Both the position numbers and the translations under genes were made by a program. Below, one piece after another: positions 1 through 64,000 of a stretch of DNA of 64,000 nt. The notes under the pieces were generated by a model. It made no database searches, was not told the DNA's origin, and saw nothing but the letters and a program-made list of their open reading frames with translations. Source of the DNA: Antrodiella citrinella (lineage: Eukaryota; Basidiomycota; Agaricomycetes; Polyporales; Steccherinaceae); contig SGPM01000027.1 in the NCBI GenBank assembly GCA_004802725.1, forward strand, positions 1 through 64,000, given 5' to 3'. The first letter of the stretch is position 1; each line of letters opens with the position of its first letter.

Positions 1-669
1 CTGCAACAGTTGCAGTTGCAAAAACGAAGATTCGCCTCAATGCTGCGCAAGCGCTTATTCCTGTGGTACGGGACGTTCTCTGTGATGCGGGACTCTCTCA
101 TACGGGATTTCACGCAAGGCTGAATTTTGGCACGGGGTATGTTATTTTCTCTCTATGATACGGGAATTCTCATGTGCTGCGGAAAATATTTTTTTGTGCA
201 TTTTGAACAGCATAACGACATACATATAGCCCCCGTTATAGGTCGCATTGCCCGCTGGATCCTGCCAATGGACATGCACATCAAAGATCATCACTCACGA
301 CAACGGCATTCAAAGCAAGGCGGCGCGATCCAGTCACGATAGTGTCAGTCATTTCGGACGCGTGACTAGTGAGCGCAATCGATATCAAGTCAAGAGTCAG
401 CTGCAGTAAAATTAGATAAAAAGATGTGGAAAGGATCCGGACGCACACATCTCGGATATCCAGGTGAGTCTCGGGGGCAATTGCGCAGATGCGATGTAGG
501 TACTGTAGGCGCGGATATACATGCAAAGGCTGCAGACAAGCGTATGAGTGGAAGGGGTAAGCTCGGATTTACATATATAAATGGATCGCCCCGTGTCGCC
601 TGACCAGTGCCCAGGGACGAATAGTGTATGCACTAGAATCTACATTGAACGTGTTATCACAGTCCAATA
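1..669. other. No gene recognised
   Basis: Only short overlapping reading frames are present on both strands, with no domain, signal peptide or credible splice chain. The stretch ends at the left inverted repeat of a transposon. Confidence 0.5.
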
Positions 670-724
670 CACGACATGCAGGACCGGTTTTTACACCGTG
701 CGAAAGCCTAACGCCAGAGACTTC
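670..724 (+). repeat. Left terminal inverted repeat
   Basis: Pairs with 2132-2186 in reverse complement. Starts CACGACATGC. The match stops at the ATA flank outside and at base 724 inside. Confidence 0.75.
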
Positions 725-2131
725 CCTATGACCCATTGAGTTTCCCCAAACTCAGGACGGACGTAAATCAGCGCGTCGACTGTGAATGTTGCAATATTCA
801 GAATAGAGAGTGCTCTAATTTTCATGAGAACTTGTCAATCTCACATATGTATGACATGAACAAAGCTCACATGAAATAGAGTGAGACGAACCGAGAACTC
901 CCGGTTTCGCTTTTGTCCGAGAAATGAAACTCCGCTCGTCGATGTGCAGTGTTGGTGCAGTGACGATCATCACTCAACGCATGCGCCCAAGTACGAACGA
1001 GAACTACACATATCTTTATTCTGTATCAGCATAAATCATCCCGACGCGTTTTAGTGCAACTCCAACGCCTCATAAGTAGACTGTGACTCACCGCCTCGAC
1101 ATTACCTGCTCGAGCCTTGGAATCACCCCTGGACCCTGCGACTGCAACTGGGTATAGATACCGGGATACACGTAACTCTGCTTGCAGAATTCCTACGGGC
1201 AAATTGAGTGTCGAATCAAGTGTTTGGTTCTCGCGGTGACGGTGACTGGCACACGACTCGGAGTGTGCCACTGGCCAGTGGTCAAGTTTTCCCTGTGGCG
1301 ACATCACTGTCGACTGTAACGGTACGTTCCTCTAATTCTCTTCACACCTCTTGTATTGATACTCCTGCACAGGTCTCTTTGTCAACCACACTTGTTACGT
1401 CAAGACGTGATGTGTGGGGTCTTGGAGACCTGGTTTTCCTTCCGCAAGGTGGATAAATACATCGGCTTTGGCCACTGATACCGCGACGGGTACCCGACTA
1501 GCAGATCGCATGTTTGAAGAGCTTGAAGGGTAGCGATGCCGAGCCGTCCGCTGCGATTTCCCCGCTCAACCTCTGGTACGATGGGGTCTGTCACGTCTGA
1601 GTCAAAGCTTCATTCCTCGAGAGAGATCACCCAAACGGTGGTCAAGATAACACGCCCTGCATGGATTACTTCATCTGCAACCTGACTGGCAGGAAATTCC
1701 GACATTCTGACTGCGAGTCGCGTGGTCGGCCCAAGCCTGAGGAAGTATGCCACAGGCAGCGCACTGAGACTGCCTGCCGGTAATGACGTACGAGAGGATG
1801 GCGCGTCAAATAATCATGTATTATCTATAGCTACAGGTTCTGCTCAGCAATCTATCGAATACATTCTCGCAATCAAACGGTAGACAATACCACATCGCCG
1901 CTCCTTTGACCATACCCTCCAACCTTCACAATCAAACAGAGCTTACCGTACGCGAACGCGACCTGTGCCTCATTCCCGTACGCCATATACGCGTCTTCTT
2001 GAGGTCAGCCTTGATACGAAGGGCGGTCTTGAGGCTCCCAGCCCGCTTCCCACCCATCTCATACACGATTGAGGCGAAGGATGCCCCATCGTCACTGTCC
2101 ACCCGGCTGAGCTGACTAATATTTAAGTCAA

Positions 2132-2186
2132 GAAGTCTCTGGCGCTAGGCTTTCGCACGGTGTAAAAACCGGTCCTGCATGTCGTG
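2132..2186 (-). repeat. Right terminal inverted repeat
   Basis: Reverse complement of 670-724, with one clear mismatch near its inner end. It is followed directly by ATA, the same three bases that precede the left repeat. Confidence 0.75.
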
Positions 2187-2623
2187 ATACAGACAGTAAC
2201 AAGTGGGAAGTATACCACTACTAACAACACTACGTACACTAAGCAAAACGCGCACAAAGAACAGTAAAATTATGAGCGATTTAAAAATGTATGTGCAGGG
2301 CAGGGTGAAAAGCGAGGAGCTAATGTAGAAGTATGCACAGGCCTAGGGATACAACGACCCAGATAGGCGTGATGATATGTGGATCGTTATTGTGAGGATG
2401 GGATGTGTGGAGAGCGCGACTAGTTGTGACAGAACTGGGCGAGAATACATTACTCCGAATCAGTCCGGCACGAAGAGCGATGAATGAAGCAGGAGTAGGA
2501 GAGTTCTATCGAGATCGAGCAAGCGTCCGTGCTGTATATGAGATCGTAGTGAAAGAAAAGTTCTTAGAAAGTGTCCGTGAAAACAGTACAACAAGCAACA
2601 AGGGCGTAAAAAAGCGTGATTGG
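2187..2623. other. Intergenic, 3' flank of the F-box-like gene
   Basis: No supported gene. Short open frames only, lying between the transposon end and the stop codon of the minus-strand gene that ends at 2624. Confidence 0.5.
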
Positions 2624-4908
2624 TTAGTGGGATGATGAAGTCTTGTTCTCGTTGTCAAAGTCCAATCCTGTCGGATCTACATTCGGATTGAGTAACCTGC
2701 AACGGACAAAACCGCGTCAGTACTGCGAAAGCATGTAGGAACGTATAAGGGCTCACCTCATCCAGATTTTACCTTTACCAGATTTTTCTTTAATGATTTG
2801 CCACATCCCTCTTCGTGCTTGACCGTCCGCACCAAGCCGGAGGGAATCAATCAAGGTTTGTTTCCCCTCCCGCGTCCCCTCCGTCTCGAGTATCCACTCG
2901 CCATACCAACCCTCGCCAGGAAGCATGCTGGCATCAATGCCCGCGCCCTGAGCAGGCCCGTGGTACGGTATGCGGCCAAGCCACATGTACTTTCTGACCA
3001 CAGCGTATCCAGCTGCAGACTGCGGGCTGGTCACGCGCGTCGGAACGTGGACGAGTGAGAGCTGAAGGCGGGGCGGATTGCGACGCTCGGACCCTTGCGC
3101 CGAGCCCGGGGGCGATGGTGTCTGGTAGATGGGAGGCAGAGAAAGAATGTAGATGGGGTTCGTCAAAGGCGGTAGAATATGCGAATAGTAGAATGGAGAA
3201 GGCAGCGTTATTGAATTCGAAACTGGGGGCGGCGCAGGAGGGATGTAATGTACAAGCCCGTACCCGTTGAATATCAGCCACTTCTTGCGGTGTCCGGTCC
3301 GCTCGCCATCCGGGCCCACGTTCGACTGCGAGTCATCTTCCGTATCCGGCGGGGGTACATACCCAAAGTTACACACAACGTCTCCCGCAGACAGATGTTC
3401 CCACAACCCCGCGTCTACGAGTTGCTCTTCGCAAGCCGACACGGCAAACTCGTCCAGTTGCGAGCACGGAACGAATACGCGAAGAATAGGCGCACGGGAA
3501 CGGGACGTTGCTCGGATGAGGTCGTGGGGAGACGTCCCAGTCGGAGAAGCAACCATCTGACTCGACGTGTACTGTGCTGCCGTCGTTGATGACCGAGTGT
3601 GGGCCGGAGACGGCGAGGATCTGACACTGTCCAATGATGAGTCGGTGGACGGATTCGCCGAAGCAAACCGTCGCTGTGGTAACTTCAATTTGAACAACCC
3701 ATCGCCTTCGTCGTCCGAGATGGACTGCAGTGTTCTCAGTCCAGGACGTGCCGACTCCGTGGTCAACGTTCGTCGCCAGGTGCTCGAGTATTGCAATGAT
3801 GCCGGGGCAGAAGAAGGTGGCGGTGGTAATACTTTGGGTGCTCCGAAGACGGAATTGCGTGTCAGTCGCCGCTTCAGTGGTGGCCTCCTTTGTATGAGAG
3901 TATCTATTTCGGCAGCCGAACGAGCGATCCGGGGTGGGGAACTCGCATTGATGCTGGAAGCACTGGATTTCGAGCGCAAATGGGATGACTTGTCCTTTCC
4001 CTCAACCTGCGCAGTCTTGGCGTCGTCATTGCTGCGGGGAGAGCTGTCGAAGTAAGAAAGAGGCGCTGGGAACACCAGTTCCCGAACGCCTGATTTGCAA
4101 GTGGCTGAGAGCGGGGAGAGGTAACCACCAAGATCATCAGGTTCTTCTGGAGTTGTAGGAAAAGAGCTACTGTGAACTAAGGATTGGAGTAGCAAGACGA
4201 ACCGCGAATGAGCTTGGGTGAGCGAGATCAATCGTGTAGTCTCGAACTCGCCCGCTGTGGACGATGAGGGCTCCTGGGAGTCTCCCAGAAGGGACAAAGC
4301 ATGCATGGGATATTTGTGGAGGGGTAGGAACTGCGTAATCACTATTCGGAGGAAGACCGTCGGTCACAACGGATGAAAGGGGGTGAAAGGGGATGAAAAA
4401 ACATACTGAGTAGAGACAAATCATGCAAGTCGATCTCCACGTCACGGTACTGCAGCATGTCGCGCGAGGACAGTGCCAGTCGGTAGCCTGGGACGTAATG
4501 AACCAGAATGACATCTCGGAAGCCCGGATGCGCGATGAGGAGCCTGAAGGTGCGACAAGTGTTCGAAAAAGAGTGAAAACCCCGCCAGGAGATGTGCTGC
4601 AAAATCCCGCGCAGGATCCGAGGGTGCTCAAAGAGGTTGCGGAAAGGTATGCGCGACTTGAAGGTAAAGGGGCGCGCGACGAGCGAGGACCGCGGCTTGG
4701 GAGCTCTGGGACCGTTCACAGATATCCGTCGGTGCGCCTTGAGCTCTGAGTGTATTTCAGTAAGGAGGTTGGCGGCGGGGGTGACGATTTCTGGGGCGGT
4801 GAACCTTTCCTTGCCCTTGAGCGAGGGCCGAACGAGGTCGGCATGGGGGGGGCGAGGGGTCAATGAGAGAGTGCGCTCGATGGTGTGCACGGCGACGGCG
4901 GAGGACAT
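2624..4908 (-). CDS. F-box-like protein, 719 aa, three exons
   Basis: Exons 4908-4407, 4341-2757 and 2696-2624 join in phase (502, 1585 and 73 nt) to give 719 codons. Donor GTATGT and acceptor TAG bound intron 1; GTGAGC and GCAG bound intron 2. Residues about 85-130 read like an F-box: a hydrophobic stretch ILRGILQHISWRGFHSFSNT followed by a TCRTFRLL helix. F-box proteins normally bind Skp1 and bring substrates to an SCF ubiquitin ligase. The middle third is Ser/Pro/Arg-rich and probably disordered. A compact C-terminal region from about residue 330 holds hydrophobic and Pro-rich blocks and ends in a basic WQIIKEKSGKGKIW segment. No substrate-binding repeats (LRR, WD40) are visible, so the F-box call is moderate while the gene model is strong. 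Confidence 0.7.
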
Positions 4909-5282
4909 GGCGATGAGGAGACGGGGTAGGAAGGAGGAGGAAGTTGGTTGCTAAAGAACAAAAACTGGATTAGAGATGTCCATGGTGAGTGGAGGACAGG
5001 AGAAGACAAGCGTCGGCGTCTCCATCTCTCATTGGCCACGTGTTATGGGCGTCTCTCAGTACCTGGCGCCACAAATGGTGCCTCGACTTGGAGCTCGTCT
5101 CTAGCCGTCAAGCATTCGTCTGTGCCATCACTGCCATGTGGCTCAATGTGGGGCTTTGACAACCTTTGTCGTGACCGTCGCAGCTTATGGCGTCACCCGT
5201 CGTCAAAGTCCGACCCGCCTCGTTATCCTCTTTTGGCCAGACGTCGGTCGACGTCCAGCATTCATTTGGATCCAGTTTCAAC

Positions 5283-5526
5283 TCAAGAGGTGTCAGATCC
5301 TCCGATCGCGGCCATGGGGGAACATTAAGCGTTGCCCATAAAAGGTGATCCACATGGCGAGGCGAGCGAGCGGCATCAACGGCATTATCCTAGTGCCGGC
5401 GCCGGCATGGTCTCAGTAGCTAGCACTTGTCTGTACATTGTAGCTACACTGAAGGCGATGTGGGAGGTACGACCTCCACTAAACCTTACCCAAACTGAAG
5501 ATGACGCACTAAACCTCACCCCAAAC
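5283..5526 (+). repeat. Left arm of foldback element
   Basis: About 240 bp matching the right arm (5695-5936) in reverse complement with a few substitutions and single-base indels. Confidence 0.72.
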
Positions 5527-5694
5527 TAAAGGCGATGTGATTAAACCTCACCCAAAGGGGAACCCAAACTATGTTTCGGACAGTCAGCATACTACAATAA
5601 TATATGCATAGTGTTAGCGTTCAAAATTCAAGTTTCGACACTTATTTTGTATGCGAGAGGTGTTCCTCGGTTTTTGACTTGTAGTCACAATATA

Positions 5695-5936
5695 TTTGGG
5701 TGAGGTTTAGTGCGTCATCTTCAGTTTGGGTAAGGTTTAGTGGAGGTCGTACCTCCCACATCGCCTTCAGTGTAGCTACAATGTACAGACAAGTGCTAGC
5801 TACTGAGACCATGCCGGCGCCGGCACTAGGATAATGCCGTTGATGCCGCTCGCTCGCCTCGCCATGTGGCTCACCTTTTATGGGAAACGCTTAATGTTCC
5901 CCCATGGCCGCGATCGGAGGATCTGACACCCCTTGA
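5695..5936 (-). repeat. Right arm of foldback element
   Basis: Reverse complement of 5283-5526. Coding sequence of the MPDU1-like remnant begins within about 15-20 bp of its outer end. Confidence 0.72.
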
Positions 5937-5950
5937 CATGATGTCTTCGC

Positions 5951-6628
5951 CAGCTCGAGTGGGCGTCCCCTGTCTCCACCTACGGCGAGAANTTTTTCCT
6001 GACACTTCAAAATGTGGTAGTGACGCTATCCATACTCTACTACCCTTCCTCTCTCCGTCCTTCCTCCACGTCGAAGTCCACGAAGATTGCTATCGCGCTT
6101 GTTGCGACCGCCGCAAGCGCGTTCGCGCTCGTGTCTGCTCCCCTCTCCACGCTGTCCTTCCTCCAGCTCACCACCATCCCGCTCTCGCTGTTCTCAAAGC
6201 TCCCTCAGATCCGCCAGAACGCGGTCTTGAAGTCCACGGGCCAGTTGTCCGCCCTGGCTGTTGTCGCGCAGATCCTAGGCTGCGCCGCACGTGTGTTCAC
6301 AACGTACGCCGAGGTCGGCGGCGACGGTGTGCTGATGGTTGGGTTCCTCCTCGCTTTGGTGCTGAACCTCGTCGTGGGCGTGCAGATGTGGGCGTACTGG
6401 GGACGTGATGCGGAGGAGAAGGAGAAGAAGCTGGTACCTGAGAGCGTGGTGGCGCCGCTGCGAGAGAAAGAGGGAAGCCCCGCACCGACGTGGAATACCG
6501 AGCCTACACTCATTCAGCCGCAGCCACGGTCGCCAAGCGCGACGGGCAGAGCGTCGCCCGCGCCGAGAGCGGGGTCGCCGCATATCAGGCAGCCTTCTGG
6601 GCGGAAGTGGGCGCGCAAGGTGGACTAG
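5951..6628 (+). pseudogene. MPDU1: 5'-truncated MPDU1-like PQ-loop protein
   Basis: The frame open from about 5951 to the stop at 6628 encodes the second half of a mannose-P-dolichol utilization defect 1 homologue. It has STYGE followed by FFLTLQNVVVTLSILYYPSS, then the second PQ-loop (FSKLPQIRQN, STGQLSALAVVAQILG), an ARVFTTYAE loop and a last membrane helix, followed by a Pro/Ser-rich cytosolic tail with an RxxR-type basic end. MPDU1 is an ER membrane protein needed for use of dolichol-linked mannose and glucose. The family is about 250 aa with two PQ-loops. Here everything before the third or fourth helix is missing and the foldback element lies immediately upstream. A putative acceptor (CCAG at 5950-5953) is all that is left of the preceding intron. 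One base is N. Probably non-functional unless the first exons lie elsewhere. Confidence 0.68.
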
Positions 6629-7643
6629 AGGGTCGTTCGTTCGTATGGTATGATAATGGTGTATTACGCGTAATGTCTGGTAATCTATATATGTTTCTTG
6701 CTTGCAGTCGGAGTTTGCGATTGGCATGCGCTCCTAGACTCGCGTGGCCAGCCCGTTTGAGCTCAAAAAAGACAGGACGTGAGCTTGTGAACGGACTGGC
6801 CACTTTTCGTTAGGAATGAAAGGAAAACTAGGGGGAAGAGTCCGAATCGAGTCCGAGCTATGCGTGGGCAAAGGGTACGTTGGCACGATGACCGAAAAAG
6901 ACACAAACGCGAAAGCAAACAAAGACCAGGGGATGAGCAGGCTTGAAACCGTCCATGATGTCAGAATGTAGGCGTATGCGCGAAATCGTGAACAAAGGAC
7001 GAGACTCAAAGAGGAAACGGAAAGCGGGGGGTCTTGGGGTCGACGATGATGCCGTGTCGCGTTGACTCGTCTGTAATACAATGGGTTTCTAGGCTTTCTA
7101 AAAGTCGAAAATTCAGTAGCGTGGGTTTTCTCCACGACACCATGACGGTCAAAATACCCACAACAACCCACAGGTCTTGGGTAGATGGTGAGGTGAGGTT
7201 CACGACAAACTGGACAGTAGACTTGCTGCAGACGCCGAAGAGTCGGTTACATAACAGGCTCGAGCCCGCTCCAAGAACGTTGTATAACTACAACTACTAT
7301 AAGATGTACCTTGGATGTATGTTGATTCGATCAGATGACAATTGCTTCACATTCTTGTAGTCATCTAGAATCTGGTCGTAGATACAGTACTTGGTAGACT
7401 GTGAGTTTCATATTGAAATAAATACAATGGAAACTGAAAAGCAGTATTTTACATTGTGGCTGCAGGCCAGCCTGAGCGCTGAGCATTCGAGTCATCGTGG
7501 TAAATTCTCGCTCCGGAACACATAAAAATACAAGATGGCACAATATACAATGAAGGTGCTTCACATCGGAGGCATTGCTGCGGACAAGTCCAAAGTGATA
7601 GGCACATGATTATGTATATCGTGTTTGAAAAGTGCGTACCTCC
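6629..7643. other. Intergenic
   Basis: Downstream flanks of the MPDU1-like remnant and of the Fic gene that ends at 7644. Only short frames; no feature supported. Confidence 0.5.
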
Positions 7644-9655
7644 TTATGCGGCTGGCTCGGCTGGCAGCGAGCGTAGAGCATCATCCAATTCCCCGATGTA
7701 GGCAACTGCATTTGTTTGTAACCATTCGGCAAATGCCACGTAGCAGGCCTTTGCCCCAGCGTCGTTGTGATCCAATCGCAGTGGCTGAGGGTGTGGGTTG
7801 CGCACTCGGGCACGTGCCCTGACCTGTGGGGTACGTAGTAATCAGCATATGTCGGTGCCTCAGTCCAGAGGATGCCTAACCGTGTTCAGATGGTTGCAAT
7901 ACTGTCGTTCATGTATGGGTAAAACTGAGACTGGGGGCAATCTACGACGCAAGAGTGGAATAGATCCAAGAATACGTGACAATCGCCCGTTTCCGTCCTA
8001 GTAGGCAGAATTCGCAGTGAGGTCAGTATACGTTACGTTCCATAGTGGTACAATGGTGTTCAAGTATAAGTATTACATGCCTCGAAAGGGTGTATGGTCG
8101 TGAAGACATCTTGTATCCATACCGAAATGATGAACGGGTCCACCCTCGGATCCTTATCGAGCTTCAAAAGCAGGGTCTGGGGAGCAATTTGCATCATCAG
8201 TCGGATCAGAGTTACTCGCTAGAAAGGATACTGACGTTGAACGTCTCGCAGAATGAGGCAAGTTCCGTCTCGACATCGTCGAAGGGACAGTATTGGATGA
8301 ACCCATCCGCCCACACTGAGGTTACATTGATGCGGGTATTCGAACGAAGTTGACCTGCAACGGTATATCGCATCGACGGATTTTCCTGCGTGTTCGGCTG
8401 ACGTCGAAAGACGATCCGACTTTTGTCCATGAGCAGACGATGAATCCTGCGAATGTTCGCCGGTTGCAAGTTGACCGTGACGGTCTGAGGATTATTGAGC
8501 ATGTTGAATACCTCATGCATTGCCTAATAAGCGGAAAAAGGTATGTCTCTTGAGGATACGCGATATATAGAAGAGTACATAAATCACGAACATGAAATGT
8601 GTCTTGAAGCATCGATGTGGTGTAGGTCGCATCGACTGAGGGATCCATGTGTTCGATCATTCGAGCCACTATGGGATCAAAAAGCCCTATTTGCACCAGT
8701 TGAGTTGTATGCTAGAATCATGAACAAATATGGCCATGATGAGCACGTCGTGTTTATGTAAATGAGTGTGATAATGGTACGAACCGAGCGGTTTCGAGTC
8801 ACGGAGCCTTCGAAGGCCACGGTTTTTATACTCCAAAAGGTGCAGCATTTTTCAATGACACGAGAAGAGATGCGCGCAAGACCTAGCCATTGGCGACTGA
8901 TTTCCTGGGTGAGATTAAGATCGGAACATGACCAGGTTGATGGAGGTCGACCGGCGTACACGGACGTGCTGCGCCATCTCTGTCCGGATAGGATAGGTCC
9001 AAGCAGTGCTTCACCGGTCTTGTACCCGCGAACTGGTGTCCGGCATCAGCTTGACCAACTATCTATCAGGTTATCAACAAAACATACGCTGATCACGCGT
9101 TGCTTGTCTCGCGATAGGACTTTGTTCATTCACCCAAGCTACCAAGGCATCATATTCTTGACCTTGTAATAGTCCAGCTATCAGGGCCAGCTTTAAAGGA
9201 TTCCATCAGCGCATTCGTGTGGAGTCTGGGCAGACTTTGATTGAGACATACCTCTTTGTACAGGTCTAGCGCGTGTTCGAGACGTCCAAACCACCACCGC
9301 ATGTCGGCAACTATCAGCATGAGGTACGGAAGGCGGGGATACGAGCCTTCCAGAGTATACTCCCAGAAAGTGGCTGCTTGTGCAAAATCGACAAATCTTC
9401 TGGTCGGCGTGTTGCACGTTGTCATGAGCTTGTTGAATCTCTCGCGATCCATGGCATGCATATCAGCGTGTATGTTGCCTATATGCTATAAATATCCGAA
9501 CAAATATTATTTAATCAGTTGTGGTGCCGGGTATCATGAAATGCTCGACATCGTACCGGCATGGGTATGTGCCTAATTAGAGGTCTCGAATCGTTGTAGA
9601 AGTATTGGATTGGTGTCAACGGCTGCGGACTCTCCTCGCTCCAAATACCAGCCAT
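7644..9655 (-). CDS. Fic (Fido) domain protein B, 494 aa, nine exons
   Basis: Exons 9655-9557, 9485-9252, 9190-9088, 9032-8785, 8711-8592, 8523-8236, 8176-8081, 7997-7881 and 7823-7644 sum to 495 codons with all phases closing. Fic proteins transfer AMP (or remove it) from target hydroxyls. The catalytic loop reads HPFE/DGNGRLSR (His about 393), matching HPFx(D/E)GNGRxxR; the slash marks an intron with a GC donor. TVAFEG (Glu about 220) matches the (S/T)xxxE(G/N) autoinhibitory motif of class II Fic enzymes such as FICD. Between them lie an IHRLLM helix and a flap followed by FIQYCPFDDVETELASFC. Residues about 60-115 form helical, TPR-like sequence. No signal peptide or membrane helix is seen, so a cytosolic site is inferred. 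It is a tandem paralogue of the gene at 10448-12363 with the same exon phases. Confidence 0.85.
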
Positions 9656-10447
9656 GGTGCGACGCTTGTAAGTCAAATCACGTGTGTGGACTCCGCTGTC
9701 GAGACCCGGGTGAGACCAACTGTGGCGCAGCTTTCAGGAATTGCATACAACAACAACTGTAGTAGGAACGCGTAAGCTTGCATACGCACCAAGTGTATCA
9801 CTGTATTCAAGCTAGAGATTGATATTTCAGAGCCTAAGAGGAAACTGAGGAGTGAGAGTAGTAGAGAGACTCGGAGAAGCACACTGCGACAATCACAGTC
9901 ATTCGAGGGGTTTTATATTCGACCCACTGGCAGAGCTGTGACCACATATCACGCCCCAGTATACTCCTGGGGCCTGTTATTGTTCTACTAGGGCGTCACC
10001 GAATACGATAATTTGCATCTTACGGAAACTAGTATGAAGCTAAGGTCTATGAAGGTTGGTTGAAGTAAACACGCCATGACCCTTTCCTGGCACCTGTTAT
10101 TCTTCTTCGTCAGTCTGGGGCAGAAGTAGTACCACGCCACGACCCTTTCCTGGTGCCTGTCCGTCTTCTTCGTTACTAGGCCGCCACCGAAAATCTGCAT
10201 CTTACGGAAACTATGATGCTCAATGTCCGTGCACATTAGAAAGTACCACGCCATGACCCTTTTCTGAGACCTATCATTGTCCTTGGTTGTTTCGTACTAG
10301 GGCGTCACCGACAATCGCACGATACTACGGGACACATGAAGCCAGTGCAGCAAGATCCGACTAGAAGAATCATGTCGTGACCCTTCTTCACAATGTTGGC
10401 AGTCAGGACTGTCCGTACAATCAGGTAGATACTGTTCGAATACACTT
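9656..10447. other. Intergenic between the two Fic genes, with diverged repeats
   Basis: Promoter region of Fic gene B and 3' flank of Fic gene A. Most of it is an irregular array of diverged repeats (9955-10390). Confidence 0.6.
9955..10390. repeat. Irregular array of diverged direct repeats
   Basis: Two motifs recur. One reads ACTAGGGCGTCACCGA and is followed in two copies by TGCATCTTACGGAAACT (about 9986, 10175 and, shortened, 10296). The other reads ACCACGCCATGACCCTTTCC (about 10069, 10132, 10245 and degenerate at 10367). Spacing is uneven, roughly 60-120 bp, so this is an eroded array rather than a clean satellite. Its function is unknown. Confidence 0.6.
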
Positions 10448-12363
10448 TCAAGTCGAGCCTACGAAGTCGTCGGGGAGTCCATACAAGGTTGGGAAGTCTT
10501 TGACTATTCGCACACATCTCGCCACCGACTCAGCAAGATACCACTGTAATCGGCTAACATCGCCGTTTCGGGCCTCCCTGGTCTGGGAAGATGTCAGACG
10601 CAGTGATGTCAGGGGCACGAGGGATCAACGGACCTGGTTGAGATATTGATTATAGCGAGGCCAGAGTGAATCGATAGGTGATATGGAGATTGGTGGAAGA
10701 CCATGCCGTATCAACGGAATCGATGAGAGCAACCGCGCCATTCTGCCATTTCCATCCTACACAGAGCTTAGATATCCCCACCGATGAACGGACACAAAAT
10801 ACATACCTCGAAAGGATGGATTGTGATGAACACATGGTGAGCCCACGCGGCAGCTGCGAAAGGATCGATGTCGTCCCGACGAAGCAGAGCCTATTCTGAA
10901 GTCAGCATCTAGACCTGAATAAACTGTCCGACACGTACGTTGAATCGAGAACAGAAAACTTCCAATTCGACGTCAACATCGTCGAAAGGACAGAATTGAA
11001 TGATGCCGCGTTGAGTATTTACTACGACGGTAGAACGGGATGTTCCACGTGTAATACCAGCGTTGACATAGGAGACGCTATCCTTGCCTTGGTGAGATTT
11101 TACTTGCAAGACCTGCGAGGTACGCATGAGTGTCCTATGTATGTCGCATATGATGTTCGTCGAGATAATTTGCTGCTCGGGATCTTGTTGTGTAAACGCC
11201 AATACCGCTTGCAGGGCCTAGCTCGAGTCAGCGTTGTACGCCGGCAGTCATGGGGTATTAGAGATGGTCACCTTGCGTGTATCTTGTAAGATTAAGATTG
11301 CATCATCCAAGTCCCGAACCGTCCCCTCCTCGATGTAGCGCGCTTGCGGTACCATTCGCAAGTTTATATCTCGAATTCTGTCGAATCCAATTTCTGATAT
11401 CTCATAGATAACCTGCATTGGTGGAGATTTAGATAATGAATTGTGCATATAAACATCATACATACATCTTGGCTGAATCGACAGACACCCTCAAGAGCAA
11501 TTGTGTTCATGCAAAGGAAGTTGTAGTATCTGCGAGAAAAAACATCCAGTCGATTACGTTCCTGCCACACTTTGAACATTTGTATCATGATGTATCCTTT
11601 ATCTAGAACGGAGGTGGGGAAGTGTGCATCGTTTATCACTGTTGATCGCCATTCTTGACCAGGCATGATGGTGAGTGCAGACCCGGTCTTATATGCGTCC
11701 ACTAACAGCGTCGCCGCGTGTTAGTCTCATTGTTGCGAACGTGAGTTCTTACGACTTACAGATTTCACTCGTCTGTCTCCACACCGCAGAGCGAGCTGCA
11801 CGTGTCCACCGCTCCAACGATACATCCCCACATTCTGCGTTCGCCTAGAGCAGGTTCGTAAAGCTCTGCGATATAGATTGAAGACGCCACACTGAACTCA
11901 CCTCTTGGTACGCCTGAATGGCAGTCACCTTGCTTCCAAAACGCCATCTGACTTCGGCCACTTTGCACAGAAGGAAAGGCAGTCGATAACCTTGCTGAAT
12001 CAAGCCTTCCCAAAGTCTGGCTGACGACACAACAGAGCGCAGATCAGATGGATCGAAGTCGAGGGAACGAACGAGATTGGCATGTAGTAAAGGACCGAGG
12101 ATATCTACGTGTGGCACCTCCTATAATATCAGTGAGTGTAAGCATAGTGCACAGAAATCGGAGCACGATGCACGTACCCTAAATTTGAGATTGCGGAGGA
12201 CCGGGATATCGCTAATGGCGCGCTCGAGAGAAACGTCCGAATCCTCGATGTGGTCGGATGTCGAGCCATTGTGAGAGGTGCTTTCGTCGGTCATATCAGG
12301 TTGCGTAGTTTTCGATGATGGTGGTAAGGTCGCTGGGAGTCTGTCAAGGTGTGGCGTAGACAT
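10448..12363 (-). CDS. Fic (Fido) domain protein A, 495 aa, nine exons
   Basis: Exons 12363-12178, 12120-11902, 11844-11760, 11701-11466, 11412-11272, 11217-10939, 10890-10807, 10756-10634 and 10582-10448 give 496 codons in phase. The catalytic motif HPFE/DGNGRMAR (His about 407) is complete and is split by a GT-AG intron between Glu and Asp. TIALEG (Glu about 234) matches the class II inhibitory motif. Between them are CDIHRTLM, NAGITRGTSRSTVVV and IIQFCPFDDVDVELEVFC, which correspond to the IHR helix, the target-binding flap and the following strand of FICD-type proteins. After the motif, ARNGDVSRLQWYLAES resembles the C-terminal helix of FICD. Residues about 70-165 are helical and TPR-like. 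No signal peptide or membrane anchor, unlike ER-resident animal FICD. Expected activity: AMPylation and possibly de-AMPylation of a cytosolic protein. Confidence 0.87.
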
Positions 12364-14034
12364 GCGGCAGATTGTCGGGCCTTCGGTAATATGTGGGCCT
12401 GGGAACTTAGTGGCGTCAGTGGTGTCGACTAAATGTCGACGAAAACAACCAATTTTCAGCCAAGCAAATGGTAGATGTTGAAATTACTTACAGGAGATAC
12501 ATTCACAGTTACCAAGCAGCCGTTTCTCAAAGTTGCTGCAAGCATTCGCAATGGTCGCGCGCAAGTGAAAACGACATCTGAATGACTACCACGACCAAGG
12601 CGACTCGAAACAATCAGAAATCAAATCTCTTTTTTCAAGTCTCTGTCGAGAGGTAGCAACAGAGTTGTATTGTTTGGATGAGATGAGTGGATTGTGGGGG
12701 CGACAAGTGGTTGCGGGTCTGCTGACCGTTGCAATATTGCATTGATGGTTATGTAAGCGACGTCCTAATTGTTTCTTTTGTCTTGCCATCGCACTCGATC
12801 ATCCTGAGCCACTCGCTCTCAAGCCTCAAAACCCTCCAATTGTGAAAATGGCGTCTTCCTCCCTCCCTCCCATCCTCACTCGAATCTTTCTATCGCGAGG
12901 AACGTGAACGTGAACTCGCATCCTACCTGACTTTTGGACAAGATGTTGCCTATCGAGTTGCTCGCTGGAGTGGCTACCTTTGCAGGTATTTGTTCCCGCT
13001 AATATCATGGGGTCGACGTGATTCTGACCAAGGCTCACAGCTTTCCAAGTCGTGCTTGGTGCTCCATCGACGTTATACTCCGTTGAACTCATGTCCTGCG
13101 GAACGAGTTGACAACGACCGTCCAAGTTGGAGCGCCAGTCTGACTCGGAGTCCTTCCGAGTCTCTCCGGACCGTCTGACCTCGACCGTCGGATCAGCCCC
13201 AGTGGAACCTGAAAAATCCGTACAGTCACAGCTTGAGAGTCTAGGCACTGTAAGCAGCGCGAGGTACGAGCGCTACATAGAGTAGAGTCTATGTTCGGCC
13301 ATGTGATCATGTGACGCGTCTCTCTCTCTTTTCCTCGTCGTTGCTAGTAGCGGGCAGCTCTCTTTTTTTTCGTAACCACCTTCCTCCCCGTCCGCCTCCC
13401 ATTTAACAATCAATAAAACTCAACTCCAATTGTTTAACACCGAGTTCGGTCCTTACCACTAGCGTTCAAGACTCGTAATCAGCCCTCAACAGGTTCGGCT
13501 TTGGATGAAGCAGTGATTTTACAGTGAGTTTCGTATACCAGTATTCGTTTCCCATCCCTGTTATGGCCCATCCCACCCTCGCTCGGGTCTGTCCCCTTGT
13601 GTTTTAGGTTGCGAGCTCGTGCTGATGCCGCCCACTCACGCGGGGCTATCGCCCACCGACCTCGTTCGTTGTACATCCGAATACATTCATTTACTATCTA
13701 CGTCACTCGTGTCATGATTCGCTTTTATCCTAACGCTCTCGACGCCAGCCACGCACATAGACAGCCAGATACCTGATGGCGTTGTGAAGACGCCGAGTCA
13801 TCCAGCCATTTCTCGCCACCCTGACTTTTTCTGACCAGTATCCTTGGCTGTATCCCACGCCGCTCGTGAAGCGTTGACGGTATGAAGACTACAACATAAC
13901 ACTACGAGGAGTGTCCTTGTTCACTGGCCAGCCTGAGGGCGACTCGAACAGATATGAGCTTCCTGGGATGACAGAGAGCTGGAAAGTCTCTACGATCGAC
14001 GATCCTGATTCCTGAGGGAAAAGCAACAGGAATT
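12364..14034. other. Intergenic, about 1.7 kb
   Basis: Promoter side of Fic gene A, then the 3' flank of the minus-strand gene ending at 14035. A short plus-strand hydrophobic frame at 12941-13112, starting MLPIELLAG and interrupted by a possible intron, was considered and not accepted. No other feature is supported. Confidence 0.45.
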
Positions 14035-15017
14035 TCACGGCAGACGGCCGCTGTCATGATGGAGCATGGTGCCAAACTCAAGATCTGGTACACCTGTAGC
14101 GATGTCAGTTTGTGAATGGACGACAGGTGAGCGTCAAGATATGAGGACATACCCAAAATCGTCATGAATCTTTGCTTGACTTCCAGATCAAAGTCAGTCT
14201 CCTCAAATGAGACAGGCGGTACGTCCGTCTCCTTCATCCCAGCATTGAAATCCCATGAGGTGACCAACTTGGAATGTATACATGCAATGTATCTTGCCTC
14301 GGATAATCTGCCCATGGACATGATCCACACCTTGTCGGGACCCAACTTATTTGCTTCCTCGGATAGAACGATGTCTGCATTTATGAGTAAGTCCAAGGGT
14401 CCGCGGCAGACCATACTCGGGTCCGCCTTCTTTCTCTGTACACAACCAGGTCTGGTGCCTCCACTTGAAGTCTTTTGGCATAGACAATGGGGGGCCGAAA
14501 CCGGCGGGGACCGGGGGTGGAAAGTTGCCTGGAAAGCGGAAAGGGATGAACCGGCGTTGACTGTCAGGCGACAAGGGATCCGCTTCTTGCCTATGGCGAG
14601 ATGGGAGAAGATCTTGGGTGTGAAAGAGCGACACAGAAAGACGGTTGCGTCGAGGGCATTGGGAGATTTGGACTCGGAGAGGTCGACAACGATACATGGA
14701 TGATACTTGGGTTGCCAGACGGCGGATGGTCTGTGGAGCTTGGGCTGAACGGCGCTGAGACCAAGGACGGGTGTCCCATCGCCGTCCTGAACAAGTCTAA
14801 GGAGGATAATTATTTCGGCAGGCGTGATGGCCCCGGCGTATGAGGTAGAAACCCTCTCGCTGATGGTGTATTGAAGATACGTACGACGGGCAGCGGACGT
14901 GTTGTGGCCATCGTGTACTAGTATTGAGATATTGCCAGTCTGAGTGACCGTGGCGACAGTTGCCGAAACCTGGCATATCGGCATCACCAAGCTCCGAGCA
15001 TTCGTTATGCATAACAC
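14035..15017 (-). CDS. Lineage-specific hypothetical protein, 307 aa (paralogue of 33347-34114)
   Basis: Exon 1 (15017-14153) and exon 2 (14093-14035) are joined over a 59 bp intron (GTATGT...TACAG) and give 307 aa. The intron is supported by the paralogue at 33347-34114, which has the same intron position, the same 59-nt last exon and the same C-terminal pattern VPDLEFGTMLxHxxGxLP. Shared internal block: DVPPVSFEETxFDxxVK. No known domain is recognised. The N-terminal two thirds differ strongly from the paralogue and may contain a wrong start or an unspliced intron; the start at 15017 is only the most upstream ATG. It lies 70 bp from the stop of the sedolisin gene on the same strand. Confidence 0.55.
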
Positions 15018-15087
15018 TACCTACAACATACTCTTCGAAGACACATCTACGTACTTATACAGAGAATGAGAATAAGAAATTTATTAT

Positions 15088-17176
15088 TTATGACGCTCCA
15101 GCGGCGGCGAGAAGAGCGGGGAAGTTGGGAGTACCGAGACCAGTGACCTAGAGAAACAATCAGCTTCATGCGTCGGGCAAGTATCATCCAACAACTCACA
15201 GGGTCCCAGCCGGCCTTGGCGGGGAATCCGTTCGTGTTGCAACCGGGGTTGTCGCCAGTGGTGATGTCGTTGAAGGCCTGCGGGTTGGCGTACAGGAAGG
15301 GGTTCAAGAACCCGAGAGGTGACTTGCCCTCGGCGATCAGCCTGTCGTTGATGAGGGAGATCAAGCTGGCGAAGATGGGGCTGGAGCAGGACGTGCCGGA
15401 GACCGATGTGGTCTTGCCGCTGAGAACGATCTCAACGCCGTCACCAATGGCAGAGACGTCGGGGTAAGCACGTCCGGTCTTCGTGAACTTGCCGGAGTTC
15501 GTGTTTCCGAGAGCGGAGAGGTATGCGGAGACGGCGGAGGCTTGGTAGGATGGTTGAGTGAAGACGGTCGAAAAACCACCGGAGGAGAATGAGGCGGAAG
15601 TTTCCGGAACACTCGAGGTGGCACCGACCGAAGTCAAGCTATTTTATCATTGGAGTCAGCAGGTAAGATGGCGCGATGAAAGCGCGAGACACTCACAAGG
15701 GGCAGCCCGAAGGGAAGGTGGGCACGAAGGTGCTGCAGCTGCCGCTCTGAGATCCAGAAACACCACCGTCGCCGGAAGCGAAGAGGATAGATGTTCCACG
15801 AGCACCGAGTTGTTGGTAGGCATTGCAAAGTTGGCTGTCGCATATTCAGCAAAATGAGAGTGGTTGATAGAACGAGACAAGGTACTCACTTGGCCAGGGT
15901 CGAAGAGATAGTGTTTTCGTTCTGGCCGTAACTGGTGGTAAGGACGTTGGGAGGGTTGGACTCGCCGAGCAAGAAGTTGATGATATCCAAGAATCCCTCA
16001 AGATCACCGTCTTGGGTGTTTTCACCGACGGAGATAAAGGTGGTTGGGACGCCGGTGGCAAGACCAACGGTGTATTGAATATCCAAGTTCTGCCAGAAAC
16101 ACTATCAGCAGGAAAGAAATCACGAGGAATACCAATACGTACAGCTTCGTCGCTAGCCTGCCTAGGGGACTGAGGATTCGAGCCACCGTCAAGAGTCTGG
16201 AGGGTGAAGGTAGTGGAGGACGACATATCCTGGCGGAAGTCCGACAAGAACGTCTGTGGTCACTTTGTAAGCAGAAATCCTCAAAAGAAAACACTATTCG
16301 GTATACCTTCAGATCAGCTGAGTTAGCGTACTGCTCAATGAATCCGCTGACTCCAATGGTGTTGGACGACTCAGTCGCGGGCGTCGTAGGGACGTCATAG
16401 AGAGCCTGGACGCAAGCCGGAGTCACGGTATTTGCGCATGACGACGGAACAGCGTTGGAGGTCAAGTTGGCCGCTGGGTTGAAGACTTTCGCTGGGGTAG
16501 AGAACACGGGAAGATGGCCAAGTGGGTTGGGGAACCTGGAAGAAAACATTGACGTCAGAAAGACGTATCATCGTGAGGGCCATATGTCTTACGAGATCGT
16601 AGGGTGAACGAGTTCAACGTGACCAACGAGGTCAGTAGGGATGGAGTAAGCCAAGGTGCGGATCGTCGCATCGCCAGTCTCGACGTGCGTGAAGGTCGCG
16701 AAAGACGCGTCGAGGAGCTCGCTGGCCTTGCTCACTGGGACTTCAACGGCAATCCAGTCCCCGGTAGGGCTGATCTTAGTCGAGTTGAGGCCGTTCTCGG
16801 AGAGCCACTGGTTGACGGCCGTGACGGTCTCTGCCTTCGGAGCAACGAATGCTTCAACCTACGACCGTGATATCCATCAGCAACTTTCGGGAGATGTTGA
16901 GCAAATACGACAGACCTCTTCCTTGGACAAGTGCTGGCGGAAGTTGGCACTGGTAGGTTCGCTGACGTCGAGGAGCGCGGCAGTAAGACCCGCAGGGTCG
17001 TTCTGCGCAAGAGCAATGCGCAGCTTGAGCACTGACTCCGGGGACGCGGCACCGCTGTTCACGAAGCCGTCCGGGATCCCAGACCTGGACTCGTGCAACT
17101 GCATAGTGCGACGGCTGAGAGGGTTGCCCATGGCTAGGGAAAAGAGGGAGATGATGAAGAGAGTAGTAGCCACCAT
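15088..17176 (-). CDS. Sedolisin-family (S53) secreted peptidase, tripeptidyl-peptidase-like, 567 aa
   Basis: Eight exons (17176-16916, 16858-16593, 16535-16307, 16253-16143, 16089-15890, 15834-15697, 15638-15200, 15147-15088) total 568 codons in phase. A signal peptide (MVATTLFIISLFSLAMG) is followed by an S53 pro-domain to about residue 180. The mature domain has the catalytic Glu288-x3-Asp292 pair, Asp378 in ASGDGG for the oxyanion hole and Ser485 in SGTSCSSP, followed by the calcium site pattern (DITTGDNPGCN, GWDPVTGLG). These enzymes are acid serine peptidases that cleave tripeptides or act as endopeptidases outside the cell or in the vacuole. All key residues are present, so the gene looks functional. 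A truncated copy lies at 21902-22557 and a frameshifted copy at 41385-43416. Confidence 0.9.
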
Positions 17177-19062
17177 CTTGCTTGTACCTGTGCGGAGGGA
17201 GGAGTGCTGGAGAGACTGCTGGTTTGCGTCTTGCTAAATTCATGCCATTGACGACCTGCTTTTATAGCACCAAGCGACTTGATTTTCGTGTTTTCCATCA
17301 AGGATCCATGAGGGACTCAATAGCCTGAAGAGCTAGCAAGGACCGCAAACGCTACGGATTTGGGCCGGAGTGTCGCATGTGTCTCTCTGCTGCACTCAGG
17401 TTGGAAACATATCGCGCGGTGGCTTACGGTATATGCACCTATGGCCTGCAGCAGCAGCCACACTGCACGCAAGATGCGTAGCTATTCTTGGTGCAGACTT
17501 GCTGATATTCCTCGGGCTGTCACCACGAGTTACAAGAGAGCATAGAGACTATCATCCCAGTCAGTGCGCTCGGGACGCAGTTGAGCGGGAGAAGTCGGTA
17601 AAAACGTGCAGCTCGAGCACGAGCATTGCTCAATATGCGACATCATCTGCCCTGGAGGTGAGTAGTACAAGAGACGAGTAACCTAAGATACGCACGCGTT
17701 TCACGCCGTGTGTCCCACAGGACCCACACGATCGCCATACTATCACTCGTGAAAGCCACATGAGACTCGAGAGTGATCAGAACGAGTGACTCTGAAGCTT
17801 GAAGAGTCGTAGTCACGTAGAAACAGAAAGTTCGAACAAGAAATAAAACTACGCAAGGCATGTGATTGTTGGTATGGAAGGGCGCCTAATGAGGATTGCG
17901 GCATTTACCGCACACAGTCGTCGTCCCATTGTCCGTATTGACATTGTGGAAGTCTACAGCAACTGAGAGACATTCTGAAGACGTCTCGCACCTAGATCAG
18001 ATCAACGAGCAGCAGGATCAAGTCCCCAGTATCAAGTGTTTTACTGACGACGCAAATCAGGGGGTATCTTATTCCTGAAGATGGCTGCAAAGAACAGTAA
18101 GTCTCACAGTTGTCTGTTTCTCATCGCACTGGCAGACGTGAACGTAATTAGGTGGTCGGACAAGTCATGACTTAGGGATGGACAACAAGGACATGATCGA
18201 CCCATCTTGATCTCTGTTACTTGTGCATGTCCAAATCTTTTCAGCCTTGTCTGCGTTCCGCTCGCTATTTTTCAGACGAGCTTGGACCATCGCTCTTGGT
18301 GTACGAGATTATGCACCTCGCCATCGGATTAGGACTGAGGACTTAGACTCTTTTTTGTCAGTGGACACCTCGAGCGCACTGAAGAGACCTGTTTGTTTCT
18401 CAGACGTTGTTTCTTCTGGACTGCGTACTTCTTCTTTAGCTTGAGGCGTATCCGCTGGATTGTGGAGAATGCTGCCGGTGACGGGCATAGGGATCGACCC
18501 TTGCAAGGAATAGACAAGGAATTTGGAAAACGTTCGTATACGTCCTTCGCTCTCCCTTGTTCGTAACGGGTGCGGTGGGGGAAGACGCTTCAGCGGTGGC
18601 CAGCAAAATAGTGACACTTTTTTACCCTCCCGAGTCGCTCCTAGGTTTTCGTCCATTCGTTTGGCATGACTATGTACGCACTCCATTTGAGAGCAAATCT
18701 CTCGGTCGACTTGCGTCACTAATGGTGTTTTTTAGTCATATTCTTTTCATGTAAAATCCTTCTCTGTCGACGAGAAAACATGTTCGCTATGATCCCCGAG
18801 CTCTACGTTGGCTGAACAGCTATGAATGCATGCACTCCGGCGATGCACTCTCTTTCATCAAGATAATTCTGCATTCATGTGACGGGAGGCAGTACTGTAT
18901 ATGGGTATCCAAATTCAAGAGCAGGAGATGTCACGTGGACGGCGCATCGATATTCATTCCTTGTTCAAATCTTGTTCAAGCCCTCCGTCTTCTTTTTCCT
19001 AGTCTGCACTGTCTTCACCGTCGCCGCCGCCGATGACGACGACAAAATGATGCTCTTCTTCG
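17177..19062. other. Intergenic, about 1.9 kb
   Basis: Upstream region of the sedolisin gene (the first about 100 bp hold its likely promoter), then sequence with only short frames on both strands. No feature supported. Confidence 0.5.
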
Positions 19063-19442
19063 TTGTCGGCCGCTCGGCCAATCGCCCCCATACTTGTTTC
19101 CCCGCCCTCGTTTTTGCCGCCAGTGCAAGAGCATCTTTTCTATCCACTGTCACAAAACCACTCCGCGGAAGTCGTGCCGATTCTTACCCATCCGGAGGCA
19201 CTCTTTCTCGACGCGCCCCTCCAAGCCGTTTCGTCAACAATGGTTGTCAACTCAGAGCTCCGATGCGATATGCCGTCAATGGAGCCTCTCGTGCCCTCAT
19301 CCATCCATGCACTGCGAGCCTATTCACAACTCCGTGCAGCCGACCTGCAGGAAGAAACTCATCCCGCTGAAGATGGAGTACCCATTTAACTTTGATGTGT
19401 GCTGATTGAAGCGAGTCCCGAACTCACTCTCCAAGGGCCACT

Positions 19443-20789
19443 CAGGGAGATATCTTTAACGTTGACCGATTTCCAATACTACACCTACACCATCCAACGG
19501 CTGCACCCCTTGCTAGCAAGCACGGCCAAGGACAAGTTCAAATTGAAGTTGGATAAGAGTTCTATCAATTTCTTTGTGGTGAGCCTTCTGTATCTTCTTT
19601 CTAAATACCGCTGCTTGCGAATTCTGATGCAAAACGACTAGATGAAGCCTGCGATCTTGCCAATGACCGCTGATTTTGATCCCACTACCATGGGCGCGCT
19701 CGGTGCGTCCGAATGCGACCAGGAATACCCGGTTATTGGGGGAGATTTGGACATACACGTACACTTCACGGTGATCGCCAAGTGCGAATCATTGAATGAA
19801 GTCGCAATACCTGGTGCGTTGCCTTGTTTGTATGCTCTTGTGTTATTCTGACTTATTGTAATATACTAGCTGAAATACATCCTCGAGACGACACCGTCGA
19901 GGCATTGTAGGCATTGTATGAACGTGCTTGTCAGGACCGTTTTGTGCTGGTACGTATCTGCGAGTAGCTGTATGGTACCTTACGCTCATATCAAGGAAGG
20001 TGGAAGGGCCTCCATTGACGGTAAAAAGCATCCTTTGTTCACTCTTGTACAACCACATAACCCGCATAGAGCCCGGCGCTCGCATCTTCAAGTTTGACAC
20101 CTGTACCGGAGATTCTGCAGGCAGACACCCCCTATATTCACCACTGGAATCTACGGACGGCTCTCCGTCGCCAATGTCACTGGACGACCTTCTTAGCCGA
20201 CACGGCCCGGACAATATCTGGGTCCTCTTCGAATGCGCACGAGACATACTGGGATCGTGTACTTGGGACACGCATTTGAAGGCTCTCCTCACTCGTCGAA
20301 ACAGTCGTGTTCGTGTTGTTTGTTTCTCAGGCCAGGATCTCCAGAGGCCAAGCGGTGTTGAGGATTCTCACGTCGTCCCTCTGTATCGTTCCTCGCGGTA
20401 CCGTCTTTCGTACGCCTTTTCCAACCATGAATACGACGCGTACGTGGACGCGGAAACCAAACGGGGGAACTTTCCTCTTCTCGATGACGAAATGAAAATA
20501 CGTGTCAAATTGTTCTCGAAAGGGAACATCTGCGCATTGAAGGCCTTCATGACAGGACTTGCGAACTTGAAAGTCGATGTGCGTTTCATTCTTGTACTAC
20601 GTACTCCTGGTAATCATGGTTTGCAAACAGTGTTATGGACCAGTCACGAGCGACGCGTTTGAAAAATACTTCAAACACTCGCGTTCGTCTTTAGTAGTAG
20701 ATGCTCTCTACAAGCAGCCAGGCTTTCAACCCACTGCAGCGGGCCAGTCGTTTGATTCTCTTATTCGACATCTTACCTCGTCCTCGTAA
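19443..20789 (+). CDS. Hypothetical protein, incomplete model, possibly decayed
   Basis: The best-supported part is 20070-20578 joined to 20631-20789 over an intron GTGCGT...ACAG. It encodes about 220 aa with MSLDDLLSRHGPDNIW, FECARDILGSCTW, a Tyr/Arg-rich block and the end FDSLIRHLTSSS. Upstream, exons around 19443-19578 (LTLTDFQYYTYTIQRLH) and 19642-19811 (GGDLDIHVHFTVIAKCESLN) have proper donors and acceptors, but a stop codon near 19908, inside a short duplication (GCATTGTAGGCATTGTA), breaks the chain. No domain is recognised. It may be a pseudogene or need other splice sites, and the start is not known. Confidence 0.35.
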
Positions 20790-21700
20790 CTGCTGCCTTT
20801 CATCTCCGTATCAATGTTGCAAATCGTCTCTTGGCGCATCCCAACGTGCGCGATCTGAGTATGTTATTCAGCTTTTTCTAGTATTATTCACAAGGAACTC
20901 ACTCGCACATGGACCTCTCTTATCTCACCGCTTTTGCGGTATTGATGATCACCCTCATCTTTTTGTTGCTGTACGTTTGCTCTCGTCTCCTCGTAGGCTG
21001 TCCGAACGAATGTCGCTGTAGCTTTTTTGTCGGGTTCACGTGCGTAGGTATCCGGCGACTCCACCCAAAACAAACTCAAGCCAGGGTGGGGAGGGTGGTT
21101 ATGAGTAGTCCCCCGTGTCCGTATATACCGATTGTGATGCATTGACACATCTGTGTAGTGTGTAGTTCTGGTGTTGCATGAAATAGAACAGGGTGAGGTA
21201 GTGGCCTCTGCTAGATTGAGCCCGAAACCGACAACCGAGTCCTCCGCCGTCGTCTCTAAGGTAGCCAAAATTGTTGATACGTCCCCTTTCAAAGTGTCCT
21301 GTGTACCGCGTATGACAAGTGGACATATCACGATATCATATGAGAAGATTCGTACGAAGAGGCGACAGCTCGCGAAACATGAGTACAAACTTGTACATAC
21401 TTGCCCAGTCGCGTTCACTAGACTCGTCACTGTGTCCATGGAATTTGAAAGAGCCACATCCTCAGCGCTTCCTCAAGTTTGCCTCTCGGTGGGGAGCACG
21501 TAACCTCCGTGCAAACTGTGGCGAGGATCCAGTCGATGCTAGCTGCGGTACGTATTCAGTCCCGGATGAGAGGGTGTTTCAAGTTCGGAGGGAACTTCGA
21601 GAGGGAGGCATCGTGTTCCTTCAACTTCCGATGTGACGCCTGGCACCAAGTGCCTTGCCTCTTGGTAACTAGTACCCGTACAAGTTACTCAAGTAAAGTT
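20790..21700. other. Intergenic, no feature accepted
   Basis: The minus strand holds a 189-codon open frame at 20888-21457 without recognisable features. Nothing else is seen. Confidence 0.4.
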
Positions 21701-21701
21701 T

Positions 21702-22557
21702 TTCGTGGCGATAGTTGCCAAAATCCGGCATATCGGCATCCATCAGCATCACCACCGAGCTTCAAGCTCCGCGCGGACGTGCAGCTTCGTTATGAATAAC
21801 GCGACTCGAGGACGCATCTACGTACTTATACACAGAACGAGAATAATAACAATCCTTTGATCAGGAATACACAGCAACAGACTAGACAAAAACAGCGAAA
21901 TTTATGACGCTCCAGCGGCGGCGAGAAGAGCGGGGAAGTTGGGAGTACCGAGACCAGTGACCTGGAGAAACAATCAGTATCATGCGTCGAGCAAGCATCA
22001 TCAAACAACTCACAGGGTCCCAGCCGGCCTTGGCGGGGAATCCGTTCGTGTTGCAACCGGGGTTGTCGCCAGTGGTGATGTCGTTGAAGGCCTGCGGGTT
22101 GGCGTACAGGAAGGGGTTCAAGAACCCGAGAGGTGACTTGCCCTCGGCGATCAGCCTGTCGTTGATGAGGGAGATCAAGCTGGCGAAGATGGGGCTGGAG
22201 CAGGACGTGCCGGAGACCGATGTGGTCTTGCCGCTGAGAACGATCTCAACGCCGTCACCAATGGCAGACATGTCGGGGTAAGCACGTCCGGTCTTCGTGA
22301 ACTTGCCGGAGTTCGTGTTGCCGAGAGCGGAGAGGTAGGCGGAGACGGCGGAGGCTTGGTAGGATAGTTGAGTGAAGACATTCGAGAAACCACCCAAGGA
22401 GAACGAGGCGGAAGTCTCCGAAACACTCGAGGTGGCACCAACTGAAGTCAAACTATGTCATCAATGCAGTCAGCAGGTGAACGGGGTGATGAAAGCGCGA
22501 GACACTCACAAGGGGCAGCCCGAAAGGAAGGTGGGCACGAAGGTGCTGCAGCTGCCG
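21702..22557 (-). pseudogene. 5'-truncated sedolisin copy with duplicated 3' flank
   Basis: The block copies the last part of the sedolisin gene at 15088-17176. It starts abruptly within exon 6 (breakpoint at about 22557, GCTGCCG) and runs through exons 7 and 8 to the stop at 21902. Identity is very high, including both introns and the SGTSCSSP catalytic serine. Signal peptide, pro-domain and the catalytic Glu/Asp are absent, so no active enzyme can be made. Similarity continues about 190 bp past the stop into sequence that, in the parent locus, is the 5' end of the neighbouring 14035-15017 gene. It is therefore a segmental genomic duplication, introns included, and not a retrocopy. Confidence 0.85.
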
Positions 22558-22648
22558 GCGATTACTCAGTTCATGTGCGGAAAGCCTAAAAACGTTCCTA
22601 AGACAGTGATCAGTAACGCTGGAAACCTTCGGAAATAGGGAACGTACT

Positions 22649-23506
22649 TCAAGGTTGTGGGGTCTGCGCCTCCCATTTCAGAAGTGACTCCTCCTGTCTT
22701 CGCAAATCGCCTCTCAACCATTCCACCCAACCAACGCCAAGGGCTTTGATGACTGTTCCGTCTACTGCCACCATCGTGCCTTTGATTCGAGCTCCCAACC
22801 CGTCTCCATCAACAACCAACATTTCATCTGCATCTCTATAGTGCTCAACTGTCAGGATACGTCGTATGCCGAGCAGCAAGCACCAATCGCCGCTAGGTCT
22901 CCCAGCTTGACTAATCGCAGCAGTGCATTCAAGGACGTCATCGGAATTGGAGGTTTTCCTCAGCCGATGTTTGTATGCCCGAAGGATGATGGGCGCCAGG
23001 ATATTTCTGATGCTGCAAGTTGGTTGGAGTGCGTAGAATATGTCAGTGAATGAAGATTCCAGATCGGATATAGAACTCCGAAGTCCTGGCCAGGTCCATG
23101 TCGTGACCGCCTCTGCAGGCCATTCTAGTAGCCATAGACGAAACTCGTCTGGAAGGTGCACTAATTCCTTTCGAAACTTCAGTGGGATCAAGACAGATGT
23201 GTACCCTTCCCGAACCCATGGCTGCAGGCATGGAAGGATGAATTTACGCGACTCGGCGAAGGCGGGGGATTCTATGGCCTCTAGGTAGAATTGAAGGAGT
23301 GCGAGTCGGGCGGGACACAGCGAGAGGGTGGTGAATTCTCGCCACTGTCGTGACACTCCTCGCGCAGCAATGAGTGACTTCAGCGGGAGATGCCGCAGGA
23401 TGGAGAGAACGAGTTCGTTGGGAATGGAATGGATCGTGAATGTCTTCCGTGTGAGAGCACTTTCGACTGGCATCGATGCTTCTTGGAATCGATAAGACGT
23501 GTCCAT
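22649..23506 (-). CDS. F-box protein, 285 aa, intronless
   Basis: A single open frame from ATG 23506 to the stop at 22649. Residues about 27-62 are a clear F-box (IHSIPNELVLSILRHLPLKS, then ARGVSRQW). Further conserved blocks shared with the paralogue at 32110-32976 are LYLEAIESPAF (LQFYLEAIESPAF here), LPDEFRLWLLEWP, TWxWPGL, GDWCxLxGI and LGVGWVEWL. F-box proteins link Skp1/cullin ligases to substrates; the C-terminal part here is a family-specific region of unknown partner. The gene lies about 90 bp from the breakpoint of the truncated sedolisin copy. No disruption is seen. Confidence 0.8.
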   Translation of the reverse strand: MDTSYRFQEASMPVESALTRKTFTIHSIPNELVLSILRHLPLKSLIAARGVSRQWREFTTLSLCPARLALLQFYLEAIESPAFAESRKFILPCLQPWVREGYTSVLIPLKFRKELVHLPDEFRLWLLEWPAEAVTTWTWPGLRSSISDLESSFTDIFYALQPTCSIRNILAPIILRAYKHRLRKTSNSDDVLECTAAISQAGRPSGDWCLLLGIRRILTVEHYRDADEMLVVDGDGLGARIKGTMVAVDGTVIKALGVGWVEWLRGDLRRQEESLLKWEAQTPQP

Positions 23507-23610
23507 ACTTGTGGACAGCGCGAGAGGAGAGCAGAGCGTGTTGCCACTGTTGGCAGGCAGCGGTTGGTTACATAATCTATTTGTAGCTGTTGTCCAAGGT
23601 CCCCATCATC

Positions 23611-24351
23611 ATGCAGACCACGTGGCATGTTGAACAGCAACTTGCCAGCGTTTACCCCACTGTTATTTCTCGCACCCGCTCCCTGACCGCCACTGCTGCC
23701 CGTTCCATTGGTGTCAATACGGATCCCCTATTTCAACTTGCGGTATGAACAGGTCGTGGAGTCCATTATTATGGCATTATTAATCCGATTGACAACGTCT
23801 GGCAGCAAATTATTCAAGAGTTCTTTAGTGCTGCCCTCCAGAGTCCGGTCACGACGTTTCTGGATCCGCCAAGCAGCTTCATTGTAAGTGCCATCCATAA
23901 CATATTCTACCGCGCGGCACACAAGTCATTCAGCACTGATCTCGTCGCGTCGCCTGAGTACGGCGTGTCTTCGTCATCTTGGACGCAAGACGGCTTGAAT
24001 TTTTTGCTACTAACCTCCTTGGGATGAGGATTCGAGATCCTGCGCGAAGGACGGGACATGTGTGGCCACCTTCGACAGTACGAATCAGGTGGTGCGTGTC
24101 ATCCGTGGCACAAAAACGGTACGTTGAAGGAACATGTCGTCTCGGATTTCCGAACGAGTCTTACACACGGTTTCGGGCCTGTGTCAGGTATATTTTCTGC
24201 TCTCCCCTTTGATTACTCTACTGACAGTTCTCGGTTAGAACATGGCCGCCTCTTCTATATAGTTTCCCGCGGCACGGCAGCGCATGTGCAGTATCGGTTT
24301 TACGACTCGGAGGGCAGCGAATTGGGGCCGCGGGAGGCTCTGAAGCAGTAA
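23611..24351 (+). CDS. Hypothetical protein, 201 aa, three exons (tentative)
   Basis: Exons 23611-23742, 23806-23964 and 24037-24351 are each multiples of three and join in phase. Intron 1 is GTATGA...GGCAG. Intron 2 is GTGTCT...CGAG and contains a TACTAAC branch site. The product has no recognised domain: a Thr/Ser-rich N-terminus, FLDPPSSFIVSAIHNIFY in the middle and a C-terminus with HGRLFYIVSRGTAAHVQYRF. It starts about 105 bp from the F-box gene in divergent orientation, so the two may share a promoter. The splice chain is the main evidence; gene status is uncertain. Confidence 0.4.
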
Positions 24352-24814
24352 AAAGTTGGAATACAAGCGGACACATCCTAGTCTCTTCGTCGTGGTCTCT
24401 CTTGGATCATGTTATCGATGCGACAATCTATTTTCGGCACATGTTCTACTCTTTCAGACTCTTTCCTGAATGCAGCTACTCACTAGGGTCCGACTGGTTG
24501 GACATACCCCGAGTCTGGCTCATTAGATCATGCACTGGACGACGTGGCGGTCCTTCAAAGGCTGCTGGAAGGGAAGGCTGTGGCCACGTACGCAGCGATG
24601 ATGGGCCGGTGTACAGCCTCATCAGTTCTCTACTTATCATGATGTATCGGCATATATATTTTTCTGTCTGAAACCTACTCTGGAGTCTGAACTGACCGCC
24701 ATCCCTCATTGCCCCAGCACAATCACGACCCGGACGGATCAACATCATCTCCTCCTCATCAACTTCAGACGATTCTTCATCTTGAAAAAGGCGGTTGCAG
24801 GCTCCTGAACCCAA

Positions 24815-26700
24815 ATGTCCGCCTCCGAACACACCATGCCCTGTCCACTGCAGAAGCGTCAGAAACGGCTCACGAGCAAGCGACTAGTCAGATTCAACAG
24901 GACTGTCTCCGAATGCCTCCAACAGGAACTCACCTACCTCGAGGATCCTGACCTCCACACCCATCGGGTGGCAGCTTGTATCCTATCCACAGTGGCGTGT
25001 TGTGCTTTGGGGTTTTCCGGAATCTCGCTACCTGCAAGCAAGCTTACGGATTTCAGGGTATGTTTGAATTGGTTGTCTTCGGTTGAGAGCGTTTCGGATG
25101 CACGGGATGCACTTTGCGGCCTACTCGTTGGGTGTTATGCGAAGAATGATTTTGTCGAGATTCTGCACTTTGGTGCGTGCTCTTCTCTTGGTCTTTTTTT
25201 CCTGCATACAGGCTGAAAGGTTAATTTTCTGCGGTTATAGATTCTCTTTCAGCCGTTGCAACGCTATCCACCGACGATGAGGACATATTGAACGTACCTC
25301 TGTACTCTGGTGCATGTGTCGATCGCGTTCAGATGCGAGATATGGACAAACTCAGACCTCTGATCCTTGCCGTCGTCGAGGGAAAGAAGACCCTGCCGGT
25401 GTGGATTCCTGAACACGATTCACTGAATTCCCAATTTCTCCAGGACTTGAAAATCCCTTTGGTCGAAGGGAGGCGATCGCTTCTTTTGCATCACCTGGAT
25501 ACCCCTTACCGGCCGTTCCAATTTCAAGATGAGATGACTATGCCCTGGTACGTGAGCTATCTTTATCTGCAGTTTATCTTATGTGAAGGGAGATACAGCA
25601 TACTCAACAGCAGCTCTGGCCATGGGAAGACTAGAACTCTGCTAGAGGCTCTAGCAAGGACGGCATCGGTTCATCCGACTTCTCGGAGGCCCTCAACTCG
25701 ACGAAATTTACCCAGGATCCGGAATGCCAGGACAGCGTATACTCATCCACCGCCCTCGCCGACAACGCAAACACGGCAGGTCACAGGCTGAAACAGGTTC
25801 TCCTCGCGCGGCTCACGATCTTTGAAATCTACCTCCATCTCATCCTCAAACCGCCGCCCGACGGGTTCACGCCGTTCTGATTTACCTTACACCGCGAACT
25901 ACGCACCGACGTCGGTATCACGCCGGATACCGATGCGGAGAGGGCATCGACGCTTATACAGGCGGTGCCCACTTCGCTGCTCGGACACGACGTATTCCTC
26001 CACCTCGCAAGGCGGTACCAACAACGTCTCCATGCAATACCTGGATGACAGGCTCGAAACGGTAGCAGCGTGGCTCGAAACGGTAGCAGCGTGGCTCAAA
26101 ACGCACCTCCCTGTACCGTGGACGTCCAGAAGGCTGCTCGCGTGTCTGGACGACGCACACATCACGCTCGACCGCTCTCGCCGGGTGGTCGTCACGCTCC
26201 GTACCGCGGTCTGGCGTCTCCCCGTCTTTGATCAACCTCACTGCTGACGGCCCGGCGCACGCGCGGGACGAGATCTACACTGACAGCCAGGGTATCGTCA
26301 AACTCGACCTCAGCAGGCAGATGCACGTCATGGCGAAGGCGTGCAACCCGGCATGCCAGCCGTACTGCGCGCTTCCGTTTCAGATTACTCCCTGCGGTGG
26401 ATGGATTCATGGACTGGGACAGCCGGAGCGCGTATATCGCGCGGTACGTCCCTGCGAGGTACCTCGACTCGCCGGAAGGACAGTGCTTGCTGCGGAGGAT
26501 ACGTGTGCATGGTTGTCAGGGAGGTACGTTTGCAATACTAGTGTTTGCATTTCGGTGGACCTCATATTGATCACGTACGGTATGTTGCTCCTCTTGCATT
26601 ATGAAAGAAAGGTGTGGATATTCTGCGTGCTTTGTCCACGCGCTTATGCTCACTCGATACAGGGCCCTACATCAGGTGTTGAACGTGCTCGTAGAGCAGA
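24815..26700 (+). pseudogene. P-loop NTPase-like gene, frameshifted
   Basis: The 5' half splices well from ATG 24815: LTDFR, then SVSDARDALCGLLVGCYAK, DSLSAVATLSTDDED, KTLPVWIPEHDSLN, FQFQDEMTMPC. It reaches a Walker A motif SSSGHGKTRTLLEAL near 25610-25655. Directly after, the frame breaks: homologous-looking sequence (DGIGSSDFSEALNSTKF) continues in another frame, and at least two more shifts follow before LLACLDDAHITLD (Walker B-like) and YLDSPEGQCLLRRIRVWLSG. A stop also falls at TPF near 25880. Families with this P-loop and spacing occur as multicopy genes in agaricomycetes, some discussed as Crinkler/RHS-like NTPases; that link is from memory and weak. A 21 bp tandem duplication sits at 26051-26092. 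Confidence 0.6.
26051..26092 (+). repeat. 21 bp tandem duplication inside the P-loop pseudogene
   Basis: The unit GGCTCGAAACGGTAGCAGCG plus T occurs twice in direct succession and repeats seven codons (LETVAAW) in one frame. Confidence 0.8.
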
Positions 26701-26839
26701 AGTCTTCTCACGTCCCAATGGACTATCCACCGAAATATGCATAGCTTGGGGACAGGAGGTGATCAGGCTGTTGCAACATTTTGTAGACAATAACCACAGT
26801 CATCTCCTTTGTGATCATGGCATCCCAGTGACGTGCTGA

Positions 26840-27470
26840 GAACATGCAAGGAGTGACAGCCATACCGCGTCGGCCGCGGTCGTCCTATACTTCAAGTTCA
26901 GAGTCGTTCCGCAGGGTAAGAGACGGCCTACGCATGTCGGGCTTATAACCCAATCTAGGACTGCGATGATCTCGAGTGAGGAGACGTAGATGACGTGGTG
27001 ATATGCTGCAGCTAAGACAGAATATTGCAGTTTGTGCCTGCGCTTGTCGGCGTGTGATGGTGAGTATGGGCGACGAGGACCAAGGCTGTAGAATCGGCGA
27101 GTGCAGATCATGATGAGTGAGAGAAGGCGGAGACAAGAGAGGACCGAGCAGGATTGTCGGCAGCGGCCTCATGCTGATCGCAGAGTTGTTTCCATGTGGA
27201 CACGGACTGCAGTACTTGAACAACAGTGTTGTAAACAGCTTCGGCAACCTTCCAAAGTCGCGCGAGACAGGAGATGATTTAGGCCAGAGAACAGGAGAGT
27301 GGCGAGGATGAATGGGGGCAAATAGATGTTGATGGATCATCTTCTATAAATGCCTACTTCCGAGTACTCACAACATGTACAGACAACCTCGCTAGCCCCC
27401 GACAACGCCCCTAACGACAGCCTGAGGATTCGACACGTTAGTGTAAAGCTAAAGAACGTCGGGAAATGGA
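26840..27470. other. Intergenic, no feature accepted
   Basis: The minus strand shows a possible short coding block near 27180-27290 (VAEAVYNTVVQVLQSVSTW) in a frame that soon meets stops. This may be an eroded exon. Nothing firm. Confidence 0.35.
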
Positions 27471-27477
27471 CGTACCT

Positions 27478-27978
27478 CAATTTTGGGCACTATGCGCCTC
27501 CGATTTCATAAGAGACTCTTCTTGTCTTCGCAAATCGACTCTCAGCCACTCCACCCATCCAATGTCGAGAACCTCGACAATTCCACCATCCTGCCCTAGA
27601 TCCGAGTCCCCAATCCGCCTCCATCAAGGATCAGAGCTGTGACCATCCCAGTCGTTACCGTGGCAGGAATCTTGTCTTGAACCTGTACGGCAAGGAAGAC
27701 GCACCAATCGTCGCTGGGTGTTCTGTCCCCCCGATCATGTGGACAAACTCAATGATATTATCGGAACCAGAACGCAAGCGGAGTTGCGTCTTACGTCGCC
27801 GATACATGGTTTCGGGCGCAAGGAGGTTCCGCAGTTGACGCATGGGTTGGAGTGAGTAGTGTTTGAGAACGAACGAAGCATCTGGAGGCGATCCGGGGAG
27901 TCCTGGCCAGATCCACGTCGTGACCGCCCTTGAAGGCCATTCGAGAAGCCACAGGCGAAATTCGTCCGGAAGGTGAGC
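27478..27978 (-). pseudogene. Truncated, frameshifted F-box protein copy
   Basis: The minus strand preserves blocks of the F-box paralogues at 22649-23506 and 32110-32976 in order: LPDEFRLWLLEWP and a TTWIWPGLP-like block near 27905-27975, RNLLAPE and KTQLRLRSGSDN near 27770-27840, a GDW/CVFL-like block near 27690, and RLRRQEESL-like sequence near 27510. The F-box itself is missing (similarity stops at about 27978), and single-base shifts plus stops interrupt the rest. It is the third copy of this family in the window. Confidence 0.65.
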
Positions 27979-27979
27979 T

Positions 27980-28495
27980 AATTAGGCAGCGCCGATATCG
28001 TATGCATATATTCTTCCGGGTGCATAGCCCATGCATGCACGTGCCCGCTAGGCCTTTGAAGACGGTACTGCAAGACTCACAGTGCCGGCAGATGTACCGC
28101 ACGGCCCGTGTGGTGGCGACTGCGCATGGCGGGGTGATGGCTGGAGAGCGGAGGCAAGGGCGCGCACTGCCTGCTGACATAACCGAGACTGTGGGCGGCT
28201 GTTTGGACATTCATCTCCTCCTCCTCCTTCGTCCTCGTCCCGCTGTCTCCCATTCTGTCTCCCACTCACTCGCTCTCGTCGTCGTTCCCGTCCCCGCCGT
28301 CGACACCCGCCTCGCGCTCACGAACACCCACGACAGCTTCACTCCCCAGACGTCGCGCGTTCGGCCAGCGTTGCCCGTCTGCAACTGGTCTGTACGACTG
28401 CGCAGTTTCGTTTCCTCCCCACTACTCACCCGTCTCCGNCCCCTTTGTACAGCTAACGAACACCTCGGTCGTCCTCTGATCACTCCATCCGAGTC
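27980..28495. other. Upstream region of the Rho gene
   Basis: Pyrimidine-rich CT/TC tracts (28215-28440), typical of fungal core promoters and 5' leaders, precede the start codon at 28496. One N at 28439. No separate gene seen. Confidence 0.45.
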
Positions 28496-29798
28496 ATGAG
28501 CTCCTCCCAAAACCCTGTCCGTACACCGTTTCGCGCTCTTGCCAGTCCTCCCACTCACACTTGCAACCGTTCCACAGATTCGCAGAAAGCTCGTCATCGT
28601 TGGCGATGGTACGTTTCATTCCTATATTTGCCTCTCTCTCCTTCGCTTCCGTAAACTCTTCTTTGAAAGGGGCTGGGTCGTGTGGAGGCGACCAATTCAC
28701 CCTTTGGCTCATACACCCCATCTTATCCTCGCGGCTTCTTCACGTCCTGTTCTGCCCCGCTGTATGCGTCCGGTTCATGCGTCGTGCACCCTCCCCTTCT
28801 CGCCTATTGCCGAACGCTCTCGATCCAATTATCTCCGTTCACGTTCTTCACATCTTACTTTCTACCGTGCCTAGCCCTCTTTCTCGCCTGCTGACCACAC
28901 TATCCAGGCGCCTGTGGCAAGACGTCATTGTTGTGCTCATTCGCCCTGGGCGAATTCCCAAAGGAATATGTATGTTTACTTGTGATCTTTCGGTTTTGTT
29001 CTGCCTCTGACATCATTTGGTTTCTCGCGTAGCAACCCAGTGAGTGACCCTCACAAGCTCTTGCACGCTCCAATAATTTACACACGTCCGTGTGCTAGCC
29101 ATCTTCGAAAACTACGTAGCTGAAATTCGTTTGGATGGAAAGCCTGTGCAGCTGGCATTGTGGGATACCGCGTACGTCGCTTCACATTTCCTCCGCGTCC
29201 ATTCTCACTCACCAGTATATCTTTCGCAGAGGCCAGGAAGAATACGAAGTACGTCGCCGTGATCTGTCAGCTCTCCCAAGAACCTTCGCTGACTTCCATA
29301 CAGCGCTTACGACCGATGTCATACTCCAAGTCCCACGTCATCCTGATTGCTTTCGGTATCGACACACCGGACTCGCTGGAGAACGTGACTGTCAAGGTGA
29401 GTATTCAATCTCTCTCGGCATGGGGCAAGCCGTGATATCGACCGATGCAGTGGATGGAAGAAGTACGCTCCATATGCGGTCCCACAATACCCGTCATCCT
29501 CGTTGGGTGCAAGTCAGACCTGCGGCCGCCACCGAATGCGCCGAACGCGGCGAATTACGTCTCGCGCGCGCAGGCGGAACGCGTCGCACAATCCATCGGC
29601 GCGCGGGCGTACAAGGAATGCTCGGCCCTGAAGATTGAGGGTGTAGACGACGTATTTGAAGCGGCCACGCGGGCGAGTATGTTGATGCGGGAGGGCGTCG
29701 GAGGAAACGGGTACCAGGCGCACCAGAGAAGGCAGAGCGCTGGCAAGAATAATGGAGACGGGTGGGAGGACAAGGGGAAGTGCTGCGTAATTTGTTGA
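28496..29798 (+). CDS. Rho-family small GTPase, 217 aa, eight exons including a 7-nt exon
   Basis: Exons 28496-28516, 28578-28608, 28908-28969, 29033-29039, 29099-29171, 29230-29248, 29304-29396 and 29451-29798 sum to 218 codons in phase. Motifs: P-loop GDGACGKT (16-23), switch I YQPTIFENYV with Thr41, WDTAGQEEYERLRP (switch II), GCKSDL (base binding) and ECSAL. It ends KCCVIC, a CAAX box preceded by a cysteine that could be palmitoylated. The effector region ([20 protein letters not shown]) and DTPDSLENV place it in the Rho group, closest to fungal Rho2/Rho3-type proteins. These control cell wall synthesis, actin and polarity at the plasma membrane. The first start (MSSSQNP) was chosen because splicing it to [10 protein letters not shown] is in phase. 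The third intron flanks a 7-nt exon that encodes part of switch I. Confidence 0.92.
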
Positions 29799-30537
29799 GT
29801 ACCACCCTCTTCTTCTGTCGATGTGGCGGTTCGGATTCCTAGGTTACGAGGCGAGAGATCAGGACACGGACTGAATGGTATTTTTTTCTACTTCTCCCTA
29901 TTTCTTTCTTTGTGCTTGATTGAACACCCCCCCCCCCTTTTTTTTTATCTGTCGTTTCGGTATGTACACTCTCCCAGTCTTTATCGAATCATCGTACCCG
30001 CGTCGCTTCGTATGTTGTCCCGTTCTTCGCGTTTCAGAGATTTGTTTTTCTCGTCCTCACCTCGCTTCTCCTCTGCCTCTGCCTCCCACCCCCCGTCTTT
30101 TCTGGCCCCCCATCACTTCACATCATATCGCGACCACACTCGTTGCCCCGCTCGATCGCCCCCATGGACCTCGGTCATCTTCGTTTCTCGTTCCCGGCCT
30201 CCTCTGCCCTCTGCCTACATGTCCTTACACGCATATCACATCCCATACATTCATACAGCCACGTTGCATTCTGCCATCTCCCCGCCCGTACTCGTGGTGG
30301 TTATTTTCTCTGATCTGATACCTGTTACAGTCGTCGTTCACATGTTTATTTCTCGAATGGTTTCTGGCTCCACTTCCCCTCTACTTAGAACGGCCGTGGC
30401 TCGCATCCTGACGCCGCTTCCCAGTCGCGTTGACTTCATACTAATAGGCTGCCATATGCATCCCGAACGTATCGCTCGTTGCGTACACTGTGGCGTCATT
30501 TCACGAAGGGAGGGCTAGCACTCTTGTCTCGGGCCCT
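29799..30537. other. 3' flank of Rho gene, low-complexity
   Basis: Pyrimidine-rich sequence including a poly-C/poly-T run at about 29928-29947. Long open frames here are by-products of base composition. Confidence 0.5.
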
Positions 30538-30737
30538 NGCANTCNTGNCTCGNGNNNNNNNNNNNNNNNNNNNNNNNNNNNNNNNNNNNNNNNNNNNNNN
30601 NNNNNNNNNNNNNNNNNNNNNNNNNNNNNNNNNNNNNNNNNNNNNNNNNNNNNNNNNNNNNNNNNNNNNNNNNNNNNNNNNNNNNNNNNNNNGNNNANGA
30701 CCAANNANCTNNNACNANTANGACTTCAATACAGGNN
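30538..30737. other. Assembly gap and low-quality bases
   Basis: A continuous run of N at 30555-30692, with scattered N on both sides (30538-30554 and 30694-30737). Further isolated N occur through 30890-32170, so indels in this stretch may be sequencing errors. Confidence 0.98.
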
Positions 30738-32109
30738 TACCAGAACTAGGAATACTGCCCCGGTCATCTTCGTTTCTCGTTTCTCTGCCTATTACATGAA
30801 GACTCAGCTCCATATAACGACCTTCAGTCTATTCATCAACACGACTTCCAAACGGGCAGACACATCGGCAGACAACCACGGCGGCCTCANGCCCGGGGAA
30901 TGTGATGTTGATGCCAAATTCACAATACAGGATCCTGCTGAGGTCCCAGCACGTCGGGCAGTAACGTTTCGCCACGCCGATCGCTTCAAAGACAGCGTGC
31001 AGCATACGAAAAGGATCACAGATGCGACGCGTGCGACCATCCGCGAGATCTGTCCGCACGAGCCAGAGCAGACCTTCAGCATGAAGAACACAACTTCCAA
31101 CCCNTTCCCTCGCATCCCATACGTGCGTGGAAAGAAGAGCATCTCTTCTGAGCCGTCTGGTGTTGAATCCCAATCGCACGCGGGGAATGGGGACCCCCCT
31201 GACAGAAGTAGCGAGCGGCGATGCTCTCGTATTTTGCCTCAGTTTTCTGGTGACACTGNNTGAGGACAAAAGTTTCAAAANGTTCCCGCCGGTCAGGATA
31301 TTCAGGTCGATTCCAGGACCGGGCGGTAGCATGAATGTGTCGAAGGCATTGCGATGCGTATGTTTGGTATGGCAGGATACTGTCATATCATATGGACAAC
31401 AGCGTCAGTAGAAAGAAAGACGGTGACGGAAGAGGCAGGGTTGGATGAACTCACTTGTACACGTCACGATCTAATNGCTCCTTATGTTCCGCAGGCCTGG
31501 CTTCAAAAGTTATCTTTGCATCTAACTGTGCTACACGATGTCTAGAGCGCGAGGAAGGTATAAGTCTTCTAATAGGGTTTTGAACGACAGCCTATCAACA
31601 AAAGAACGTACCGACAAGTCTTGATGATGATANATATCGCGTTGTGCGTGGGACGAAACAGAGACCTCGAAGCGATCACAGCTACGTCTTCCACGTCGTT
31701 GACGCTGCTCCCGTCATCTTGAGGGATGGAAACGGGACCTCGCGAGAGGATACAAGACAGTCGAGTGAGCAGTTCCTCTGAGTTCCCGACGGCCTTGGTG
31801 TCATCCGATTCATCTAGACTCGAGCCAAAAGACGAAGAAACGGTTGATGGGAGTTGCTCGAGGAGCGCACTGAGACGAAGCGAACGTCTTGGATGATGTT
31901 ATTATGCATAGAATATGANATGCAGTAGAGGTTGAACGAGGGCGTTCCAAGTACCATCACCGCGAGCATTTTGACAGCGGCGGAGACCATGTCTCTACGA
32001 CGGCTCGCCACGACCACACGGGGCTGTTAGACAACAGGTACAAACAATTGGCCACGCGACACTCAACGCTATTTTCTGTTCTCCTCTAGATCTCGCGCTG
32101 TCCATAAAT
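30738..32109. other. No gene resolved; possibly decayed minus-strand coding sequence
   Basis: The minus strand has protein-like pieces, for example LLWLVRTDLADGRTRRICD near 31010-31070 and RLSCILSRGPVSIPQDDGS near 31715-31770, but frames change often and Ns are frequent. No complete model can be built and no domain is recognised. Confidence 0.35.
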
Positions 32110-32976
32110 ATGGACGTATCTGATCGACGCCAAAATGGGTCGATGCCAATCGAGAATACTCTCACANGGACGACAAACACATTCCACTCCATTCCCAACG
32201 AACTCGTTCTCTCCATCTTGCGGCATCTCCCGTTGAAGTCGCTCATTGCTGCGCGAGGGGTATCACGGCAGTGGCGAGAATTCACCTCCCTTTCGCTGTG
32301 TCCCGCGCGATTTGCACTTCTGCAGCTCTACCTTGAGGCGATAGAATCCCCCGCCTTCACCGAGTCGCGTGAACTCATCCTTCCACACCTGCGGCCATGG
32401 AATCGGGAGGCGTACATATCAGACACTTTCCTTCATCATCGAAACGAGTCAATACCCCTTCCAGACGAATTTCGTCTCTGGCTACTCGAATGGCCTTCAA
32501 AGGCCCTCACGACGTGGATCTGGCCAGGACTTTCCGTTCACCCTCAAGGTTATTTGTTGATTTCCAAAATTTACGCACTAAATTCCACCTTTGGCCTCGC
32601 CAATTACCTTGTTCCAAGCAACTTATGGCAATACAAGACTCGACTCCGCTTACGCTCCGTTTCTGCCAGTAATGGTGACACCGTCATCGACCGCACTTCC
32701 ACGATCCAGGAGACCGAAACGCCTGACGGCGATTGGTGTCATTTGTTCGGCATAGGGATCAAGTACAACCTCGATGGATATCGGCATGATGGACAGGCGA
32801 TTGTGGCATTGGTCCTCGATGGAGGTGGATTGGGAGATCGGATCAGAGGTACAATGGTGGAGGTATCTGCAGCAACTATCGAGCCTCTGGGTGTCGGATG
32901 GGTGGAATGGTTGAGAGACGATCTGCGAAGTCAGGATGAGTCTCTTACGAGGTGGAGGGAGCGTCGTAAAACGTGA
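32110..32976 (+). CDS. F-box protein, 288 aa, intronless
   Basis: A continuous frame from ATG 32110 to TGA at 32976, with one N at about 32167. The F-box at residues about 26-62 is nearly identical to that of 22649-23506 (SIPNELVLSILRHLPLKSLI). The shared C-terminal blocks are LPDEFRLWLLEWP, TWIWPGL, GDWCHLFGI, RIRGTMVEV and LGVGWVEWLRDDL. As an SCF adaptor it would recruit an unknown substrate through the C-terminal region. This copy is on the opposite strand to the first and the middle third is more diverged, so the duplication is not recent. Confidence 0.8.
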   Translation: MDVSDRRQNGSMPIENTLTXTTNTFHSIPNELVLSILRHLPLKSLIAARGVSRQWREFTSLSLCPARFALLQLYLEAIESPAFTESRELILPHLRPWNREAYISDTFLHHRNESIPLPDEFRLWLLEWPSKALTTWIWPGLSVHPQGYLLISKIYALNSTFGLANYLVPSNLWQYKTRLRLRSVSASNGDTVIDRTSTIQETETPDGDWCHLFGIGIKYNLDGYRHDGQAIVALVLDGGGLGDRIRGTMVEVSAATIEPLGVGWVEWLRDDLRSQDESLTRWRERRKT

Positions 32977-33346
32977 GGTACGGCATTCAACTATTCCTGA
33001 TAATTTTCAGCTTTGCTGACAAGCTGGATCCTGTGCTACATAGGTTTCGGGGGCAATATACCAGTATACTGTATGTCTGGAAGCTACGATCTTGCTGAGT
33101 CGCGGAGTCAGGTGAATACCTATCACTCTGTCCTGGTTTCTCAACATGCGGTGACTCAGCGTGATGTTATCACGCAGGAATTGTCTGCACTGGCGGCTCC
33201 ATGGCATGATTTTTTTGCGCGATGACTCCGCCTCGCATTGGGAACATAGCTGGATTTGAGGCAAGGGTGTGAGGCACTGGAAAGAGAGTGTACGTGGTAC
33301 GTACATGCGAAATGCGACTGCGCAGAAAGACAGGTAAACAGAAATT

Positions 33347-34114
33347 TCACGGCAAGAGGCCGTTCTCATGATAAAGCATGGTGCCAAACTCAAGGTCTGG
33401 GACTTCTATGATGTCTGTCAGCATTATGCGAAAATGTAAGTGATGACATTGCGACAACATACCCAGAGTCTCCATGAGCTTAGTCTTCACCCGTCGATCG
33501 AAGTTGGTCTCCTCGAATGAGACAGGTGGCACGTCCGCCTCTGTCATGCTGGCACCGTCAATCCAGGAATCGACGTCCTTGAAATGCGGAGCGGCGATGA
33601 ACTTGAGCTCTTCGCCCATAAACAGCATACGGACATTCCCTTCCTTCCGTGCCTCCGTTTTGAGAATATGGTGCGCGTGCATGATCATATCGTCATCCGT
33701 TTGTACCGGCACATCGTGATTCCTGTAGATCGACTCCTCCTTCAAGGCTTTTAGAACCTCTGGGAAAACGCGATCAAAGTCTTTCTTGCCGTAGCAGAAG
33801 AGGGCATCCGTGGGCAGCAGGTATCCTCCCACAACTATCACTTTATGGGGAGGATCCGGTGGTCCGGGATCAGGATAGATGGCTTTCTCGCAGTTTGGAT
33901 CCTGACAGAGTGGTCCCACCCAGCGTGGCTCTGGATAATCTTCCTGCATTGTGATCCTGCAGAGTAGCGACCAGAACAAATGCACGCACGATATTGCAAG
34001 GGAAAAGATGGGATTGACGCAGTGATTGACGGTGACGACCAATGGTTCGTTGGCAGTCATAGTAGTACGTACTAGATTTCCGCAGACTATATACATAGTT
34101 TTATCGACTGTCAT
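33347..34114 (-). CDS. Lineage-specific hypothetical protein, 236 aa (paralogue of 14035-15017)
   Basis: Exon 1 (34114-33463) and exon 2 (33405-33347) join over a 57 bp intron (GTATGT...CATAG) to give 236 aa. The intron is a multiple of three and lacks a stop, so an unspliced message would also be readable; the paralogue, whose 59 bp intron must be removed, supports splicing. A hydrophobic segment (NPIFSLAISCVHLFWSLLC, residues about 35-53) may be a membrane anchor or signal. Next come a Pro/Asp-rich stretch (YPDPGPPDPPHK), a VIVVGGYLLPTDALFCYG block, ADVPPVSFEETNF and the shared C-terminus. Function unknown. Confidence 0.6.
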   Translation of the reverse strand: MTVDKTMYIVCGNLVRTTMTANEPLVVTVNHCVNPIFSLAISCVHLFWSLLCRITMQEDYPEPRWVGPLCQDPNCEKAIYPDPGPPDPPHKVIVVGGYLLPTDALFCYGKKDFDRVFPEVLKALKEESIYRNHDVPVQTDDDMIMHAHHILKTEARKEGNVRMLFMGEELKFIAAPHFKDVDSWIDGASMTEADVPPVSFEETNFDRRVKTKLMETLGMLSQCHHLHFRIMLTDIIEVPDLEFGTMLYHENGLLP

Positions 34115-34839
34115 AAAATGTCGTTATAGTTTGCCACGGAGACTATGTTAGACCTATGATGAATGCGCCACGATAACTTATTGAAGGCTTGACTCACCCT
34201 TGGCAGAACTGGCACTTCAGTATTGGTATTTGACGTTTGTAGTAGGGCCCTTCGGAGTAGAAAACGCATAAGGCTCTCTCTCTCTCTCTCTCACACACAC
34301 ATACACACATGTGACCTGGCACAAAACTTAGTCTCTCTTGGCCCCTTGATTTTACTGCGACCGGCATCTCGTCTGACGATGTTAGACTTTTCCTTCATAC
34401 TAGTACGACGAGAAACTTCTGCCGAATGAGACGAATATTTACTACAGCGGTAATCTAGCTGAGATCAGCGTGCTCGAGTTCGACTCTGGCAGTAGATGTT
34501 CATCTCTGGTGTGTTAAGACTCAAAATCGGCGCAGGATTAAGAACGAAGTCGATTCCCAAGAAGCAACATGTGCCACTAGCAACACTACTTGTCCGCAGT
34601 CCGTGATGTTCATTCGAGTAAGCCCTTCACAGGTCGAACAGCTCAGTTAGGGTCTATTCTACTGTTCAAGCTGTAGTTGAGGTATTGAACTTGCAGCTGA
34701 GGGCGATGTCGTCCACAGCATCCGCAGCTGCATATAAATACTTTATCAAGGGGTCCACACTATCAACTTCGGTGACAGTCCTGGACATGACCAGCATCAG
34801 TGGGAAAGTACGTCGCAGTCATCCACAGCTGATGAGTAC
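34115..34839. other. Intergenic with a microsatellite
   Basis: Upstream of the 33347-34114 gene and downstream of the small secreted protein gene. Only the CT/AC repeat stands out. Confidence 0.5.
34274..34312 (+). repeat. CT/AC compound microsatellite
   Basis: A run of CT dinucleotides followed directly by AC dinucleotides with one interruption. Confidence 0.9.
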
Positions 34840-35344
34840 TTAAAAATGTATACAGATAATGGCATCTATAGCCTTCAATAGCCCGTAGCCAATTTCTTCC
34901 CCGGAATCGGCGGGTACTTTCTCGTTGTCGTTCTGCACTGCGTAGAACTTGAACATAGCGTCTTCAACCGTATCAAGAGATGCATTGATCAGGTTAAGCT
35001 GATCGGTCTCTGCAGAATCGCTGGAGGGAGCATATGAGTGAAGTGTCTGTAGTGGATAGTACGGATGTTTTTTACGGCGCGAGTTGCTTGTCGACAGCCC
35101 TGGCAGTCTCCTGAGCTCCCAGGACGTTTTCCCATAGCTTGTCCAGCGGCGGTGCAAGCTGAGTTGCCAGCTTGTCGAGCAATGCGCGCACGACAATACC
35201 TAGGAGCTTAATTATAGATTTACCCGTCAGCTGAATGAACTGAGGTCAGGCGGGATGGATGTAACACCTACCAGTGGACTTGGCAAGTGTGACACTCAAG
35301 ACGAAAACGACGATGAAGAAAGAAGAGAGGGTGCGGACGAACAT
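34840..35344 (-). CDS. Small secreted protein, 125 aa, three exons
   Basis: Exons 35344-35272, 35199-35076 and 35020-34840 give 126 codons in phase with GTAGGT, GTAAAA donors and TAG, CCAG acceptors. The N-terminus MFVRTLSSFFIVVFVLSVTL is a strong signal peptide, likely cut after the AKS. The mature part, about 100 aa, is helical and acidic (LLDKLATQLAPPLDKLWENV, then AETDQLNLINASLDTVEDAM), with few cysteines. It resembles hydrophobic/helical secreted proteins of basidiomycetes, some of which act at the cell surface or on hosts, but no family is recognised. A short final intron after AII is possible and would change the last few residues. Confidence 0.65.
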
Positions 35345-35639
35345 GGATAGTGACAGGAATTCTAGTGAGGACGTGCAGGTCAGAACAAACTTGAGATTCA
35401 GCTGGAGAGCGTGAGCTGGCAGTCACAGCAACTCACCTTTAGGTACTTTTTATACGTGCAAAGCCCAACGTCCCAGCGAAGTGCCAGCGAGTAGAAGGTG
35501 ACTTCAGGAGCATCCTGGTGCGATTTCATCTAATCCCAGAAGCAGGCCGATTGTGTCGTGGCAAAACCTGTCTATAAAGACGAATGTCAGAGCTCAATGT
35601 CAAGCCACAGGATGACGATACGGCTGAGGAATGTAAATG

Positions 35640-36062
35640 GCCTCTGAAGCCAACACAAATTGATGAAGACGTCCGCCCCAGATGTACGATGCATGCTTGA
35701 CAAGAGTAGGATATCGAATGGTGGTGGCATGCCAGCGCCGCCACAAACAATCCAAGCACACACCTCATCCCCAGGCTCAGGTGACCCCTTCGCCGACCTC
35801 TATCGCTACGCCTGCACTATCACATCCAAGTATGACGGGATACCACTTGGTGTCTGTGTTTCTAGAGTCTCGGAGTTTCCAATCCACAGGGTTGAGCGCC
35901 GCTGCTTCGACACAAACGAAAACCTCGCTCAAACCTCGCCAGTCTTCGGTCCGAGAACGTGCGTCTGGGCTACTACCCATTTCCCGAAACTGGACGCAAG
36001 AAAAAGGGGCCTTTGCTGGGATGGAACAGACATCCTTGAGGGTCTGGACACAGAGCTATGTC
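35640..36062 (-). pseudogene. Remnant of a zinc-independent MDR reductase (GroES-like N-terminus)
   Basis: The minus strand encodes the start of a medium-chain dehydrogenase/reductase of the trans-enoyl reductase type: FGKWVVAQTHVLGPKTGEV, then VFVCVEAAALNPVDWKLRD, YPVILGCDSAGVAIEVGEGV and PEPGDEVCAW. These are the GroES-like fold of quinone/enoyl reductases. A stop and frame change fall between GEV and VFVCV (about 35955) and another between GVT and PEPGDEV (about 35780). The Rossmann NADPH-binding half is absent. Dead fragment. Confidence 0.65.
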
Positions 36063-36802
36063 TTGGGTATGTCGGAACGCAGGAAAGGAGGTGCAAGATA
36101 TTTGGAGGGCGAACAGATTCGCTAAATGAGACTGTCAAAGTCGGACGCCGCCCAGGTCGATGCTGCCAAGAGGCATAATACGAGGAATTACTCGTCTTCC
36201 TCCAGGCCGTAGTAGAATAAGTTTGGTTCTTGTACATTTGGGAAGGAGGGAAAAGTGGAGTGGGTGGGAAAACATTAGAAAAACGCGGCTGAAGATCCAT
36301 CCAGCCAATCACAGAGGCGCTTTGAACTCTTGGTTTGGAACGGATTCCAAAACACGTGTTGAGCTAGGGCGATAACTCAGAACTGCGAATGCGTTCGCGA
36401 CTCTACATTTCACTTCTCACCTGCGACGTCCTGCACGCCCTGATTTTATGTTATTTGCCCTCCGAGTAGGTCAAGACATCCATCCGCTTGCATCCGCGTT
36501 TCGATCACCGATACAGACTGGGACTTTTGGACATTCCAAGGACATCCTGTACGTATATCATTGACAACACCAAGATCCCTCGCGCACAGTAGCCTCCATT
36601 CCCACAATTCTTGCTTCCTTGGCTCGCTCGAGACCGTCGCGTAGAAGCCGCGCGGAAAACGCATGCCCGTCGGTTCTGCCATTTCGGAGATTTCCGTGGC
36701 CTCTCAGTTCTTACGATAAGTACTTGAGCTCGAAGGTTGGCTCTCTTTCTCGCGAACCACACATTCATTCCCGTTTCCACTGGACCTTGACTGGACCCTA
36801 TC
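36063..36802. other. Upstream region of the C2H2 gene
   Basis: No gene supported. Short frames only; the last about 200 bp are CT-rich and probably hold the promoter of the plus-strand zinc-finger gene. Confidence 0.45.
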
Positions 36803-37740
36803 ATGGCATACTGTGACCGCTGCAACCGCTACTTCGTCTCTGAACATGCATTGTTCCAACATGAGCAAAGTTCCTCCATGCATTGGATATGTCGCCGTTG
36901 CGACCGGGATTTCGCCAGTCACTCGGCGTTGACCCAGCACCTCACCATGAGCTCTTTGCACCACTTCTGCACAAGATGCGAAGAAGACTTCGACTACGAG
37001 GACGAGTTAGAGATGCATTTTGAACAGGATCATCACTATTGCTGCTCTCAGGTAAGTTCAGTCGCAGGCGTTCTTTGTCTTCTCACTCACCGCGCACGCG
37101 TCAATTCTAGTTCTTTGACAGTGAACGACAGCTCCGAGCGCACAAGAACGATCATCATTGGTATTGCGAGTCGTGCAACAGGACATTCCGGTCGGAGAGC
37201 AATTTGGATAGCCACCTCCGGTCATCCGTTCACTTGCCGCGGCGTTTCAAATGCCCAGGCTGCAACAACGCATTCATCTCCCCCGCCGCCCTCATTCTCC
37301 ACTGCGAAGCTGGTAGATGCCCCTCGGGCGTCACCCGTCAAGCTATTGACCGTTTGGTCGTCGCCTTCGATCGCAACAACATCATCACGAATCCTAACAG
37401 GCTTCTGCAAGGCCCCGACGGATCCTACTCTGCTCCGTCCACCATCACCTCTTGGGCGACACGCAACTCTTTCAACGGTCAAGCGTACGAATGCGTGCTT
37501 TGCCACCGAGAGTTCCGAACCCTCGACGCCCTGAACTCCCACCTGCGGAGCCCGGCACACGCCGACAAGATCTATCGCTGCCCCGGAAATGGCTGCGGGA
37601 CTCAATTCAGGGCGCTCAGCGCCCTGGTCCAGCATGTTGAGAGTGGTTCGTGCGGAGTGAAGAAGTTCAGGAATCAGATTGACCAAATGGTAGGGTCGGT
37701 AGCAAGTCTAGTCAGCGGAATGAGGAGTCTCACATTTTGA
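36803..37740 (+). CDS. Multi-finger C2H2 zinc-finger protein, 292 aa
   Basis: Exon 1 (36803-37051) and exon 2 (37111-37740) join in phase over GTAAGT...CTAG. The protein is built of about seven zinc-finger units. It opens YCDRCNRYFVSEHALFQH, then CRRCDRDFASHSALTQH, CTRCEEDFDYEDELEMH, CESCNRTFRSESNLDSH, CPGCNNAFISPAALILHCEAGRC, CVLCHREFRTLDALNSH and a final C-x4-C finger ending in HVESGSC. Several have the long HX4-6H spacing of U1-like fingers. Such proteins bind DNA or RNA in the nucleus; the target is unknown. The gene is convergent with the MFS gene, 350 bp away. Confidence 0.85.
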
Positions 37741-38093
37741 TAAACTTGACTATTCGTTGGTCCATCCCAATTCGTTCTTTTCGCACCCTTTCTCAATGAT
37801 ATGTACTTTTGGCTTGCGTTCCAAAGACCTCTGTCCTCTGCCTCATTTGTTTTATCTCCTGTTTGATTCTCTCTCCATCGCATCCGGACAAAGGTCCCTG
37901 TACCACTTCTAATTCCTTCAAGGTCTTTCTCGTTGGACGTAGCCTCGTAGGCATAATTGATACCGCGATATACCTATTCGTCTATTTTGTCCAGTCGTTT
38001 TAGATTGCATGGAGGGTGAAGCTTAGTTGGAGGGTCGTAAATGAAATGGTATATGTACATCTGTCATTCAATCGTCGTTACCATTACAATACA
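37741..38093. other. Shared 3' region of convergent genes
   Basis: Lies between the stop of the C2H2 gene and the stop of the MFS gene. Nothing else seen. Confidence 0.5.
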
Positions 38094-40456
38094 TATCTGA
38101 AGTCACGATTCTGGATATCTGTGAGATCGAGGTATGCCTGGAAGAGCGAGGGTGAAATTCTGCGCTAGACACTATGAATAATACGCACCTTATCCAGTTT
38201 CTTCTGTACAGTCTTTCCATTTTCCACAACCTCAATGTAGACATCATCGTATGTCGTGTCAGGCTCTTCCTGATCGCGCCGTTTGTTCTCTGCAGCCAAG
38301 AGGTACCGAAGCAACAATAGGAGAAGGGGGCAGACAACGTAGCAAATGCCAATGATTGCCCACGGGATGTGGTTACTGGATGCAAGAATGGTGTGTCAAC
38401 ATGTGTTGATCTAAACAAGGAATTGATCAACCCGTACCGAGGTTTGTACTTCTGTTGCCACATGAAAGGTGCTGCAGCATTGCCGATGCAGTATGAAACG
38501 AGCATAATGGCGTTCACGGTGACACGTTTCGTATGGCCTGCAGTGACATTGGACAGCCACGACAACGAAAGAACGAAGCCTGTAGTACCGACACCTAGAG
38601 ATACGCGTCGCAAGAATTAAGGTCAGAAGGCCTGAGCCACAACCAATCATGGCTGACGCACCAGTGAGCCATTGACCGAACAACAACCCGACCTTATCGC
38701 CCCACGGCAGGAAGTTCACAAGGAGGACCCCCAAGATGTTCGGGAGGAAGTATATGGCAGCCACATATGCTATGCCGTTCTTGTAACGAGCCGCAAGGTG
38801 TACACCGGTGAAAATGGTCACGATCTCGACCGTCCCGTCCACACATCCCAGCAGAGTAGTTTGGAGGTTGGTGAAGCCGAAGGAGGCCACGATGATCTGA
38901 CGTTGGTTGGTGAGACTGTTCGGAACGTTGTCCAGAGCAGAGTACAGCGCGAATATCCAAGTCTTGGGATCGGCCAACGTTTCCCAGAACCTAGCAACAC
39001 TAAGATTGGCTCGAAGAAACGACGATACTCTGGCACTCACTGTTCCATCTTGAAATGCTTGTTTTCAACACCAGTTTGATTACCCTGAGATTGCATGTTG
39101 AGTAGGAGAAACGGAATATTGAGCTTGGGAGACGCACTTTGATGCGTGCAACGGCGAAGGCTCGCTCTTCCGGTGTCAAGAACCATGCGTTTGCGGGAGA
39201 GTCGGGGAACAAGAACCTAGAAAATAGAATATTGACGATTGAATACGCAGAAGGAAGTCCCACTCACCAATATGCGACCGCAGTTGCGAGTGTGAGCGTG
39301 CCAGTGATGATCATAAGCCTAAATATCTCGTCAGTTTAGGTGACGGATTAAGGTGCGCAAAATTACAGACCATTGCCACGGTTCAAATCCGGCTGTGTGG
39401 ACATGCAGAGTTCCAAAGCTGATGAAACCCGAGATGATTTGAGCTAGCGCAGACGGTCAAACTGAATGTCCTGCTGCCGTGTGAAGTACTACGCACCAGT
39501 TCCGTTCATCAAGACTAGCATGAGTGGGTGCGTCAACAGAAGAAGTAGCAGAAAGTACAAGGATACACGTACACCAATAGCCCACTCTCAACGTCTGCTC
39601 CTTTCTCGTGTAGAACATGGCGCTGACGATCAAGAATCCAGCCGTAATGGAGCCCTCGCACATGCCTAAGATAAGGCGTACAGCAAAGAGGCCGCCAAAG
39701 TTGGTACACGCCGCGTGTGCACAAAGCGCGACCGCCCAAATGAAAATGTTGATGCTGACGTCAAGGTCAACGAGTTGTCAACAAGTAGAGCAGCATGTCG
39801 ACGCACCTCATCCATTTCCCGACGGGGAACCTCTGCAGAGCAAGGTTTTGCGGGTACTCAAAGACGAGATAACTCAGGTAAAAGATCGTTCCTAGCCTGC
39901 GTAAAGATTGTTTCAGGTAAGAGCTTTGTGCCAAGCAAAGATGTGACTCACCAGTTGTATCTGCAGAGGACGACACAGTACACTAGTCAGATAACATGAT
40001 TACACCAGAACGCGCATTGCCTGATCGTGTGAGCTTACTTACTGGTTCGTGCTTAGATGTGTCGCTTCCCTGCAAGTGGAAAGTGTTCAGTAATCACGCT
40101 CGCAGATCCAACGGACAGACGAACTGGATACCAAGAATTGCCGAGCTTCCTAGCGTCGTCTTATCCATGTACTGTATCCAATACAGAACTGGCCACACGT
40201 CAGTACGTCAAGGGTCCAGCGGCAACTATAGGTATAACTCACCGCACATCAATGGCATTATATGCCGATCGATCTTGTTCCGTATCCGAATAGATTCCTC
40301 CGAGTCTGAATCTACCTCAATTCCTCCAGCGACGAGTTGAGCACCTGCATCGACCTGGTCGTTCCGGAAAGCGAGGTGCGCAGCAGATATGGTGACTTGA
40401 GGGTCGTGCTTGTCATCACTGGCCCCCTTCTCGTCGTACGACTCTGGCCTACTCAT
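38094..40456 (-). CDS. MFS transporter of the Dal5/allantoate permease type
   Basis: A highly split gene. Verified 5' exons are 40456-40243, 40188-40125, 40069-40043, 39960-39952 (9 nt), 39896-39807, 39754-39573 and 39514-39497 (18 nt), then further exons to the stop at 38094. The 71-residue cytosolic N-terminus is acidic. Membrane blocks follow family order: MDKTTLGSSAILGIQ, GTIFYLSYLVFEYPQNLALQ, FGGLFAVRLILGMCEGSITAG, WFLTPEERAFAVARIK, FWETLADPKTWIFALYSAL, LGVLLVNFLPWGDKVGLL and NAIMLVSYCIGNAAAPF. It has the expected 12 helices. Members import organic anions such as allantoate, nicotinate or similar at the plasma membrane by proton symport. The substrate cannot be read from sequence. No disruption seen. 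Confidence 0.85.
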
Positions 40457-41384
40457 TTCTTCACGCGGAAGAAGCTCGTATCTGCAGAAGCAGAGTGGTC
40501 GTGGTGGGAGGGATGGCGAATCCAGGAGGAGAACTGGAGACTGACGAACCGACTTGATAAGCCTCTCCACATACTTATAGCAAGAGCGAACGCCAAGCGT
40601 TCTGATGCGGAGTGTGAACGTCGCACAAACCTATATCGGATACGGGTCCAGTGGGCGATAAGAAGGCCGGCAGTCGTGTTGAACAGCGTGAGGACCCTCA
40701 GGTGCTGTAGATTTAGCAGACCGGGCACCTGATCATGGGATGGAAGACGATAGGTGCAGAAGAAGTGTGAATAAACCGTCATCACAGTCACACTCCAAAA
40801 TGATCAGACCTAGCATAGAGCCAGATTGGCCATGTCGCCTTTGTGTCTTTTTTCCAGGACCACGATAAGAAGCATGCCGCAGGAAGGGAACACTTGAAGG
40901 CAAGATAAGTATGATGAGCATCAGCAGAACTTGAAGGCTGCAGACATGAGCGTGAGTTCTCGAGACGTTGAAATTTGGATATACAGTCATATAAAATGCG
41001 AACACTAGGTCGTGAGAACTGCGCATGCGAGCCTCGCCCATAAGGAAGTGTGCATACAAAGTTATATGTAGAGTCAGTTCTCCGAAAAGAAACGGAGACC
41101 ATCAGAGACTGAGTCGACTTGGTCGCAGTCCGATGACTCCGATCAGAGTAGACATGTGACGAAGCATAATCATTCTTTCACAGACTCCGCGGTCTCATTC
41201 CCAGTGAAAACCGGCGAATGTCCCAGTATTTACTACCATCTGAGACATCTGTTGACGCTCGTCTAATCATTTCAGAGCATTTTTGAGCGCATTCCTTTGC
41301 CCGTATGAATATGCACATGTTGTACACATGGTGGGAGATTGTTTCATTTGATGCAACGAAGTGCAGCGTGAGATAGATTTTCAG
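40457..41384. other. Intergenic
   Basis: Upstream of the MFS gene and of the third sedolisin copy. No supported feature. Confidence 0.5.
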
Positions 41385-43416
41385 AGAGCTCTGCTCTCTT
41401 CATCATCTCTCTCTTCTCCCTCGCCATGGGAAACCCGCTTGGTCGTCGCACCATGCAGTTGCACGAGTCCCGCTCTGAGATTCCGGACGGCTTTGTGAAC
41501 AGTGGCTCTGCATCCCCCGGGTCAGTGCTCAAGCTGCGTATTGCTCTTGCGCAGAACGACCCGGCTGGTCTTACTGCCGCGCTCCTCGATGTCAGCGAGC
41601 CGACCAGTGCTAATTTCCGTCAGCACTTGACCAAGGAAGAGGTTCGTCGCTCTCTTCTCTTCTCTCTTTGTCGACATTTCGCTGATGAGTGTACACAATA
41701 GGTTGAGGCCTTTGTTGCGCCGAAGCAAGAGACCGTCACGGCTGTCAACCAGTGGCTCTCCGAGAACGGTCTCGACTCGACCAAGGTTAGTCCTACCGGT
41801 GACTGGATCTCCGTCGAGGTCCCAGTGAGCAAGGCCAGCGAGCTCCTCGACGCTTCCTTTGCGACATTCACCCACGTGGAGACTGGCGATGCGTCGATCC
41901 GCACCTTGGCTTACTCCATCCCCACTGACCTTGTCGGTCACGTTGAGTTGGTCCACCCTACCATCTCGTAAGTCCATGAAAATTCTACGATGGAACGCGT
42001 TTCTGACCTTTTCTCAGGTTCCCCAATCCTCTTGGCCATCTTCCTGTGTTCTCCACCCCGGCCAGGTCTTTAACCCAGCTTCGAACTTGACCTCCAACGC
42101 TGTTCCCTCGTCATGCGCGAGGACTGTGACTCCGGCTTGCGTTCAGGCTCTCTATGATGTCCCTACGACCCCGCCACGGAGACGTCTAACACGATCGGAG
42201 TCAGCGGATTCATCGAGCAGTATGCCAACCAAGCCGATTTGAAGGTAAGCCCCGAATACCGCTTCTTTCCTCTAGGTTCATACTGACAGAGTAACCACAG
42301 ACGTTCCTGTCGGACTTACGCAAGGATATCTCGTCCTCCACTACCTTCACCCTCCAGACTCTGGACGGTGGCTCGAACCCTCAGAGCTCTAGCCAAGCTA
42401 GCGACGAAGCTGTGCGTGTCGACATTTGTTATGATGACAATCTGCTGACAAACTCTCAATGCGCAGAACCTGGATATCCAGTACACAATCGGTCTCGCCA
42501 CCGGTGTCCCGACCACCTTCATCTCCGTTGGCAATGACTTCCAAGATGGCAACCTCGAGGGTTTCGTGGACATCATCAACTTTTTTGCTCGGCGAGTCCA
42601 ACCTCCGAACGTCCTCACCACTAGCTACGGTCAGAACGAGAACACCATCTCTTCGAGCTTGGCCAAGTGAGTCATTATTGATGTGTTTCGACCACTCGAA
42701 GACTAATGATTGCGATAGCCAACTTTGCAACGCCTACCAACAACTCGGCGCCCGCGGAACCTCTATCCTCCGGAGATGGAGGAGTTTCTGGATCTCAGAG
42801 CGGCCGCTGCACTACTTTCCTGCCCACATTCCCGTCTGGCTGCCCCTTGTGAGTTTCTCACCGGTATATCACTGTATTTTCACTCGCTGACTTAGATTAG
42901 CTTGACTTCGGTCGGTGCTACCTCGAGCGTTCACGAAACCTCCGGAGGCTTCTCGAACGTCTTCACTCAACCTTCCTACCAAGCTTCCGCCATCTCTACC
43001 TACCTCAAGGCTCTCGGCAACACCAACTCCGGAAAGTTCACCAAGACCGGACGTGGCTTCCCCGATGTCGAGATCGTTCTCAGTGGCAAGACCACTTCGG
43101 TCTCCGGCACGTCCTGCTCCAGCCCCATCTTCGCTAGCTTGATCTCCCTCATCAACGACAGGCTTATCGCTGAGGGCAAGTCTCCCCTCGGGTTCTTGAA
43201 CCCCTTCCTCTACGCCAACCCCCAGGCGTTCAACGACATCACCACCGGTGACAATTCTGGATGCAATACCAACGGATTCCCAGCCAAGGCCGGTTGGGAC
43301 CCTGTAAGTCATCACATGAGTCTTGTTCAACGCCTGGTATTCATCACACTTCTTAGGTCACTGGTCTCGGTACCCCTAACTTCCCTGCTCTCCTCGCCGC
43401 TGCTGGCGCATCATAA
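41385..43416 (+). pseudogene. Third sedolisin copy, several frameshifts
   Basis: Collinear with the intact gene at 15088-17176, with the same introns. Breaks: the start codon before the signal peptide (LFIISLFSLAMGNPL) is gone; a base is lost at about 42063 and another at about 42172 (both in the pro-domain end); a base is gained in a T-run at about 42580; about 7 bases are lost at about 42766, removing the start of the ASGDGG loop; and residues equivalent to ASFSS and SAIGDG are deleted further on. The SGTSCSSP serine and the calcium site region remain. A dead copy. The pattern of many small lesions suggests an older loss than the truncation at 22557. Confidence 0.85.
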
Positions 43417-44046
43417 TGATTAAGTTTACATTTTTACACTTTTTTCGTTCATTTTGTTACATTTTGCGGTCAGTAAGTTGAAGTTTGAGGTCGTTGTAAA
43501 TTTTTAAACAGTTGTTCTTGTTGTACGATGAATAAGTTCATAACACGCTCCCATTTCAGGGGTCCATGCAAGACAGTACCAACACGTCGAGGACTCTGCG
43601 CAGCCGATATAGCGGTCAGTCCAGGTCAAGTCCACGTGGCGGCCAAGGGTATATATGTACTATTGAGTCGTTACATTGTACATTCAAAGCTAACGAACCC
43701 CCACCCCGCGCGCACATTATGGTGAGCTCTGTATACGGTAACATATACCTGTCGAATGAGATGCAGTAGCTCAGATCCCAGACTCATTCACGTAAAATCC
43801 ACTTTACGCTCAAATCATCATTGATGGGCAGGATGGTTGTGCCGTGTCGTATCGGCGTGACGGTGTTCATGAGTATCTTTGCTCTGGATGACCATGACCA
43901 CTGGCAGTTGGCGATGAGGACACTGGACGCTGCTCCTGATTTTTTAGCAACCTGCTTGCACGCATGCGCACAAGTCGATCGGCGCACAATGATCTACAAG
44001 TATATACGCATTGAATGCAATAGCCAACAGACAGCACTACAGATTA
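43417..44046. other. Intergenic
   Basis: Lies between the sedolisin pseudogene and the kinase pseudogene. T-rich 3' flank, then only short frames. Confidence 0.5.
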
Positions 44047-45475
44047 CTACTTAACAATGGCGTATACGATGAAACGGAATACGGATTTTGGTACCATGAT
44101 TTCTGTCAGACTGAGATGCAAGTCCGCAGCAGGATCATCCATCGCGGGAGGCTCTTCTATCCACTCGATGGCCTCAAACACACACCGATCCTCGTCCCCA
44201 AGCTGATCTGCGTCCTTCACCAGAGACGGTGCGGGCCACGTATCCGGCACATACCAATTGTCATCGCTACTCGGTATGGAATCCGAGTCTTCTGCACCAT
44301 ATGATAGCTCGGTTTCATAATCCCAGGGTTTTTGTCGGGATTCATACGCGAGATCAGCTGGGATACCTAAACCCACAAGCGGTCCTTCCGTATCGTCAGG
44401 ATCATAGAGGGCATCACTATGAAGTCCCTGGGCTGAAGCGCGGAATATCTCCCTCCACCGAGTGTACTGGGGCTCCTCGTCAAACTCTAGCCCACGCGCA
44501 TACTCCAAATATTCGCCAAAAACCGGTGGGTAGCCTGAGCACAAGTGACGGCCCGTTCATTCTCGCTTGGACGCAGACAATCTGAGCTGAGTGAAGTATT
44601 GCGCCAGGGGTGTGTGCCACGGAGGAGCTTGACCATGGTATATGCAAGCGATTCCAGGTCGTCTCTGCGAGTCGGCACTACCACTTTGCGTTAATGAGAT
44701 ATCGCTGGAGAGTCGATGGACGTACTGTGATGAATATGCACATTAATGCTGGCGTAGTCTTTTGTTCCACGCAAAGATCGAATGGAGGCTGGCAGGATTA
44801 TGGATTATGCACCAGCGTTACGGGGTTGCGATAATACTTGACCAACCCGAAGTCGATGAGGAATATGCGTCCCTTGGGGGACTCACATGTGGAATTGTGC
44901 GCGAAGAGGAAATTGCTCGGTTTGATGTCGCCGTGAATGATGTGGTGTGAGTGAACGTGTTGTAGTGCGTCGAGCTGATTGCATCACGGTTTCAGTAGTA
45001 CTGGAACTGCGCAAAGTGAGGAAGAAGAGCTTCACTATTTGGCACATGATTGCGACGCATGTTCAGCTTCTCGGGCCACTTAAGCACACTGCCAACGGTA
45101 TCTCCGAGCAGCTCGAGAGCCAAGTATTCGTAGTATTGAGACCTGCCCCATGCGTATACACCTGGGATATTTGGATGACCTGTTGATTGTGGTCTCGATA
45201 AGTATGCACTGACACGCAAATATCTCTCACCTCTGAGCAACCACAAGGCACAAGTTTCGTGTCGAAGCATACAATTCTTCACATGCTTTGTGATATGGGA
45301 TTTCTTGACGGCAACGGACGTCTTCATGGCTCGCCATAGTTGAGCTCTTTACAGTGGCGACGTAGACTCGACCTTGCAGAGAGTTGAGTATGTGTGGCAC
45401 GAGAGTCAATGCTCAAGGCCGCACTTACTGTATCCAGCAATTGCTATCCTGCTTTCAACGTGCAATAATATCTGA
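44047..45475 (-). pseudogene. CK1-like protein kinase, decayed copy
   Basis: Clear minus-strand homologue of the intact kinase at 45764-47289: LHVESRIAIAGYS, GRVYVATVKSST, VAVKKSHITKHVK, GHPNIPGVYAWGRSQYYEYL, HIIHGDIKPSNFLF, IDFGLVKYYRN, PTRRDDLESLAYTMVKLL and LVGLGIPADLAY all survive in order. It is broken by a one-base gain near 45320 (between TMASH and VAVKK), by a stop and shifts after LVHNP near 44810, and by a shift near 44570. The catalytic Lys, Asp and DFG codons remain, but no full-length protein can be made. Arranged head to head with the intact copy. Confidence 0.8.
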
Positions 45476-45763
45476 AGCTACGACGAAGAACCATATAAGT
45501 GCAATCTTGCTAGAGACGCAACGTCGTTGCGAAGTGTGTAGCTCAGAGTACTTCGATCGGAGTTTAAAAAGGGTTCTGCGGAGTAGCGAAAAGTTTCAAG
45601 CTTCATGCACGTACCGACGCTGCATGCCCGCGGAAATTCTGTGCACGGGTGAGTCGGATCTCGTTCTGCGCGTGACCCAGCGTGCCAACCGTTCTTTTGT
45701 CAAGCTGTCATTACTTCTGTACAGTCAGATGGACCCAGGAGTTGAATCAAGTTCAACTTGAAA

Positions 45764-47289
45764 ATGTCTACTTTCGGCAACTCGGCAACTTTCGATTATA
45801 CCTCGCTGTCATTGTTTACTGTTGTTGATGCGTTTGCCGCTGTTGCCACTAACAGTCATACAATGCTCTTGCACGTAGAACACGTACTGGCAGTCGGTGG
45901 ATACAGTGAGTTTCGCGTGAATCGCAGGTAATTAGGACATGTGCCTACTTATCATCCCCAAGGTCGCGTGTACGTTGCCACCATAACGAGTTCAACTGTG
46001 CACGCTGTAAGGACGACTGTTGCCCTCAAGAAGTCACACATCACGAAGCATGTGCGAAATCCCACTCTTCGACACGAGACATGCGTCTTTCTACTGCTTG
46101 CAGGTAAGCGGTATACACGCTCTCAAATTGTGTCGAACACACTGAACGAACATATTGGCAGGTCACCCGAACATTCCCAAAGTCTACGCATGGGGCAGGT
46201 CGCAATACTACGAATATATGGCTCTCGAGCTTCTCGGAAAGCCCGTCAATAGTGTTCTCACTAGGCCTGAAAGGCTGACCATGAGAAACCTTGTCGCGCT
46301 TGTATGCCAAATGGTGAGCTCATCCCGGCCACTGGCCGTCACCATTCGGTATTTTGCTGATATGCATGCGCATCCAGCTCGACGTCATTAAACACGTCCA
46401 TTCGCACCACATTATCCACGGTGATATCAAACCAAGCAACTTCCTATTTCCTCACAATATGCACGTTCGCCACAGTAGGGGACTCATATACCTCATTGAC
46501 TTTGGACTAGCCAAGTACTATCGCAATCCCACAACGCTGGTGCTGAACACTGAAGGCACGATTTCCTTTTTGCGCGGCACTCAGGAATACGCCAGCATCA
46601 ATGTGCATCTCCACCACAGTGCGGCCCCTTATACTTCTACATTTCTCATTTACAAATCATTCATGGCAGCCCCAACTCGCAGAGATGACATAGAATCCCT
46701 CGCTTATACCATGGTCAAGCTCCTTCGCGGTACCCTTCCCTGGTACAACACTAGACTCGGCTCAGACTGTCTACGCATCAAAAGGGCATGGTCGGGACAT
46801 CGTCTATGCTCTGGCTTCCCCTCCGTTTTCGGCGACTTCGTAGAATACGCCCGAGGACTAGGTTTCAGCGAACAGCCCGACTATACAACTTGGCAAGAGC
46901 GATTCCGAACGTCCGTTCCCGGATTCCCCAACAACGACCTATACGACCACAACGACGGTGACGGGCCGCTTGTCGGTTTGGGTGTCCCCGTTGATCTTGC
47001 ATACACACCTTACGACACGTCTAGCGATCTGGAATTCGAGCTGTCCTATGGCGCAGAGAACTCGGATCCGATACCGGATAGCGACGACTTGTGGTACTCG
47101 CCCTCTTCGTGGCCCGCGCCCACACAGGTGAAGGATGCCGACCAGCTTGGAGACGAAGATCGGTGTGTCTTTGATGCTACCGAGTGGATAGAAGCGCCAC
47201 CAGAGATGGATAATCCGGGAGAGGATCTGGATCTCAGGCTGACTGAAGTAATGGTACCTAGAATTCTGCCAGCGATGGAGGTGCAGTAG
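45764..47289 (+). CDS. CK1-like serine/threonine protein kinase, 431 aa, five exons
   Basis: Exons 45764-45905, 45963-46103, 46162-46313, 46378-46618 and 46670-47289 give 432 codons in phase. Kinase features: a Gly-rich loop AVGGYSRVYVA, VALKK with Lys70, HGDIKPSNF with Asp161, and DFGLAKYY with Asp186. RGTQEYAS and RRDDIESLAY follow, the latter a CK1-group signature. The residues after about 290 (WSGHRLCSGFPSVFGDFVEY and an acidic tail with SYGAENSDPIPDSDD) are family-specific. The CK1 group phosphorylates Ser/Thr, often after acidic or primed sites. Expanded CK1-like sets are common in agaricomycetes and many are of unknown role. The fourth intron (46619-46669) is a multiple of three and open, so retention would still be readable. 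Confidence 0.85.
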
Positions 47290-49219
47290 AAGTATATAGA
47301 TGAGGGAGGGTAGTATGATTTGAAGGTCGAGTATATGTTGCCGCAATGACTCGTCCGAGCTCAGTTACTCTGACTGCAAGGACAACTGCTGCCATGATGA
47401 AGAAAGCATGGCCAAGGTACATACGGAATCCTCTCTTGCCCCTGGCACATTTTTGTTACTCAAAGGTGAGCTTCTTCTCGAGTTAGCGCCGCAGTACGAG
47501 TGGTGGATGCTAAGTCACAGGTTTCACAATGCAATACAAGTTCATGGAGTTCTTCTGCGCGTATGACTGACTCGGATACATGTCTCGCCGTAGACCTGAA
47601 TCAAGTACTTCCGCAATGGTGTTCAGGGCAGGCCCCCTAGAAATGCTGTCCGGGCAATACGAGCGACAAGTAGTATTGATGGCGATGCTACGCGAATTTA
47701 GGAGCTTTCACCGACATTTTTGGAGACACAGAAGCATCACAACATACGACGCAGCTTTACCAAGGAGCCAGTGAATACGTCGGGAAGAGCATTCGTCTAT
47801 GGCCTACTGGCGAACAGAACAGTTGGAGAGATATACTTAACGGACTGACGGCCTTGCCATCGCGGCCCCCAGTCCCCAACCGTTGAATCCCCTCTCAGCA
47901 AAATGGTAGGGGATGACGACAGCTACTATCGCGCACCATCCGCACAACGTCACCCATAGGCGATGTTGGTGCGATGCTGGTCGCACTCATGAAGAGCAGA
48001 TGGGCGCGGTATCTTCATCCTCGATGGCTCCTCCGCTGTCGGTCCTGGTGCGTACACTACCTTCAGCCTTTAGTTGACCCGGAACGTTTGCAATTACTCT
48101 TACAACCATCCAATTCGCCAGCCTCTCGCCCAGGAATGATGATTCTTTTTTGTCGGGACGCAGGAAAGAACGAACGACCTCTCCCCTCCCTTCACCTCCG
48201 TCGTCGAAATCAGCACCTCTCGGCCATTCGTCATGTCTTTGGCGCTGTGGTCAGAGAGATCAATAATCATCAAGGTGCGTGTACTGTGTTGAGGCTTTTG
48301 ATCGGAGCAACGTATGCTAATTGTTTGTTCTTAACGTTACAACGGAGTAGATTCGATCACCCAATAGGGTTGATGAGCATGCCCGATGCGTTGAATAGAC
48401 GTCGTAATGACCAGAACAGCCTTGGGATGTACGACATCAGTGATATGCAAGGCCCGTGGTATCGGTCAAGCTTGTTGTTCCTATACAACCTCAACATGAC
48501 TCACATAATACGACGAAGGATGAGTAAGAGTGATCCGTCGAAGTCACGGAAGACATGACGTCCTACGATGTCAAGTCGCCCGCTTCCATTCTCACACAGA
48601 TCGTATAGAATGCTGAAGCCAAAAATCACGTTTGCGGCGATCCGGCTGCAATAGGATTTACATCAGTATACAGCATTCTGCATATTTGGAAACGTCAGTC
48701 TGCATGTTGTGAGAGTTCTCGCCCAATTCAACTCGAAAAAAGGATTGGGAAGCCCAGAGGCCGTAATCGGAGTCCGTATCTCCGGGCCAAATCTCAAGCT
48801 CACCGTGTTCAAGCTCCGCGCGTTATACCATGGCAATCATCGATGTCATGATTCAAGACCGTAATACCCTACCAATTGTCTTGTGCTATATATCATCTAT
48901 GTAAGCTTCAACGTTCATAGTTTCCAATACTGATGTAATGACAGCAGTAAACGCACAAGACACTCACCTTCGGTCCAATTTGACTCGTCCTGTACCCGGC
49001 TCCGCCGCTTTTGTCTTCCGTCGGATTCGTCGATCCAGGTTACAAGACAAACACCAAAGGTCCGTATCATCGTTGTTCATCATGTTACGAATTGCTTCTT
49101 ACGTTGTCCGCCACGTTTCGCATACGCCACGTTTGTATACAAATTGGACGCGTAGTGTGCTCTAAGTATTGTGCCTGTCAGACTTTCACGCTTCACTTTG
49201 AACCATACTCATTGTCGTC
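47290..49219. other. Mostly non-coding; contains a kinase fragment
   Basis: A 194-codon open frame at 47974-48558 has no recognisable features and unlikely composition. Apart from the kinase scrap at 47368-47470 nothing is supported. Confidence 0.4.
47368..47470 (+). pseudogene. Fragment of a third CK1-like kinase
   Basis: About 100 bp resembling exon 2 of the intact kinase: a VRTTVA-like start, a KK pair, RNP and FLLLKG before a GTGAGC donor. No further exon is convincing. Eroded duplicate. Confidence 0.4.
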
Positions 49220-50537
49220 ATGGACCCAGATGGTCTCTGTCCCATACCAATCATCCATGTATTGTCCGAGCTCAACATCGAATCATTGCCCCCGCCGCTA
49301 TTCTCTCTTCTGACTTTGTTTCAAACGCTGCAGTCGCCTCCGGTGCAGACGCAGGCTCTGGAAACAGAGCTTGAATCCAGTACGCATGAGACTTCTCGCG
49401 CTTCTATCAGCAAAATCACACTCACGCCGTTCCGTAGAACTTGAAGGCACCCAGATAGAGTACCTCAAGAGCATTTCCCTGATGATACAAGAATCATCGG
49501 ATTCGCAGGATGTTTTTTATCCACGAAAAATCGACTACCTGTGGGCGACGCTCATCGGAGAGATTGTACGCGCAGTCTCTCCAGGCGCGATCCCATTGTA
49601 CGCTCTTCCTATCTCGCAACCGCACATTTGCTGACAATATTTTCAGGTCTCATCAACACTTTTGTCTTCCTCGATTCCAGGAAATCGCCCCAGCTCCAGA
49701 TGGTGATTCCTCAGGGATTCATGCTCACAAAAGGATACACCTTGAATACGCTAAGGACCCTGAGAGCCACTTTCAACGCAGCGAAGAGCCGATGCCACCT
49801 ACGTTAATGCTCCCCTCTGTTCGGAGCATTGGGAATGATGAAGTAACCGCAGATTGTGACGGTTATGCGATTCTCCTACTATCTCAAGCTCGTGCGGTAG
49901 GTTCGATGGAAGATCTTGAAATGGAGGACGGAGAGAGAATCCGCGACCTGCCTTACGACGCTCACGTCATTCAGACTAGCAACATGTGGGAGGCTTGCCG
50001 AACATCGCTGGTGCTTCCGCTCGTCTGCGTCGCGGACTCTGACAACATTCTAGCCCTGGTCACAAGTACGCTTTACCAACGTCACGTACTGTGTCTCGAT
50101 TCGCCTGTTGTTGGTCTCACAATTTCTCCTCGCGGGTGTGTTGCTAGATTGGTAATAGCATGGTTCACGGAGACCAACGGTACTGTGAGTAGTCTTCGTC
50201 CAGTCTGTTCGCTATACGATATTCATTCTTCGAATAGCTAGAGCCACATGTTGCAATCGCTGCCGAAAATTCAGTCGTGTCCCCATCTCCTGGAGTTTTC
50301 AACTTGACGTCTTACGAACAAGTGTTTGTCCTTACACACCTCATCTTCGGACTCCGGGATCATTTCAGCAGCATCGAAAATGGAGACTTACGACTTCGAC
50401 GGACCTGTTGGAGATCCGATCATCGAGTAAATGACCTGTTCTGCTCGAATAATTGGGGACCCAAGGAGGTTGGTAACGCGACGGAGGCATGGCGTCTGGA
50501 TGTTCGCGCCGGAGAACCATTGGAAGACACAAGGTGA
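49220..50537 (+). CDS. Hypothetical protein, 363 aa, four exons
   Basis: Exons 49220-49379, 49438-49565, 49681-50184 and 50238-50537 give 364 codons in phase. Sequence marks: IIHVLSELNIESLPPPLFSL at the start, RKIDYLWATLIGEIEIAPAP, then ADCDGYAILLLSQARAVGSM, SLVLPLVCVADSDNILALVT and YEQVFVLTHLIFGLRDHF. No domain is recognised. Its stop lies only 44 bp before the start of the next gene on the same strand, so the two could form one larger gene with a missed intron across TGA at 50535. Function unknown. Confidence 0.6.
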
Positions 50538-50581
50538 AGTCTTATGCTCGAATACTTAAGGCCCGTGTTCTTACTCGATGT

Positions 50582-53217
50582 ATGCCATCTCAACACACAA
50601 TGTCTCCCAAACCTAGCCAAGAAGTCAAGCAATCTCAGCCTACTCAAGAAGAAGCCGCACCTGCGACTCCTAGAGGGTGAGTCTGTTAGTATGATAATAC
50701 GGTATCCTGTTCTCACACAAAGCCCGAACTATTAGGCCCAGGTCTGCATATTCAGCCTCCTCGTAAGTGGTGTCTTTCAAATTGAATCGACAATGAGCTT
50801 ATGCACAATTCACTAGTTTTGTCCAGATTGAGAATCAGGGATTGAAAGGGACGGCAATCAATGCGGATACCTGGAGCTTCGAGCGTCACACATATCCCAT
50901 ATCCATGTGGGCTGACACGTCGGTCATGGGGGAAGACCCAAAATGTCTCGAGAGAATGACCCAGAATCTCATGGACATCACTGCGCCTCAATGGCCCACC
51001 GAGATTCCCGAGTCAAAGGGCATTGCTAATGCCCTCCGTCGAGTTTCGAATCACATCTTGTCCCAATTGGAGCTTCTGAAGTTAAAGCCGACTGAATCCG
51101 TGGCGCAGGGCATCATCAACATGGAATTGGCGATGACATATCTTGGAGCGACATGGAGCCGAGCTGTGGACATCCAGAAGGTGTACTCACCCACGCAGGG
51201 AGTGGCCATTGAGGGGGACGCTAGCAGAGAGGGCTCGCAAGTCACTTCAAGCTGGCCTAAGACACTGTTCGGCATGAGCGAAGCAACGTCTCGGTTCCCG
51301 TGGGATGCGTTCATACACTACTTTGCGACGGATGGCAATTCGGACACATGTCACCCAATGTAAGTAACTCTGCTACGCAGGACAACTTGGAGCTCGTGAT
51401 TGACCTCTTTCACCTTTCACAGAGTAGAAGTCACTATCAAACATTGCCGCAATCTTGTGCAAGATTCTACCTGGCCGACCCCCGACTCGGACAGGAAAGA
51501 ATATCTGAACAAAGAGTTCAATCGAGCCTCAGCGTTTTGGATGCTTTGTCGCGACAGTGAGATGTCGTTTTTCCTGGACAGAACAAAGAATCAATTTGGC
51601 CGTCGGAAGATTCTGGCATTCCATCTTGCCGGGTGCTCAGAAGAGGATGTAGACAAGTACGACACGCACATAGCGTATAAGCTGGAAAACGCCATATCCC
51701 GAGCCAAGCTGTGGATGCAGCAGTTAGGCGAACGCAAGAAAGAACATCAGTCACATCCGGAGACACGCCCAGTCCCTGAGACCGCTGGGAATCCGAATCA
51801 CGAGCCGAGCACCGGGAAGTGCGACATGGCTTTGCTGGTACCTATCCGGGGTTTCTTTGGGAGCCTGATGACAGACAGAGGCCATAAGGGTAACTGCAAG
51901 AAGTTTAGGCCTGTCAGTCTCCCGGACGCTAAAGTGAAGGCCGGGGCGACTTCGGAGGACAAGGGGGAGCCTGAGTCGGTGGCGGAAGTTGAGAAGGCAG
52001 GCCCCGAGACAGAGCTCAAGGAAATCACTACCAGTTCGGCCCAGGGTATCAGCCTTACTGTGACGGCGGCTCGGGACAGACCACCGGTTGACCCTGCTGC
52101 GACTCCGGACACAGGACGTCTGTCTGCGCCGGGTACTAGTGCCGCTTCAAAGAAGATGAAACAGAAGACAGCACCAATTGAAGTACAGAACGTCAATTTC
52201 AAACGCGGTGTTTCACCTGCCGAGTTTACTACTGCTGCGCGGGAAGTAATAGAGAAGCTGATCCAGGATGATCTCAGTGACCTTACGGGGCGTAAACCGT
52301 TGGCAGTCAATGACTTGTTGATTCCTCGACTTATCGTGGAGCACAAGAAACCCGGGGCCTCAGAGTCGGAGAGGGAAGATTTGGTGGACCAAGCATTTGG
52401 ACAATGTTACATGAGCTGCGTCTCTATCGTGCGCTTCTTGACGCAGTTCAACATCTGGGAAGAACCCATATACGGATTGGTCACCACAGGCACATTGGGA
52501 ACCGTGTTCAGTGTTTTCGCTTCCAAGGAGACTGAGGTATGTGGTGTCCATTATTTCGCGTCACCTCGTTACTCACTGATCTATTTGCAACAGAATATAT
52601 ACGTTATCGAGCAGGGACCGCGAACGTATGACATCAGCAATCCTGCCGATGTCTTTCATCTCGCAGTGATCCTAGTTCGGATTCGGAATTCGTGCAAGTC
52701 CCTCCAAGACAACCCCGCTTTTGCTCTGGAAGAGGGTCAAACGGAGGGAGCTTTCAAGTTCAAGTCAACTGATACCCAGAAGATCTTAACNACATTGTCG
52801 ANTAAGACAGAACANGACTTGGCACCCTTGTTGTGGACGAAGGAGAGTCAGAAGGAGATTCATAAGGAGAGTTGGAAGAAGGCNCAAGAGGCGGCGGAGA
52901 AGAAGGCTGAGAAGAAGGCGACGCAGGAGAAGGCGGCGGCGGAGAAAGCGGAGAAGAAGAAGGATAAGAAGAGTCAGAAGAGCAAATCTCCAGCTGGCTC
53001 GGAGGCTCAGACTGGGGACACCGGCAATAGCAAGGGAGTGGACGATCCGGATCCCGTTCAGACTCATAGAGACCGGTCCACAACAGGTGAGAGCGATAAC
53101 AGCTTGCACTAGTCTGACTAAATTGACACCGCTGTTTTAGTTGCCAGTGGCAGCAGCTCAGCCGCGCCGGGGCCTCGTAAGAGTACTCGTGAGCGTCACC
53201 CGCCGAAGCCTTGGTAA
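50582..53217 (+). CDS. Hypothetical protein with PD-(D/E)xK nuclease-like core, 782 aa
   Basis: Exons 50582-50676, 50736-50762, 50817-51359, 51423-52536, 52594-53086 and 53141-53217 give 783 codons in phase. An N-terminal globular part (residues about 45-330) precedes a Ser/Glu/Lys-rich linker. The core at about 505-640 has NDLLIPRLIVEHKK (Asp519, Glu528-x-Lys530), AFGQCYMSCVSIVRF, PIYGLVTTGTLGTVFSVFAS and YVIEQGPRTYDISNP. The D-x(n)-E-x-K plus following Gln/Tyr helix and hydrophobic strands suggest a restriction-endonuclease fold; similar cores occur in multicopy agaricomycete proteins. The C-terminus is a Lys/Glu/Ala coiled coil (KKAEKKATQEKAAAEKAEKK) followed by a basic Pro-rich end. Three Ns near 52790-52890. 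Nuclease activity is inference. Confidence 0.6.
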
Positions 53218-54242
53218 CTTTTGTGTCGCAGTGCCAGTCAGCGGAGACTCACATCGATGTCCAACCAATTGATACTCAACATCTGACCTGGTCGCATGGC
53301 AGCTATCCATTTTCTCTTTTCAGTGTCTTCTACCCTGGTGGCCAATGTTCGATGATGATGTCCGAAGAATCTGCAATCACTTCTCCCTATTTCCCTTTGA
53401 CCATTCGTTTTTTGTTATGTTAGCTTCTGATCGCGTTTTGACCTATCTGGTGTTCTAGATGAACCCGTATAGGATGTAGACAAATAAGACGCCGTAGTGA
53501 GTACTAGTCCATTGGCATAAGTACAGAGGAAATTCATAGGCTTGCTGCTGCGTTTGAGGATAGCGTCCTGTGAGTCTAGTAGAGAGGGACATTGATCATG
53601 TTGACAGGACAGTGGGCGGCAGACGATGGTGTCCGTGGATCATACTATCTCACATAACGATACTTATGTTCAGCGGAGAAGACTTGCACAGTGATTTACC
53701 GCTATGAGGCCGCGATGAGCTTCAGAAACACGAAGTGGAGCTACGTACCTGGTTTCATCCAAAAATGCGCATGCGACTCGAGGGAGACTTTGTAATACGC
53801 CGACGCCACAGTTGCAACTTGCAACGACACATGCGCGAACACCGTAGCGCGGACCAACTTCTCATGCAGCATGCAAGGGCGGGGGGCTCACGGTCAGTGA
53901 TGTATGACTTGCCCTGATCCGGAAAAACTCAGGTTCAGTCACTACGACGATCAGCAGTCCGAGAAGCTGCAGAAGACAGAGCGTAGCGTTGAGTCTGTGA
54001 TCAAACGAAGGTCAATCATTGGCAGCGTTATCACCATCTACACATACCGGCGGGTATCATCAGAGTACAGTTTTCTTGTCTGAAGTGCGTTCCGTTGCTT
54101 GACGGTTGTAATACACAATCTGACAAGGGTCGCAACGTCCGAGGGGGATCAACACCATCGCCAGCGGCAGTATGAGAGGCACAGAGACACATAATCGGAG
54201 GACCCATACGTGGAAATAGATGTTATCAGATATGTAGCTCGT
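53218..54242. other. Intergenic
   Basis: No gene supported on either strand. Confidence 0.5.
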
Positions 54243-54681
54243 CTACTGTCTATTCTGTGGACGCGTCCTAGAGTACCACTCCCAAGCCAAACGAATGATC
54301 TCGTCATCTGCGTCGTACGGCGTCGGGATTTCTGAGTAGCCCGGACGANCGGTCGGATGTCGCAGGTAGATGGCGGAACAGGCGGAGAAGGAGACCTCTA
54401 GGTAGGCAGGGATGAACATGAACGCGGAGTAAGGGGATGGAAGGGAGTGTGGTAGATTTCTTCGTGGACTTGGGTTTGGGCTTGGGCGAGACTGTCTCAG
54501 GCGGTGTCTCGTCCACTGATATCTCCTCTGACACCTCTGCTGAAACCTCCGCTGACGATTCCTCCAATGACTCCTCCGGTGATCCCACAGGCAATGTTAT
54601 AGACTCTTTCAAGACTCGTTGACGATGAAGTCCAAGTCTTGTTCAACGCGTTTACAACGCGTCAGACAGAACGTCAGCCAT
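54243..54681 (-). CDS. Uncertain small gene; conserved-looking C-terminus, frame unclear
   Basis: The last part (54430-54243) reads [46 protein letters not shown] and AWEWYSR to a stop, which looks like a real conserved protein end. Upstream two other frames compete: an acidic Ser/Glu/Pro-rich one ([19 protein letters not shown]) and a glycine-zipper-like one ([19 protein letters not shown]) that could start at ATG 54681. They cannot be joined to the C-terminal frame without a one-base shift or an unusually short intron. One N lies at about 54350. It may be a sequencing error, a missed intron or a decayed gene. Confidence 0.35.
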
Positions 54682-54906
54682 GCCGCAGTAGTAAGCACCG
54701 TCCGCGAGAAAAATACTCGGCGTGGTGTGGCGTTACACAACAGTACTCTTCCAGAACACTTGCATCCTTCATTATCAAGGCGTTTCTGTCAAGAGTCAAG
54801 ACTCAGCGTTTCGAGCACACCGCCACACACGACCCCAACGTGGACATTGTCCCACCTAGCCGCGCCTCCCCGCCCTGGCCTGCCGTACACGCACGCTATC
54901 GCCTCC

Positions 54907-56903
54907 TTATACGTAGGACATGTGAGTCAAAGCCTGCCGCTCTGAAACGAAGCAATATGCCATCCCCGTACACCTACAACAAGCTGTACATACAGCAACG
55001 AACAGAGAACCATACATGAGGCAGACCTCAAGGCTAATCCAACAGACAAAGGGCTGGTTGTTTAGTCTATGACACATCAGGTGAGCGAACACTCTAAATG
55101 AGTCCAAGAAATACGAACACTTGGGACTGGTGATGAAACTCGCGAGCGACTTGATCATACTGACAGTCTCCTCCCCGACGGGACGTATCCACTCGGGAGG
55201 CAACGAGAAGCCGTACTGCGTGAACAGGATGTATCAGGCCACCGAGTACCGGAAACACAACAGAGGGTGGGGACTCACCGTACCAGTATCCCGGAGGTGT
55301 GCGGCATACGCGAACTTGATCCCCGCTGTGGCGGACATGTAATCAACGACGTTGCCTGGCGCCATGTACAGCATTTGGCATAGACGACCTGTCTGGAGGG
55401 GGCATGGTTCACTGTTAGTGGTGAGGTGTGAGGTGATTGAGGATGAAACGAACTTACGGTAAAGACGGTGCCGTGAATGGCTTTGATGGCGCGTGCAGCA
55501 CCCATGGCTGCCTCGACTTGATCTTCCGCATCCTTAGGGGCTTTTTTACATGAAAACGAGTACGGCGTGGACACTGAGAAAAGGAACGAGGTCAGTGTGG
55601 ATCCAAACGTATTGCAAGCAGGAAACACGCACGCATCTGGCCGTAGCTCCTCAGATCTACGTAGGCATTCAGATTTGGCAGAGTCGTGATCCAATTGGCG
55701 ATGTTGTTCACCTCCGGTGCCTCGAATGGACGATGTCCCGGATACCAGGGTGCGCATGGGTCCGTGGGCAAGGTCGGTTTCTTCTTGTTCACTTGTGGGA
55801 AACGCGCTTTCGGCTTCCACTTGTATCCCTGAGGGGACGGTCAGCAGGGGGGGCATGCTAAACACCCGGCGAACGCACCCAATTTCTATCAAAGCACATT
55901 GTAAGCATGCAGGACTGTGATCGCACACATAGCAACGTACCTGTTCATGTCTATCCCCACGCACCGCTCGTTCGGTCCAATCACCTGCCGGTTCTTATAC
56001 CTTGGTGTCCCAAGATCAATCCAGCTTCAGGACAACGCTGAGCCGTACTCACCAGAGACGGTCTCTCTCCCACGTATAAACATAGCCGTCCGGGTTGGGA
56101 ACCAAGATAACGTGGAAGTCGAAGCGGTTCAGGAGTGTGGAGAGCGAGTACGGCTCGCTTGCGTCTGCCACGAGTGCGTGGGTGAGGTACATCGCAGTCG
56201 AGGTCGCGATCCACTGTGATTCAATCCTTGTGATTACGCATGCAATCCGAGGACAGAAAACGTACCTCGCGAGCATGTTGAGCGCCGGTCAGAACGAAGC
56301 CCGTCTTCTTGGCATTGTCGGAGGTGTCGGTGACCTTGGGTTTCGAGATGGTCAAAGCGAACATTTCCCTCCCTTCTGAAGAGTGGCCGATGTCGGTGCG
56401 CGTGACAAGGTCCGGATACAGCTCCAACAACTCGTCAACGAAGCTGTCGATGTCTTCCAGGCGGTGATAGTCTTCGTGAAAGGTAGAGTTGGTCAGCGAG
56501 ATAAGGCTCCACGGCGCCGCGAGTTTTGGAGGAGGTTCAAGTAATGTAGATGGTATCAGTGAGTCGTTGTACGAGAGTCCGACGGTATCCAGTGTCGAGA
56601 AAAGGTGGTCGTGTGACGACGGAATGAATATGTCGACATGATTGGCAGCGACGTGCCAAACGTCTGCGTTTGCGAGCTGGAAAGCACACTGAGTATGAAA
56701 GGGCAATAGAGGGACATGCTTACCTGGGCAGCATATAAAAGCTCTTCCCTCTCGTCCTCGCTGTCCGTTTGGAACCGACGGAGCACGCTGCTCACTGGGA
56801 TGGCGTTCGGGGCAAGTGATAAGACCTTCTGATCAAGTGTGGCGGACGACGAACGGATAAGGGGCAGTATAGACCAGAATACGATGAAAGCAGTAGAAAC
56901 CAT
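54907..56903 (-). CDS. ECM14: ECM14-like M14 carboxypeptidase fold protein, probably inactive
   Basis: Exons 56903-56724, 56676-56266, 56213-56053, 56000-55941, 55885-55879 (7 nt), 55828-55633, 55573-55458, 55392-55279 and a last exon from 55215 join in phase. A signal peptide (MVSTAFIVFWSILPLIRSSS) and a pro-region precede the M14 domain. The zinc motif HARE (His194, Glu197) and NPDGYVYTW are present. The third zinc ligand, normally His in DLHSYGQ, is Arg333 (VDLRSYGQM), and the catalytic Glu of the FELRDTG motif is His409 (AAHLRDTG). Yeast ECM14 is likewise described as an inactive metallocarboxypeptidase-like protein linked to cell wall organisation. The end is uncertain: after FITSPK the frame stays open to about 54907, or a further intron is used. 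Start at 56903 was chosen because it gives the signal peptide. Confidence 0.82.
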
Positions 56904-57491
56904 AGTGTGCTCAACGGACGCAGCGGTGTCCGCAGTGTCCTCAACGTTGGGCGAAGCCTCTCGGGCGACTTTCACATGTCGGACTTTGAAATACCCTCTG
57001 CCGAGCCGGCATGTTCACATCGGCGCCTGTCCTCCGACAGACTCCGACCATATGCATATGTTATGCACGCCACAGAATCGAGCTCTGGTGATAGTGTTGC
57101 GACCTGTTCATGCGAGCTGGACTGCACGACTGTCCGAAACATGTTCAGATTACCAATAGTCGGTTTATACGATCACGAGCAATTTGGGGGGATGGGACGT
57201 CGAGCAAAGGATCAACAGCATTGTGATCACCTCGCCTGCCCTAAATCAGGTGTGCATGATAGAGATGCCAAACATCTCCTTAACTTGAAGGAATTACAAT
57301 AATATATAATACGAAACTGGTCATTGACAACTGCCACAGAGTATGAAGCAAAAATCATATTTAGGACCCAAACAACAAGCATACTATACACTATGTCTAC
57401 ACTTCGCAAGTTCGCAGGTCGCCAACGATATTCCGCCTTTCCTTCGCAGTTTGAGAAAATTTAATGCCTAGTGAATGTTGGGAGTGAGTGT
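56904..57491. other. Intergenic
   Basis: Promoter of the ECM14-like gene and 3' flank of MET17. No other feature. Confidence 0.5.
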
Positions 57492-59332
<1,841 letters not shown>

Positions 59333-60037
59333 GACTGGAGAGATTGATCTGAGCGAAAAGTAGGATAACAGTGAGCACGAGGGCGGAAACGATGTCAAAG
59401 TGCAGTGAGGAGCCTCGGGGAAGCTGTCAAAACATGTTTTCAGTCCGTCGTTTTATTGAGCAGACCATCGGCGAAAATGGCAGCATAGCACGCAATTTCC
59501 TGCATAAGCCTAATTGATATCGACTCAACAGTGCCTGGGACTGGGATGCCCTCGTATGGAAGTCTGGCCAGTGGAATGCCGCTGGGATTTGAGAACGTGA
59601 ACAATTATCTGCCGATGTGTGTATTCGTGTTCACTGCTTCTGAAGCTTGAAGTTGTAAACGCAGCAAGGGCATCGTCGGCGAGGAGATCGGTTACGCCGG
59701 CGATCGAGAGTAATATGTAGAAATGTACCAGAGTATAAATGTAAGTATTTCTGCACATGCTTATTTCTACCGTCGGTAATCGCCGGACATTTTACTACCG
59801 TGATCGGTGATCGACGCGTCAAAGGGGTATGGGGTGTACCCACAATACCCATCTCATTACTGAGCATTTACATTCATATTTTGCTTCTTGATCTTCTGCA
59901 ACCCCGAGGACTTCCACCGGTCAGCCACGGCAAAGCTGCTTCTAATTGTTCTAATACATGCATAGTTCGGTCTTGTAACATCCAGCCACGATCACAGGTA
60001 TATTGACATGGACAACTGTGCATGCATTCAAGTGTTG
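59333..60037. other. Intergenic, MET17 promoter region
   Basis: 705 bp between the transcription factor stop and the MET17 start. No coding sequence seen. Confidence 0.5.
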
Positions 60038-63000
60038 TCAAAACAAGTGAGTCGGATCCGCTTGTTCTGCATACGAAAACATCGACGCGAGAAAAGCAGG
60101 ATCCGGGAAGCCAAGAATAGGCGGCATAGGCACGGCTGCTTGATCAGAGGATGTGCCAAGTGTGTCATCCCATATGCTGTGGCTTGCATACTCCTCTTGG
60201 AAGAGACCTTGGAATAGTGCACGATTGTCAGCAGGGTCCTGAGGCTGAAGTAATCCTGCATCTAATGAGGAACCTTGGAAGGCGATGGTGGAAGGAGGAT
60301 CCATTGGCTGATATGTGTGGTGATGTCCGACCATGACTTCCTGCGCGTGACGTCTTGCGTCTACCTCCTCGATATGAGGCTTCAAAAGGTTCTTGAGGAA
60401 CCGAGCGTAACGGCGTGAAGCATGCTGTTCATCAAGACCCTGTCGCTCTGCGTCCAAGGCATCCAGGAGACGTTTCACGAGGTCGATGATACGGTCCTCC
60501 TGGATGTGATTCAGCTTAGATGCGAATTGAGGTCGTAAGAACTAGCGGAGGCTATCAGCACAGGTCCTCGACATGGCTCTGCTCATCGCATACCTTGATC
60601 AGAACAGCAGTGGCAAAAGCCGACAACGTGAAGGTATGCTCAGGAGCGCAACGGATGAGACCGCTGGGTATGAGATCGTTGAGCATGATTTCCAACACGG
60701 AGTACGCAGCATTCAGGCACTGTCAAAAGCATCGTCGTAAGCGTGATCTTCTGGCTGACAGGACTCCTTCTATACATACGCCTGCGAAGAAAATATCGTC
60801 CTCTCTTAGAGCGCGCTGCTTGATGACTTGTTGTAGTCCCACGGAGAATGTCACCAGACGACAGTAGTAGAAGACCCTATTCGAGTAAACTCCGCCGATA
60901 AGTCACGGTCTACTACGGCTCACGGTTCAACTTACGAGTAAACCAAACTGAGCTGAAGGGCCCGTCCAACTTGATCCTCCCTCGGGTTCACTTGACTGCA
61001 CCGCTCTTCAGCAGCTCGCTTCCATCCGTTTAGTTCCGCATCCGCGATGTTGTGGAGTGTCATCAAGTCACAGTGCTGCAAACAACGTTTTTAGTCCTAA
61101 CACGCGGGAGGTAGTAGACTATGAGAAAGCATACCTCGCGCAAGTTCACCTGATGCTCAAACACTGGATTCACCGTCTCTGAAAACCGCGTGATGATACG
61201 GAGAAGCTCGGTGAGAGATACTAGGAATACATCGCTCGGTTGGTGATATTTCCAATTAAGCATATTCTTTGCTGCTTGTCGTACGATCTGAAATGCAAGA
61301 CGAGGTTAGTGACACGCGCGTAGAGATAACAACACGCACGTCATCATCCGGCATCATAAATGGCTTTCCTACATTGACACAGATGCACCGGTCCAAGATG
61401 AAGCACGAGAGCCAGGTGCGTGTCCTATTCAAAATCTCTCGTTGGCTCCGCTCGGCGGTTGGCTTGTCGTCCGGTAGACGATTGAGGCTCAAATCCATGG
61501 CGAGTCTTGCATCCAATCCCAATGCTCAGGTCATGGCTTGAGTGAATAAGGATGACTCACCGAAACGCCAGTCCGGTGAAGAACCAACTTCGATCCTCTT
61601 CCAGCCTCCGAGCTGGTGGAGAATAAGAACCGAGGAGCAGGTATGCTTGACACATTTCCACCGTCTTCCACCCTCCTAAGAATGCGTTTCCTGCGGCGGC
61701 TTTCGCTAGATGCATGGCCAACACGTAGATATCAGGTTTCTCCTCGTAGTAGCGGGAAGCGAGCGCGCATACTATGGTCAGAAGTCAGATTAGACAGAAG
61801 AACAGCGGATGGGAGGACGGGGTACTGACCAACTGTGAAGAGAAAAGGGCATCGACCAAGTACGGCCGCTGGGGTGTGTATGTTTTCGTCTAGAATGGGG
61901 ACGAAATACTAGGGTATGATCAGTTAGCTGAACGTGTTTCAGGATATAGCACCCAACGCACATTGATGGTCCGAAAGAATCTGCACATGTTGAGGTCAAC
62001 AAAAGCTCGCAAACGACACAAGTCTGAGCACGCACATATCGAACAGTTTGATAGCATCCTCGTAATTGATGAGACCCGATAAGAGTATTTCAGGAGCAGC
62101 TTGTCGTTCCACTATGAGTCGACGCAGCTCCAAATTTGTGGAAGGTCCTGAGATGTATGAGCAGACATCGATACAACGTATTTCATGAGAAATACCTGGC
62201 TGAAAATAAGACCTGGAACCGATCCCTCCTTCGACTCTGAGGTCCCTGCAGTCCTCATCCGTTGTGGCGTGTGATCCGGGAGTTGGAGACTGGTGGCGAT
62301 TACACGATAACGCAGTAGAAGCAAGGATACCAGCTGGTGCAGATCCTCCCGGCGTGAAGTTCAACTGACGTAGAATGGATTTTTTATCCGCTCCCTCTTC
62401 ATCGTCTTCTCCATCATCGTCGCTCACTGGTCCATCTTCCAAGGCTGAAACATCCACTTTGTACTTAACACTATTCCTGTTTCTTTCTAGCCAAGCGAGG
62501 ACAGCTTGATGTTTGGCTCTGTGAGCGGGCGTCAAGGCAAGTTTGGACGGGACAATGGACATAGGTGTAGCCAGCGAAGGAGGTGGGTTCAAACGACCGA
62601 GGAGCTGGTCAATCTTCGCGTCTTTCTCCCGGATCTGTTTGCGTAGAATGTCACTCATACTGAAAGCGCTAGGTGAGAAAGCGATAAAATCTCGTTCAAA
62701 TGGTCATTTTCTTACCCCGGTGACCTCGGTTTGCGACCAAGCACGATACACTCATATCCGCCGACAATACATCTGGCGCACCGGTCATCGTTATCGACGA
62801 AAGTGCATCTCATCTGTAGATCCCGCTGAGTACGTATGACCACATCACGAGAGAAAAAAAGCTTGCCTTGACTTTCTTGCACCTAGTACAGGCACCGTTG
62901 GGTCTTGGTCGAGGAGGTGGCGGTGGCTGAGTGCCGGTTTGTAGATGGTTCGTCAAATCTGCACTGTCTGCAAAACCGAGCTCTCCGGGCCTGCTGGTCA

Positions 63001-63175
63001 CATATCTACCCGATAGAACATCCACCAAACCTGTATTTGATGACCCTTGCAGTTGAATTGAATTACTCCCTTGGAGGTTCAAGTCGTGATCATGAGTGAG
63101 AAGTCTATGAAGAGCTGAAGGGGGGTCCATCGAAACGAGCTGTACGTTTACGACTGATGGACCCGTTGAGGACAT
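60038..63175 (-). CDS. Zn2Cys6 transcription factor with fungal-specific TF domain
   Basis: The start at ATG 63175 (MSSTGPSVVNVQLVSMDPPS) is preferred; an in-frame ATG at 63277 is an alternative. A Zn2Cys6 cluster is built over the first intron: GACTRCKKVK and MRCTFVDNDDRCARCIVGGYEC, giving CX2CX6C...CX2CX6C. That intron uses a GC donor. A coiled-coil linker follows (ILRKQIREKDAKIDQLLGRL), then an acidic stretch, then the fungal transcription factor domain: LELRRLIVERQAAPEILLSG, FFRHINYFVPILDENIH, CQAYLLLGSYSPP, RTRTWLSCFILDRCICVNVG and MPDDDV. The C-terminus is Gln/Pro-rich. Such proteins bind CGG half-sites as dimers in the nucleus. The target is unknown. The two pieces of the cluster are separated here only to show the splice. 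Confidence 0.85.
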
Positions 63176-64000
63176 ATAAGTCGCATTTGCAAAAGAAGAG
63201 TGGAGATTCTCCTGTAAGCACAGCGGTGACAGATAGAAATGAGGGTTCACCGGATGGTGTATTGTATGGGCTGACAAAGCCTCGTCACATGCATATGAAT
63301 CTATGTCCAGTGAATAAAATGAACAGACAGTCCGAATGAATACGTGCCAAAGCAGACATCGAAGACGGTCGTATAATGTACCTCCAAAAAAACTTCAATC
63401 AGGACCACGAGTCGGGAGAATTTGAGACTTGAAGGCAAGTCCTGCGTACACTGCTCGCATGTGTCATGATCCTGCGTAGTCTTGAGCTTAGACATCCGGT
63501 ACACATCTACCGTATTGAGATGTCAAGCGCAGTTCCCTGGCATGATTAGAACTGCCAATTTGATATCCTGGACCGGTGAATACGAGAAATGGACGCTCAC
63601 CGCTACTTTACCGGTTGCATTGTTGAAAATGATATCACGGGCGCAATTGGCTCACGGCGAATGGCAACTCTGCGCGTCAACATGTCGTGCCACCGATGAA
63701 CGTTGAACATTGAGTGGTTCGAGAGTCAGTTGGAACGTTGATGTGAACGAGCTTGTGGAAACAAATAGCTGTTCCGAAAGCAGGAGAGTACACAAATAGA
63801 AACACACAACGCGTACATACCTCACAACATCGCGTCCTCCGAGTCCCCGCCGACTCCCCGGGTATTCTGTCAGAGACACCCCGGAACTTGCTTCATAAAA
63901 GGGACAAGGGACATGGACCGTACTACCGTCGCAGAACGTTCTCGCAAAAATATATGTTCGCGAAACATGCATTCAATACAATGGGAGAAAGGGCTCCTGA
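63176..64000. other. Upstream region of the transcription factor
   Basis: Promoter side of the Zn2Cys6 gene. A 106-codon minus frame at 63652-63972 has no features and was not accepted. Confidence 0.45.

Follow-up and report, generated by a model that had tools for sequence, protein, structure and literature searches.

Is the pair of adjacent Fic-type genes found in the genome of Antrodiella citrinella a real and maintained part of this wood-decay fungus, and what could such enzymes do there? According to a passage of a 2025 review, plants and fungi have no eukaryotic Fic protein (PMC12409994), a passage of a 2016 paper likewise excepts fungi and plants (PMC4854385), and a 2009 paper had detected Fic/Doc sequences in 'a few fungi' (PMC2686095). 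Protein databases already name such genes 'fido domain-containing protein', and the existence of fungal Fic genes is in this sense on record, even if they are unstudied. A search by title in the open-access literature, outside which most subscription journals lie, found no study of a fungal Fic protein, which fits the remark of an earlier note on this DNA, made from the letters alone, that the role of these proteins in basidiomycetes is hardly studied. The two genes described here, A and B, lie in a window of 64,000 nucleotides (by the window we mean the whole stretch of DNA that was analysed). They form a real and intact FICD-like pair belonging to a fungal family that has been little described, and a duplicated, damaged twin of the pair occurs elsewhere in the genome. 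Together with their Agaricomycete relatives they contradict the general statement that fungi lack Fic.

Gene models and motifs of A and B

The reading frames of both genes are open as far as the final stop (Table 1). Two minus-strand genes of nine exons with the same phases, coding for 494 and 495 amino acids, had been described in the earlier note, and lengths, coordinates and phases were all reproduced. The phases following exons 1 to 8 are 0,0,1,0,0,0,0,0 in both genes. Seven of the eight introns fall in the identical column of the A-B alignment, and the first one is three columns off, in the poorly aligned N-terminus. Introns are of the GT-AG type in 15 of 16 cases, the exception being intron 7 of B, which is GC-AG. 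At the level of the genomic sequence the nine-exon models gain independent support from the paralogous copies A' and B' described below, since these keep all eight introns of each gene including the GC-AG intron of B. Other borders for exon 5 of B were rejected, one option running into a stop; those adopted give the phase found in A and are kept in B'. A leader exon 5' of A was also rejected, the upstream open frames not being kept in the paralogue. The start of A may lie at Met24, giving a protein of 472 amino acids, because the A. citrinella protein EUX98_g6027 (P0001) starts there and the alignment with the paralogue does not begin before residue 21. The first exon of A is its own, and the usual FxNxxRP start of the family is missing in A.

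Table 1 Positions of the Fic genes, their exons and motifs (window coordinates except where contig C110 is given)
Feature	Position	Strand	Basis
Gene A, Fic-domain, nine exons, 495 aa	10448..12363	-	exon table, Pfam Fic
Gene A exons 1-5	12363-12178, 12120-11902, 11844-11760, 11701-11466, 11412-11272	-	
Gene A exons 6-9	11217-10939, 10890-10807, 10756-10634, 10582-10448	-	
A autoinhibitory motif TIALEG, residues 230-235	11487..11504	-	coordinates hand-counted
A catalytic motif HPFE/DGNGRMAR, split by intron 7	10733..10818 (10818-10807 + 10756-10733)	-	hand-counted
Spacer, 792 bp, A stop to B start	9656..10447	none	
Gene B, Fic-domain, nine exons, 494 aa	7644..9655	-	exon table, Pfam Fic
Gene B exons 1-5	9655-9557, 9485-9252, 9190-9088, 9032-8785, 8711-8592	-	
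Gene B exons 6-9	8523-8236, 8176-8081, 7997-7881, 7823-7644	-	
B autoinhibitory motif TVAFEG, residues 216-221	8806..8823	-	coordinates hand-counted
B catalytic motif HPFE/DGNGRLSR, split by GC-AG intron 7	7974..8092 (8092-8081 + 7997-7974)	-	hand-counted
A'	C110 34785-36638		aligned extent
B'	C110 37434-39333		aligned extent

Both proteins were recognised by the Pfam Fic profile (PF02661) above its cut-off of 24 bits, A with 58.5 bits (E 1.2e-15) and B with 38.3 bits (E 2.5e-9). Against the SoFic-type equivalog NCBIfam NF046030 they scored 39.1 and 25 bits respectively, far below the cut-off of 550. They are 31.6% identical to each other over 430 aligned columns. The Fic/DOC catalytic motif HxFx(D/E)GNGRxxR is present in both, as HPFEDGNGRMAR in A and HPFEDGNGRLSR in B, and the claim of the earlier note that this is an intact pair of the AMPylase type with its catalytic residues kept (HPFEDGNGRxxR) holds. 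Upstream, both carry the pattern (S/T)xxxE(G/N), described in a passage of the 2025 review as the mark of Fic proteins with an inhibitory helix before the core (PMC12409994). A survey of 44 chosen sequences (A, B, A', B', the C152 copy, 35 named fungal and four metagenome proteins, leaving out the C326 and C522 copies and the shortened P0001) found the inhibitory pattern missing in C152, P0014, P0016, P0018, P0019 and P0126, and the full catalytic pattern missing in C152, P0021, P0029 and P0031. At the 58 positions common to at least 90% of 19 Agaricomycete sequences, A keeps 54 and B 51.

No membrane-like segment was found in A or B by hydropathy, a simple scale and no signal-peptide predictor, the highest 19-residue values being 0.95 and 0.96; on that scale no anchor is visible, in line with the earlier note. 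The Fic fold was found in the predicted structure of one family member (pLDDT 94), standing in for A and B, and this model matches human FICD and bacterial Fic proteins, so that the comparison with FICD suggested in the earlier note came out positive for a relative of the pair. In P0012 the inhibitory motif sits at the end of a predicted helix (173-192). In fold, its N-terminal part is similar to TPR proteins including FICD, with no single score being significant, and no TPR model was among the families matched by sequence in 38 rows. Of the proteins with a solved structure, bacterial BT_2513 (3cuc) is the one that A and B both match best in sequence, and in fold similarity to the model it ties with FICD. 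These two points together make a FICD-like reading slightly less certain.

The surroundings of the pair can be described briefly. The spacer contains four families of direct repeats of 17-47 bp (window 9965-10311). A PQ-loop repeat protein (window 5942-6625) and an F-box protein (window 22652-23605) are neighbours of the pair, and no link of either with the Fic genes was seen. Two near-alike minus-strand open frames are found at window 15050-15643 and 21885-22457. They have the look of a secreted sedolisin-type protease present in duplicate; their pieces gave no Pfam match.

A second pair and further copies in the genome

The genome was searched with both proteins in 30.0 Mb and 602 contigs; the deposited draft of A. 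citrinella is given, in a passage of its description, as 33 Mbp in 1228 contigs (PMC12878558). A second pair, A' and B', was found on contig C110, arranged and oriented as in the window. Each gene retains all eight introns, and intron 7 of B' is likewise GC-AG. The C110 spacer measures 759 bp, if B' starts at the nearest in-frame ATG, versus 792 bp in the window, and the two spacer sequences gave no alignment. Exon 7 of A' is interrupted by a single frameshift and exon 6 of B' by a single in-frame stop, lesions that could be assembly errors. The possibility that the C110 pair is an allele was rejected: similarity ends 194 bp before the start codon of A and 240 bp after the stop codon of B, and the C110 flanks (6.5 kb before and 3.0 kb after the matching stretches) had no match anywhere in the window. 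Since the spacers do not align and similarity ends near the pair, the C110 pair is a duplicate at a dispersed site, as opposed to a second allele. The A-B unit has been duplicated and one copy lesioned, so that the family gains and loses members.

P0001 is identical to the A' model over the first 266 of its 273 residues, and its tail continues past the end of exon 5, seemingly into the intron. In the final 126 coding nucleotides of the first exon (window 12178-12303, C110 34785-34910) A and A' differ at only two positions, the difference over the whole gene being 10% at replacement sites and 29% at silent sites. From this pattern the 5' end of the two genes looks like a recent gene conversion.

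Altogether at least seven Fic genes or remnants were found at five places (C190, C110, C152, C326 and C522, with C326 counted once), the number being a lower bound as exons were scored singly and only the best candidates taken. Four of the seven are lesioned (A', B', C152 and C326). No further places were listed at E values up to 10 with both proteins against the genome. A six-frame Pfam Fic scan of the whole genome found gene A only, because the exons match singly, and the protein queries gave the remaining copies. The C152 copy is A-like, and its model has two frameshifts and one stop; the catalytic core HPFEDGNGR is readable in it, whereas the arginine that should close the motif cannot be read. 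At C326 (L058, 20329-21629) there is the 3' half of an A-like gene, frameshifted and with R in place of the catalytic H. Another 3' fragment, with the sequence HPFEDGNGRLSR, comes after it, the Fic 3' part thus being present twice. The C522 gene is more distant and groups with metagenome proteins (94/83, long branch). This gene is flanked by inverted repeats, each about 1.3 kb long and with 77-85% identity (L059 193-1579 and 6577-7906).

Constraint and relatives

Comparison with the C110 copies gave a dN of 0.109 and a dS of 0.360 for A against A' (dN/dS 0.30, 95% CI 0.22-0.41), and 0.342 and 0.621 for B against B' (dN/dS 0.55, 95% CI 0.43-0.70). The ratio was below 1 in 1000 of 1000 bootstraps for both genes. 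In windows of 50 codons the highest value was 1.03 in B (from residue 113) and 0.73 in A (in the last, short window). With C152 as third row, A has 20 private changes and A' 18 over 315 residues; given such similar counts, the frameshifted A' is not ahead in change.

We consider it rather unlikely that A alone works and that B is a relaxed duplicate heading for loss and kept by chance. The higher ratio of B speaks for such a decay, as do the distribution of differences over the three codon positions (157/120/154 for B/B' versus 61/42/102 for A/A'), the long branch of B in both trees described below and the fact that this genome does damage such genes, as seen in the stop of B' and the frameshift of A'. 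Yet B has remained stop-free, an outcome reached in just 3 of 2000 runs of a neutral simulation in which half of the observed changes were put randomly on one lineage (31 of 2000 for A). Its ratio never reached 1 in the bootstraps, and both motifs are kept together with most of the near-invariant positions. Judged from their coding sequences, A and B are both held as proteins, B being looser and faster, yet non-neutral. The two separate conserved functions proposed in the earlier note are not fully supported: constraint is clear for A, but B is under less of it and sits on a long branch, and the two genes as sisters are compatible with the topology test given next.

Relatives were taken from the best 120 of 733 and the best 120 of 1185 matches, each from 7997 scored candidates, and from a third, separate set of all 15 matches. 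Among these, the closest named relatives are all fungal. For Antrodiella, Cristinia and Hebeloma the class assignment was checked, and the other species among the closest named relatives are presumably also Agaricomycetes. In a tree of 31 rows B and B' fall together with a Steccherinum protein and a pair of Cristinia proteins (98/93), apart from A, and a tree of 41 rows agrees on this grouping (95/90). A tree constrained to unite A, A', C152, B and B' is worse by only 5.3 log units (AU p 0.325): A and B are separate in the unconstrained tree, but their being sisters is not rejected by the test. Cristinia is placed in the Agaricales and Antrodiella in the Polyporales (Steccherinaceae). The grouping of B with Cristinia and Steccherinum does not match the relationships of the species and may owe something to the long branch of B. 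An old split between A and B is favoured, though not proved.

A further alternative, which we regard as improbable, is that the Fic genes are a fast-turnover set whose pair works jointly when nuclei, strains or fungal species come into conflict, and not a housekeeping stress regulator. Such a role would suit the number of copies and remnants, the share of them that is lesioned and the fast evolution of B. It would also suit the two clearly distinct members, 38-57% identical, found in each of five other species (Pholiota molesta, Agrocybe pediades, Hebeloma, Psilocybe cyanescens and Cristinia), and there is a hint that P. molesta and A. pediades each have their two copies on one contig. A. citrinella itself is considered a mycoparasite and is associated with Fomitopsis pinicola, according to a passage of PMC12878558. 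But A is constrained, hydropathy revealed no membrane-like or export-like segment, and turnover by itself does not show conflict. Moreover, the pairs from Lentinula and part of those from Postia, 95-98% identical, may be one gene from two assemblies. It is likewise a long shot that Agaricomycetes have a multi-copy, anchor-less and autoinhibited AMP-tagging system in which a constrained A and a fast-diverging B are inherited as a unit, copied and lost; if true, this would fit a system for self/non-self recognition or antagonism and not a fixed stress regulator. A recent arrival from bacteria is hardly credible: Fic genes are thought to spread horizontally, as a passage of the 2009 paper has it (PMC2686095), but eight introns are common to A, B, A' and B', and bacterial matches are far weaker than the fungal ones among the matches listed.

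Predicted activity and comparison with known Fic proteins

We infer, and consider likely, that A and B are anchor-less FICD-like Fic enzymes, autoinhibited, transferring AMP and maybe also removing it. Their layout would be a TPR-like helical N-terminal domain, a helix with the TxxxEG motif and, after it, the Fic core containing HPFEDGNGRxxR. A passage of the 2025 review says of FICD that its inhibitory glutamate pairs with an arginine in the catalytic motif and has a part in removing AMP as well (PMC12409994). By analogy, the helix glutamate of A and B may pair with the arginine that ends HPFEDGNGRxxR, giving an AMP-removing or idle state, and release of this clamp would let ATP bind productively and AMP be placed on a hydroxyl of the target. 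The target would be picked, we infer, by the N-terminal domain, in the cytosol or the nucleus. Cytosolic Hsp70 is the first candidate by analogy, because FIC-1 of C. elegans is reported in the 2016 paper to act on histones, elongation factors and members of the Hsp70 family, which it modifies (PMC4854385).

The set of seven genes or remnants, the lesioned twin pair and the difference in constraint between A and B go beyond what the earlier note had described. The family runs counter to a statement made more than once and lends itself to experiment: with anchor-less FICD-like enzymes in organisms whose genes can be deleted, AMP tagging outside the ER becomes a testable question.

Among the known systems, the bacterial proteins BT_2513 (3cuc) and SoFic (3zcn) share the Fic fold and the catalytic motif with the fungal family, but 3cuc aligns only from the region of the inhibitory helix onwards (model residue 157) and so lacks a counterpart of the N-terminal domain. 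The Agaricomycete 'fido domain-containing' proteins have the same order of domains and the same motifs as A and B, those of Hebeloma (P0012), Amanita (P0003), Steccherinum (P0023) and Cristinia (P0028, P0122) being 32-40% identical and among the best matches listed; the pair differs from them in the own first exon of A, without the FxNxxRP start, and in the long branch of B. Human FICD/HYPE and C. elegans FIC-1 have in common with A and B the Fic core, the TxxxEG-type motif upstream and HPFxDGNGRxxR; judging from the predicted fold of a relative, a helical TPR-like N-terminal domain may be shared as well. The transmembrane anchor of the FICD subfamily, which is also marked by AMPylation and deAMPylation of BiP, was not seen in A or B on the simple hydropathy scale. 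FICD is 18-22% identical to the family member over the structurally aligned region, and its N-terminal domain is placed differently, with an rmsd near 19 A over the whole chain. Finally, animals have a single Fic gene according to passages of both sources (PMC12409994, PMC4854385), in contrast to the several genes and remnants found in this fungus.
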